From IMG/VR virus record IMGVR_UViG_3300006735_000064, positions 1-45,403 of that record: a stretch of 45,403 bases of DNA. The stretch is one strand, 5' to 3'. The stretch comes from a virus. The translations under genes were made by a program, and so were the position numbers. The notes under the pieces are model-generated. The model worked only from the letters and a program-made list of their open reading frames with translations, had not been told where the DNA came from and ran no database searches. Positions 1-45,403 of the stretch are shown here, piece after piece. Numbering within the stretch: the stretch's first letter is position 1; each line of letters opens with the position of its first letter.

Positions 1-177
1 GCAAAGAAAGTTGTATATTATTCAGTAACAGTTGGTGCAGAAAATAAAACTGAAGCAAAGAGAATTGCATCTGATTTTGAACATTGCCAACATTATGAAG
101 AGGTTGAAAGATGTGATGGATATGAGTATAAGGTAGGTAAACTATTAGAAACAACTGATGAAAAGTGGTTAAAATGA
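1..177 (+). CDS. Partial hypothetical protein (3' end only)
   Basis: The frame is open from base 1 to a TGA at 175-177, giving the last 58 residues of a protein whose start lies outside the window. The residues are charged and mixed alpha/beta (ends in EKWLK). The stop overlaps the ATG of the next gene (ATGA), the junction type used throughout this cluster, which supports its being real. No family recognised. Confidence 0.6.
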   Translation, partial: AKKVVYYSVTVGAENKTEAKRIASDFEHCQHYEEVERCDGYEYKVGKLLETTDEKWLK

Positions 178-356
178 AAAACGATCAATATGCGTGGGGT
201 CATGCACTCCCACTTCCAGCAACAAATCTGATGTCTGATGAGTGGGAGACACTCATTAGATTGATGAGAAATGAATGTGAGACATATATAGATGATGATA
301 CGGCACAATTAAATGCTAGACTATTAGGTAAACTTCTTATCCTTGCAAACACATGA
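174..356 (+). CDS. Small hypothetical protein (60 aa)
   Basis: I start it at ATG 174, which overlaps the upstream TGA; an in-frame GTG at 165 would add three residues. The protein has a Trp/Pro-containing N-terminus, then an amphipathic stretch (EWETLIRLMRNECE) that looks helical. It ends with an ATGA overlap into the next gene. Function unknown. Confidence 0.6.
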   Translation: MKNDQYAWGHALPLPATNLMSDEWETLIRLMRNECETYIDDDTAQLNARLLGKLLILANT

Positions 357-718
357 CTCAAACATTGACAATTGAATACACACTATCTGATGAAGAGTTA
401 GATGGTATTTTAGAGATGGCAGGTTACGGTTGTAACTACTGGGCAGATGAATTAGATTACAAGACAGTAGATGGTAAGTTGGTTGCTACCATACATGATG
501 CTGAAGAAGAGTCAGAGTTTGACTTCACTAAAGATTGTCTTGAAAGAGCAATTGTAAAGATTGCTGGTGCAAAAACTGTTAATGAAGTTGGTCTATCTGA
601 TGATCGAAGAGCAATGGTGTATGAGTATATAATCAACCCAGAGAATAATGTATGTGATGCTGATATGGCAGACTGGTTTGTACAAACTGCAATACATGGT
701 GAGGTAATATATGGATGA
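353..718 (+). CDS. Hypothetical acidic protein (121 aa)
   Basis: ATG at 353 overlaps the upstream stop. The protein is strongly acidic with little basic charge. It contains GYGCNYWADELDY near residues 25-37, a segment I associate with conserved hypothetical proteins of T4-like cyanophages, and later an FVQTAIHGEVIYG C-terminus. Translationally coupled to both neighbours. I do not know its function. Confidence 0.7.
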   Translation: MTQTLTIEYTLSDEELDGILEMAGYGCNYWADELDYKTVDGKLVATIHDAEEESEFDFTKDCLERAIVKIAGAKTVNEVGLSDDRRAMVYEYIINPENNVCDADMADWFVQTAIHGEVIYG

Positions 719-950
719 TATACTAATAGATGATAAAGGTTATCATTATTCAATGGTACTATCAGAGAATGAATTGCGTATCCTTACCAGTGCTTTAATG
801 GCACTAGGTAAGGATGAACAGACCATTATTGAAGAACAATATGGTAAGTGCAGTGAATTGTACGATAAATTGTGCTATCCTCTCACAGAGGGTGTGACAG
901 TCAACAAAGTGGCACATAGAAAGTTGCACAGTGACCTAGACGCATTATAA
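711..950 (+). CDS. Small hypothetical protein (79 aa)
   Basis: Starts at ATG 711, overlapping the upstream gene by 8 nt. A short beta-like N-terminus is followed by a helical segment (NELRILTSALMAL) and a second helix with paired Cys residues in the middle. Last gene of this coupled run: a new promoter (TATAAT 946-951) overlaps its 3' end. Function unknown. Confidence 0.65.
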   Translation: MDDILIDDKGYHYSMVLSENELRILTSALMALGKDEQTIIEEQYGKCSELYDKLCYPLTEGVTVNKVAHRKLHSDLDAL

Positions 951-951
951 T
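924..951 (+). promoter_or_regulatory. Sigma70-like promoter for the gene at 977
   Basis: TTGCAC at 924-929, a 16-nt spacer and TATAAT at 946-951. It lies about 25 nt before the ATG at 977 and overlaps the end of the preceding gene. The -10 is a perfect consensus and the -35 matches at four positions. Confidence 0.5.
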
Positions 952-976
952 AGAATAGTAAACAACAAAGGAGTCC

Positions 977-1162
977 ATGAGGTATTCAGTTCATTGCCCT
1001 TCAGCATCATTTGAGAACAGTTCATTTGTTGATCTTGATGACTGCTGGGGTTTATGTCTTGACCTATCTGAAGAGTATGGTTATGCTGAAGTACGTCATG
1101 GTGACACTGTGATGGGATCTTACACTAATGGTGGGTATTCACTCACTAATGGAGGACAGTAA
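977..1162 (+). CDS. Small hypothetical protein (61 aa)
   Basis: Start ATG 977 has a good ribosome site (AAAGGAG, about 6 nt upstream) and a promoter just before it, so it is probably a single-gene transcript. The protein holds a DLDDCWGLCLDLSEEYGYAEV segment followed by a turn-rich tail. Its stop lies inside a 7-bp hairpin (1154-1173) that may end transcription. Function unknown. Confidence 0.65.
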   Translation: MRYSVHCPSASFENSSFVDLDDCWGLCLDLSEEYGYAEVRHGDTVMGSYTNGGYSLTNGGQ

Positions 1163-1173
1163 ACAAACTGTCC
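1154..1173 (+). terminator. Hairpin overlapping a stop codon, possible terminator
   Basis: GGACAGT (1154-1160) pairs perfectly with ACTGTCC (1167-1173) around a 6-nt loop and covers the TAA of the preceding gene. There is no T-run after it, so termination is uncertain. The half-site ACTGTCC recurs after the stop near 9682 and before the ATG at 9500. Confidence 0.35.
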
Positions 1174-1182
1174 CCTAACTGG

Positions 1183-1215
1183 TTTACAGACCATTCAAAT
1201 CTGTTATACTAACAG
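1183..1215 (+). promoter_or_regulatory. Early promoter with the -10 inside a palindrome
   Basis: TTTACA (1183-1188), 16-nt spacer, TATACT (1205-1210). The -10 is embedded in the perfect inverted repeat CTGTTA-TAC-TAACAG (1201-1215), an operator-like arrangement also seen at 4656-4670. The predicted start is about 1217, next to an ATG that opens a 14-codon leader frame. Confidence 0.55.
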
Positions 1216-1296
1216 TATGGAAACGAGGAGATGGATGTGCCTCTCGGTTCGCAACCGATAAAAGAACTAACATCCCCTAGGTCTTTCTTCTTTATT

Positions 1297-1431
1297 ATGA
1301 ACACAACACTTCGCTACTGGTTCCCAGATGAGCAATTCGCAAGAAAGATCTCATTCAGGACTTACGCTCAAGCACTTACATGTATTGAGACTTTCAAGAA
1401 GATCAATGTTAAATCAGAGGTAGTAGTATGA
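1297..1431 (+). CDS. Small hypothetical protein (44 aa)
   Basis: The frame is open from ATG 1231 (66 aa), but I prefer ATG 1297. The residues from there (RYWFPDEQFARKISFRTYAQA) have the look of short conserved cyanophage proteins, whereas the upstream part is spanned by a hairpin and reads as non-conserved. Neither start has a well-spaced ribosome site. It ends with an ATGA overlap into 1428. Function unknown. Confidence 0.5.
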   Translation: MNTTLRYWFPDEQFARKISFRTYAQALTCIETFKKINVKSEVVV

Positions 1432-1610
1432 GAAAACTATCACTAGAGCAACATGAATTTGATGTACTCAAAGCGATCATTGATGACCGATTGAATACAT
1501 TTCAGAAGAATCTAGCAAAGAATTGGGATAGATTGGATGAGTATGAGAGAGATATAACAAATTATACTACATACGATCTCCACCGCAAATTACACAATGT
1601 CGGCAATTAA
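1428..1610 (+). CDS. Small hypothetical protein (60 aa)
   Basis: ATG overlaps the upstream TGA. Predicted to be mostly helical: LSLEQHEFDVLKAIIDDRL, then a charged second helix. It overlaps the next start by 14 nt. Function unknown. Confidence 0.6.
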   Translation: MRKLSLEQHEFDVLKAIIDDRLNTFQKNLAKNWDRLDEYERDITNYTTYDLHRKLHNVGN

Positions 1611-1794
1611 TGACAGACTCGACCTATTATCAGAAGTATTAGTTGATTTCTGCACTCTACATGACCTACCAGAGGCGAGTGCAGATGATATACTATATAC
1701 TGCTACTATAGGTGATGAACCAGCATTATCTGATTACCAGAGAGACTGGTTAAGATTGTACATTTCAGTATGGGACACTATTGCCAATGACTGA
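1597..1794 (+). CDS. Small hypothetical acidic protein (65 aa)
   Basis: Starts at ATG 1597 inside the end of the preceding gene. Acidic and helical (INDRLDLLSEVLVDF). The TGA overlaps the ATGACTGA start of the next frame, so it is part of the same coupled chain. Function unknown. Confidence 0.6.
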   Translation: MSAINDRLDLLSEVLVDFCTLHDLPEASADDILYTATIGDEPALSDYQRDWLRLYISVWDTIAND

Positions 1795-1960
1795 ACTAAA
1801 AGAATACAGAATTGTTGCTTCAAGAGTAACAAACTACGTTGCTTACATTGAAGCATACGACAAGATTGAAGCAGAGTCAATCTCCAGATCATCAGGTATT
1901 GACTGGCAATTTATTGATGATGATGATTATGATGTTTACGAAATTGAGGAGGTTGAATGA
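1787..1960 (+). CDS. Small hypothetical protein (57 aa)
   Basis: Frame read directly from ATG 1787 to TGA 1958-1960. It overlaps the upstream gene by 8 nt and the downstream gene by 4 nt. Residues: a beta-like N-terminus (KEYRIVASRVTNYVAYIEA) and an acidic tail with four consecutive Asp. The precise fit between its neighbours is the main support. Function unknown. Confidence 0.6.
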   Translation: MTELKEYRIVASRVTNYVAYIEAYDKIEAESISRSSGIDWQFIDDDDYDVYEIEEVE

Positions 1961-2103
1961 TTGATTTTGATGCTACCTTAACTGGAACTGAACAAGAAGA
2001 ACTTTATTCAGAGTTTCAGGAGTGGTTAAATGAATGTCCACTTAAAATAACAAACTATCAGGATTTTACTGATTTCTTTGAAGTTACCTTTGCATTTGAT
2101 TAA
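1957..2103 (+). CDS. Small hypothetical protein (48 aa)
   Basis: ATG 1957 overlaps the upstream TGA; the stop is TAA 2101-2103. Acidic, with aromatic residues near the C-terminus (DFTDFFEVTFAFD). The next gene starts one base after the stop. A GAGGAGG ribosome site just upstream supports the start. Function unknown. Confidence 0.6.
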   Translation: MIDFDATLTGTEQEELYSEFQEWLNECPLKITNYQDFTDFFEVTFAFD

Positions 2104-2104
2104 A

Positions 2105-2371
2105 ATGAAACCAACAGTCACAGTTAATTCTGAATTCTTTGGTATGACATTCTTCTTTGATGATGACAACAGTCTAATGTATGCACCCTCATATATTGAT
2201 GGTGGATATGATGAAGATTGTGTTGGTTATGTATCAGAGTGGGATGATTATTATCAAGATGAAGGTACAAACGAAACATTAGTACCTAGACTACTTGATG
2301 TTATTCAAGCATTAGTCACACGCAAATACGATTTCCTACTCACATCAAAAGGTCTTGAGGTAAAAGAATGA
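2105..2371 (+). CDS. Hypothetical acidic protein (88 aa)
   Basis: I place the start at ATG 2105; the frame is open to a TTG at 2078, but that would overlap the previous gene. The protein is beta-rich and very acidic (FFFDDDNSLMYAPSYIDGGY), then helical (RLLDVIQALV). Ends with an ATGA overlap. Function unknown. Confidence 0.6.
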   Translation: MKPTVTVNSEFFGMTFFFDDDNSLMYAPSYIDGGYDEDCVGYVSEWDDYYQDEGTNETLVPRLLDVIQALVTRKYDFLLTSKGLEVKE

Positions 2372-2574
2372 CTTACGAAAACACAACTCACCGATTAAAC
2401 TTGACAGGTGGACAGATCTCCACTATACTGTATGTCATGGAGGGATACATTAACCCTTCAGATGATTACTCTTACGACCCTGAATTTAGAGAAGATATTG
2501 ATATGATCTTTGCTGAATTAGAGTCTGTGACTGATAATTATTATGCAAAGAAAGAGGAGGAGGCAAACAAGTGA
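2368..2574 (+). CDS. Small hypothetical acidic protein (68 aa)
   Basis: ATG overlaps the preceding TGA. Contains LTGGQISTILYVMEGYI, probably a helix, and ends in a charged helix whose codons supply the GAGGAGG ribosome site for the next gene. Function unknown. Confidence 0.6.
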   Translation: MTYENTTHRLNLTGGQISTILYVMEGYINPSDDYSYDPEFREDIDMIFAELESVTDNYYAKKEEEANK

Positions 2575-2867
2575 CCAAATTCTATTCACAACACTACGAC
2601 AATCAGCGATACAATAGTATCAATGCTCAAGCATTATATAAAGAGTTTCCCCCAACATTTCAAGAGACTGAAGAGAAATGGAAGATGAAACTATTCAAGT
2701 CTCGCAAGTGTCGTAACGCATCTAATGTTCGTAAGATATTAGACTGGGAACTATCAGATGAAGAGTTCTATGAGTTACGATACAAAGCAGAGACATTTCC
2801 CGTAGTCTATGACAAGTGGGGATTCAAACGTCAAGGTGACTTTCTTAATCTAAAAGGTAAACTATGA
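2571..2867 (+). CDS. Hypothetical basic protein (98 aa), GTG start
   Basis: Starts at GTG 2571 in a GTGA overlap, with GAGGAGGAGG about 8 nt upstream. Unlike its acidic neighbours it is rich in Lys and Arg (KMKLFKSRKCRNASNVRKIL at about residues 38-57), with a C-terminal GDFLNLKGKL. A nucleic-acid or protein-binding role is possible but only a guess from charge. Confidence 0.65.
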   Translation: MTKFYSQHYDNQRYNSINAQALYKEFPPTFQETEEKWKMKLFKSRKCRNASNVRKILDWELSDEEFYELRYKAETFPVVYDKWGFKRQGDFLNLKGKL

Positions 2868-3067
2868 AACTTGAAATGATTCATCTCTATACTGATGAGA
2901 TTATCAACCTAGAGTTAGGAGATACATCTCAACTCGCAAGGACAAGAATACAAGATCAAGAGTCATTGAGTTATAGAGTAAGAGACATCAAACAAATGAT
3001 GTATGCCTTACGCTCACTTGATACCATTAAGATAGGTGAAGATGTAGAGGAGGATGATAATGATTAA
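2864..3067 (+). CDS. Small hypothetical protein (67 aa)
   Basis: ATG overlaps the upstream TGA. Mixed charge with a helical middle (VRDIKQMMYALRSLDTIKI) and an acidic end (EDVEEDDND). Overlaps the next start. Function unknown. Confidence 0.6.
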   Translation: MKLEMIHLYTDEIINLELGDTSQLARTRIQDQESLSYRVRDIKQMMYALRSLDTIKIGEDVEEDDND

Positions 3068-3248
3068 TGTTACTGATGAACACCTCAACAAACTATTTTC
3101 CATCATGGCACAAGAAATCGACAGAGACAACTTATCAGAGAGTGATAAGAGTAAACTATCAATTGATGATTGTTTTGAACTAGCAATTGAAGATCTCGCA
3201 GCAGAGAAAGAAGTGACAGTTGACTATTATATGGCAGAATTTATGTAG
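3060..3248 (+). CDS. Small hypothetical acidic protein (62 aa)
   Basis: I choose ATG 3060 over the in-frame ATG 3054 because the ribosome site AGAGGAGG (3046-3053) abuts 3054 but is well spaced from 3060. Acidic and helical throughout (DEHLNKLFSIMAQEID). Last member of the coupled chain that begins near 1428. Function unknown. Confidence 0.6.
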   Translation: MINVTDEHLNKLFSIMAQEIDRDNLSESDKSKLSIDDCFELAIEDLAAEKEVTVDYYMAEFM

Positions 3249-3286
3249 TTATACATATATCTTGTCCATTCAAATAGTAGGCAATT

Positions 3287-3451
3287 ATGTCTTCTACTGA
3301 ACAAGCACTAATCACAGAATATCAAGATCTTATTGCTGATCTACAATTTCAAGTAGAGAGACTTAAGAAGAAAGAAACTGTGATGCTTCAAACTATTACA
3401 TCATTAAATCAACAAGTCAATGACCAGCACAACAAATGCTACGACTGTTAA
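3287..3451 (+). CDS. Small coiled-coil protein (54 aa)
   Basis: Read directly from ATG 3287 to TAA 3449-3451. Residues about 8-48 have heptad-like Leu/Ile/Val spacing (LITEYQDLIADLQFQVERL) typical of a short coiled coil. The tail is Cys-containing (NKCYDC). Overlaps the next frame by up to 32 nt. Function unknown. Confidence 0.5.
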   Translation: MSSTEQALITEYQDLIADLQFQVERLKKKETVMLQTITSLNQQVNDQHNKCYDC

Positions 3452-3695
3452 GTCTGATATGATACATGATCTACATTATCATGTAGAAAAAGGTAATTGT
3501 TTCGTTGTAACATTACTACAAGACTACGACTGGGAACCGATAGGATATGGTAATATATCCGTTGATACCTACATAATAGCAGATACAGACGACCATGCCA
3601 GATTCATTGTCTCAAGACTCTACCCTGAAGCAACCGTCACAGAAGTTAAAAGAGTTAATGCCGAACAATACGTTGCCCGTAGGTCTGAAGGTTAA
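3420..3695 (+). CDS. Hypothetical protein (91 aa)
   Basis: The longest start is ATG 3420; ATG 3459 (78 aa) would remove the overlap with the coiled-coil gene and is a real alternative. The pattern of a beta-rich stretch (CFVVTLLQDYDWEPIGY), then TYIIADTDDHARFIVSRLYP suggests a small alpha/beta fold. Function unknown. Confidence 0.6.
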   Translation: MTSTTNATTVKSDMIHDLHYHVEKGNCFVVTLLQDYDWEPIGYGNISVDTYIIADTDDHARFIVSRLYPEATVTEVKRVNAEQYVARRSEG

Positions 3696-3867
3696 ATACA
3701 GAGATGACATAGGAGAGATAGCATTTAGTTGTGATGATTGTGTTACTATAAGAATACACAATCCCAACTCAAGTGAGAGAAGAAGAGAAGTTAGGATAGT
3801 AGTACCTAACATAAGATTTGATGAAATTGAACTACTAACTGGAAACCACCGCCACCATTCTACATGA
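3658..3867 (+). CDS. Small beta-rich hypothetical protein (69 aa)
   Basis: The frame is open from ATG 3595, but I choose ATG 3658, which shortens the overlap with the preceding gene and begins just before a regular beta pattern (GLKVKYRDDIGEIAFSCDD, then CVTIRI). The sequence resembles short cyanophage proteins with an SH3-like barrel pattern; that is an impression, not a match. Ends with an ATGA overlap. Confidence 0.55.
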   Translation: MPNNTLPVGLKVKYRDDIGEIAFSCDDCVTIRIHNPNSSERRREVRIVVPNIRFDEIELLTGNHRHHST

Positions 3868-4004
3868 ACCCAGACTATGAAGGATCAAATGTAATTGATG
3901 TATTTGATGATCCCAATTACAGAGAATCAATTATTAGATCAGCATCCAATGAGTTATTGTATGATGCTGAAGAATATCTCCCACAGGAGTTAGATGTTTA
4001 TTAA
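3864..4004 (+). CDS. Small hypothetical acidic protein (46 aa)
   Basis: ATG overlaps the previous TGA; TAA at 4002-4004. Acidic and helical, with a short polar N-terminus (MNPDYEGSNVIDVFDDPNY). A long hairpin follows directly and probably closes this transcription unit. Function unknown. Confidence 0.55.
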   Translation: MNPDYEGSNVIDVFDDPNYRESIIRSASNELLYDAEEYLPQELDVY

Positions 4005-4006
4005 TA

Positions 4007-4040
4007 GCACAGAGAGACCCCTAGGAGGGTCTGTGTGTGC
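4007..4040 (+). terminator. Long hairpin after a gene end, possible terminator
   Basis: AGACCC (4015-4020) pairs with GGGTCT (4027-4032) around CTAGGA; the stem is extended by GCACA (4007-4011) with TGTGC (4036-4040) across a small internal loop. No T-run follows. Its place between a stop codon and a new promoter region suggests a transcription boundary. Confidence 0.4.
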
Positions 4041-4063
4041 CACTAATCAAAGTGTCCACCAAA

Positions 4064-4094
4064 TAGTACATAACCCCCTCTTTGTGGTTATACT
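4064..4094 (+). promoter_or_regulatory. Probable promoter for the gene at 4119
   Basis: TATACT at 4089-4094 sits in the context GTGGTTATACTATAAG, close to the TGTTATAMT form of the other early promoters here and containing the small palindrome TTATA-C-TATAA. The -35 region (4064-4071) is poor. The following ATG is at 4119. Confidence 0.35.
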
Positions 4095-4118
4095 ATAAGA
4101 GTTCACAATTCATTTACT

Positions 4119-4250
4119 ATGTTTATTGTTTTCACGCAACCATGCAAGTTCACAAAATCATATGATGAAGCAGTGGCAATTGCTGATGCTCATTTTGATA
4201 AGACTCGTGAAGTTGTAGCAGTTGAGCAAGTTGAGTTTAAAAATGACTGA
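4119..4250 (+). CDS. Small hypothetical protein (43 aa)
   Basis: Read directly from ATG 4119 to TGA 4248-4250. Alternating pattern MFIVFTQPCKF, a helix (SYDEAVAIADAHFDKT) and a final strand. Overlaps the next gene by 8 nt (ATGACTGA), the same junction used near 1787. Function unknown. Confidence 0.55.
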   Translation: MFIVFTQPCKFTKSYDEAVAIADAHFDKTREVVAVEQVEFKND

Positions 4251-4656
4251 ACTATCCAATAAGGTTACTGTGTTAAAGTACACTGCATTGCTTTGTAACG
4301 CACTTGTAGACCATTACATACATCATTCTATTAGGTTGAGTGAGCAAACACTCATATCAAGACCTGATAGTAAATCTACCAAAGAAAGACTTGAGATGCT
4401 CAAGTTAGGCATCACTAAAGTGTCATTTATCTTTGAGACTGGTAGAAAGTATCACAAGATCCTAGAAATAGATTCTCGTGGAGATCAATCTACTCATGCT
4501 TTTGTTGATAAAGAGACTGGTGATGTATTCAAACCAGCAAGTTATAAGTCACCAGCAAAAGGTGTACGTTATAACCTATTAGATGAACAATCTCGAAATG
4601 ATTGTTTAAAATATGCTGAATGGACTGGAGGTTATCTTTACAAATCATTCATTTAG
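4243..4656 (+). CDS. Conserved-looking hypothetical protein (137 aa)
   Basis: Start set at ATG 4243; a TTG at 4222 in frame would overlap the small upstream gene. N-terminal helix (VTVLKYTALLCNALVDHYI), then a beta-rich C-terminal half with AFVDKETGDVFKPASYKSPA and NDCLKYAEWTGGYLY. I associate this C-terminal pattern with an uncharacterised family common in T4-like cyanophages. Function unknown. Confidence 0.65.
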   Translation: MTELSNKVTVLKYTALLCNALVDHYIHHSIRLSEQTLISRPDSKSTKERLEMLKLGITKVSFIFETGRKYHKILEIDSRGDQSTHAFVDKETGDVFKPASYKSPAKGVRYNLLDEQSRNDCLKYAEWTGGYLYKSFI

Positions 4657-4670
4657 TGTTATAATAACAC
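4637..4670 (+). promoter_or_regulatory. Strong early promoter with the -10 inside a palindrome
   Basis: TTTACA (4637-4642), 17-nt spacer, TATAAT (4660-4665). The -10 lies within GTGTTA-TAA-TAACAC (4656-4670), a perfect 6-bp inverted repeat. It would drive the 4730-8204 operon, including the methyltransferase and ho1. Confidence 0.6.
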
Positions 4671-4729
4671 AGTAAGATAGAAGTCTCATATTAAATAGTG
4701 TTAAATCCATTTTCATTCACTAAAACACA

Positions 4730-4972
4730 ATGAGCAGATCACGTTACAATGTAGTTGCCGAGCATGTGCTTGAACTACTTGAACCAATTGATGACAATTT
4801 AAAGGTCAAACCAAAGCAAAGTATCTCTACCAGAGAGTTACAATTGTTTTGGAAATATCATGGTTATTTTGCTAATGACTTCGCAAGAGGTGTAGCAAAA
4901 GCATTACCAGATAAGTATGAATTCATATCTTACGACCATTTAAATAACAAATTGGAGGTAAAGATCAAATGA
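4730..4972 (+). CDS. Small hypothetical protein (80 aa)
   Basis: First gene after the palindromic promoter. N-terminal helix (RYNVVAEHVLELLEPI), a Lys-rich linker (KVKPKQSI), then STRELQLFWKYHGYFANDFARGVAKAL, which reads like a small helical DNA- or protein-binding module. Ends with an ATGA overlap. Function unknown. Confidence 0.6.
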   Translation: MSRSRYNVVAEHVLELLEPIDDNLKVKPKQSISTRELQLFWKYHGYFANDFARGVAKALPDKYEFISYDHLNNKLEVKIK

Positions 4973-5199
4973 GTGCTATTAGTGAACAAACAAGTGTATC
5001 AAGACAATTTGATACTATTATGAAGAACAGACACCGTAGATTCAGGTATCTAATGAGAAATGATAGAATAGATGATGCAATGGCAATTGCAGATGAATTC
5101 TTTGAGTGGTTAAATCCTGAAATTGAATTGAATGAAGATGTACTTGGTTACTATTGTGAGGATGAATTAGAAGATATTTACAATGAGGCAAGACAATGA
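4969..5199 (+). CDS. Small hypothetical protein (76 aa)
   Basis: ATGA overlap at both ends. A basic N-terminal part (MKNRHRRFRYLMRNDR) is followed by an acidic C-terminal part (ELNEDVLGYYCEDELEDIY). Mostly helical. Function unknown. Confidence 0.6.
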   Translation: MSAISEQTSVSRQFDTIMKNRHRRFRYLMRNDRIDDAMAIADEFFEWLNPEIELNEDVLGYYCEDELEDIYNEARQ

Positions 5200-5438
5200 G
5201 TAACACAGTTGTTATACATGAACGGTATCCATATCGTTTTGTTACCAATGGTACACTAGAGAATAATACTGCTGATTGTCGTATTCAAAAGTTTGATGAA
5301 TACAAACACAGTTATAAAGATATGTACTTGTGTGATAATCAAGTACAATTTGGTATTGCAATTGAGGATTTAGAGTACACAAAATGGTTAGATCCAGCAG
5401 GTGTACCATGTTATACTAAAGGTGATTATTATGAGTGA
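5196..5438 (+). CDS. Hypothetical protein (80 aa)
   Basis: Starts at ATG 5196 in an ATGA overlap. Aromatic-rich with three Cys (AD-C-RI, LCDN, VPCYTKGDYYE) and probably beta-structured. Overlaps the next gene by 8 nt. Function unknown. Confidence 0.6.
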   Translation: MSNTVVIHERYPYRFVTNGTLENNTADCRIQKFDEYKHSYKDMYLCDNQVQFGIAIEDLEYTKWLDPAGVPCYTKGDYYE

Positions 5439-5580
5439 TGAATTTCATAGAATTGCAAGTAGTCTTGAAAGAATAGCACAAGCATTAGAACATTTACATA
5501 TTGAATCGATTGACCATGCACATATAGATGACATTGGAGAGATTCATGGTGATGTTGTTACTCACCCTAAACAATTCTAA
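5431..5580 (+). CDS. Small hypothetical protein (49 aa)
   Basis: Read directly from ATG 5431 to TAA 5578-5580. A helix (RIASSLERIAQALEHLHI) is followed by a His-rich segment with six His in about 25 residues (HLHIESIDHAHIDDIGEIHG). Metal binding is conceivable but unsupported otherwise. The stop shares a base with the next ATG. Confidence 0.55.
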   Translation: MSDEFHRIASSLERIAQALEHLHIESIDHAHIDDIGEIHGDVVTHPKQF

Positions 5581-5753
5581 TGATTAAAGAACAAGATTAT
5601 ATGTCAAGTGATGTGTGGAAAAGAAATATTCCACCAGTCAGTAACTATAAACGTGGTAGTGCCTATAATCAATTTGGTATGTGGGTGATGTGGATTTACT
5701 ATATCATAATACCTATGATGATAGTGAGAATGATATGGGATATAATCAAATGA
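5580..5753 (+). CDS. Small single-pass membrane protein (57 aa)
   Basis: Read from ATG 5580 to TGA 5751-5753. Polar N-terminal half, then one hydrophobic segment at about residues 36-54 (WVMWIYYIIIPMMIV), with Arg and Lys at the end. It is coupled by ATGA to the methyltransferase. A membrane-associated role fits the helix; nothing more specific is visible. Confidence 0.55.
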   Translation: MIKEQDYMSSDVWKRNIPPVSNYKRGSAYNQFGMWVMWIYYIIIPMMIVRMIWDIIK

Positions 5754-6670
5754 GAGACACAATTTTATATGGTGATTGTAGAGAGACCTTGTGTGGTTTC
5801 TTACCCAATTCAGCAAGAATGTGTGTCACATCTCCACCATATTACGGTTTAAGAGACTATGGTGGAGAAGATAATCAAATAGGACAAGAACAAAGTCCTG
5901 AAGAATACATACAACAATTAGTTGAAGTATTCAGACAAGTTAAGAATGTATTGACTGATGATGGTACATTATGGTTGAATATTGGTGACAGTTATTATAA
6001 CTATCGTCCTGGAAAAGGACAAGCATTAGTACAACAAACTGTATCAAATAATAAACAAGATTTACCAGACAAATGTGCTAAACGTGCTAATAAATTAGAA
6101 GGACTAAAAGAGAAAGATCTCATAGGTATTCCATGGATGTTAGCATTTGCATTACGCAATGATGGTTGGTATTTAAGACAAGATATTATATGGCATAAAC
6201 CTAATCCAATGCCTGAAAGTGTGAAGGATAGATGTACAAAATCACATGAGTATATCTTCCTCTTAAGTAAGAATAAGAAATACTATTATGACAATGAAAG
6301 TATCAAAGAACCAGCAAAAGATTGGGGTACAAGAGATAGAACTAACGGCAAGTATCATAATAAAGGTACAGGATTACAACCACATTCAGGACTGAATAAG
6401 AGTTATCCAACAAAGAATAAACGATCAGTCTGGAGTATAACTAACAAACCATATAAAGGTAGTCACTTTGCAACATTTCCACCTGATTTGATTGAACCAT
6501 GTATTAAAGCAGGTAGTCAACCCAATGATATTATACTAGATCCTTTTATGGGTTCAGGTACAACTGCAATGGTAGCAAAATCACTAGGTAGAGACTACAT
6601 AGGATGTGAATTACATGAAAACTATCAACCATTAATACATAAACGTATTGGTATCCACAATTACACATGA
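5750..6670 (+). CDS. DNA methyltransferase, N4-cytosine/N6-adenine type (beta-class)
   Basis: Would transfer a methyl group from S-adenosylmethionine to an exocyclic amine of cytosine or adenine in DNA. Catalytic motif IV, TSPPYYGLRDYG, is at residues 27-38, and the SAM-binding motif I, DPFMGSGTT, near the C-terminus at 264-272; this order defines the beta class. Between them lies a conserved-looking core (IPWMLAFALRNDGWYLRQ). TSPPY is commonest in N4-cytosine enzymes but does not settle the target base. I start at ATG 5750 (306 aa), overlapping the upstream TGA; an in-frame GTG at 5681 is unlikely since MRDTILYGDC is a typical enzyme start. No restriction gene is adjacent, so it is probably an orphan that protects or marks phage DNA. 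Confidence 0.9.
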   Translation: MRDTILYGDCRETLCGFLPNSARMCVTSPPYYGLRDYGGEDNQIGQEQSPEEYIQQLVEVFRQVKNVLTDDGTLWLNIGDSYYNYRPGKGQALVQQTVSNNKQDLPDKCAKRANKLEGLKEKDLIGIPWMLAFALRNDGWYLRQDIIWHKPNPMPESVKDRCTKSHEYIFLLSKNKKYYYDNESIKEPAKDWGTRDRTNGKYHNKGTGLQPHSGLNKSYPTKNKRSVWSITNKPYKGSHFATFPPDLIEPCIKAGSQPNDIILDPFMGSGTTAMVAKSLGRDYIGCELHENYQPLIHKRIGIHNYT

Positions 6671-7323
6671 CATTAGCATTAGAACTTAAAGAGGGTACGA
6701 AAGTATCACATTCAGCAGCAGAGAATACAAAGTTTGTATCATCATTTTTAAAAGGTGTAGTATCAAGAGATAACTACAAACAATTAACTGCTAACTTCTA
6801 TTTTGTTTATCGTGCAATGGAAGAAGAAATAGAAAAACTAGATGATTTTCCACTCCATGATAAACTACTCAATCGTACTAACAAACTAGAACAAGATCTA
6901 CGATACTATTATGGTGTCATGTGGAGAGATAAGATAGAACCATCTCAAGCAACAAAGAACTATGTTAAAAGAATACAAAATATAGAACCATATCTATTAG
7001 TTGCTCATCATTATACAAGATACATGGGTGATCTATCTGGTGGACAAATACTATCTAACATTGCTAAAAATGCACTCAATCTAACAACTGAAGGTCTCAA
7101 ATTCTATGAGTTTGATATACCTAACATGAAAGAATACAAAGATAAGTATAGACAATCACTCAATGATTTAAACATGAGTGATGTACAAACAAGCATGTTA
7201 ATAGATGAGGCGAATTATGCCTTCAAATTAAATATGTTATTGTTTGATGAATTACAAGGTAATCCCATCAAATCAATTGTCAAGGTGCTATACTCTTATC
7301 TTAAAGAACGATTTAAAAGATAG
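6667..7323 (+). CDS. ho1: Heme oxygenase
   Basis: Opens the heme ring using reductant and O2 to give biliverdin, CO and iron; in cyanophages this feeds bilin synthesis in the infected host. At 218 aa it matches the bacterial/cyanobacterial HO-1 size. The probable proximal heme ligand is His15 in SHSAAENTKF, and the distal helix carries YMGDLSGGQ at about residues 119-127. The start ATG overlaps the methyltransferase stop, so both are on one transcript. No bilin reductase (pcyA or pebS type) is visible in the window. Confidence 0.95.
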   Translation: MTLALELKEGTKVSHSAAENTKFVSSFLKGVVSRDNYKQLTANFYFVYRAMEEEIEKLDDFPLHDKLLNRTNKLEQDLRYYYGVMWRDKIEPSQATKNYVKRIQNIEPYLLVAHHYTRYMGDLSGGQILSNIAKNALNLTTEGLKFYEFDIPNMKEYKDKYRQSLNDLNMSDVQTSMLIDEANYAFKLNMLLFDELQGNPIKSIVKVLYSYLKERFKR

Positions 7324-7331
7324 TCAATACA

Positions 7332-7829
7332 ATGTCACAAATTGAAATAATTGATGACTATCTACCACAAGATATATTCAATAAAATACAAGAACTATTG
7401 CTATCAGGAGGATTTCCATGGTTTTACAATGATTATATTGTAGAACAAACTCCTATTAATTATCAATTTGTACATACATTTAAACCTGACTCTCCTTATA
7501 CTCAACTGATTACACCACTATTTGTTAAGATTAAACCAAAAGAGATAATGAGATGTAAATTAAACTTACGTCCTATTACTCAACAACCTGAACAATCACC
7601 CTATCATATAGATCAAACAAAATACCCAAAGTATAAGATAGCAATATACTATATTAATACTAACAATGGTTATACTATCTTTGAACATAACAAACAACAA
7701 GTACAATCTAAAGCAAATAGAATATTAATATTTGATGGTCATTTACGTCATGCTGGTGTCTCATCTACTGATACTAAACGTAGAGTAGTATTAAATCTTA
7801 ATTACATGGAGGAATTATGGAAGTCATAA
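7332..7829 (+). CDS. 2-oxoglutarate/Fe(II)-dependent oxygenase-like protein
   Basis: 165 aa. The double-stranded beta-helix iron triad is readable: His92 and Asp94 in YHID, and His140 in GHLRHAG. A basic residue suited to binding 2-oxoglutarate follows at about 150 (TKRRVVLNLNY). Such small enzymes are frequent in cyanophages; substrates are mostly unknown, and hydroxylation of a protein or small molecule is the general expectation. It starts 8 nt after ho1, and its 3' end carries GGAGG that serves the next gene. Confidence 0.8.
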   Translation: MSQIEIIDDYLPQDIFNKIQELLLSGGFPWFYNDYIVEQTPINYQFVHTFKPDSPYTQLITPLFVKIKPKEIMRCKLNLRPITQQPEQSPYHIDQTKYPKYKIAIYYINTNNGYTIFEHNKQQVQSKANRILIFDGHLRHAGVSSTDTKRRVVLNLNYMEELWKS

Positions 7830-8011
7830 TACAACCCGATCATACACCCTACCTATACAATGATGATTACATGACAGTACATTTAACAAGTGAACAAATA
7901 AGATCTATTAAACAACTAATAGACTATGAACAACTATATGAAACTAATACAAATACTAATGAGTATTGGAATAACATCAGGAGACAATTAGATGAAGATA
8001 GACAAACATAA
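7817..8011 (+). CDS. Small hypothetical protein (64 aa)
   Basis: Start ATG 7817 has GGAGGAA just upstream and overlaps the oxygenase gene by 13 nt. Short beta N-terminus, then a helical region (LTSEQIRSIKQLIDYEQLYE) and an Asn/Thr-rich segment. Function unknown. Confidence 0.6.
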   Translation: MEVIIQPDHTPYLYNDDYMTVHLTSEQIRSIKQLIDYEQLYETNTNTNEYWNNIRRQLDEDRQT

Positions 8012-8204
8012 CGATTCAATTCAAGAACTATATGATTACTTAATGAATGAATTACATGGTATAACTACATCATTAAATGGTAAATTAACAACATATACTA
8101 TATCAAACTCATCAGGTGACAACTATAAAAGAATACAAATAGATTATGACTTTCACTCCAAATCTCCGCTAGACATACACCCTAGTGATACCAAGGCATC
8201 ATAA
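7992..8204 (+). CDS. Small hypothetical protein (70 aa)
   Basis: ATG 7992 overlaps the previous gene by 20 nt. Helix (SIQELYDYLMNELHGI), then a beta-like segment with Ser/Thr. Last gene of the methyltransferase/ho1 operon: inverted repeats begin 7 nt after its stop. Function unknown. Confidence 0.55.
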   Translation: MKIDKHNDSIQELYDYLMNELHGITTSLNGKLTTYTISNSSGDNYKRIQIDYDFHSKSPLDIHPSDTKAS

Positions 8205-8210
8205 GAACAC

Positions 8211-8244
8211 GTTTTCCACAGGTTAACACCAAATTGTGGAAAAC
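8211..8244 (+). repeat. 10-bp perfect inverted repeat made of two DnaA-like boxes
   Basis: GTTTTCCACA (8211-8220) and TGTGGAAAAC (8235-8244) are exact reverse complements separated by 14 nt. Each arm contains TTTTCCACA, the DnaA-box form reported for cyanobacteria. It could also act as a hairpin at the end of the upstream operon, but no T-run follows. Confidence 0.6.
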
Positions 8245-8248
8245 TCTA

Positions 8249-8296
8249 AATGATTAGAAATGTATTAAAAAATATAGTATTAGTGTACTAATCATT
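8249..8296 (+). repeat. 9-bp perfect inverted repeat in the intergenic region
   Basis: AATGATTAG (8249-8257) and CTAATCATT (8288-8296) are exact reverse complements around a 30-nt AT-rich centre. It lies directly after the DnaA-box pair. It may form a cruciform or bind a dimeric protein. Confidence 0.5.
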
Positions 8297-8300
8297 AAGA

Positions 8301-8423
8301 ATGTACGGAGACTATGTTGTCCTAGCGTGGTCTCACCCGATTGTCAACGTCTTGTGTGGAACTTCAGAAATTGGCACAGGGGACTTGACAAAAACTGGGG
8401 TTTCTGGTATTATAAGAAAGTGA
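8301..8423 (+). CDS. Possible 40-aa ORF in a structured, higher-GC patch
   Basis: ATG 8301 to TGA 8421-8423 encodes MYGDYVVLAWSHPIVNV and so on. It has no clear ribosome site, and its stop lies beyond a promoter (8385-8413) and inside a hairpin. The same bases form inverted repeats (8308-8312 with 8330-8334; TTGTCAA 8341-8347 with TTGACAA 8385-8391), so a structural or regulatory role competes with coding. Weak call. Confidence 0.2.
   Translation: MYGDYVVLAWSHPIVNVLCGTSEIGTGDLTKTGVSGIIRK
8385..8413 (+). promoter_or_regulatory. Strong sigma70-type promoter for the gene at 8454
   Basis: Perfect TTGACA (8385-8390), 17-nt spacer and TATTAT (8408-8413; TATAAG overlaps at 8411). Predicted transcription start is about 8420, inside the hairpin at 8417-8436. 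Confidence 0.6.
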
Positions 8424-8439
8424 GAAAACTCACTTTTTT
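8417..8439 (+). terminator. Hairpin with T-run at the transcript start: attenuator or 5' stability stem
   Basis: AAAGTGAG (8417-8424) pairs with CTCACTTT (8429-8436) around AAAA, then TTTA. In isolation it is an intrinsic-terminator shape for transcripts coming from upstream. Relative to the promoter at 8385 it would form at the very 5' end of the RNA, where it is too early to terminate that transcript. Confidence 0.5.
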
Positions 8440-8453
8440 AAAAAACTCAATAA

Positions 8454-8744
8454 ATGAGATTTTTAAATAAATCACTTTTTATAAAAACCATGTTATTAAA
8501 GGAAAGAGTATTTAAGGACTTTGATAGTTCTGCTATTGAATCGATTACTTTTACTCAACCAATTGTCAAAATTGTGTGGAAAACATCAACAAAAGAGTAT
8601 AATTACTCTGTTATAGACACTAATTTCGAACAATTAGTCGAAAAAAGTGTTAAAAACAGTGAATCTATTGGTAAATTAGTAAATATTGCAATAAAAGAGA
8701 ATAAAATACAAATAATAGAAGATTTATCTACTATTAATAAATAA
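8454..8744 (+). CDS. Hypothetical protein, possibly KTSC-like (96 aa)
   Basis: ATG 8454 follows a strong promoter. The middle (VKIVWKTSTKEYNYSVID) followed by SESIGKLVNIAIKE resembles the pattern of small KTSC-type domains (strand, Y-x-Y turn, helix, S-x-G, N-x-x-I). That resemblance is weak and no catalytic residues are implied. A DnaA-like box lies inside the gene (8575-8583). Lys-rich and AT-rich relative to the following genes. Confidence 0.6.
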   Translation: MRFLNKSLFIKTMLLKERVFKDFDSSAIESITFTQPIVKIVWKTSTKEYNYSVIDTNFEQLVEKSVKNSESIGKLVNIAIKENKIQIIEDLSTINK

Positions 8745-8764
8745 TAAGTACTCAAATTATAGTA

Positions 8765-8917
8765 ATGGCAAGGAAACAACGTAAATTGCACACTAATAAC
8801 AATGATCATCTAATTGAAGATGAGTTAGAGACATATAGTCACTCAATCTCCAATTATAATAGATCACATAAGAAGCAAGATAAGAAGTTTAAGTATAAAG
8901 AATACAATGGCGAGTGA
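8765..8917 (+). CDS. Small basic/charged protein (50 aa)
   Basis: Read from ATG 8765 to TGA 8915-8917. Basic start (MARKQRKLHTNNNDH), acidic centre, and a Lys-rich end (SHKKQDKKFKYKEY). It sits between two DnaA-like boxes (8575 and 8927). Nucleic-acid contact is plausible by charge only. Confidence 0.5.
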   Translation: MARKQRKLHTNNNDHLIEDELETYSHSISNYNRSHKKQDKKFKYKEYNGE

Positions 8918-9039
8918 TTGAGTGGGTTTTCCACAGGACAGTTTATAAAGTGACCCAAATTGTTTCATAGTGTAACAAAATTCAGGAAATAGGTCTTATT
9001 TTTGTTAAAATTAGAGAGTTCAAACGTACAATCGTTTTT

Positions 9040-9426
9040 ATGCCTACTACTGCAACCAAGTCAACCAAAACCACAACTGGCACAAGGAAGACAAGGACTC
9101 GCAGAAGCACTGCCAAAAAGACACCAATCTCAAAAGCAGTCAAGTTATCCACAACCAAACCACAACCTGTGGAAAAACCTGTGGAAAACAAGGTTACCGT
9201 CACAACCTTTAAGAGTGGCAAGGCAGTTAAAAAGGTTACAACGCTCAAGCGTCCTTCAACTGCCCGTTTAATTAGTCCTTCTCGCTACATGCAAGATATT
9301 AAGACTCGTTGGATGATTCACAATTTTGAGATCCAAGAACTTATCAAGGATTTTAAGACAGGATTCAAAACAGTACAACCGTACCACGCCGAGGCAGTTA
9401 AAACAGTCAAAGCATGGACAGTCTAG
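9040..9426 (+). CDS. Basic, histone-H1-like-tailed hypothetical protein (128 aa)
   Basis: Residues 1-45 are rich in Thr, Lys, Arg and Ala (TRKTRTRRSTAKK), like disordered nucleic-acid-binding tails. Then comes the Pro/Glu/Val segment QPVEKPVENK, whose codons contain two DnaA-like boxes, and a more ordered C-terminal part (SPSRYMQDIKTRWMIHNFE). Its DNA is richer in C and G than neighbouring genes. It ends just before a clear intrinsic terminator, which supports this frame over the overlapping frame at 9002-9271. DNA binding is inferred from composition. Confidence 0.65.
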   Translation: MPTTATKSTKTTTGTRKTRTRRSTAKKTPISKAVKLSTTKPQPVEKPVENKVTVTTFKSGKAVKKVTTLKRPSTARLISPSRYMQDIKTRWMIHNFEIQELIKDFKTGFKTVQPYHAEAVKTVKAWTV

Positions 9427-9447
9427 CAACTGACTCCAAATTATCAC

Positions 9448-9472
9448 AAAGGCGTTACATACGCCTTTTTTT
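9448..9472 (+). terminator. Rho-independent terminator
   Basis: AAAGGCGT (9448-9455) pairs with ACGCCTTT (9461-9468) around TACAT, followed by more T residues. A textbook intrinsic terminator 22 nt after the stop of the basic protein gene. Confidence 0.9.
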
Positions 9473-9499
9473 ATTGCCCTAATCGTTTAGACTGTCCCT

Positions 9500-9682
9500 A
9501 TGAATCAATCAAACCTTAAAGAGTTTTTCCCTTCTCTCATTGAAAAGGGTTACACAGTTCAAGAGATCAACTCCAACTGTATGGCACATAAAAACAGAGA
9601 GGTTCCCGATGCTTTCAAGTCACGGTTTGCAACCTATCAGGAATACATCGAGGCAGTCATCGAATACTGTGACGGTCTCTAA
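9500..9682 (+). CDS. Small hypothetical protein (60 aa)
   Basis: Single gene bracketed by terminators (9448 and 9714). Helical N-terminus (MNQSNLKEFFPSLIEKGYT), then a YQEYIEAVIEYCDGL end. The sequence ACTGTCCCT occurs just before its ATG and again just after its stop. Function unknown. Confidence 0.65.
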   Translation: MNQSNLKEFFPSLIEKGYTVQEINSNCMAHKNREVPDAFKSRFATYQEYIEAVIEYCDGL

Positions 9683-9713
9683 ACTGTCCCTGAATTACAA
9701 CAGAATGTAACAG

Positions 9714-9736
9714 AAACCCCCAAAAGGGGTTTTTTT
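9714..9736 (+). terminator. Rho-independent terminator
   Basis: AAACCCC (9714-9720), loop CAAAA, GGGGTTT (9726-9732), continuing in T. A strong intrinsic terminator for the 9500 gene. Confidence 0.9.
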
Positions 9737-9741
9737 ATGTG

Positions 9742-9747
9742 TATAAT
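9742..9747 (+). promoter_or_regulatory. Probable -10 box for the gene at 9782
   Basis: Perfect TATAAT in the context TGTGTATAATAG, 35 nt before the ATG and just after a terminator. No recognisable -35; that position overlaps the terminator. Confidence 0.35.
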
Positions 9748-9781
9748 AGAAGAGTAAAGCAAACCGATTCGATTTCATTCT

Positions 9782-10129
9782 ATGAGAAAACTTGAACGTC
9801 AAATGAACTTCGCTCTTTCTAATAAGTCAGACTGGGCAGGATCAAACACTCAAGTCAATTTCAATGAGAGTACAAATTGCAGTCAGGTCTTCCTACATGG
9901 TCATCAAATTGCTACATTTGACCACTCAACGAGAGCATTAAAACTCAATTCTTGCGGATATGAGACAGTGACTACGAAGTCACGCCTTAATGCTTTACTT
10001 GAAGAGGTCAAATACGGGGCAAGAGTATTCCAAAAGAAATTTGAGTGGTTCGTTAGTTATAACGGACAAACAACAGATTTCATCGATGGAATGATACTAT
10101 TAGATGAAGATTCACTGCAAACTGTTTAA
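9782..10129 (+). CDS. Conserved-looking hypothetical protein (115 aa)
   Basis: Contains SQVFLHGHQIATFDH at about residues 34-48 and TTKSRLNALLEEV at about 63-75, a pattern I recall from uncharacterised proteins in cyanophages (start MRKLERQMN, then HGxxIATF). The rest reads as beta strands with a helix. Its own upstream TATAAT suggests separate transcription. Function unknown. Confidence 0.7.
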   Translation: MRKLERQMNFALSNKSDWAGSNTQVNFNESTNCSQVFLHGHQIATFDHSTRALKLNSCGYETVTTKSRLNALLEEVKYGARVFQKKFEWFVSYNGQTTDFIDGMILLDEDSLQTV

Positions 10130-10156
10130 CTCTTATTCACTAATCACTCTCACTAA

Positions 10157-10351
10157 ATGTTAACTAACGACGAATTTACACTTGAACTTAACAACGAGGA
10201 GAGAGATCTTCTCCTCGATATGTTCAGAAATGTTGCAGAATTAGGCATCTACGATGATACCGACTTCGAACAAGATGACTGCCCTGATTTATATAATAGA
10301 CTTTGGGGCAGGTTGACATTAATTAAACCACTTGCAAGAGTGGCACAATGA
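10157..10351 (+). CDS. Small hypothetical acidic protein (64 aa)
   Basis: Acidic helical protein with repeated Asp/Glu (ELNNEERDLLLDMF and TDFEQDDCPDLY). Its stop codon lies in the first stem of a terminator, so transcription ends at the last codon. Function unknown. Confidence 0.65.
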   Translation: MLTNDEFTLELNNEERDLLLDMFRNVAELGIYDDTDFEQDDCPDLYNRLWGRLTLIKPLARVAQ

Positions 10352-10374
10352 GACCTTAAACGGTCTCTTTTTTT
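10350..10374 (+). terminator. Rho-independent terminator overlapping a stop codon
   Basis: GAGACC (10350-10355) pairs with GGTCTC (10362-10367) around TTAAAC, followed by seven T. The stem begins within the TGA (10349-10351) of the 64-aa gene. Confidence 0.9.
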
Positions 10375-10377
10375 GTC

Positions 10378-10383
10378 TATAAT
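10378..10383 (+). promoter_or_regulatory. Probable -10 box for a leaderless or short-leader transcript
   Basis: TATAAT directly after the terminator and 6 nt before the ATG at 10390. A start about 7 nt downstream would coincide with the ATG. The -35 position falls in the terminator loop and is poor. Confidence 0.35.
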
Positions 10384-10389
10384 TAACAC

Positions 10390-10545
10390 ATGAACAAAAA
10401 ACTCATCCGTGGTGACGGTTTTCTCGCCTCTCCTAATATGGTCTCATTTGCTCAACGCATGGTCCAGAAGGAGATCGAAGAGGCAAAACGCCCATCCTCA
10501 CAATCATTTGATTATACTTATTGGAATGTTTCAGATTTCCACTAA
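10390..10545 (+). CDS. Small hypothetical protein (51 aa)
   Basis: Read from ATG 10390 to TAA 10543-10545. Basic start (MNKKLIRGDGFLASPNM), a helix (FAQRMVQKEIEEAKR) and an aromatic C-terminus (YTYWNVSDFH). No ribosome site, in keeping with a TATAAT only 6 nt upstream. Function unknown. Confidence 0.5.
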   Translation: MNKKLIRGDGFLASPNMVSFAQRMVQKEIEEAKRPSSQSFDYTYWNVSDFH

Positions 10546-10570
10546 CAACAATCAAACACAAATCTTTCCC

Positions 10571-10591
10571 TCTATCTAACACAAACTCATG
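10571..10591 (+). repeat. Leader motif copy 1 before an ATG
   Basis: CTATCTAACACAAAC runs up to the ATG at 10589. The same 15-mer precedes the ATG at 10773 (copy at 10756-10770), also two to three bases before the start. It may be a shared translation-initiation leader or the trace of a duplication. Confidence 0.5.
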
Positions 10592-10738
10592 CAACCGCTA
10601 ACTAACAACATCTACGACGAAGTTTGCAAGTCTTATGAACAGTTTGGTAGCAAATCTTTCGATGAGATGTTTATAGGTTTTGAAGACGATCATTCAATCA
10701 GTTACTTATACTCACAGGATTATTATTCTGTTAAGTAA
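10589..10738 (+). CDS. Small hypothetical acidic protein (49 aa)
   Basis: Read from ATG 10589 to TAA 10736-10738. Contains NNIYDEVCKSYEQFGSKSF and a Ser/Tyr-rich C-terminus. Preceded by the repeated leader motif. Function unknown. Confidence 0.5.
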   Translation: MQPLTNNIYDEVCKSYEQFGSKSFDEMFIGFEDDHSISYLYSQDYYSVK

Positions 10739-10755
10739 CAACAACTGTACACCCA

Positions 10756-10775
10756 CTATCTAACACAAACCCATG
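10756..10775 (+). repeat. Leader motif copy 2 before an ATG
   Basis: Second copy of CTATCTAACACAAAC, placed against the ATG at 10773 exactly as copy 1 is placed against 10589. Its presence supports 10773 as the start of the nuclease-like gene rather than ATG 10788. Confidence 0.5.
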
Positions 10776-11375
10776 ACAAACTCCACCATGACAAAGTATG
10801 ACTTTACAAACGTAATTTCACACTATAATAGTACATTACTTGATGCACAGTTAAAGTACATTAACGAGGAAAATGCAGGGGGAAAAGTAAGAGGAACTAC
10901 AGGTAAGTTATATGAACAAATAGCAACGATGATTTGCATGTTAGTTAATAGTAACCTAGTGATAAAACATAATGATTATAAGAGAGAATATTCCCCGTGT
11001 GGTGAATATTTTAATGACTCACAAGTTGACCTTCATGTATACTTAAGAGACGAACTAGTTCTTATCATCGAGTGCAAAACTTATCTTGATAAGAGTATGT
11101 TAATACGTGCAGTTGATGAGTTTAAAAATATAAGAAAACATCATGCAATTACATCTGATAAAGTATTACCTAGTGCGATATTTACAGGACAATTTGATGT
11201 AAATAAGAACACATTTGGTTTCTTTAATAGTACTAACTCGTTCGACACGTTTGTTGTAAATAGTACAAGAAAACGCAATAGTAAGTTACCATTACATAAG
11301 ACATTAGACCCACTAGATGTTAACAGACTACAGCAATTTGCTGACTATGTTTATAACATAGTGGGAAACAGTTAA
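10773..11375 (+). CDS. PD-(D/E)XK nuclease-like protein (200 aa)
   Basis: The core QVDLHVYLRDELVLIIECK at about residues 88-106 gives Asp, a spacer of hydrophobic strands, then Glu-Cys-Lys, the D...ExK arrangement of the restriction-endonuclease fold. It is preceded by a helix with a conserved-looking Glu (TTGKLYEQIATMICMLV at about 42-58) and followed by a helix with basic residues, as usual in this fold. It would cut DNA with Mg2+. The methyltransferase is 4 kb away on another transcript, so a restriction-modification pair is not indicated. Homing, host-DNA degradation or DNA processing are alternatives. Confidence 0.6.
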   Translation: MTNSTMTKYDFTNVISHYNSTLLDAQLKYINEENAGGKVRGTTGKLYEQIATMICMLVNSNLVIKHNDYKREYSPCGEYFNDSQVDLHVYLRDELVLIIECKTYLDKSMLIRAVDEFKNIRKHHAITSDKVLPSAIFTGQFDVNKNTFGFFNSTNSFDTFVVNSTRKRNSKLPLHKTLDPLDVNRLQQFADYVYNIVGNS

Positions 11376-11398
11376 TAACAGTTAAATGACAGTATATT

Positions 11399-11417
11399 GG
11401 GGTATAATGTATACCCC
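11399..11417 (+). terminator. Perfect 8-bp palindromic hairpin after the nuclease gene
   Basis: GGGGTATA (11399-11406) and TATACCCC (11410-11417) around ATG. It lies 24 nt after the stop. No T-run follows, so it could be a terminator for either strand or a protein-binding site. Confidence 0.45.
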
Positions 11418-11478
11418 GACGAACGCCGAGCGAAAAAAGTACCGTCTTTCTAAGCTATAAACGTTTCCCAGCGACCTC

Positions 11479-11486
11479 TATAAATA
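11479..11486 (+). promoter_or_regulatory. T4-type late promoter box
   Basis: Exact TATAAATA, the consensus late-promoter -10 of T4-like phages, 68 nt before the ATG at 11554. It heads the cluster that holds the PAAR tip gene, which fits late expression. Confidence 0.65.
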
Positions 11487-11553
11487 AAAATACGGGAAAA
11501 TAAAAAAATCCCCCAGTAAAAAAAACGCCCATAGAGTCGCACTGGAATACCTT

Positions 11554-11805
11554 ATGAAAGACTACGATCATTACTTAAATAAGCAAGCAGAGGTACTGCA
11601 AGAATTCGATTCATTCTGCGATCAATTCGAGCAACGTGCAGGGGAACAGTTTAAGAACCCCAGTAAGCAGGATGAAAGATTTGAATTACTACGAGAGATA
11701 ACTGATTATGAACAAGATGGAGGAGATGCAGGAGAGGATAAACCTGCTGGAAGCAGAGATAGAAACTCTCAAGCAACCTCAGCTCATGTATCGGAGACCG
11801 AATAG
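11554..11805 (+). CDS. Small hypothetical acidic protein (83 aa)
   Basis: First gene after the late promoter. Residues 1-55 are helical and charged (HYLNKQAEVLQEFDSFCDQ); the last 28 are Gly/Ser/Asp-rich and look disordered. That tail overlaps the next gene in a different frame by 89 nt, so its composition may be dictated by the overlapping frame. Function unknown. Confidence 0.55.
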   Translation: MKDYDHYLNKQAEVLQEFDSFCDQFEQRAGEQFKNPSKQDERFELLREITDYEQDGGDAGEDKPAGSRDRNSQATSAHVSETE

Positions 11806-11881
11806 TACCGAGTACGAAAAGGTCACTGATTTTTTAGATGATGTTGAGATACGGTTGAGGAAGGTGGAGGAACATGGTTGA
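11717..11881 (+). CDS. Small coiled-coil protein (54 aa), overlapping frame
   Basis: Read from ATG 11717 (or ATG 11726, which has GGAGGAG just upstream) to TGA 11879-11881. Heptad-like helix EEMQERINLLEAEIETLKQP, then TEYEKVTDFLDDVEIRLRKV. It overlaps the preceding gene out of frame and the membrane-protein gene by 8 nt. The regular helical pattern argues that this frame is genuinely coding. Confidence 0.55.
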   Translation: MEEMQERINLLEAEIETLKQPQLMYRRPNSTEYEKVTDFLDDVEIRLRKVEEHG

Positions 11882-12008
11882 TATATTAGACACTTTCCTA
11901 GTATTTGTTATCATTGTGTCTGTAGTTTGTATACAGGTGTATTGGAGAATACGGGGTAAGAATATAAAGGAAATGTTACGGCACTCTGAAATGGGAGCGA
12001 AACTCTGA
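11874..12008 (+). CDS. Small single-pass membrane protein (44 aa)
   Basis: Read from ATG 11874 to TGA 12006-12008. One hydrophobic helix at about residues 4-22 (ILDTFLVFVIIVSVVCIQV), then a short basic tail with RIRGKN. It sits between a coiled-coil protein and the PAAR gene in a late cluster. A lysis or virion-assembly role is possible; nothing identifies it further. Confidence 0.55.
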   Translation: MVDILDTFLVFVIIVSVVCIQVYWRIRGKNIKEMLRHSEMGAKL

Positions 12009-12307
12009 TGGGACAACCTATAGCACATATCGGAAGTACTACAAGTGGTCATGGACCGTGCAATCCACCATCTACTCTAGTAGAGACAGGTGGAAATACC
12101 AATGTATTTGTCAGTAAAAAACTAATTGCAACGATAGGAGGAAAGGCGGCAACTCATGGATGTAAGGATGACCCTCCTCATATGGATATAATAACAGGAG
12201 GATCAACAAGAGTTATGATTAAGAAGAAAGGAGTTGCTAGACAAGGAGATGCATTAAATAGAGGGTCAACAATCACATCAGGAAATGAAAGAGTAATGGT
12301 TGGTTAA
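12008..12307 (+). CDS. PAAR-domain baseplate spike tip protein (T4 gp5.4-like)
   Basis: 99 aa, the normal length of a stand-alone PAAR protein. These form the sharp cone that caps the central spike, binding a metal ion near the point. The glycine-rich repeated strands are clear (PIAHIGSTTSGHG, then VFVSKKLIATIGGKAATHG), with His and Cys residues that could bind metal (GHGPC at 14-18 and THGC in the middle). Start ATG overlaps the upstream TGA. Confidence 0.9.
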   Translation: MGQPIAHIGSTTSGHGPCNPPSTLVETGGNTNVFVSKKLIATIGGKAATHGCKDDPPHMDIITGGSTRVMIKKKGVARQGDALNRGSTITSGNERVMVG

Positions 12308-12316
12308 TAAAATATT

Positions 12317-12943
12317 ATGAAAAAACATTCTATTAATATGTTTCAAATACCACCATTAATGGTATTCGAATATGAAGGTGATATGGAGAAACTTGTATCA
12401 CATGTTTCTAATATTGAATATCGACCTAGTAGTGGTAATTTAAAATCAGAAACTGATTGTATATTAGATGATCCTCACTTTGAAGAATTAAAACAATTCT
12501 GTTTAGATTGTATTCATGAATATGCTAATAATGTTAGTGGTATTACCAATGAAATAGAACTACAGCAGTCTTGGGTAAATTTAAACAAACCTGATCAATC
12601 TCACCCAGAACATTATCATGCAAATAGTTTTATAAGTGGAGTTTTTTATTTGGCATCAGATCAAAATGAAGGTTCTCCTATAGTTTTTAAATCAGATCTG
12701 ATTAAAAATAATTTTTCTGTAAGAATACTACCTAATAAAAAAGGTGATAATACATATTATCCATGTACTGCTCCCAATTTTACTTATCCTTCCGTACCTG
12801 GTCAATTGATATTATTTTCTAGTAATACATCACATTTTGTTCCAAGAAATAGTTCTAAATCAGATAGGGTTAGTCTATCGTTCAATACTTTTCCAAAGTT
12901 ACCATTTGGCAGTAAACACGGACTTACATACTTAAGGGGTTGA
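12317..12943 (+). CDS. Putative 2OG-Fe(II) oxygenase-like protein (208 aa)
   Basis: Carries HYHANSFISGVFYL at residues 99-112 and SHFVPRNSSKSDRVSLSFN at about 172-190, the two conserved blocks I associate with a phage/bacterial family annotated as 2OG-Fe(II) oxygenases. His99, His101 and His173 are candidate metal ligands and Arg near 182-186 a candidate 2-oxoglutarate ligand. A plain HxD motif is not seen, so activity is uncertain. Its TGA stop lies inside the -35 box of the next promoter. Confidence 0.7.
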   Translation: MKKHSINMFQIPPLMVFEYEGDMEKLVSHVSNIEYRPSSGNLKSETDCILDDPHFEELKQFCLDCIHEYANNVSGITNEIELQQSWVNLNKPDQSHPEHYHANSFISGVFYLASDQNEGSPIVFKSDLIKNNFSVRILPNKKGDNTYYPCTAPNFTYPSVPGQLILFSSNTSHFVPRNSSKSDRVSLSFNTFPKLPFGSKHGLTYLRG

Positions 12944-12968
12944 CAAGGTAGGAACATGGTGTTATACT
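12940..12968 (+). promoter_or_regulatory. Near-consensus promoter for the structured RNA and tRNA-Asn
   Basis: TTGACA (12940-12945), 17-nt spacer, TATACT (12963-12968), in the GTGTTATACT context shared with early promoters at 1201 and 4656. It overlaps the stop of the oxygenase gene. No coding frame follows for 300 nt, so the product is RNA. Confidence 0.7.
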
Positions 12969-12974
12969 TATTAT

Positions 12975-13181
12975 GTTGAATCGACGGGTTTGACACGGGA
13001 GTGACTGAATCAAACTTGCTGGCATAAGGCTAGTTAAGGTGACGAGACACAGGTGGTGCTGCACGTTGAAAACGTGAATCGACTTACCAGTCGGGTCTCG
13101 GACAGTAAGGTAAAAATCTACTAATGTAGCAATGCCCCTTACTTGTTGGTACACATTAATCCAACCTCCCACCCACTACCT
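12975..13181 (+). ncRNA. Highly structured non-coding RNA upstream of tRNA-Asn
   Basis: No convincing ORF. Helices found by pairing: 12988-12993 with 13010-13015; 13015-13023 with 13029-13038; a multi-branch closed by CGAGAC (13043-13048) with GTCTCG (13095-13100) holding hairpins 13062-13076 and 13080-13093; loop TTACC (13084-13088) can pair with GGTAA (13109-13113), a pseudoknot, in competition with 13104-13110 pairing to 13137-13143; hairpin 13145-13149 with 13161-13165; and GGTGGTG (13052-13058) with CACTACC (13174-13180). Could be a pre-tRNA leader, a regulatory RNA, or a motif known from cyanophages that I cannot name by eye. Confidence 0.55.
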
Positions 13182-13254
13182 TCCCGATTAGTTCAGTTGG
13201 TAGAACGGGTGACTGTTAATCACTATGTCGCTGGTTCGAGTCCAGCATCGGGAG
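13182..13254 (+). tRNA. tRNA-Asn (anticodon GUU)
   Basis: Full cloverleaf: acceptor TCCCGAT (13182-13188) with ATCGGGA (13247-13253), D stem GTTC/GAAC, anticodon stem 13208-13212 with 13220-13224, anticodon GTT at 13215-13217, T stem GCTGG/CCAGC with loop TTCGAGT, and discriminator G13254. CCA is not encoded. All stems pair, with one G-T at the anticodon stem. Confidence 0.97.
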
Positions 13255-13272
13255 TTTATTTAAATACAAAAC

Positions 13273-13416
13273 ATGGGAATTAGAACAAGTTCAAATGGAT
13301 TGGTAACTATAGAACCACATCCAAAGAAATCTAGACAAGGATATGGAAAGCATTCAAAGTTTTCTGCTACATCAAGAAATAAAGCAAAGAAGAGATATAG
13401 AGGTCAAGGTCGTTGA
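13273..13416 (+). CDS. Small basic conserved-looking protein (47 aa)
   Basis: Read from ATG 13273 to TGA 13414-13416. Very rich in Lys, Arg and Ser (PHPKKSRQGYGKHSKFSA, then KAKKRYRGQG), with a MGIRTSSNGLVTIEP start that I think is conserved among T4-like phages. Nucleic-acid binding is likely from charge. It is coupled to the SET-domain gene. Confidence 0.6.
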   Translation: MGIRTSSNGLVTIEPHPKKSRQGYGKHSKFSATSRNKAKKRYRGQGR

Positions 13417-13724
13417 GTTATAAAGCATTGCCAGATGCATTGCATATAGGAGATAGTCAAGTTGCAGGTCAAGGGATATTCGCTAAAGAAGATATCCCTG
13501 TTGATACCGAACTTGGTCTATCTCATATTTTATTGGAAATTTTATTTAAGGAAACATTTCGTACACCATTAGGCGGTTTTATTAATCATAGTGATGATCC
13601 TAATTGTGTGAAATACCCAGTTGATAACAAGTATTATACCAAGTACTATATAAAGACTATAAGACCTATAAAGGCAGGTGAGGAGTTGTTTTTGAAGTAT
13701 ACCTTCTATAGTGTGCATAAATAA
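13413..13724 (+). CDS. SET-domain protein (putative lysine methyltransferase), TTG start
   Basis: SET domains transfer methyl groups from SAM to protein lysines. The signature parts are in order: GQGIFAKEDIP at about residues 23-33, GGFINHSDDPNC at about 58-69 (the NHS-x-x-PN block), then IRPIKAGEELFLKYTFY at the end (the GEEL...Y block). At 103 aa it is a minimal SET fold without pre- or post-SET domains. No ATG or GTG is available, so the start is TTG 13413, overlapping the upstream TGA, with AGGTCAAGG before it. Target unknown. Confidence 0.8.
   Translation: MSYKALPDALHIGDSQVAGQGIFAKEDIPVDTELGLSHILLEILFKETFRTPLGGFINHSDDPNCVKYPVDNKYYTKYYIKTIRPIKAGEELFLKYTFYSVHK
13716..13723 (+). promoter_or_regulatory. 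Possible late promoter box before gp25
   Basis: CATAAATA, one base from the TATAAATA late consensus, at the end of the SET gene and 18 nt before gp25. It is well placed to start the baseplate transcript, but the mismatch and its overlap with coding sequence limit certainty. Confidence 0.35.
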
Positions 13725-13741
13725 CTCAAAATAGTGTTGTT

Positions 13742-14137
13742 GTGCCGAGATACGCTCCGTTAAAGGATTTAAAAATAAATTTTATGCCTCATCCTGTTAC
13801 TGGTGATTTGCAAGTAACAAAGGAAGATGCTGCAGTGAAGCAATCGGTTGTAAATCTATTGTTGACTATACCTGGTGAAAGACCATTCCAAAGTAATTTG
13901 GGATCTAGAATCTCTGAATTATTATTTGAACCATTAGATTTTGGTGTAGCAGCACAAATACAAAGTGAGATAAAAACAACTATTAGAAATTACGAACCAA
14001 GAATTGGTATTGTTGAATTGGTAGTGGAACCTGAATTTGAACAGAATTCATTTACTGTTCATTTGGAATATGAAATTGTTGGTCGTCAAGATGATACTCC
14101 ACAAGAGATTAACTTCCTGCTTCAGAGAACTCAATGA
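13742..14137 (+). CDS. 25: Baseplate wedge subunit gp25
   Basis: 131 aa, essentially the length of T4 gp25 (132 aa). The diagnostic Glu-Pro-Arg of the gp25 family is at residues 85-87 (NYEPRIGI), and the N-terminal part has the usual SVVNLLLTIPGERPFQSN block. In the virion it joins gp6 in the wedge core and helps trigger sheath contraction. GTG start; ATGA overlap with gp6. Confidence 0.95.
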   Translation: MPRYAPLKDLKINFMPHPVTGDLQVTKEDAAVKQSVVNLLLTIPGERPFQSNLGSRISELLFEPLDFGVAAQIQSEIKTTIRNYEPRIGIVELVVEPEFEQNSFTVHLEYEIVGRQDDTPQEINFLLQRTQ

Positions 14138-15930
14138 AATATACGCAAGTAAATAATCTAGACTTTATAGATATTAAAACTTCGCTAAAGGACTATCTTC
14201 GAGCGAAGACAGATTTTAGTGATTTTGATTTTGAAGGTTCAACATGGAGTAATTTACTAGATGTTTTAGCGTATAATACTTATTATACAGCATTTAACAC
14301 TAATATGGTGGTAAATGAACTGTTTCTAGAGTCTGCTACGTTAAGAGATAACGTAATCACTATAGCAAAACAGTTAGGTTATAAACCAAAATCAGTAGTT
14401 TCACCAGAAGCAGTAGTTAATTTTAATGTAACCTTTACTGGTACAGCACCTTCTATAATAATTCTCAAAAAAGGAACAGGATTTGTAACATCTTTTGACG
14501 ACAAACTCTACAAATATGTCGTTGTTGAAGATTATAAGGTTCCTGTTGCAAATAACCAAGCAATCTTTGAAAATGTATCCTTGTATGAAGGTACATTAGT
14601 TACAGATTCATATACAGTTCAAACTGCAAACACCAAACAAAAGTTTAAGTTAACAAATTCTGGAGCAGATACCAGTACAATTAGAGTAAAAGTTTTTCCA
14701 CAAGAGAATGCTACCTCATTTGTTTATTTTAATCAAGTGAATAGCATTATTGATATAGGTGCTACAGATAATATTTTCTATGTTGATGAAAATTTAGATG
14801 AACAGTATCAACTTTTCTTTGGTGATGGAGTAATTGGACGTAAATTAGATAATAATGAGTTTGTTGAAGTAACATATTTGATTACTAATGGTGAAACTAC
14901 TAATGGAGCATCAACATTTACGTTTAGTGGTGTATTACAAGACGAAAATGGTATTTCACCTCCAATAAGTGTATCAAATATTACAACTGTTTCTGCTGCC
15001 TCTGGAGGAGCAGCAATAGAAGATATTGATAAGATTAAGTTTAATGCTCCAAAACTGTATTCAACACAGAACAGAGCAGTTACAGCAGCAGATTATTCTG
15101 CGATAGTACGTAAAATATACCCTGCGGTCTCTGACATTATTGTTTATGGTGGTGAAGAGGAAAGATATCCTGAATTTGGCAAGGTAAAGATTGTAATCAA
15201 ACCAAATAGTGGATCTAAATTATCTACCTTTACTAAACAACAAATTATTGAGCAATTAAAGGATTATTCTGTTGCTTCTGTTACTGCAGATATTATAGAC
15301 CCTTCTATTGTTTATCTTGAGTTAAGCAGTAGAATTAACTATAACACAAGGGTGACTAATCAGTTTGCGGAAGATATAAAATCAAAAGTGATTACTTCTG
15401 TGTCTGATTATTCTAAATTGTCTGGGACAGAGAAATTTAATGGTAAATATCGTCATAGTAAATATGTTGGTGTAATAGATGAAACTGATGCGTCAATAAC
15501 ATCGAATACAACTACTGTTACTATGAGGAAGGATTTTTATCCTGCTATTAACTCTACTTATTTTTATGAGTTGTGCTTCCAGAATTCCTTTAAGAATTCA
15601 TGTGATGGATCTGTTATTAGTAGTACTGGTTTTGTTATTTCCGAACAACCAAATTATGTTGTGTACATGGAAGATAGGGGTGGTAAAATAGTACTATATA
15701 GAATAGATCCTGCAACTGGTGATAAAGTTGTGGTTAATGATAATGTTGGAGATATTGATTATGTTCTAGGTGAAATTAAGATATATGATTTGACTATCAT
15801 AAAAGGAACATTTTACGATAATAAAATTGAGGTTCGAGTAGAACCAGAAAATAACGATATTTCTGCTACTAGAAGTCTTTATCTAGATGTAGATATCACG
15901 AACAGCAAATTTGCGGTATATCCAGAGTAA
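14134..15930 (+). CDS. 6: Baseplate wedge subunit gp6
   Basis: 598 aa against 660 in T4. The conserved N-terminal block SNLLDVLAYNTYYTAFNTNM, followed by NELFLESA and AKQLGYKPKS, is typical of gp6 and of the wider baseplate J family. gp6 dimers build the continuous ring of the inner baseplate. It follows gp25 with an ATGA overlap and precedes the gp7-type gene directly, the expected order. Confidence 0.93.
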   Translation: MKYTQVNNLDFIDIKTSLKDYLRAKTDFSDFDFEGSTWSNLLDVLAYNTYYTAFNTNMVVNELFLESATLRDNVITIAKQLGYKPKSVVSPEAVVNFNVTFTGTAPSIIILKKGTGFVTSFDDKLYKYVVVEDYKVPVANNQAIFENVSLYEGTLVTDSYTVQTANTKQKFKLTNSGADTSTIRVKVFPQENATSFVYFNQVNSIIDIGATDNIFYVDENLDEQYQLFFGDGVIGRKLDNNEFVEVTYLITNGETTNGASTFTFSGVLQDENGISPPISVSNITTVSAASGGAAIEDIDKIKFNAPKLYSTQNRAVTAADYSAIVRKIYPAVSDIIVYGGEEERYPEFGKVKIVIKPNSGSKLSTFTKQQIIEQLKDYSVASVTADIIDPSIVYLELSSRINYNTRVTNQFAEDIKSKVITSVSDYSKLSGTEKFNGKYRHSKYVGVIDETDASITSNTTTVTMRKDFYPAINSTYFYELCFQNSFKNSCDGSVISSTGFVISEQPNYVVYMEDRGGKIVLYRIDPATGDKVVVNDNVGDIDYVLGEIKIYDLTIIKGTFYDNKIEVRVEPENNDISATRSLYLDVDITNSKFAVYPE

Positions 15931-18900
15931 ATGAATACACAGATCTCTTCTTTAATTGAAGATCAACTGCCAGGTTTTATTACTGCTGAATATGAGAACT
16001 TTACTAAAGTTTTAGAAGGTTATTATGAGCAGTTAGAATCTGCTGGTCAACCATTGGATATTATAGCAAATATCACGAATTATCGTGATGTGGATTATTA
16101 TGAGAAGCATTTACTGAAAGAAAGATCCACATTAGTTGCTGCAATTAGTGATACAGTTAATCAAGTAATATTACAAGATGGGACATCATTCCCAGAAAGG
16201 AACGGATATATTAAAATAGATGATGAAATTCTGTTTTATAAAGAAAGAGATGGTAATACATTAACAGAAGTTTCTAGAGGAGTTAGTGGAAATACTAAAT
16301 TAGGTGATTTGTACACAGATGACGTTTATTCGTCTTCTGTTGCTGTTGAACATAGTGCTGGGGTAAATGTAGATAACTTGAGTCATCTTTTCTTATATGC
16401 CCTTACAAAGGCATTTGAGAAGGAATATTTAGATTCATTCCCTGAAGCATATCTAAAAGATGATGTAGATAAGAGAACTCTTATTAAAAATATCGGATCC
16501 TTTTATAAAGTAAAGGGAAATGATAAATCTATTCGCTTCATCTTCAATACTCTCATATCAAAGAGTGCAGACGATGTTCCTACAACTTATAACCCTAAAG
16601 ATAATACATTAAAAGTTTCTACTTCTGATTGGGATAGTACATATGCACTACAAGCAGTTGTATTATCTGGTGATGTGAATTGGTTGCTTGGAGAAGAGAT
16701 AATCCAGCAAGCAGATAAGAATTTACCAAACCTTCCGTATGCTTCTGCAGTTGTAGAAAATGTTGTACAAATTGGTACAGGACTCTTTAATTTAATTATA
16801 AGTCCATCTAGTATGAATGGAGAGTTTGTTATTCCTCAACAAACTACATTAGATAAAGTAGTTAGTGCTACAAATAATCAAGGTGATTTAATTACTGTTG
16901 ATTCTACCTTTGGATGGAAAGACAATGAAGGTACTATTGTTATTAATGGTGAGAAAATTAGATATTCTTCTAAATCCGCAAGACAATTTACTATAGAAGA
17001 ACGTGGAACTATTACACAAGCACATGGTGTAGGAGATAAAGTATATAATTACTCTACTGCACTTGCTGAAACTCCTAATGGTTTTGTTTCTTTATTAATC
17101 TACGGAATATTAACTCGTTTAGATATTGATAAGGTAGAACCTTATTCTCGTGCAGGTGATAGGGTACAAGTTACCAATTCAGGGTTCGAATCAAGAGATC
17201 CTGTTCTTTATGATGAATCAGCACAAAATTATAGATGGAAAGTAAATGTAAATGCTGTCTCTCCAGCAGTCCCTCTAAACCCAGTTATAGCAACGGGTTT
17301 GAGTGAGTATATTGCTGATGTTTCTTCATTATATGAGGATAAGCAATATTATTATATTGCAACTTCTAGTTATCCTTCAACAGATATTTTACCTGCAAAC
17401 GTATCAGATACATTAACTGATCCACAGTTACTTAAGATGATACCAAAAACAGTAACTACTACAACAGAGGTGTATAGTACTCCTAGGAGTGATGTTGGTG
17501 TTTTTGTTGATGGTACTATTGCTTATAATGTAAAAGATGATGAATTGATTAGTTTTGGTCCAGTTACTTCATTTAGTATCACTAAACGTGGATCGGGATA
17601 TCAAAAACCACCATTTGTTTTACTTAATGGTATATCTGGAAAGGCAAGAGCAATACTTACTGGAGATTTTATCACTTCCGTAGAATCTATTTCACAGGAT
17701 AGTTATACAGCACCACCAATTGTTGAAATTGTTTCAGGTAGAGGTGCTGATTTACAAGCAGTTGTTACATCTGGTTCTGTTAGTAGTATTAGAATTATTA
17801 ATGCTGGGGAATATTATTCATCTCCACCAGCAATTATTATAACTGATAATAATGGTAAAGGAAGATTTGCCCAATATAATGCTGTAATTTCTACAGAAGG
17901 TAAAATTATCGATGTTGTTAAAGTTGATGGTGGTAAATTTTATACTCAAGAAAATATTAAAGTAGTTGTTATACCAGACGCTCTTTATAGTGGTGCTACT
18001 GCTACATCAACAATATATGAGTGGGTTAAGAATAGATTTTATGATAACACACAGAATTTAGATGATAATGGTGGATTAGTTGTTTCTAATAATCTTGATG
18101 AGAAGTTTTATGGTGTTGTTGGTAATCCAAAGAGACTTCGTTATAGATTAGGTGATAATTTAACAGCAACTACACTAGAAGAAACACAAACCCTTGTTCA
18201 TTCTCCTATTCTTGGATTTGCTTATGATGGACACCCAATATATGGTCCGTATGGTCATCAGGATCCCCTTGATAAGGATTCAACTATTGTTCGGATGAGT
18301 ACTGGATATTCTCTTAAAGCATCCAGAGAAGGAGGTCCAGTGCAGGATACTGGTCCCTATCCAATGGGAACATTTGTTGATGATTATGAGTGGATTCCAA
18401 ATGTTCTAACTGGTAAAACAAGATTAGATAGGAACAATGGTAGATTTTGTGTTACACCAGAGTATCCACAAGGTGTTTATGCATATTATATAACTATCGA
18501 TAAAGATAACAATTCTGTCTTTCCGCATATTGTAGGAAATAATTTTTATTCAGTTCCTGTAGCATCAAATTACGAGTATAATGTTAAGCAAGATTCTATA
18601 CCCCCAGAATCAAAAAGATTGTTTATTGAGGGTACAGATAATAATGGAGAGAATGAAGTTGCTATTATCGAGAATGTATCTGAAGGATCTGTCTCCAGTG
18701 TTACTGCAGAGGACTCACAACCCATTTATGGGGTTGGATCGAAGATATATGTAGATGATACTAATTCAGGGGGTGAAGGTGCTTCTGGGGTTGTTTCATC
18801 AACATACGGCAAACCAGTCAAATCTATAGAATCTGTAGAGGTAAAAGCATCTATTCTTACTTCTGTAACACCATTATATTCTTTTGCAGGTGATATTATA

Positions 18901-21900
18901 ACTCAAGCATCTACTGGTGCTTCGGGTGAATTATTGCGTGATACGACAGAAGAAACTTCGTTCGTTATTAGAAACGTTCAGGGTAAGTTTGAATCAGAAA
19001 CAGATATATCAACTAGTGGTATTAGTGTTTCAAATAAATTAATCACTTCTGGTTCTAATGTTGTTAATCTTTTATTATCTCAAGACAGTACATATTCAAA
19101 AGATGCTACTATTTCTTTAGTAGAAAAAGCAAATACAGATAATATTTTTGCTACAGGTAAAGTATTAATTTCTACAACTAATCAAAATTCTGTTCGTATC
19201 CTTGTTGAAAGTGGTGATTTTAATGATCACCTCAATTATTCTGTAGGTGAAACTATTTTAAAGAGTAGTGATATATCTAATACTGCAGCGACAGAGATAA
19301 GTTTTGTCAAACAATTAAGTAAAGATATTGTTATTATAGGTTCTCAAGATAATATTGCTATTCTTGAAACTGATGGTAATCACAGTATGGGTGAAGGTGA
19401 TGTTGTTAATATTGAAATTGATCCAGATGCAACTACAACAGAATCAACATATTGGGTAAGACGTAAAAAATTCCAAGAATTGGATTTGATTCCAGTAAAT
19501 TATAATGGCAAACTTAATGATACTGGTATTGGTTCATCTAGTTTAATAGGATATGGTAGTGGTTATGATGCAGGAACATATACTGATATAGAATTAGAAT
19601 TTAGTTCTTACACAGAATCTAGATCTGATGTTGTTAAAGCAAAAGTAAAAATAGTTATTGGAGATACTAATAATATATCATCTCTAGAGATTACTGATGC
19701 AGGTTCTGGATACAGAAAAGATGATATATTAACTATCACTGATGCGTCTGTTACAAAAATAACTGGTGCACCTAATCCTATGATACCATTGTTGGTTGTT
19801 AATAGTATTGGATTGGGCAAAGAAAGAACTGATGCTGTATTAGATACTGTTTATTCATTATCTAATGGAGATATCTTAAAAATTAATAATGAATTAGTTA
19901 AAATACTTTCTATTGATCAAAATACTAGAAAAGTTTCTTTTGAGAGAGGATATAATAATACTGATATTGTTAATCATTCATTAGGTGTTCCTGTTACTTT
20001 TAATGATCCTCAATATAATTTTACTTTTAATGATAAAATATTTGGTACTGGAGCAAATGACCCCAGAGTTATTTCATATAATACCGAAACACATAAGTTG
20101 TTAATAGCATTTGATTTTGTTAATGAAGGTGCTACAAATCCATTAAGAATTACTGATGTTTCTACATTCGAAGATCACAGTACACCAGCAAAATTAGTCT
20201 CTATATCTAGAGCATTTGATAAGGTAGAGAAGTTACAATTCTCTCCAGATAACACTAACTTTGAAACTAATCCAGTTTTACAGATTCAAAAGTACTATTT
20301 TTATAAGTTTGACACTAGTCATCCTTCAATGCTTGGTTCTTATCTTGATATTTCAACTAGTCCAAATTATAATATATTCACTGAAGAAAAAGAAGTAAGT
20401 CTAATTGAACCTGGCAATACTGGTTCTAATATTAGAATTAGGTTGGGATATGGTCCTAATATTGGTGATATAAAGAGAAAAGCAGTTAATTTCATATCAT
20501 ACTATTATTTCTTAACTACTGAAGATATTGATACTGGTGGATCTTATTTGAGTGTTAATGAAGATCCTCTTGCTGGTAATAAAACTATAACCTACACAAC
20601 TCCTGATAAATTTGTTTATAATTTAGATTCAGTTCCACAATATGATGGAACTGGTGATATGAGATATACTGGAAAGTCTATTGGTAAGATTGCTACTGTT
20701 ACATTAGATAATTTAGGATTTGGATATAAAACTTTACCTATAATAAAAGGTGTTGTACCTGCTAATGATAATAAAGCACAAATTAATGCTATTAGGAATA
20801 TTGTTACTGGTAAAATAACTGAATTAAATTTACTTAATGGTGGATCTGGTTATGTAAATCCAGAAGCAATTGTTTTTGGAGATGGTAGTGGTTTAACTAT
20901 TGATTTGTTAGTTAAAAATGGTGCTATTGTTAAAGCAGAAATTAGTAATGGTGGATCTGATTATACATATACTCCTCTCATAGAAGTTATAGAAACCAGC
21001 AATAAATTGTACTTTGAATCAGAAGAAATAGGTAAACCAGATAGTGTTAGGTTTGTTCGGTATGGTTCAAATTATCATAATGACAAATCAATACTTCCTT
21101 CTTTCAATTCACCAAGTACATTTGTATTATCTGGATTTGATGATGATGCTTTTGAGTATGGAGAGATTGTAGAACAGAAAGTTAATAATGTTGTTGTAGC
21201 AAGTGGTGTAGTTTCTAAAACTGGTTGGAAAAAAGGAATAAACATTTTAAGATTGGAGAAAATTGATGGAGTCTTTAGGGAAGGTTATCCTATTACTAAT
21301 AGACAACGTGGAGGAACTGCTACTATTGTTTCTATTAAAAAATCTTCATTCAAACCAGTAATAACAACAAGAGAAAGTAGAATTGGTAAATTTACATCTG
21401 ACAGAGGAAAAGTTAGTTCATTAAATCAAAGAATTACTGATTCAAATTTCTATCAAGATTATTCGTATGTAATTAGATCCAGAACTCCTATTGATAAGTG
21501 GAGAAATGCTTTAAAAGATACCACACATCCTGCTGGATTTAAGATGTTTGGTGAAGTCTATGTGGAATCGGAAGGTTCTAATAGAATGAATCCTGTACAG
21601 CAGAATATTCAGAATGTAACAACATACCTTTGTATCCCAACACCTAAAATAACATCATCATCTGTAACTAGAACAATTACAGAAACTATTATAGGTTCTG
21701 CCAATATTAATGTTAGAAGGGGTCTCGGATCTGTATCTGTTGATGCATTTGATGAGACTATGACTAGGGTTAGAGAGATTACTCTATCCCCAGCATTTGA
21801 TGGTGTTTTTGATAGTGATACAGGACAGAGTGTTGGTACTCAAGAATTTACTATTATTGATAAAGCAACAGGATCTGCTTATACACCTTATAATGAACAA

Positions 21901-24414
21901 GAGTTAATGATATCTCTTGATGGTATTGTACAACAACCAATAAGAACATATCGTGTTACTGGAAATCAAATAAAATTTTATGAGGCACCACTAGGACAAA
22001 GAACTGAAGAGGGTGTAGTTGTTCCTTCAGTTTTATTCTATGGCAAGGCATTTAAATTTAGAGAAGATACTAATAACGCTCGTTATCTAAAGAGATTAAA
22101 AGATATATCAGATCAATTTGACGGAAGACAAAAGAATTTTGATTTATATTATGAAGATGGATCTATAGTCAAAACTGATTTAAATGAAAACTTGTTATTG
22201 TATCTTGATGCTATATTGCTGCAAGATACTTATACTGTTAGGAGATTTGTTAGTGCTAATAAGACAGATAGATTGATCTTTAAGAAAGCACCAAAGAATT
22301 TTGCAGATTTGTATGAAGGAGTACCTAATTCATTACAGGGTGAACAGTATTTTCATGGTCACACTGTAGGATCATACGAGAGATTACATATAGATGAAAA
22401 TGTAATACCTTTTAGTACTTCAAATTCTTATTTAATTCTTGATGAAAATAATCGTGTCAAGACTTTTGATGATCCTTTATATGCTTATGTTTTTGTTAAT
22501 GGTGTATTACAACGTCATTTAGAATCATATAGAATTGTTGGACCTAGTATAATATTCAACAGACCTTTAAAGTATGCTTTGCAATCTGATGGTTCATATA
22601 CAACTGCTAAAGTTAATATTCTTTATTTCTATGGTAAAGATTACGAACCTACTTTAACTTTCTTTGACCATGAACAAGATGTATTCTATAACAGGACTAC
22701 TATTACTATTGATGGAAAATATGATGAATTTAGTTCATGGTATGGACCTAATTCTTCATCTCCCACTAGTGCTTATCAAATTATTAATGGAGTAAAAGAA
22801 TCTTGGGGATATCTTATAGAAGTTCAAAAAAATGCTGGTACAGAATGGCAATTAGTAATGAGATCCCACAATATAGAGTATATTGATGGTAATAAAATAT
22901 TTGTTACTAGAGGAGATGGTAATGATTTAGAACTTTCTGTAACATCTTTCAATGTTTCGTATAATACCAATTCATCAGGCGAAAGACTTCTTAATAGAAT
23001 GGAGAGTAATATTATTCCTTGGTTGAATACTACTGATATATCAGATAGTTATGAATACAAAGGAGAAATAATAAAAGAACATCCTTCACTTAAGAAAGGT
23101 GATATGATTAAAATTGATGGTGAATTTGATTGGCGTGAAGTTACCAGTACACCATTAATTGCAAAATCTAAACAATATAATGATGGTGAATCTGTTTCTA
23201 ATAGTTTCTTTGCTAAAGTTAAAGCAACTGAATATAATGGTGATGTATATGGAGAAGGATTTACTGTAACAGCAGCAGTTAAAGATGGAGTTATTAATAC
23301 TTTATCTTGGAATAAGAGAGATCTTGATTTATTCTTCAAAAATAATATTTTACTAAATCCAACTGCTTATAATTATTATACACCTCCTGTTATTAACTTT
23401 ATACCAGTTGACGGTAAAGGTGGTGGAGCAAAAGCAGAAGTATTAGTTCATGGTGGTCAGATTTTAGATATTGTTCTTATTGATGGTGGTAGCGGTTATG
23501 AGAAAGCACCTCGATGTGTTATCTCTAGAGGATATGATATTGTTAGAAAGAATGATACTTTTGAATCTTCTGTTGAAATTGTTATTAATGGTTTAGCAGG
23601 AGCGAATATTGCAGGAGCAAGTTCCGAAGATTACTTGTGGAAACATGAAGTTTTGAATCATGAGGTTTCTCTTGTTTCACCAATGATATCATTGTTGGTT
23701 ACATTACATCGTTGGCATATGCCTGTACGGAATACTACATTCCAAGCACATGAACAGTTTATAACCAAAATTATAACACCACAACCACCAGAACCAAAAA
23801 CTATGTCTTCTTCTGGATCTACCGCATCCAGATTAGAATTAAGACCTAATCTTGACACCTCATATATAACTTATCAGAATCAATCAACAATGCATCAGCA
23901 AACTGGTGTGGTTGATATGCTTGAGCAACCTGTAGAGAATGGTGATTCATTCACACAGGGTAAATTGGGCACAACAGTTGCTACATTTATGGAGTATCTG
24001 TTTATGGATCACGGCGAGTTTAATGTTTCAGGTATTAATATTGAACAATTTGAGATATTTTATCCATTCCTTGCTATTAATCAAAATCCAAATAATTGGA
24101 TGGAGAACTACACCATTGATTATAGTTCCGTAACATCAAGTGGTGTATTGTTTAATCCAGGTATTCCTTCTATTCATGATAGAGGTGGAAATCTAGATCA
24201 AGCATTCAATATCGGTGATACATTTCTGTATATCACTGGTAGTACTGCAAATTTCCCATCATCTGGTAAATTACTAGTTGGTAAAGAAGTTATTGAATAT
24301 GATGGAACTGTTAACTTTGACCGTTTTGTTATTACTGCGAGAGGAGTTAATGGAACTACTGAAGAGGATCATCTTGCTGGTGATTACTTCAGAACACTAG
24401 GTAAGTATAATTGA
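15931..24414 (+). CDS. 7: Giant gp7-type baseplate wedge protein with a YHYH-like domain (2827 aa)
   Basis: Starts directly after the gp6 stop and precedes gp8, the gp7 slot. At 2827 aa it is nearly three times T4 gp7 (1032 aa). The first 250 residues look like a conserved wedge domain (LPGFITAEYENFTKVLEGYY). A YHYH-type domain is visible at about 758-855: GFAYDGHPIYGPYG, then GVYAYYIT where the His residues of the motif are replaced. Repeated GSGY-type units occur near 554, 1254, 1634, 1674 (degenerate) and 2516, each followed by a Pro and a hydrophobic strand. Uninterrupted frame, no sign of frameshift. The extra length probably forms peripheral baseplate decorations. Confidence 0.85.
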   Translation: MNTQISSLIEDQLPGFITAEYENFTKVLEGYYEQLESAGQPLDIIANITNYRDVDYYEKHLLKERSTLVAAISDTVNQVILQDGTSFPERNGYIKIDDEILFYKERDGNTLTEVSRGVSGNTKLGDLYTDDVYSSSVAVEHSAGVNVDNLSHLFLYALTKAFEKEYLDSFPEAYLKDDVDKRTLIKNIGSFYKVKGNDKSIRFIFNTLISKSADDVPTTYNPKDNTLKVSTSDWDSTYALQAVVLSGDVNWLLGEEIIQQADKNLPNLPYASAVVENVVQIGTGLFNLIISPSSMNGEFVIPQQTTLDKVVSATNNQGDLITVDSTFGWKDNEGTIVINGEKIRYSSKSARQFTIEERGTITQAHGVGDKVYNYSTALAETPNGFVSLLIYGILTRLDIDKVEPYSRAGDRVQVTNSGFESRDPVLYDESAQNYRWKVNVNAVSPAVPLNPVIATGLSEYIADVSSLYEDKQYYYIATSSYPSTDILPANVSDTLTDPQLLKMIPKTVTTTTEVYSTPRSDVGVFVDGTIAYNVKDDELISFGPVTSFSITKRGSGYQKPPFVLLNGISGKARAILTGDFITSVESISQDSYTAPPIVEIVSGRGADLQAVVTSGSVSSIRIINAGEYYSSPPAIIITDNNGKGRFAQYNAVISTEGKIIDVVKVDGGKFYTQENIKVVVIPDALYSGATATSTIYEWVKNRFYDNTQNLDDNGGLVVSNNLDEKFYGVVGNPKRLRYRLGDNLTATTLEETQTLVHSPILGFAYDGHPIYGPYGHQDPLDKDSTIVRMSTGYSLKASREGGPVQDTGPYPMGTFVDDYEWIPNVLTGKTRLDRNNGRFCVTPEYPQGVYAYYITIDKDNNSVFPHIVGNNFYSVPVASNYEYNVKQDSIPPESKRLFIEGTDNNGENEVAIIENVSEGSVSSVTAEDSQPIYGVGSKIYVDDTNSGGEGASGVVSSTYGKPVKSIESVEVKASILTSVTPLYSFAGDIITQASTGASGELLRDTTEETSFVIRNVQGKFESETDISTSGISVSNKLITSGSNVVNLLLSQDSTYSKDATISLVEKANTDNIFATGKVLISTTNQNSVRILVESGDFNDHLNYSVGETILKSSDISNTAATEISFVKQLSKDIVIIGSQDNIAILETDGNHSMGEGDVVNIEIDPDATTTESTYWVRRKKFQELDLIPVNYNGKLNDTGIGSSSLIGYGSGYDAGTYTDIELEFSSYTESRSDVVKAKVKIVIGDTNNISSLEITDAGSGYRKDDILTITDASVTKITGAPNPMIPLLVVNSIGLGKERTDAVLDTVYSLSNGDILKINNELVKILSIDQNTRKVSFERGYNNTDIVNHSLGVPVTFNDPQYNFTFNDKIFGTGANDPRVISYNTETHKLLIAFDFVNEGATNPLRITDVSTFEDHSTPAKLVSISRAFDKVEKLQFSPDNTNFETNPVLQIQKYYFYKFDTSHPSMLGSYLDISTSPNYNIFTEEKEVSLIEPGNTGSNIRIRLGYGPNIGDIKRKAVNFISYYYFLTTEDIDTGGSYLSVNEDPLAGNKTITYTTPDKFVYNLDSVPQYDGTGDMRYTGKSIGKIATVTLDNLGFGYKTLPIIKGVVPANDNKAQINAIRNIVTGKITELNLLNGGSGYVNPEAIVFGDGSGLTIDLLVKNGAIVKAEISNGGSDYTYTPLIEVIETSNKLYFESEEIGKPDSVRFVRYGSNYHNDKSILPSFNSPSTFVLSGFDDDAFEYGEIVEQKVNNVVVASGVVSKTGWKKGINILRLEKIDGVFREGYPITNRQRGGTATIVSIKKSSFKPVITTRESRIGKFTSDRGKVSSLNQRITDSNFYQDYSYVIRSRTPIDKWRNALKDTTHPAGFKMFGEVYVESEGSNRMNPVQQNIQNVTTYLCIPTPKITSSSVTRTITETIIGSANINVRRGLGSVSVDAFDETMTRVREITLSPAFDGVFDSDTGQSVGTQEFTIIDKATGSAYTPYNEQELMISLDGIVQQPIRTYRVTGNQIKFYEAPLGQRTEEGVVVPSVLFYGKAFKFREDTNNARYLKRLKDISDQFDGRQKNFDLYYEDGSIVKTDLNENLLLYLDAILLQDTYTVRRFVSANKTDRLIFKKAPKNFADLYEGVPNSLQGEQYFHGHTVGSYERLHIDENVIPFSTSNSYLILDENNRVKTFDDPLYAYVFVNGVLQRHLESYRIVGPSIIFNRPLKYALQSDGSYTTAKVNILYFYGKDYEPTLTFFDHEQDVFYNRTTITIDGKYDEFSSWYGPNSSSPTSAYQIINGVKESWGYLIEVQKNAGTEWQLVMRSHNIEYIDGNKIFVTRGDGNDLELSVTSFNVSYNTNSSGERLLNRMESNIIPWLNTTDISDSYEYKGEIIKEHPSLKKGDMIKIDGEFDWREVTSTPLIAKSKQYNDGESVSNSFFAKVKATEYNGDVYGEGFTVTAAVKDGVINTLSWNKRDLDLFFKNNILLNPTAYNYYTPPVINFIPVDGKGGGAKAEVLVHGGQILDIVLIDGGSGYEKAPRCVISRGYDIVRKNDTFESSVEIVINGLAGANIAGASSEDYLWKHEVLNHEVSLVSPMISLLVTLHRWHMPVRNTTFQAHEQFITKIITPQPPEPKTMSSSGSTASRLELRPNLDTSYITYQNQSTMHQQTGVVDMLEQPVENGDSFTQGKLGTTVATFMEYLFMDHGEFNVSGINIEQFEIFYPFLAINQNPNNWMENYTIDYSSVTSSGVLFNPGIPSIHDRGGNLDQAFNIGDTFLYITGSTANFPSSGKLLVGKEVIEYDGTVNFDRFVITARGVNGTTEEDHLAGDYFRTLGKYN

Positions 24415-24419
24415 CGCAG

Positions 24420-24433
24420 TATAAATATAAATA
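24420..24433 (+). promoter_or_regulatory. Two overlapping T4-type late promoter boxes before gp8
   Basis: TATAAATA occurs at 24420-24427 and again at 24426-24433, in the 52-nt gap between gp7 and gp8. The gp8 ATG follows 33 nt later. The overlapping pair offers two possible starts for a late transcript. Confidence 0.7.
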
Positions 24434-24466
24434 AGACAGAAATAAACCCCGTATCGATATATTTCA

Positions 24467-26338
24467 ATGGCCGCTATAATTTCCGAAAAGTTTAGAATTT
24501 TTAATGCGAAACAGTTTCTAGAATCCTTAACGGAAGGAACTGACGATCAAGACGCACAAAGATCGAAAATGTATTTCTTTGTGGGTAGACCTCAAGCGTG
24601 GGACTCATATCTAGAGATACTTTCAGTGGATGGTGGGTCTTTCACTGTAGGTCAATCTGTATATGTTGGTGCTAACTGGGGTGCTGCAACATTTACTGCA
24701 ACAATTTTAAAGGTATTACCGCAAAGTTTAATTTTAAATACTGTTGGTCCTTTACCTACTGCTGTTCCTACATTAGGATCAACAATTAAAGGATATGATG
24801 GTGCTTCTGATACTGGGGTCACAGCACAATCTGGGGTTTATCGTTATTCTAGAGAGGATGTTCCTCCTGTACCTCTAGATAACCAAGGAGAAAAGTATGA
24901 TATTTATGATGATATCATAGCAGCCAAAAGAATTTCGTCATCTCATGCAAGATCAGTAGTTAGAAAGTATAAGTGGGATACAGGGGTTCATCCAAAGTTT
25001 GATATGTGGAAACCTAACTATTCTTCCACACCTGCAGGTGGTGGTCAAATTGGTATTACATCTGCTACAGGTGCTACTACTATTGCCAATGCGAAGTTCT
25101 ATACAGTGAACCAGAAGTATGAAGTGTTTAAGTGTCTTTATAATGGCGAGAGTACAGCAAATCCTTCAGGTGTAGATAGTACACATGAACCAATGACTAC
25201 TCCTTCTTCTGGATTAGGAACATATGATACTGGTACTCGTAATTTCACATCACCTAGTGGTGATTATATTTGGAAGTATCTTTATACTATTCCAACTGAT
25301 GATGTATTGGCATTCCTTTCAACAGACTTTATGCCAATTAATGCATCTGGTGAGACAACAAGAGTTGATACTGAAACAAATGCAGTTGATGGATCAATTG
25401 ATGTTGCACTAGTTAAAGATGTTGGTGCTGCTTTAGGACCTAATAATGCTACTTACTACGCTCCTGTTGTTGGGGATGGTACTGGTGGTATTGTTGCTGT
25501 TGCTATTTCTGGAGGCGTTATAGATAGCGTTTCTATGCATGCAGTTGGTAGTGGATATACTTATGGTAGTGTACCTATTATAACTGGAGTTCCACAAGGT
25601 ACTGCAGGTAGTACAGAAGCAATTGGATTGTTTACTGATAGTGCTTTAACATCATCACAAGCAGTAACACCTACAAGCAACGCTAATATTGAAGCAGTTA
25701 TTTCACCTCAAGGAGGACATGGTTCTGATTTAGAACTTGAATTAAATGCAAAAAGAGTAATGACAAACATTCGTTTGACATTTATTGAGAATGCTGGCGA
25801 TTTCCCTGTTGATAATGATTTCCGTCGTATTGGTATTATTAAGGATCCACTAAAACCAGGTGGTGCTTATGCTGATACAGATACACTTAATGGATTATTT
25901 GCGGTTAAGATTTCTAATGCTACAGGAGACTTTATTCCTGATGAAACAATTTCACAGACAGTTACTGGTGGTACCGCCAAAGGTCAGGTTGTATCATGGG
26001 TATTAGATGCTGGTAGTCCTACACCTACTCCAGGAACACCTGGTAGTGGAGTGTTGAAGTATTTCCAGTCACCTGACTCACATACAGATGGTGGTGTTGT
26101 TAGAGGATTTGCTTCTGACGCAGGAAATACCATTAGTGGTGATGAATCTGCTTCTCCTGGAACTGTTGATGTTGCACTTGCAGATGGCACACAATTATCT
26201 GGATGTACATTTACTGATGGTCTAGCAGGACCAGAAGTAAAGAACAATAGTGGAGACCTAATATACATTGAAAACAGAAGACTAATTACTAGAGCTGCTG
26301 ATCAGATCGAGGATATTAAATTAGTCATTGAATTCTGA
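24467..26338 (+). CDS. 8: Baseplate wedge subunit gp8
   Basis: 623 aa, much longer than T4 gp8 (334 aa), as in other cyanophages. The N-terminus (SEKFRIFNAKQFLESL, then MYFFVGRPQAW) and the SGDYIWKYLYTIP block at about residues 262-274 are the family features I recognise. A GSGY unit (AVGSGYTYGSVP) lies near residue 360, matching repeats in the two neighbouring giants. Preceded by its own late promoter boxes. Confidence 0.88.
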   Translation: MAAIISEKFRIFNAKQFLESLTEGTDDQDAQRSKMYFFVGRPQAWDSYLEILSVDGGSFTVGQSVYVGANWGAATFTATILKVLPQSLILNTVGPLPTAVPTLGSTIKGYDGASDTGVTAQSGVYRYSREDVPPVPLDNQGEKYDIYDDIIAAKRISSSHARSVVRKYKWDTGVHPKFDMWKPNYSSTPAGGGQIGITSATGATTIANAKFYTVNQKYEVFKCLYNGESTANPSGVDSTHEPMTTPSSGLGTYDTGTRNFTSPSGDYIWKYLYTIPTDDVLAFLSTDFMPINASGETTRVDTETNAVDGSIDVALVKDVGAALGPNNATYYAPVVGDGTGGIVAVAISGGVIDSVSMHAVGSGYTYGSVPIITGVPQGTAGSTEAIGLFTDSALTSSQAVTPTSNANIEAVISPQGGHGSDLELELNAKRVMTNIRLTFIENAGDFPVDNDFRRIGIIKDPLKPGGAYADTDTLNGLFAVKISNATGDFIPDETISQTVTGGTAKGQVVSWVLDAGSPTPTPGTPGSGVLKYFQSPDSHTDGGVVRGFASDAGNTISGDESASPGTVDVALADGTQLSGCTFTDGLAGPEVKNNSGDLIYIENRRLITRAADQIEDIKLVIEF

Positions 26339-26374
26339 TTTTTGTTAACCTAAACCAGACGGTAGAATAATACA

Positions 26375-29300
26375 ATGCCACAGAAGACTAATATTAAAGC
26401 AGCTCCTTATTTCGACGATTACGATTCAAGTAAAGATTTTTATAAAGTCCTGTTTAGACCTTCTTATCCTGTTCAGGGTAGAGAATTAAACACACTTCAA
26501 TCCATACTTCAGAATCAAGTTGAAAGTTATGGTAAATATCGCTTTAAACAAGGCGATCTAGTAGTTCCTGGTGAGGTTGGTCTCAACAAGAGACTAGATT
26601 TTGTCAAGCTTTCTTCTGTTTCAGAAGTTGCTGTAAATGTTGATGGTGAAATCATATACCAAAAATATGATATTGATGGTTTAGTTGGGCAGAAAGTTAG
26701 TGGATTATCATCTGGTGTAATTGCTCTTATTCTTTCTATCTCTAAACAGACAGATAATAATAATGATACATTGTATGTCAAATACTTAACTGCTGGTGCA
26801 TCAGGTGATGAAGAAACTTTTAGACAAGGTGAAACACTGGAAGTGGTTGATGGTGTTAATTCTCCTTTGCTTGTTGTTGGAACCGACGGTAGTGTTCTAC
26901 CTACCAATGTTGCTGTAACAAATCCTGATACTGGTGCTGTCACTTTTGTTGAAAGTGGTGCAATGGGATATGCTGCTGCAGTAAAGGTTGAAGAAGGTGT
27001 TTATTTTGTTAATGGATTTTTTGTAAGAAACAATGCTAAATTAATTGTTGTTGATGGATATAACAATACTCCATCTGTTAAAGTAGGATTTAAAGTAACA
27101 GAGTCATTAGTATCCCCAGAAGAAGATATTACTTTATATGATAACGCTTTCGGATCTTCAAACTATGCTGCTCCAGGAGCACATAGATTAAAAGTAGATC
27201 TTGAAGTTATTAAGTATGGTTATGACGAAACACCAGATAAGAATTTTATACAACTTCTTACTGTTAAGAACGGTGTTGTACAACGTCAAATTAAACAAGC
27301 AGATTATTCTTTATTAGAAAAAACTCTTTCTAGAAGAACATATGATGAGTCTGGTGATTATGTTGTAGATAAATTTGATATTGATGTAAGAGAATTTTAT
27401 AATAATGGTAATAATGGTGTATATTCATTGGATGCTGCTGGTACAGTAAATGACATAACACCATCTGAAGCTAGTGAAAAATTAATAGCAACTGTTGGTC
27501 CTGGTAAAGCATACGTGCGTGGATACGAGATTGTTAATAAAGAAACGAAGTATATAGAAGTAGATAAAGCAAGAGATACTTTAGTTAGAGATAATGTCAC
27601 TATTAGGTCTACTGGATTATCTAGTTTTACACTTACTAATGTTTATAATACTCTTCCTTTAAATGCAGAGGGAGCAGATCTAACAGCATATCCAACAGTA
27701 TATTTAAATTCTACATATAATGATGGTACAGTAGGTTCTAATAATATTGAAGCAGATACTGATTATATTCAGACTATTGATAGAAGAGGATTAGGTTTTG
27801 ATAAGGATTATGGTATTAAAACTGTATATCTAGAATCTGGTATTGTAAGTTCTGTAACTAGTGATAGTATTGTTAATCCAACTGGTTCTACACCTGATTT
27901 GCGTAATATATGGTTTATTACATCTAGAACAGCATCTAATGGAGTAGCTGATGTAGCATCAGTACAGACAATTGGTTTAGCAAAAGTTGTTAGACCAGAA
28001 ATTGCAACTACTCCATGTCTTCAATTAATTGTTTATGGTAGAAAGGATTATTTGGATAATATTTTTGTTGAGTATGATGATAATATTACATCGAAGAAAA
28101 GAAGACTTTATAAGACTGAAAATGATGCTAATGGAGAACAAAATGAAATAGGATGGATTTCTGATTATAATGAAACTATTCTTCCTTTGATTGGTGTTGC
28201 TAAACCAAAAGATTTTTCATTATTAAAGAAACCAGAAGGTTTTAATAGTGATACTGATATTGTTATATCTAAAGGAAGAACAGCAGGTGGTAAAAAACCT
28301 TATAGTGGTTTATTTAATCTATCATATTTCAACCCAGTATTCTTCACAAAATTATTAGTAGATACTAATGTTACTACTGATTTTTCACCAGGTAAGTATA
28401 TTACAGGATCACAGAGTGGTGCTTATGGTGTAGTAGAAGGTGATACTAATGGATTTCTTTCTTCTGGTAAAAGTCTTGTAGTAAAAACATTATCTGGTCG
28501 TTTTGTTTCAGGTGAAACACTTGTTAGTGAAGAGGGTGGTCTTTTAAGAATTGCTAGAGAAAATACTCTATCTCATTTGATTGTTAATTCTGTTGGAAGT
28601 GGTTATTCATCTACTGATAAAGTTTCTATTAATGGTATTGATTATGAATCACTTGATATTTCTATTGGTGTTTCAGGAAGTCAGTTATACAAAATAGAAA
28701 TTAATAATCGTGACGCAGTTTCTGTAGAATATTCTACTCCACCAACAGTTTCTGTTAGTACTGGTTCTGGTGCTAATATTACACCTGTTTTGTTTAGAGA
28801 TACTGTAGTTACATATGGTTCTCAAAGTGTTAAATCATTATATTCAACATTTGGAGATTCTGGTAAATTTAGTGCTGATATAGAAACTATTGATGCTAAT
28901 TATTCAGAAACTAAAGCAGTAACAGAGTATACATTCTCTGGTACTAAAGGATATAGATATCTCGAATGTAATGGATTTAGTGCTAATGCTGCTGAATCAG
29001 TAACACAAGGTGATATCATTCAATTTAATGATAGTACTGGTCGTATTAATCGTTTTGTAGTTGAAAGTGCGACTATTCCACAAGGTACTAATAAATCAAG
29101 AATTAATATAAATGTTGCATTGCCAGATGATGTTTTATCAGAATCAGTAGTAAGATTACGTCCAACTGTTTCTGGTGGAACTGGTTCTACATTAATATTC
29201 CCAACAGGAAGTAAAGAGATTGATAGTTTAATTAAGAATTCAGAAGATACACAAATTAAGTACTATATTAGAAGAGATTTTGTTGTTTCTGGTACTTCTA

Positions 29301-32300
29301 CTGGAGGTAATATAACTTTCGTTGCATATCTTGGTTTTGGTACACAGAGATTCTCTGAATTTAATGAGAATGATTTCTTAATTACTGTTCATGATAAGGG
29401 TAGTTCAACTAGTGTTGAAACAGGAGATATTATTTACATCTCTCCAGATTTTGTAGAGACAAAGAATATTGCTGATCCAACATCTGGTTTATCATCAGGA
29501 AGTTTAACTTTAACCTTCCCAGAGAATCATTTTGGTACCAATGTTGCTAATTTCCCTAAACTTAAATTAACTGCAACATTAGAGATAAGTAAAGCAAAAC
29601 CAAAAACAAAGAATTCTGTAACTAATAAGAGAATTATTATTACTGCTGCTGGTGATCGAGTAATACCTTTGAGAGGTATTGATTATGATAGTGATAGCAC
29701 AGAATCTTATACTTATTCTGATGTTTATAAAGTTAAGTACATATATGAAGGATCTACATCCGCACCACCTACAGTTGATGTTAATGGTAATTTAGTTGTA
29801 GGTACTGATATAACACATAGATTTACTTTTGATGATGGGCAAAGAGATACATTCTATGATGTTTCTAGACTTGTATTAAAACCAGGATTCCAAGCACCAA
29901 CTGGTCAAGTTGTTGTTGCTTTTGATTACTTTGAACACACTCAAGGTGATTTCTCAACAGTTGATTCGTATGTTCATGAAGATGGTGTTATTGCTGATAA
30001 TGTTCCATCTTTCAACTCTACTGTTCATGGTATTGTTAATTTAAGAAATGTTATTGATTTCCGTCCTAAAGTAGATTCCACTGCTATCATTTCTGGTTTC
30101 CAAGATAATTCTATATTATCTCAAACTGAATATATCAACTTTACTGGTCCTGGTGGTTCTGTTTCTAGTACTCCAGCATCAAGTAAGTTACTTCCATATA
30201 CTGTTTCCTTTACAGAGTCACAGTATCTTGATAGGATTGATGGTGTATTTTTAAATAACAAAGGTAATTTTGTAATCAAGAAAGGTAATTCTTCATTAAA
30301 CCCATCTAAACCAGAGATGATTGAGGATGGTATTGCATTGTATTACATGTATATCCCTGCTTTTACTAGATCAAGTAAGGATGTGAGAATTATCCCTGTG
30401 GATAATAAGCGTTATACAATGAAGGATATTGGTAAACTTGAGAAGAGAATTGAAAGATTAGAATACTACACAACTTTAAGTATACTAGAGCAACAAGCAT
30501 TAAACATGCAAGTTAAAGATGCTCTTGGTATTGATAGAGTTAAGAGTGGATTTGTTGTTGATAATTATGAGTCACATAGTGCTGGTAATCTTAACTCCAT
30601 AGATTATAAGTGTTCTGTTGATTCACAGCAATCTGTTCTACGACCACAGGTAAAGGAAGATAGTTTTAAATTAACAGAAATTTATAGTAGAGATTATCAA
30701 AGAGATATTGCTGGATATGTTAATAATAACGATGTTGTTACTCTTCCATACACTGATATAGTTTATGCTCATAATGCATTTGCTACAAAAATTATTAATC
30801 CTAACCCATTTGTTGTTATACAATATCTTGGTGATGCTTCATTAAATCCTAATGTTGATCAATGGTATGATAGTACTGTTGCACCATTATTGACTGATAA
30901 TAATACTGGATTATTCTCTATATTCCTTAAAAAGGATACTACAGAAAGTTTCTCAAGTATATACAATTCGTTTGTAGTGAATTGGGTTGGTGTTAATAAA
31001 ACTTTCTATAATATAAATCCATTATCAGAAAGTAATTCCGATTCAGTATCATCTAGTGTTAACAATGCTTCTGTATCGAGTTCTTCTAATATTAGTCCTC
31101 AAAATAATGAAATAGCAAAAGGTGTTGGATATAAAACTGTTAACAATATTACTGTTGCAGATTCTTTAAGATTTTTCGCAAGATCTATTCCAGTTAAATT
31201 TGTTCTTAAGAGATTAAAACCAAAGACACAAGTTTATGTGTTTATGGAGCAAAGAAATATTGGTAGATGGGTATTATCAGATTCTAGATTTACTGGAGTT
31301 GCTGGTAATTCATTAACTTCATTTAATACACCTATCATCACAGATGAGTATGGTAATGCTAGTGGTATTCTTTTAGTTCCTGCAGGTAATCCTCCTAAAG
31401 AAAATACTACTTGGAGTGGAGATGTTAATCAGGTTCAATATGATGATACTTCAGAAGAAATACGATTCTCAACAGGTATAAAGACAATTAGATTCACTTC
31501 TAGTTCTACAGATTCAGATAAGAATTCTGTTGATGCTTATGCTGAAGTTAAGTTCTATGCAACTGGTATTTTACCAGAGAATCCTGCATCTATTATTTCT
31601 ACTGCACCAGCATTCTTCAAAGCAAATGAAGGTGTTCAGTTGATTGATAGTAATACTGAAAATATTTCTAGACCTAATCCACTTGCACAGACATTTAAAG
31701 TAGAAAACTTTGAAGGTGGTATGTTCTCTACTGGTGTAGACTTATTCTTCTCCAAGAAGAGTACTTCTATTCCTATAAGAGTTTATTTGAGTAATGTAGA
31801 TAGTGAGAAACCAGGAAAGTATATCTTACCTGGATCTGAAGTTACTTTATATCCAGATACATTCCTTAAAGTTTATTCTTCTGGAAATATAACATTAACA
31901 GTTGGAGAGAATATAACTGGTAGTAGATCACTTGCCATTGGACCTCTTTCCAAGGTATATGATAGAAATATGTTTGAGATATTACCTACTAGTGATGGTA
32001 GGATCTCTATTACTAACGAGCAAGTATATACATTTGTATTGAGTAACCATAATGGTACTTCATTCCAAGAAAATGAAGATCTTACTTTGAATAGTGTTAC
32101 ACAATATAATAATGCTAATAATGCAACAATTGGTTTAAAGATTGCTAAAGATGCTGGTAAGGTATCAGCACTAAATGTTACTACATTAGGTTCTGGTTAT
32201 GAAGGAGCAACTATTACAGTTGAGAGTCCACAATTACCTGGTGGTAGTAATGCTACTGGATCTGTTAAGGTATCTAATGGACAACTTTATCTAGCAGAAG

Positions 32301-34441
32301 TTGCTATATCTGGTAGAGGATATACAGAAGCACCTGCAGTTGTTGTTAGAGGATCAGGTTCTGCTGCTACAGGAGCAGTTATTGAATCTGAAATTATTAT
32401 AGATGAACCAGCAGTTAGAATGGGTATTGCTGTTGATACAGATACCACAGTTAACTCAACTATTCCCACAAGGTTTAATTTTAATTATCCTGTATATCTA
32501 CAAGATAATACAGATTATGCTCTTAATATTGAATGCGATACAACAGAGTATGAGATATGGTCATCTAGACTTGGTGAGACAGATATTTCTTCTGGATTGG
32601 TTGTTAATACACAACCACTATTAGGTTCAGTATTTAAGTCACAAAACGTTGATAATTGGACAGAAGATTTATTTGAAGATATCAAATTTACCCTTTACAG
32701 AGCAGAATTTGATATTAGTAGAACTGCTGAATTACTATTAACCAACGAAGAATTAGGTTATGAAAAATTAGCAGTAGACCCTGCAGAAACATATGCTTTA
32801 GCAAATAGTACTGCAACATCTGCATTGTTTAAGAACAATAGTAATATAGTTAAGATAAATCATCGTGACAATGGATTTGAAACGGATGGAAATTCTAAAG
32901 TTTACTTTAAAGGAATAGAAAGTTTTGCTGGTTATGAAGTTAGTGATATAGAAAATACTCTTTATACAGTTGCTAACTCTGGTATTGATACTTATACAGT
33001 TGTTGGTCCTGCTAGAGCATCAACTACAGGTTTTGGTGGTGGTACAAATGTACTAGCATCATACAATAGAAAGTATGAGAAACTATATGCACAGGTTCCA
33101 TACTTACAAACATCTAACACAAAAATTGATAGTTATGTAACTACAACAAATGTAGTTCCTGTTGATTCTTCAACTACAAATTATAGTTCCTATTCACAGT
33201 CACCAAAAGAAACTACTTTCTTGAATGAAGAGCAATTCTTCTTAAATCAAAAGGTTGTTGCTTCTAGTATTAATGAAACCGTTAATGGTATTGATAATTC
33301 ACTAGTTTATAAGATTGATCTTTCATCAACTAAATCACATTTATCTCCTTTGATTGATTTAAGAACTAGTTCTGTTAAATTAGGATCTAATAGAGTTGAG
33401 AATACTACTGGTACAGAAAATAGATATGGAAAGAGATATCAAATTATTAAATTATATCCAGTTTATAAATTTACAGTTAGTGGAAATAGTCAAGATATAA
33501 CAACTGGTCAAAATGTTTCTGGTGTAAATTCCAAAGCATCTTCTGAAGTATTGCGTGTTGTTAATAATGATGTTTATGTTAAAGTTAAAAATTCTTTGCA
33601 GTTTGAAGTAGGTGAACCCCTAACATTTAGTGTTCAATCAGATGGTGGAAATCTATCTAGTGATACTGTCGTAATTACTACTGCTGGTATATTTGAACAG
33701 GTTCCTAATTTTGTTACAGGATCAACTGTTACTGCATATAACCCATCTAATTTAAGTGAGAAATATGATAATAAGGTAAGTGGTAAGGTAATTATATGGG
33801 ATTCCAAAACCAAGTCTTTAACTATAGAGAACGATAAGAATCCTATTAACAGTAATTACATAAGTCCTATTACTGCTGGTAGTGATTATGCTAGAACAGC
33901 ATCAACAAGTGATCAGATTAATGATATATTCCGTGAGGGAGAACTTATTGATTTTGAAGGATCTACTTTAGACACTTCAAAATTTGCAGAAGTTAAATCA
34001 ATGGCATATGATAATGGTGTTGATTATGTTCCTGAAGACGGTTCTCTTAACACTTCAGGTATTTCGAAATATGTTACTAAAGAGATCTTTATTGATACTC
34101 CTGCAACTGCAGTTAATGTTTATGTAACTGCTAATGTTAAAGATATTGAAGATGTTAAGGTTCTTTATAAGACAAAACTGTTAGCATCACAAGAGAATTT
34201 TAATGATATTGATTGGGAATATTTTAATGCTGATGGTGGTCCAGATAATAAAGACATTATTGCTACATCTGAAAATAGTATTTCTGGACAGTATGAAAAA
34301 CAATCTTCTTATCAAGAGTTGAGATATACTACTGATAGTTTAAAAGATTTTTCTTCTTTCGCTATTAAGATTGTTATGAAGACATCTGATCCTTCTTATG
34401 TTCCTAAAATACAGGACATGAGGGCAGTTGCCTCTTATTAG
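26375..34441 (+). CDS. Giant DUF4815-type virion structural protein (2688 aa)
   Basis: The N-terminus (KAAPYFDDYDSSKDFYKVLF, then PSYPVQGRELNTLQSILQNQ) is characteristic of DUF4815 phage structural proteins. A second conserved part is around residues 1340-1375: DNKRYTMKDIGKLEKRIERL, which looks like a coiled coil. GSGY-like repeats occur near 737 and 1935, with GRGY near 1976. Its place after gp8 is where T4 has gp9/gp10, so a baseplate-periphery or fibre-anchoring role is likely. One continuous frame. Homology to T4 gp10 itself is not visible by eye. Confidence 0.75.
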   Translation: MPQKTNIKAAPYFDDYDSSKDFYKVLFRPSYPVQGRELNTLQSILQNQVESYGKYRFKQGDLVVPGEVGLNKRLDFVKLSSVSEVAVNVDGEIIYQKYDIDGLVGQKVSGLSSGVIALILSISKQTDNNNDTLYVKYLTAGASGDEETFRQGETLEVVDGVNSPLLVVGTDGSVLPTNVAVTNPDTGAVTFVESGAMGYAAAVKVEEGVYFVNGFFVRNNAKLIVVDGYNNTPSVKVGFKVTESLVSPEEDITLYDNAFGSSNYAAPGAHRLKVDLEVIKYGYDETPDKNFIQLLTVKNGVVQRQIKQADYSLLEKTLSRRTYDESGDYVVDKFDIDVREFYNNGNNGVYSLDAAGTVNDITPSEASEKLIATVGPGKAYVRGYEIVNKETKYIEVDKARDTLVRDNVTIRSTGLSSFTLTNVYNTLPLNAEGADLTAYPTVYLNSTYNDGTVGSNNIEADTDYIQTIDRRGLGFDKDYGIKTVYLESGIVSSVTSDSIVNPTGSTPDLRNIWFITSRTASNGVADVASVQTIGLAKVVRPEIATTPCLQLIVYGRKDYLDNIFVEYDDNITSKKRRLYKTENDANGEQNEIGWISDYNETILPLIGVAKPKDFSLLKKPEGFNSDTDIVISKGRTAGGKKPYSGLFNLSYFNPVFFTKLLVDTNVTTDFSPGKYITGSQSGAYGVVEGDTNGFLSSGKSLVVKTLSGRFVSGETLVSEEGGLLRIARENTLSHLIVNSVGSGYSSTDKVSINGIDYESLDISIGVSGSQLYKIEINNRDAVSVEYSTPPTVSVSTGSGANITPVLFRDTVVTYGSQSVKSLYSTFGDSGKFSADIETIDANYSETKAVTEYTFSGTKGYRYLECNGFSANAAESVTQGDIIQFNDSTGRINRFVVESATIPQGTNKSRININVALPDDVLSESVVRLRPTVSGGTGSTLIFPTGSKEIDSLIKNSEDTQIKYYIRRDFVVSGTSTGGNITFVAYLGFGTQRFSEFNENDFLITVHDKGSSTSVETGDIIYISPDFVETKNIADPTSGLSSGSLTLTFPENHFGTNVANFPKLKLTATLEISKAKPKTKNSVTNKRIIITAAGDRVIPLRGIDYDSDSTESYTYSDVYKVKYIYEGSTSAPPTVDVNGNLVVGTDITHRFTFDDGQRDTFYDVSRLVLKPGFQAPTGQVVVAFDYFEHTQGDFSTVDSYVHEDGVIADNVPSFNSTVHGIVNLRNVIDFRPKVDSTAIISGFQDNSILSQTEYINFTGPGGSVSSTPASSKLLPYTVSFTESQYLDRIDGVFLNNKGNFVIKKGNSSLNPSKPEMIEDGIALYYMYIPAFTRSSKDVRIIPVDNKRYTMKDIGKLEKRIERLEYYTTLSILEQQALNMQVKDALGIDRVKSGFVVDNYESHSAGNLNSIDYKCSVDSQQSVLRPQVKEDSFKLTEIYSRDYQRDIAGYVNNNDVVTLPYTDIVYAHNAFATKIINPNPFVVIQYLGDASLNPNVDQWYDSTVAPLLTDNNTGLFSIFLKKDTTESFSSIYNSFVVNWVGVNKTFYNINPLSESNSDSVSSSVNNASVSSSSNISPQNNEIAKGVGYKTVNNITVADSLRFFARSIPVKFVLKRLKPKTQVYVFMEQRNIGRWVLSDSRFTGVAGNSLTSFNTPIITDEYGNASGILLVPAGNPPKENTTWSGDVNQVQYDDTSEEIRFSTGIKTIRFTSSSTDSDKNSVDAYAEVKFYATGILPENPASIISTAPAFFKANEGVQLIDSNTENISRPNPLAQTFKVENFEGGMFSTGVDLFFSKKSTSIPIRVYLSNVDSEKPGKYILPGSEVTLYPDTFLKVYSSGNITLTVGENITGSRSLAIGPLSKVYDRNMFEILPTSDGRISITNEQVYTFVLSNHNGTSFQENEDLTLNSVTQYNNANNATIGLKIAKDAGKVSALNVTTLGSGYEGATITVESPQLPGGSNATGSVKVSNGQLYLAEVAISGRGYTEAPAVVVRGSGSAATGAVIESEIIIDEPAVRMGIAVDTDTTVNSTIPTRFNFNYPVYLQDNTDYALNIECDTTEYEIWSSRLGETDISSGLVVNTQPLLGSVFKSQNVDNWTEDLFEDIKFTLYRAEFDISRTAELLLTNEELGYEKLAVDPAETYALANSTATSALFKNNSNIVKINHRDNGFETDGNSKVYFKGIESFAGYEVSDIENTLYTVANSGIDTYTVVGPARASTTGFGGGTNVLASYNRKYEKLYAQVPYLQTSNTKIDSYVTTTNVVPVDSSTTNYSSYSQSPKETTFLNEEQFFLNQKVVASSINETVNGIDNSLVYKIDLSSTKSHLSPLIDLRTSSVKLGSNRVENTTGTENRYGKRYQIIKLYPVYKFTVSGNSQDITTGQNVSGVNSKASSEVLRVVNNDVYVKVKNSLQFEVGEPLTFSVQSDGGNLSSDTVVITTAGIFEQVPNFVTGSTVTAYNPSNLSEKYDNKVSGKVIIWDSKTKSLTIENDKNPINSNYISPITAGSDYARTASTSDQINDIFREGELIDFEGSTLDTSKFAEVKSMAYDNGVDYVPEDGSLNTSGISKYVTKEIFIDTPATAVNVYVTANVKDIEDVKVLYKTKLLASQENFNDIDWEYFNADGGPDNKDIIATSENSISGQYEKQSSYQELRYTTDSLKDFSSFAIKIVMKTSDPSYVPKIQDMRAVASY

Positions 34442-34442
34442 A

Positions 34443-34631
34443 ATGGAGTATCTTAAAGTTAAAGGTCATGAGAATTTTGTTAGAGATACTAACACTGGAG
34501 CAATAATCAATGTTGCTCCAAAAGCACCTAAATCATTTTCGGGTGAATTTCAGAATGCCATCAAAGAACTAAATACTTTGAAGGAAGAAATGTCCGAGAT
34601 CAAGTCCCTCCTTAAGAAATTAGTTAAATGA
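34443..34631 (+). CDS. Small virion-associated protein (62 aa)
   Basis: I use ATG 34443; the frame is open to TTG 34428, inside the previous gene. MEYLKVKGHENFVRDTNTGA is a recognisable start of small proteins in T4-like structural clusters. The C-terminal half is a coiled coil (ELNTLKEEMSEIKSLLKKLV). It probably joins or chaperones the neighbouring large proteins. Ends with an ATGA overlap. Confidence 0.65.
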   Translation: MEYLKVKGHENFVRDTNTGAIINVAPKAPKSFSGEFQNAIKELNTLKEEMSEIKSLLKKLVK

Positions 34632-37600
34632 CTTTAAGAAATGTCGCTAAAGATTTTAGTCTAGAAGATCAGAGGCAAGAAATCAATGAGATTGCTGATG
34701 ATCTGAATCAGACTCGTGAGGGAACTTATACATTTACTGGATATAAAACATTCAGTACAGTAGCAACATTTCAAGATGGTATATCATCTACTTCTGCTAC
34801 TCTTGGTAATTTAACAGAGGGAAGAGTTGTAATCGTTGGAGCAAGTGGAGAATTAATAGATACAAGCAAATTAACGTGGGATAGTACTAACGATAAACTT
34901 GTTATAGATGGTGGTATAGATTCAACTACATTTACCAGTCAGGGAACAGTTATTGGTAATACTGGTGCTAATATTACAGGTGCTGAATGTGTATTTGCAT
35001 CTGTTACAGTTAGTGATTTAACTGCAGGTAGAATACCTATTGTTGGTACTATTGGTGCATTAGAAGATAGTTCTAAATTAACTTTTGATGGTACTGATTT
35101 AAATGTTACAGGTGATATAGATGTTACAGGTAACTTTAAGAAAAGTGGATCTCCCATTGGTTTAAGTCATCTTCATAATGTTGATATTGCAACTACACCT
35201 GATTCAGATCAAGTTCTTGCTTATAACACTGTAAGTGGTAACTGGAGAGCTATAGATGTTGATGTAGATGCATTTGATTGGGCAACTGATACTACTATTC
35301 CATCTTATATTAAAAACATTACACAAACAAATGTTACTAATTGGAACAGTGCATATAGTTGGGGTGATCATGGATCTGAAGGATATTTAAAATCAGAATC
35401 AGATACTTTAGGTTCTGTAACTGCTAGAGGTGCAACAACAATTACAGCAGTTACTTTCCAAGATGTTACCATCACAGGAAATTTATCATATAGTGGTTCT
35501 CAAAGTAACATATCACAAAATGCTGCAGTTGGTACTAGTAGTCTTACATTAAATAATGATATTGGTAGGTATAATAATGTAACTGCTACAGGAGGTTCTC
35601 CTATAGTTACAATGGCTGATACTACTGGTATTATTCAAGGTCAATCATTTTCTGTTATTACCACTAATAGTGGTAGCTTGACAAATCCACCAGCAGGAAC
35701 AACTATATTATCAATAGATAGTGGTACTCAACTTACTTTAAGTGCAGATTTTACTGGTTCTGGTTCTGGAAATGTAGATATCTACACACCAATACAACCA
35801 TCATTAAATGCATCAATTATTGCTGAACGTTCTGCATTAGCAGATGCTATAGTAAGATTCAATGAAGGAAGTGATATTTGGGAATTCTTTGATGGAACAG
35901 ATTGGGGATATTTCTCCAATTATTCTTTGGAAGGTTCTACAAGTACATCTAATCATGTTATATTAAAATCAAACCCATCTATAGATGATGGTAATCCTGT
36001 GCCATCTGTAGAATTAGTTGGTACTAGTGATCTTAATATTGATTGGGATAGTGTTAATAAAAAAGCAACATTCTCTTTACCTAATGCTGCTGGTGTTACT
36101 GCTGGTTCTTATACAAATGCAGATATTACTGTTAATGCTAAAGGAATAATTACTGCTGTTGACAATGGAACAGGTGGTGGTGGCAGTTCAACTGTATCTA
36201 TTGGTGCTAATGCACCTGCTAGTCCTACTGCTGGTGATATGTGGTGGTCTTCATTAGAAGGTAGACTTAAGATTTATTATACAGATGAGACTCCTGATTC
36301 TTATTGGGTAGATGCTAATCCACCTCTAGCAGGTGCTCCACTTACTGATGGAGACAAAGGAGACATAACTGTATCATCTTCAGGTACAGTATGGGAAATT
36401 GATGCAACAGGAACAAAAGATAATACAACATTCTTGAGAGGTGATAATACTTGGGCAACACCTCCAGGAACTGGTGGTGGTGGTGGAAGTATGGTATCAG
36501 TACCAGTATTTGATCAATCAGAAAGTACTAGTGGTGCTACATATACAGCAGTAACTTATGGTTCACCAAATTTCGAACCAGCCATATCTGGAATCAAAGC
36601 AGAATTTGCTAATACTGGTGTTAATAGACATGTAGATCTCAAGTTTGAAAAATTAGACAATGATAAAGTATATGAATTTATGCTTCAAACATTCTCATAT
36701 GGTACTGACAATTATAATGGATGGTACTTTGCTGATAAACAAACTACTAGATGTGATAATAATGATCCAACAAATTACAATGCTGGCAGTAAAAGGATAT
36801 CAGATAAAATAAACGGTGCTAATACTGCTACTGATCATTGGTTTAGTTTTAGTAGGGTTAGTTCTACTGACAGGTACTATGGAGGAGATTCTGTATCAGG
36901 AACTAGTTGGGACTGGCCGAATAATGGATATGAGTGGGATCCTAATGATAACACTGTAGGAGAAGATATCAATGATTGGCACTTTGTTATTGATATGCCA
37001 CGTAATAAGATATGGGTAAAGACATATAATGAAAATTGGGAGCAAGGAGATATTGGAGGGTGGAAATCGGGGCAGGTAGGAGCAAATTGTGATCCTACTG
37101 ATCCTCTATCTACTGCATCTGCATATTTAAGAAAAACAGGTACTGGTGATTATTATTTTAATATTGGTATGTTCATACCATCTGACGGTACTGGACAATG
37201 TACAGTATATCCGATACACCCAGATCACAGTACGTTCCGTAAAGGAATGAAGGGTGATACAGGAGATCCAGGAGCAGCAGGTGCTTCTGACTTCTTAACA
37301 TTATCAGATGTACCTAGTGATTTTACTGGTCAAGATGGTAAGTTCTTAAAGGTTAATGCTGCTGAAGATGCTCTTGAATTTACTGATGCACCTACTAGTG
37401 GTGCTAATGTAAGTATGAGTCTTACTGCTCCAGCAACACCTGCTACAGGTGATTTGTGGTGGAAGACCGATGAAGGAAGTTTAAAGATTAATTATAATGA
37501 TGGAGATAGTACACAGTGGGTAGATGCTTCACCTCATTTGGCACAAACATATCTAGATGATGGTGCAAGTAATAGATTAGAAGTAGATGGTGAAATAAAA

Positions 37601-38623
37601 TTAACTGGTCATATTATTCCTACAACAAATGCAGCATATGATTTAGGTAATGCATCATATAAGATAAGACACTTATTCCTGTCAGATAATTCATTATGGG
37701 TTGGAGATGAGCATAAAGTCTCTATTGATGCAGGTAAGATGAAATTTAGGAAGAGAAAGAAAACTGCACTTCCTAAAGCATTAACAGATCTTGGTGCTGA
37801 TGTTACAGCAGCATTAGATTATTATAATAACAATAAAGCAGGTGGAGATCCAACAAAGTCTCAAGCACAGGATCTATCTGTAGATAATATGATGGCATTT
37901 ATTAAATCATTAAATCCTGAATTAACACAAATAGAAGATTTATATCCATCAAAGTTTTTACCTGATGGTAATACAAACCCTGCATATACTGATGATGACT
38001 GGGAGGATCAACAGGAAGCTATTGGTGGTGGTTTAGGATTTGCTGAAATAGATCAATGGTTTGAAGGTAATCAACTCCTTACTCATGATAGTGCTGATGG
38101 TTATGGAAGTGCACAATATCCAGGTAATGGTGGAGTTGGTTCATTAGGAAGTCAAAAATTTAATGATGTAATTATAGGTGATGTTACAACACATACACAA
38201 ACTGCAATTGCTAGATCTCCTGCTCCATTTGCAGTGAAAGGTGCAGGTATGACAGAGACTGCTGGTGCATTTACATTCCCAAGTAATGGTGTGTGGCAAG
38301 TAAATTTTGATGTCAGATTTGGTTCATCTGGTTATAAAGAAGGTGGTAATGGTAACGAGGTGGGATTCTTTTATGCTTATATAGAACATAGTGATGATGC
38401 AGGAACTAGTTGGGATCATGTAAGAGAAGGAAAATTTAAGTGTCTTGCAGCCGACCCAGTAACTTATCATTCTACACAGCAAAATCTAAATCTACAAAGT
38501 ATTATTAGTATAAGTGATTTTACACAACAAAGATGCAGATTTAAAATTAAATCAACATGTAATGGTTTTATCGGTCATGGTTCAAAAGGTGATACTTTAA
38601 TGACGTTTACAAAAATAGGGTAA
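34628..38623 (+). CDS. Tail fibre protein (1331 aa)
   Basis: N-terminal helix (EINEIADDLNQTREGTYTFT), then repeats typical of phage fibres (LTEGRVVIVGASGELIDTSKL, DLTAGRIPIVGTIGAL). Two copies of a WW...WVDA unit lie near residues 535 and 940 (GDMWWSSLEGRLKIYY and GDLWWKTDEGSLKINY). A short collagen-like stretch (KGDTGDPGAAG) is near 875 and a poly-Gly linker near 618. The C-terminal 130 residues (GMTETAGAFTFPSNGVWQV onward) resemble a C1q-like jelly roll, a common receptor-binding head. Confidence 0.75.
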   Translation: MTLRNVAKDFSLEDQRQEINEIADDLNQTREGTYTFTGYKTFSTVATFQDGISSTSATLGNLTEGRVVIVGASGELIDTSKLTWDSTNDKLVIDGGIDSTTFTSQGTVIGNTGANITGAECVFASVTVSDLTAGRIPIVGTIGALEDSSKLTFDGTDLNVTGDIDVTGNFKKSGSPIGLSHLHNVDIATTPDSDQVLAYNTVSGNWRAIDVDVDAFDWATDTTIPSYIKNITQTNVTNWNSAYSWGDHGSEGYLKSESDTLGSVTARGATTITAVTFQDVTITGNLSYSGSQSNISQNAAVGTSSLTLNNDIGRYNNVTATGGSPIVTMADTTGIIQGQSFSVITTNSGSLTNPPAGTTILSIDSGTQLTLSADFTGSGSGNVDIYTPIQPSLNASIIAERSALADAIVRFNEGSDIWEFFDGTDWGYFSNYSLEGSTSTSNHVILKSNPSIDDGNPVPSVELVGTSDLNIDWDSVNKKATFSLPNAAGVTAGSYTNADITVNAKGIITAVDNGTGGGGSSTVSIGANAPASPTAGDMWWSSLEGRLKIYYTDETPDSYWVDANPPLAGAPLTDGDKGDITVSSSGTVWEIDATGTKDNTTFLRGDNTWATPPGTGGGGGSMVSVPVFDQSESTSGATYTAVTYGSPNFEPAISGIKAEFANTGVNRHVDLKFEKLDNDKVYEFMLQTFSYGTDNYNGWYFADKQTTRCDNNDPTNYNAGSKRISDKINGANTATDHWFSFSRVSSTDRYYGGDSVSGTSWDWPNNGYEWDPNDNTVGEDINDWHFVIDMPRNKIWVKTYNENWEQGDIGGWKSGQVGANCDPTDPLSTASAYLRKTGTGDYYFNIGMFIPSDGTGQCTVYPIHPDHSTFRKGMKGDTGDPGAAGASDFLTLSDVPSDFTGQDGKFLKVNAAEDALEFTDAPTSGANVSMSLTAPATPATGDLWWKTDEGSLKINYNDGDSTQWVDASPHLAQTYLDDGASNRLEVDGEIKLTGHIIPTTNAAYDLGNASYKIRHLFLSDNSLWVGDEHKVSIDAGKMKFRKRKKTALPKALTDLGADVTAALDYYNNNKAGGDPTKSQAQDLSVDNMMAFIKSLNPELTQIEDLYPSKFLPDGNTNPAYTDDDWEDQQEAIGGGLGFAEIDQWFEGNQLLTHDSADGYGSAQYPGNGGVGSLGSQKFNDVIIGDVTTHTQTAIARSPAPFAVKGAGMTETAGAFTFPSNGVWQVNFDVRFGSSGYKEGGNGNEVGFFYAYIEHSDDAGTSWDHVREGKFKCLAADPVTYHSTQQNLNLQSIISISDFTQQRCRFKIKSTCNGFIGHGSKGDTLMTFTKIG

Positions 38624-38627
38624 TAAC

Positions 38628-40790
38628 ATGTCAGCAATAACCTTTCCAAATAGTCCTTCTGCAGGAACACAAACTACAGTAAATGGCATTACTTATACCT
38701 TTACTGATGGTACGTGGGTTGCTGTTGGGCAATCAAATTTTTATAGTTTACCCATAGCATCACCAACAGTATTAGGTGGTGTTAAGAGTGGTGGTACTGG
38801 TATCCAAATTGCTAATGATGGAGTTATTTCTATTGCAACTGGTAGTACATTTGATACTAATGATGTTGATGCTCACCTAAATCAATCTAATCCTACTAGT
38901 GGATATGTTCTTTCTTGGAATGGAACTGATTATGCTTGGGTAGATAACGCAGGGTATAGTAATACTGATGTCGATTCCCACCTAAATCAGTCCAATCCAA
39001 CTGCTGACTATGTTCTTTCTTGGAGTGGAACTGACTATGAATGGGTAGAACAGTCTGGTGGTAGTTTTACTGGTGGAACTCTAGAACATGATATGTGGTG
39101 GTTGGCCACACCATCTGCTGTTGCTAATGGACAACCTGGTGCTGGACGTATTGGATATAGCAGTAAGCATGACACTATTGGTCGTGGTGATACAGAATTG
39201 GGTGATTTTGGTAGGGTAACGCAGGTAGGATTTGCCAAGTCTGGTAATGGAATGACAGAGGAGAATGGTATATTTACATTCCCTAGTACTGGACATTGGA
39301 GAGTTAAGTCAACAGTACATTGCTATGGTAGAGCAAGTGGTGCTGAAGCAGGTAAATTTGCTACTAATATAACATACACATCAAATTTTACTGCATATAC
39401 CAATTCAACTTATAACACATATTTGGGATGCCAAGGAGAACCTAGAACTGCTAACCAGACAGCACCTAGTTATAGTGAGACTGTATCTTATTACAGGACT
39501 GATTGGACTAGTGTATGGAATAGCAATGACGTTTCAAGAAATCTTGACAATGTATTTGATGGTAGTAGTGCCACATATACAGTAATGCATACTAGTCATG
39601 CTGACATCAGTTATCTGTACTTAACACAGGGGCAATTAACAGACGTAGTTAAAGTTGTAGTTGGATATGATGGTGATGGTTGGTTAGGTTTTAATGGTCA
39701 GCAGAATAATCCTGCTCTCATGCCTCGTACAGATGGTGGTACATATCAATATGGAGTAAACGGTTCACCTCAAGAACTTATAATGTATGATGGAACTTCT
39801 AATAACACACCAGCATTTAGTGGTCAATTAGAAAGTTTAACCTTTACTGGATATACTCAATCTGGAGGTAGTGCTCCTGGTGGTGCTATTAAAGGTGCAA
39901 CATCAGTATGCCATCTTTACTATATTAAGATTCAAAGATTAACTGATAATGTTTTAACTACAATTACATACACTCCCGAAACTAATACAAGTTGGACTGA
40001 AGTTAATAAACAGTGGAGTATTATGGACTCCCAGATCTATCCTCATTACAATGAAGTTAGTGTAGAATATGTTTTTAATATTACTGATACTTCCACACAG
40101 AAAGTTAAATTTGAGGTTTCTGATGCTACTACTTGTATGCAGATTGATTGGAATAATGACAGACAGAGTAGATTTTTCTTCAGTAAGTTAGAAGGTGCAC
40201 AAGGTTTACAAGGAGATCCTGGTGCTAGTACAACCATTAATAATAATGCAGCAGATAGAGTAATCCTAGGAACAGCAACTGCTGATACTTTAAATGCTGA
40301 TGATGGTTTAACATACACAAGAGAAGGATCTAATACATATGGTGCTCCTCTATTAAGAGTAGGTAATGATACTGAAGATAGTAGTTATTTTGAAGTAGGT
40401 TCTTCTGACAAGAAGATTCAGATTAGAAATACAGATACCTATTCATATATTTACTGTGGTTCTGATAGTGATTTCCATATAGAACATAATAGAGATCCAG
40501 CATACAGAACAGCAGGAGCAAAAATCAGAATTGGTGCAGTGGGTGATCACAATGCCATTTTTGAATTATCAGGTGAGAGTATTTTAAATCATGCTGGAAA
40601 TGAGAAAATCAAAACTACCACTGATGGTGTAAAAATTACTGGTGGTATACAGGATAAGGATAATCAATTAGGTACTAATGGACAAGTTTTAACTAGTACT
40701 GGTACTCAATTGGATTGGGTTGATGCTTCAACACTTTCAACAACATCAACAATACCAGCATTTCAATCTAGTTGGAGGATACCATTATGA
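38628..40790 (+). CDS. Tail fibre or fibre-tip protein with duplicated repeats (720 aa)
   Basis: N-terminus of the type TFPNSPSAGT...GITYTFTDGTW, shared with the 41965 gene. A direct repeat lies at about residues 80-150 (DAHLNQSNPTSGYVLSWNGT, then DSHLNQSNPTADYVLSWSGT). A C1q-like opening (GMTEENGIFTFPSTGHWRV) near 207 matches the preceding fibre, but the matching later strands come only near 476-500. The intervening 240 residues contain VFDGSSATY and look like an inserted discoidin/carbohydrate-binding-type module. A collagen-like GLQGDPG is near 526. The last codons hold the GGAGG for the next gene. Confidence 0.7.
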   Translation: MSAITFPNSPSAGTQTTVNGITYTFTDGTWVAVGQSNFYSLPIASPTVLGGVKSGGTGIQIANDGVISIATGSTFDTNDVDAHLNQSNPTSGYVLSWNGTDYAWVDNAGYSNTDVDSHLNQSNPTADYVLSWSGTDYEWVEQSGGSFTGGTLEHDMWWLATPSAVANGQPGAGRIGYSSKHDTIGRGDTELGDFGRVTQVGFAKSGNGMTEENGIFTFPSTGHWRVKSTVHCYGRASGAEAGKFATNITYTSNFTAYTNSTYNTYLGCQGEPRTANQTAPSYSETVSYYRTDWTSVWNSNDVSRNLDNVFDGSSATYTVMHTSHADISYLYLTQGQLTDVVKVVVGYDGDGWLGFNGQQNNPALMPRTDGGTYQYGVNGSPQELIMYDGTSNNTPAFSGQLESLTFTGYTQSGGSAPGGAIKGATSVCHLYYIKIQRLTDNVLTTITYTPETNTSWTEVNKQWSIMDSQIYPHYNEVSVEYVFNITDTSTQKVKFEVSDATTCMQIDWNNDRQSRFFFSKLEGAQGLQGDPGASTTINNNAADRVILGTATADTLNADDGLTYTREGSNTYGAPLLRVGNDTEDSSYFEVGSSDKKIQIRNTDTYSYIYCGSDSDFHIEHNRDPAYRTAGAKIRIGAVGDHNAIFELSGESILNHAGNEKIKTTTDGVKITGGIQDKDNQLGTNGQVLTSTGTQLDWVDASTLSTTSTIPAFQSSWRIPL

Positions 40791-41203
40791 CTGCAACAGT
40801 ACATTCAGGCACAGGCAATTTTAGTTACACCAATTCTACTGGTGGTAATGTTCGTGTGATTATAGGGCATGTGTTATGCAGCACGGATGTCTTTGGGAAT
40901 CAACAGGGTATTAAAATGAGATTTGGACCTACCAATTCTGATTATGTGTTTCAAATACAGGGTGGATCCAACCAACAAGCATATGGAACAGGTAGATATA
41001 TTACTGGTGCTAACCATTCAGATGGTTCTTATGGTGTAACTGCTGTAGGTAGTGAAGGTGGATTTATAGGTGGTAACAAGTCTGGTAAAGAAAGTATGTT
41101 TGTTAGTGAGGTATGGCTTGCTGATGCACATTCTATAGATATTAAAACCCTCGATGAATCATATCCTCTCAAATCATGGAACATACTAACAATACCAGAA
41201 TAA
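40787..41203 (+). CDS. Small beta-rich virion protein, tandem paralogue 1 (138 aa)
   Basis: Start ATG 40787, overlapping the upstream TGA with GGAGG at 40774-40778. N-terminal GTGNFSYTNSTGGNVRVII and C-terminal SEVWLADAHS...WNILTIPE are shared with the next two genes. Probably a small trimeric fibre tip or receptor-binding knob; that is inferred from context only. Confidence 0.65.
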   Translation: MTATVHSGTGNFSYTNSTGGNVRVIIGHVLCSTDVFGNQQGIKMRFGPTNSDYVFQIQGGSNQQAYGTGRYITGANHSDGSYGVTAVGSEGGFIGGNKSGKESMFVSEVWLADAHSIDIKTLDESYPLKSWNILTIPE

Positions 41204-41204
41204 C

Positions 41205-41564
41205 ATGGCAACAACAGTATATTCAGGAACAGGAAATGTTTCACATACTAATAATTCTGGTGGTAATCAGAGAATTCTTATCTATTGGTTAAAAATTGGT
41301 TATGTTAGTGGTATGACTAACACCATGACTATTGGTAACATGACCTGTCCTGTAAATGAACCACAAGTTTATGGGTTAAAATTGGCAATTAATACTTATA
41401 GAAGTGGTGCTAGTAGTATGACTAATACTATGACTGTAGCATCTGGTGATGGTACTGCTGATGGTGAAGAAATTCCATTGGAATGTTATATTGCTGATGG
41501 GCAGCAGTTCCAGGTATGGGGTAATTCTGTGGAAACATATAATTTTATAGTAATAGACGAATAA
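41205..41564 (+). CDS. Small beta-rich virion protein, tandem paralogue 2 (119 aa)
   Basis: Starts one base after the previous stop. Shares GTGNVSHTNNSGGNQRILI and the ending ECYIADGQQF...YNFIVIDE with its neighbours. The middle is rich in Met/Thr/Ser (GMTNTMTIGNM) and unlike the other copies, as expected of a diversifying surface. Confidence 0.6.
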   Translation: MATTVYSGTGNVSHTNNSGGNQRILIYWLKIGYVSGMTNTMTIGNMTCPVNEPQVYGLKLAINTYRSGASSMTNTMTVASGDGTADGEEIPLECYIADGQQFQVWGNSVETYNFIVIDE

Positions 41565-41573
41565 ATAAGTATT

Positions 41574-41960
41574 ATGGCATCAACAGTAAACGCAGGAACA
41601 GGTAACTGGTCATACACCAATAACACTGGTGGTAATGTCCGTGTTATCATTGCATTCTTTTATAATAATCCCTCTCAATCATATAATTCTGGACTTACAC
41701 AGGTCATTGCTGGAGTAACTGTTGCTACTGCTACTAGTGGAACAAACCAAAGTTTTACTGGTTTTGGTAAGCATGTTACCTATATGGTTAGTGGTAGTGG
41801 TACTACTCCTTTACAAGTGAAAAATGTAGTTGGATACCAAGCTGGTGGTTCTGGTTTTGTTGATGAATTCTACCTTGCTGATGGTCAAAGTGCCTCTGTA
41901 AGTGCTGCTGGATCACTTCAACCAAAAGGATATAATATTTTAATAGTCCCAGAAGAATAA
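41574..41960 (+). CDS. Small beta-rich virion protein, tandem paralogue 3 (128 aa)
   Basis: GTGNWSYTNNTGGNVRVII at the start and DEFYLADGQSASV...YNILIVPEE at the end repeat the pattern of the two preceding genes, with a different middle. Follows 9 nt after paralogue 2. Closest to paralogue 1 at the N-terminus. Confidence 0.62.
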   Translation: MASTVNAGTGNWSYTNNTGGNVRVIIAFFYNNPSQSYNSGLTQVIAGVTVATATSGTNQSFTGFGKHVTYMVSGSGTTPLQVKNVVGYQAGGSGFVDEFYLADGQSASVSAAGSLQPKGYNILIVPEE

Positions 41961-41964
41961 TAAA

Positions 41965-42597
41965 ATGGCAATAAATCTCCCCAATAATCCATCAGATGGC
42001 GATACCCATTATGATGCCACTGCAGGTATTACCTGGGTATGGGATACAGTTTCATGGAAAGCACAAGGTGTCGCAGCATCTGGTCTTGTAAACAATCTTC
42101 AAGATCTTTCAAATGTAACTATTGCTAGTCTTCAAGACGATCAAGTTTTAACTTATACTGCTGCACAGGGATGGCATAATGAAAGTGCCCAAAGTGGTAG
42201 TGGTAGTGGGGTTCCTTCTATTCAGGATATTACTGGTACTGCAATAGGAGTGCCAACAGGAGAGGCACGAGAACTAAATATAACAGGATACAATGCTTAT
42301 GCATTATTTAAAATAGAAGTATCACATGATGCCTGGGTAAGGTTATATTGTGATGATACTTCTAGAGATAATGACATCAATAGAAGTGAAGGTAATGATC
42401 CTAGTCCAGGATCAGGATTACTTGCTGAAGTCAGAACCACAACTACTGGACAAGTTGTAGTATTAACACCTTCAGTACTAGGATTTAACAATGATAATCC
42501 TAGGACAGACAACATTTATGCTTCTGTTACTAACAGAACAAGTTCTGCCCAGAACATTCAAGTAAAACTAACACTCGTAGAAATAGGCGATAATTAA
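41965..42597 (+). CDS. Fibre-like virion protein (210 aa)
   Basis: N-terminus LPNNPSDGDTHYDATAGITW with VSWKAQG resembles that of the 38628 fibre, suggesting a shared attachment module. LQDLSNVTIASLQDDQVLTY is a typical fibre repeat. The C-terminal half (REFLNITGYNAYALFKIEV-like strands, read as RELNITGYNAYALFKIEV) looks like a beta sandwich. The stop abuts the next ATG. Confidence 0.65.
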   Translation: MAINLPNNPSDGDTHYDATAGITWVWDTVSWKAQGVAASGLVNNLQDLSNVTIASLQDDQVLTYTAAQGWHNESAQSGSGSGVPSIQDITGTAIGVPTGEARELNITGYNAYALFKIEVSHDAWVRLYCDDTSRDNDINRSEGNDPSPGSGLLAEVRTTTTGQVVVLTPSVLGFNNDNPRTDNIYASVTNRTSSAQNIQVKLTLVEIGDN

Positions 42598-45156
42598 ATG
42601 GCAATACAAAATAACACACCTTTTGTTCGTCACGTTGGTGGCACTGAAGGAGATACAGGTTGGGATCAAGCAGATGTTTTAAATGCTATAGAACAAGTAC
42701 TAGCAGATGCTGGTATTCATGGATCTAGTACTAGAAAATCTGGTGTACTTGTTAATTGTCTTGCTCCTGGATCTACTACATCATATAATGGTGGTGGATA
42801 TGGTGATGCAAAATGGCAACATTGTGGTGGTAAAGGTATTAAAATGCCAGGTGTTGCATATAGACAGATAAGAGTAACTAATAATGGAAGTGGTAATTAT
42901 GTTTTAACACCTGCTGTGTTTCCTGCTTATTTTCACGCAAATGGTGAAGTTAGGATGGGTGGATTTGGAGGTGGACAGCACACTTTTGCTACTAATATAT
43001 CTAATGGTGTTGATATAGAGCAAGTTAGTGGATTACATCGTGATGGTTATCAAACAGGTGATTCATTTGTTTTAAGAAACCCTAATGGTAATGCTGCTAA
43101 TGTACCACCAGAATTAACAGTTGGTACTACTTATTATATAATTTTACCTGATAGTTATAGTGATGTAACAAATGATAACTATGTTGATACAATTAGGTTA
43201 GCACCAACACAATCTGATGCAATAGCAAAAACTAATATAATAACTTATGCTAGTAACCATAATTTTGGTTCCCCTGCAAATAATCAAGATATTAGTGTAT
43301 ATACTTGCGAATTTGAATTTCCTGCAGTAACTAAAGTATCAATGAGACAAGGAGATAGAATTACATTTCATTTAAATGTACCTGGACATCCTTTTACTAT
43401 AGTTGATACTACAAGTACTAGTTTAACTTTCCCAGGTGGTACCTATAGTGATGTTAGAGAATTAAATTCTACTAATTTCCAAGGAGTATCTTATAGGGCA
43501 TATCCACAAAATCTTGGATTAGAAACTGGAAGAGTTTATTGGGATTGTGATCAATGGGTTCAAGGAGATTATGCATTGCAATGTAAAAGTCATCAAGCAA
43601 TGCAGAATGTTATAGAAATTAAAGCAAGTATAAACAATTATTTGGGCAGTAATAGTTATCATTCTCCTTATTGGGATTATGAAGTACCTGCTAATGGAGG
43701 TAGAGATGCATGTACATTTAGAGTTTTTAGAAAAGGAACAGAAGTAGGTGGAGATAGTTTCGGTGCTGTTAAATCTGTAAGAGTTCAATCAGAATCTTCA
43801 GCAGGTTGGACTACTGATGAAGTATTTACTATACCAGGAAATCAAATAGGTGGTGCTACACCAGAAAATGATATTATATTTGGTGTCAATGCATCTACTA
43901 CCCAACAACAAGCTGCTTATAATGCTATACCTAGTGTTCAGGCATTGGATGTTGGTAGTGGTACTACTAATTTCTATACAAAGTATCTTCAAAATAAATC
44001 AGCAATTCTAGAAATTGACAATGATACTAATAAAACTTATGGTAAGACTTACTATGGTATTAGATTAAAATCTGATAATCAATACCAATTACAGATAGGA
44101 GCAGGAGTTAGTTGGAACTATTTAAATTGGAATCCAACATCCACAACTATCACTGCTGAAGGTTGTTGGGGTGGTGTACAAGGATTTGATTGGGTAAATA
44201 ACGCATCATTTAATTGGGATACCACACACTATGCTCAATATGAGTATGCAACAGGATCAAATGCTAATACTTATCCATTGAAGGTACAAGTTTGGAAAGC
44301 AAATACAAATGATCCTCAAGATCCAAACTTTCATATTCTTCAATTTGTTCAAAATATTAACGGGGATGATATATCACAATTGTCATTGTATTTCCATAAA
44401 GGAACTGTTATTGGTAATGGAATATGGGATTTAGATCATGTTTGGCAAGGTGGTTTTACATCTTTCAGTCCAGTATGGTACTCTTCTGCTGAAGAAACTA
44501 TCAAATTTGAGACAAATATGGCAAAGGGTTATGCAGGAGCTCAAGAAGATTTAGATACTAATAACGCATTAAGAAGATGTGCAGAATATGGATACTTTAG
44601 AGATTCTACTAGTACGAACACTGATGATATGAGTATGGCAACTTATTATTCTAGTAATTTATACAATAACAATAACCAACATGGTGGAACAATAAAACCA
44701 TATTTCAGAGATAATTCTTATGATAAATCTACAATTGATGATTTTAAAGGGGATAGTTCTTCAATTGATATTGCTTATGGTGGTGGTATAGTAGGAAAAG
44801 CAACTGGTGGAAAATTTGATTATGGTAATAATGTTGGGTATTATTTGGGAAATAAAAATGACATACCAGCAACAACACAAATGCCAGTGGCTGCTAATTA
44901 TTATAAACCAATAAAAGGATTACCTATACAGAATTGTTTGGCACCAGTTCCTTATTATCTTCCTGATGATTATGTTGTAATTCCATTTAATGTGACTCCA
45001 GGTGCTACTACATTCCATACTGGAGATGCAATTGAAGTTTCTGCTTCTGAAATATACAAGATTATTGAAGTTTCATATACTGTTAATCAAACAACATATG
45101 ATGGAGTTTCAAGTAATTCTTGTAAAGGTATAGCATTCTGTGCGAGGACAACCTAA
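42598..45156 (+). CDS. Large virion protein with a cupredoxin-like copper-site motif (852 aa)
   Basis: Begins with MAIQNNTPFVRHVGGTEGDT and a Gly/Cys-rich stretch; much of the chain is aromatic and Asn-rich like a fibre or adhesin. Residues about 245-345 look like a cupredoxin: MRQGDRITFHLNVPGHPFTI with His264, then YALQCKSHQAMQNVIEI with Cys329, His332 and Met335. The C-x2-H-x2-M spacing equals that of amicyanin-type type-1 copper sites. The rest has no family I recognise. Its TAA shares a base with the next ATG. Confidence 0.65.
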   Translation: MAIQNNTPFVRHVGGTEGDTGWDQADVLNAIEQVLADAGIHGSSTRKSGVLVNCLAPGSTTSYNGGGYGDAKWQHCGGKGIKMPGVAYRQIRVTNNGSGNYVLTPAVFPAYFHANGEVRMGGFGGGQHTFATNISNGVDIEQVSGLHRDGYQTGDSFVLRNPNGNAANVPPELTVGTTYYIILPDSYSDVTNDNYVDTIRLAPTQSDAIAKTNIITYASNHNFGSPANNQDISVYTCEFEFPAVTKVSMRQGDRITFHLNVPGHPFTIVDTTSTSLTFPGGTYSDVRELNSTNFQGVSYRAYPQNLGLETGRVYWDCDQWVQGDYALQCKSHQAMQNVIEIKASINNYLGSNSYHSPYWDYEVPANGGRDACTFRVFRKGTEVGGDSFGAVKSVRVQSESSAGWTTDEVFTIPGNQIGGATPENDIIFGVNASTTQQQAAYNAIPSVQALDVGSGTTNFYTKYLQNKSAILEIDNDTNKTYGKTYYGIRLKSDNQYQLQIGAGVSWNYLNWNPTSTTITAEGCWGGVQGFDWVNNASFNWDTTHYAQYEYATGSNANTYPLKVQVWKANTNDPQDPNFHILQFVQNINGDDISQLSLYFHKGTVIGNGIWDLDHVWQGGFTSFSPVWYSSAEETIKFETNMAKGYAGAQEDLDTNNALRRCAEYGYFRDSTSTNTDDMSMATYYSSNLYNNNNQHGGTIKPYFRDNSYDKSTIDDFKGDSSSIDIAYGGGIVGKATGGKFDYGNNVGYYLGNKNDIPATTQMPVAANYYKPIKGLPIQNCLAPVPYYLPDDYVVIPFNVTPGATTFHTGDAIEVSASEIYKIIEVSYTVNQTTYDGVSSNSCKGIAFCARTT

Positions 45157-45403
45157 TGGATTTCGGATCTGGCATTACTTCATTTCATACAATAGAATCT
45201 CCTGTTACGTTTGCTAATAAAACAAAGCATCTACAGGGATCAATGTTGGGTAATTTTACCAATGTTCCTGATGGATTTGAATCTTGGGGTGATGAAGCAA
45301 CTCCATATGTTGGAAAAACTGTATCAACATTATTTAATGTTACATTAACTGATTCAGGAACATTTACAGATCCACAAAGACCTGGTTCTGGACAATTATT
45401 TCC
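45156..45403 (+). CDS. Partial virion protein (5' end only)
   Basis: Opens with ATG 45156, which shares its A with the previous TAA, and stays open to the window end (82 codons). MDFGSGITSFHTIESPVTFA and a Gly/Thr-rich continuation suit another structural protein of the fibre block. Not identifiable from this part. Confidence 0.6.
   Translation, partial: MDFGSGITSFHTIESPVTFANKTKHLQGSMLGNFTNVPDGFESWGDEATPYVGKTVSTLFNVTLTDSGTFTDPQRPGSGQLF

Follow-up and report, generated by a model that had tools for sequence, protein, structure and literature searches.

Many T4-like cyanophages carry a conserved composite element in which exact copies of the cyanobacterial DnaA box are arranged with an AT-rich stretch, a phage-specific core and a promoter-like site. 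By a modest balance of probability, we take this element to be an early replication-initiation region that lies at the position of T4 oriE and would use host DnaA. Its organization suggests that these phages may borrow the host initiator at their replication origin. T4-like cyanophages rank with the most abundant viruses in sunlit ocean waters, and T4-type phages encode their own replisome. To our knowledge, the replication start of T4-like cyanophages is not established; we know of no T4 origin that uses DnaA and of no dependence on host DnaA in the T4 group.

The element was analysed in a stretch of 45,403 nucleotides (45.4 kb; the window), corresponding to positions 1 to 45,403 of the IMG/VR virus record IMGVR_UViG_3300006735_000064. 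The closest DNA relative is Marine virus AG-345-P14 (MH319765.1; hereafter P14), which is 96% identical and is placed in the Kyanoviridae. The window contains genes for heme oxygenase, DNA methylase, PAAR, gp25, gp6 and a gp7-like protein, some of these names being our presumptive assignments made by recognising the translation. Together with the identity to P14, the heme oxygenase, PAAR, gp25, gp6 and gp7-like genes support the initial annotation of the sequence as a T4-like cyanophage. The heme oxygenase gene (6667-7323), an auxiliary metabolic gene, shows approximately 50% identity to cyanobacterial enzymes.

The initial annotation had described seven DnaA-box-like sites, six of the form TTTTCCACA and one TTATCCACA, and all seven were found again at the same positions. 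These exact matches to TTWTCCACA fall within 977 bp (8212-9188), where the Poisson expectation is 0.04; the probability of at least seven is approximately 3e-14, or 1e-9 after correction for scanning the whole window. A comparison with shuffled sequence bears out the excess, with 10 copies in the window against 1.85 ± 1.34 in dinucleotide shuffles. When one mismatch was allowed there was no window-wide excess (21 versus 20), so the enrichment is carried only by exact boxes. The number of exact copies outside the cluster had been underestimated: there are three rather than one, at 5614 and 14694 (TTTTCCACA) and at 30397 (TTATCCACA), and box density outside the cluster is not equal to that within it. 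The inverted repeats attributed to the cluster are present (8212/8235, 9145/9168 and 8245-8257/8288-8300), as is the AT-rich stretch at about 8244-8300.

Features of the element and its surroundings in the window
Feature	Position	Strand	Remarks
DnaA-box-like TTTTCCACA, first pair	8212..8220	+	kept in P14; convergent partner 23 bp off
DnaA-box-like TTTTCCACA, convergent partner	8235..8243	-	23-bp convergent pair is the commonest cyanophage arrangement
AT-rich stretch, candidate unwinding element (inferred)	8244..8304	.	13-bp inverted repeat 8245-8257/8288-8300
AATGTATTAAAAAATATA / AATGT motifs	inside 8244..8304	.	same motif in S-PM2 and S-CAM1
Conserved core TGTTGTCCTAGCGTG...TGTCAA	8315..8347	+	HMM match, E=7e-12
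Sigma70-type promoter-like site TTGACA-17-TATTAT, TG before second hexamer	8385..8413	+	11/12 matches
Small gene phrog_4357, downstream of promoter	8490..8744	+	contains box 8575
DnaA-box-like TTTTCCACA inside small gene	8575..8583	-	kept in P14
DnaA-box-like TTTTCCACA between ORFs	8927..8935	+	kept in P14
ORF, basic Lys/Thr-rich 128-aa protein, phrog_27005	9040..9426	+	
DnaA-box-like TTATCCACA, second cluster	9145..9153	+	
DnaA-box-like TTTTCCACA, second cluster	9168..9176	-	23 bp from 9145, 12 bp from 9180
DnaA-box-like TTTTCCACA, second cluster	9180..9188	-	within 9131-9254, no difference to P14

The boxes are kept in relatives. Over positions 7800-9800 (2,001 bp) the window and P14 differ at 133 sites, none of which falls in the 63 box bases, where about four would be expected, and all seven boxes are unchanged. 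Substitutions also flank, but do not touch, the TGTCAA of the core (8342-8347) and the TTGACA hexamer at -35, and the region 9131-9254, which holds the second cluster inside an ORF, shows zero differences. This cluster lies within the codons for KPQPVEKPVEN of the phrog_27005 ORF, and a 26-bp tandem within it (9164-9189) is identical to that of S-CAM1. The PVEKPVEN repeat of the same protein is encoded by tandem boxes. The promoter-like site in front of the small gene is, judged by sequence, the best among 33 such sites. A short hairpin, AAAGTGAG-AAAA-CTCACTTT, occupies 8417-8436, where the transcript from this promoter would start, and is possibly a 5' stabilising hairpin. The small gene itself has a homologue at the same place in S-CAM1; a search of viral contigs for its relatives found none.

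Side-by-side comparison of relatives revealed a common order of box pair, AT-rich stretch, core and then, in most, a promoter-like site of the TTGACA-17-TATAAT type located 50-140 bp beyond the core. The core consensus is AATGT..TTGTaGTCTTAGCaCGC..cTAtC..TGTCAA (short form TTGTAGTCTTAGCACGC..TGTCAA), and the box pairs most often converge, with a spacing of 23 bp and positions -91/-68 relative to the core. There are two core subtypes, in which the spacing before TGTCAA differs by about one helical turn. In four complete genomes (S-PM2, S-RIM2, P-SSM7 and ACG-2014d) the core is single-copy, so that the element provides a precise, single-copy candidate site in many genomes. AT content is modestly raised, at 0.71-0.72 from the boxes to the core (0.72 at -60..-41) compared with approximately 0.64 in the flanks of 71 elements. 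The element gave no Rfam match above threshold and no consensus structure with RNAalifold on either strand, and a structured RNA was therefore ruled out; the element probably acts as double-stranded DNA. One core subtype could be read as a promoter on the opposite strand, where TGTCAA becomes TTGACA with TAAGAC at a distance of 17 bp. This reading was set aside because the two motifs are about 26-29 bp apart in the other subtype. We also disregarded the tRNA-Leu/Asn annotations over the S-PM2 element, since neighbouring ones overlap CDS and ARAGORN finds none. In that record (AJ630128, 507-1334 of the locus) a number of tRNA genes are annotated across CDS and the element, and the annotation looks doubtful.

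Searches by blastn with the S-RIM2, S-PM2 and ACG-2014d elements matched 220, 56 and 70 phage records respectively, all of them cyanophages by name except for one marine single-cell virus in the Kyanoviridae. Among 18 cyanophage records whose annotation calls them complete or near-complete, most of them reached via gp25 or other conserved sequence and some picked by name, a box cluster is present in nine (S-CAM1, P-SSM7, P-TIM68, ACG-2014d, S-CAM8, S-RIM2, S-SM2, S-PM2 and Syn9). No cluster was found at the site in P-SSM2, P-SSM4, P-SSM5, P-TIM40, P-RSM6, S-MbCM7, ACG-2014f, S-N03 and Sf-FS3, nor in T4, which was scanned alongside. Boxes are absent from S-MbCM7, P-SSM4 and P-SSM2, and from a group of contigs that keeps the core; the box-less P-SSM4 retains both core and promoter. 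In contigs chosen via gp25 alone, boxes occur in only some and the core stands without boxes in some. Since boxes are missing from some core-bearing phages, they are not essential family-wide, and from these comparisons they look like a module that phages may acquire or lose while the core stays constant.

The spacing of the boxes was examined in a sample of at least 214 viral-contig loci with box pairs, the spacings having been made non-redundant. A period of approximately 10.7 bp was observed in both direct (n at least 197) and convergent (n at least 148) pairs, with a Rayleigh p of about 1e-30; the test assumes independent pairs, which related contigs are not fully, and the effect is nevertheless very large. 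Such a period is as expected for sites on one face of the helix, and the phasing is compatible with cooperative binding. Among the box-pair loci listed, the element HMM matches 76 of 214. These contigs were selected for having boxes, and box density near the core in this set is therefore conditional on that choice; box position played no part in the choice where the location with respect to gp6 or the set of complete genomes is concerned. In all 78 listed box-pair contigs with gp25, gp6 or gp7 the cluster lies upstream of gp6, at a distance of 2.4-10.6 kb, and in none is it downstream, where about 31% of the sequence covered in this count is located. The core is not recognisable in 31 of these 78 positioned loci. 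In the eight complete genomes where gp25 was mapped, the cluster is 2-8 kb upstream of that gene.

The likeliest binder of the boxes would be host DnaA. The 9-mer TTTTCCACA is the cyanobacterial DnaA box, as backed by DnaA-interaction assays (PMC4674748), and the initial assignment of the sites to this type is well supported: the cluster is conserved and helically phased, keeps one genome position and matches boxes at host dnaN/oriC loci exactly. Sufficient upstream sequence was available for 30 dnaN loci of Prochlorococcus and its family, and in 22 of them TTWTCCACA occurs at least once in front of dnaN. Three TTTTCCACA boxes are present in each of two Prochlorococcus loci, and a Synechococcus locus has eight copies of TTWTCCACA, some at 11/21/32-bp spacing. 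Prochlorococcus is said to be without DnaA boxes near dnaA (PMC4674748); in contrast to this reported absence, the Prochlorococcus boxes found here are near dnaN. No DnaA C-terminal (DNA-binding) domain was detected in 16 cyanophage records, which argues against a phage-encoded DnaA. The element model, run on the host dnaN loci, gave no match, and resemblance of the core to host oriC was rejected on this basis; the core is probably bound by a protein other than DnaA.

The closest parallel in position is T4 oriE (79355), which precedes gp5.4 by 1.4 kb and gene 6 by 1.7 kb. Like the cyanophage element, this region (RepEA/RepEB) is upstream of gp5.4(PAAR)-gp6, is associated with an early promoter (that of the cyanophages being sigma70-type by its sequence only) and has short repeats conserved at the corresponding location among related phages. 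T4 oriE contains 12-nt repeats of unassigned role and is apparently early-promoter dependent (PMC3016281). It differs in that its repeats are evenly spaced 12-nt iterons rather than DnaA boxes, the cyanophage boxes being 9-mers that are phased but unevenly spaced, and in that it is located inside gene 5 and transcribed against it. The T4 stretch gave no match to the cyanophage core, and T4 lacks a box cluster. Cyanobacterial oriC at dnaN (Synechococcus 7942, Anabaena 7120 and Cyanothece 51142) shares the TTTTCCACA arrays and, in at least one host locus, the 11/21/32-bp spacing, whereas the phage element has its own core and promoter and no dnaN. The DnaA-assisted origins P1 oriR and pSC101 also have DnaA boxes beside an AT-rich stretch and replicon-specific sites. 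These replicons encode a Rep initiator with iterons, whereas no initiator gene is known for the phage element and the phage carries a complete T4-type replisome. A titration locus of the datA type resembles the element in being a DnaA-box cluster away from host oriC, but the phage boxes are tied in a fixed arrangement to the core and promoter.

Taken together, the anatomy of the element and its synteny with T4 oriE favour a putative origin over decoy or promoter roles. According to this model, host DnaA would bind the box array cooperatively and help to open the AT-rich stretch. The early-promoter transcript, or DnaA-assisted loading, could then prime the first rounds of replication, and the phage would later switch to recombination-dependent replication. 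We are evenly divided on the broader proposal that lytic T4-type phages of marine picocyanobacteria start replication at a conserved origin opened by host DnaA, with a family-wide core read by another initiator and the boxes as an accessory module that is gained and lost. A turning point in GC skew, which had been suggested as a check, was not seen at the element in S-PM2, S-RIM2, P-SSM7 or ACG-2014d; this test is weak, as these genomes place almost every gene on the same strand, and a turning point is no strict requirement for a phage origin.

The main rival is a DnaA-regulated early promoter, in which host DnaA would control transcription of the small genes downstream and play no part in replication initiation. 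The strong promoter-like site found beyond the core, in the window as in most relatives, is in keeping with this idea, and since P-SSM4 keeps core and promoter in the absence of boxes, the boxes may tune the promoter. However, the distance from the boxes to the -35 site downstream of them varies around 150-200 bp and several phages have a second cluster 0.5-0.9 kb downstream, an arrangement unusual for simple promoter control, and the position equals that of T4 oriE; we therefore regard a purely transcriptional role as rather unlikely. It is less easy still to see the boxes as a decoy that soaks up host DnaA and blocks host initiation as phage copies rise. Exact boxes in an obligately lytic phage, whose copies would multiply the sites during infection, are what such a decoy would show, but a genome usually has no more than two to eight boxes, at one site and in a fixed arrangement with core and promoter, and titration would call for no helical phasing and no fixed genome position. 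On account of this fixed architecture we consider a decoy improbable.

Two further explanations concern the sites themselves. A phage-encoded or other host protein could recognise TTTTCCACA with host DnaA uninvolved, and at least one other binding protein is indeed probable, given that the core is phage-specific and absent at host dnaN loci. As the binder of the boxes such a protein is a doubtful candidate, since the sequence matches the cyanobacterial DnaA box (PMC4674748) at all nine positions and is found again at host dnaN loci, in one of them at the 11/21/32-bp spacing, and the search for a DnaA DNA-binding domain in 16 phage records gave none. That the cluster arose by chance or from base composition is scarcely credible: the lack of a window excess with one mismatch is the one point in its favour, and chance clustering was rejected on the exact-box statistics (scan-corrected p ~1e-9), with conservation, phasing and the fixed position in 78 of 78 listed contigs pointing the same way. 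The origin reading, if true, links phage replication with a regulator of the host cell cycle. Synechocystis can reportedly do without DnaA (PMC4674748), and the element would offer a new view of the role of DnaA in cyanobacteria.

A search of the open-access literature found no report of DnaA boxes in T4-like cyanophages, and within that literature the array appears to be new. On how these phages start replication, a review (PMC2984593) mentions nothing beyond a single theta origin in Syn9, a prediction put forward in the Syn9 genome paper. A CCCTAACCTACAAAGGTT-like motif occurs near the box clusters of P-SSM7 (about 8550-8575 of locus L296), ACG-2014d (about 9810-9840 of L301) and P-TIM68 (about 9335-9355 of L297). 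A box pair is also present in two viral contigs of approximately 321 kb (L100 and L139).
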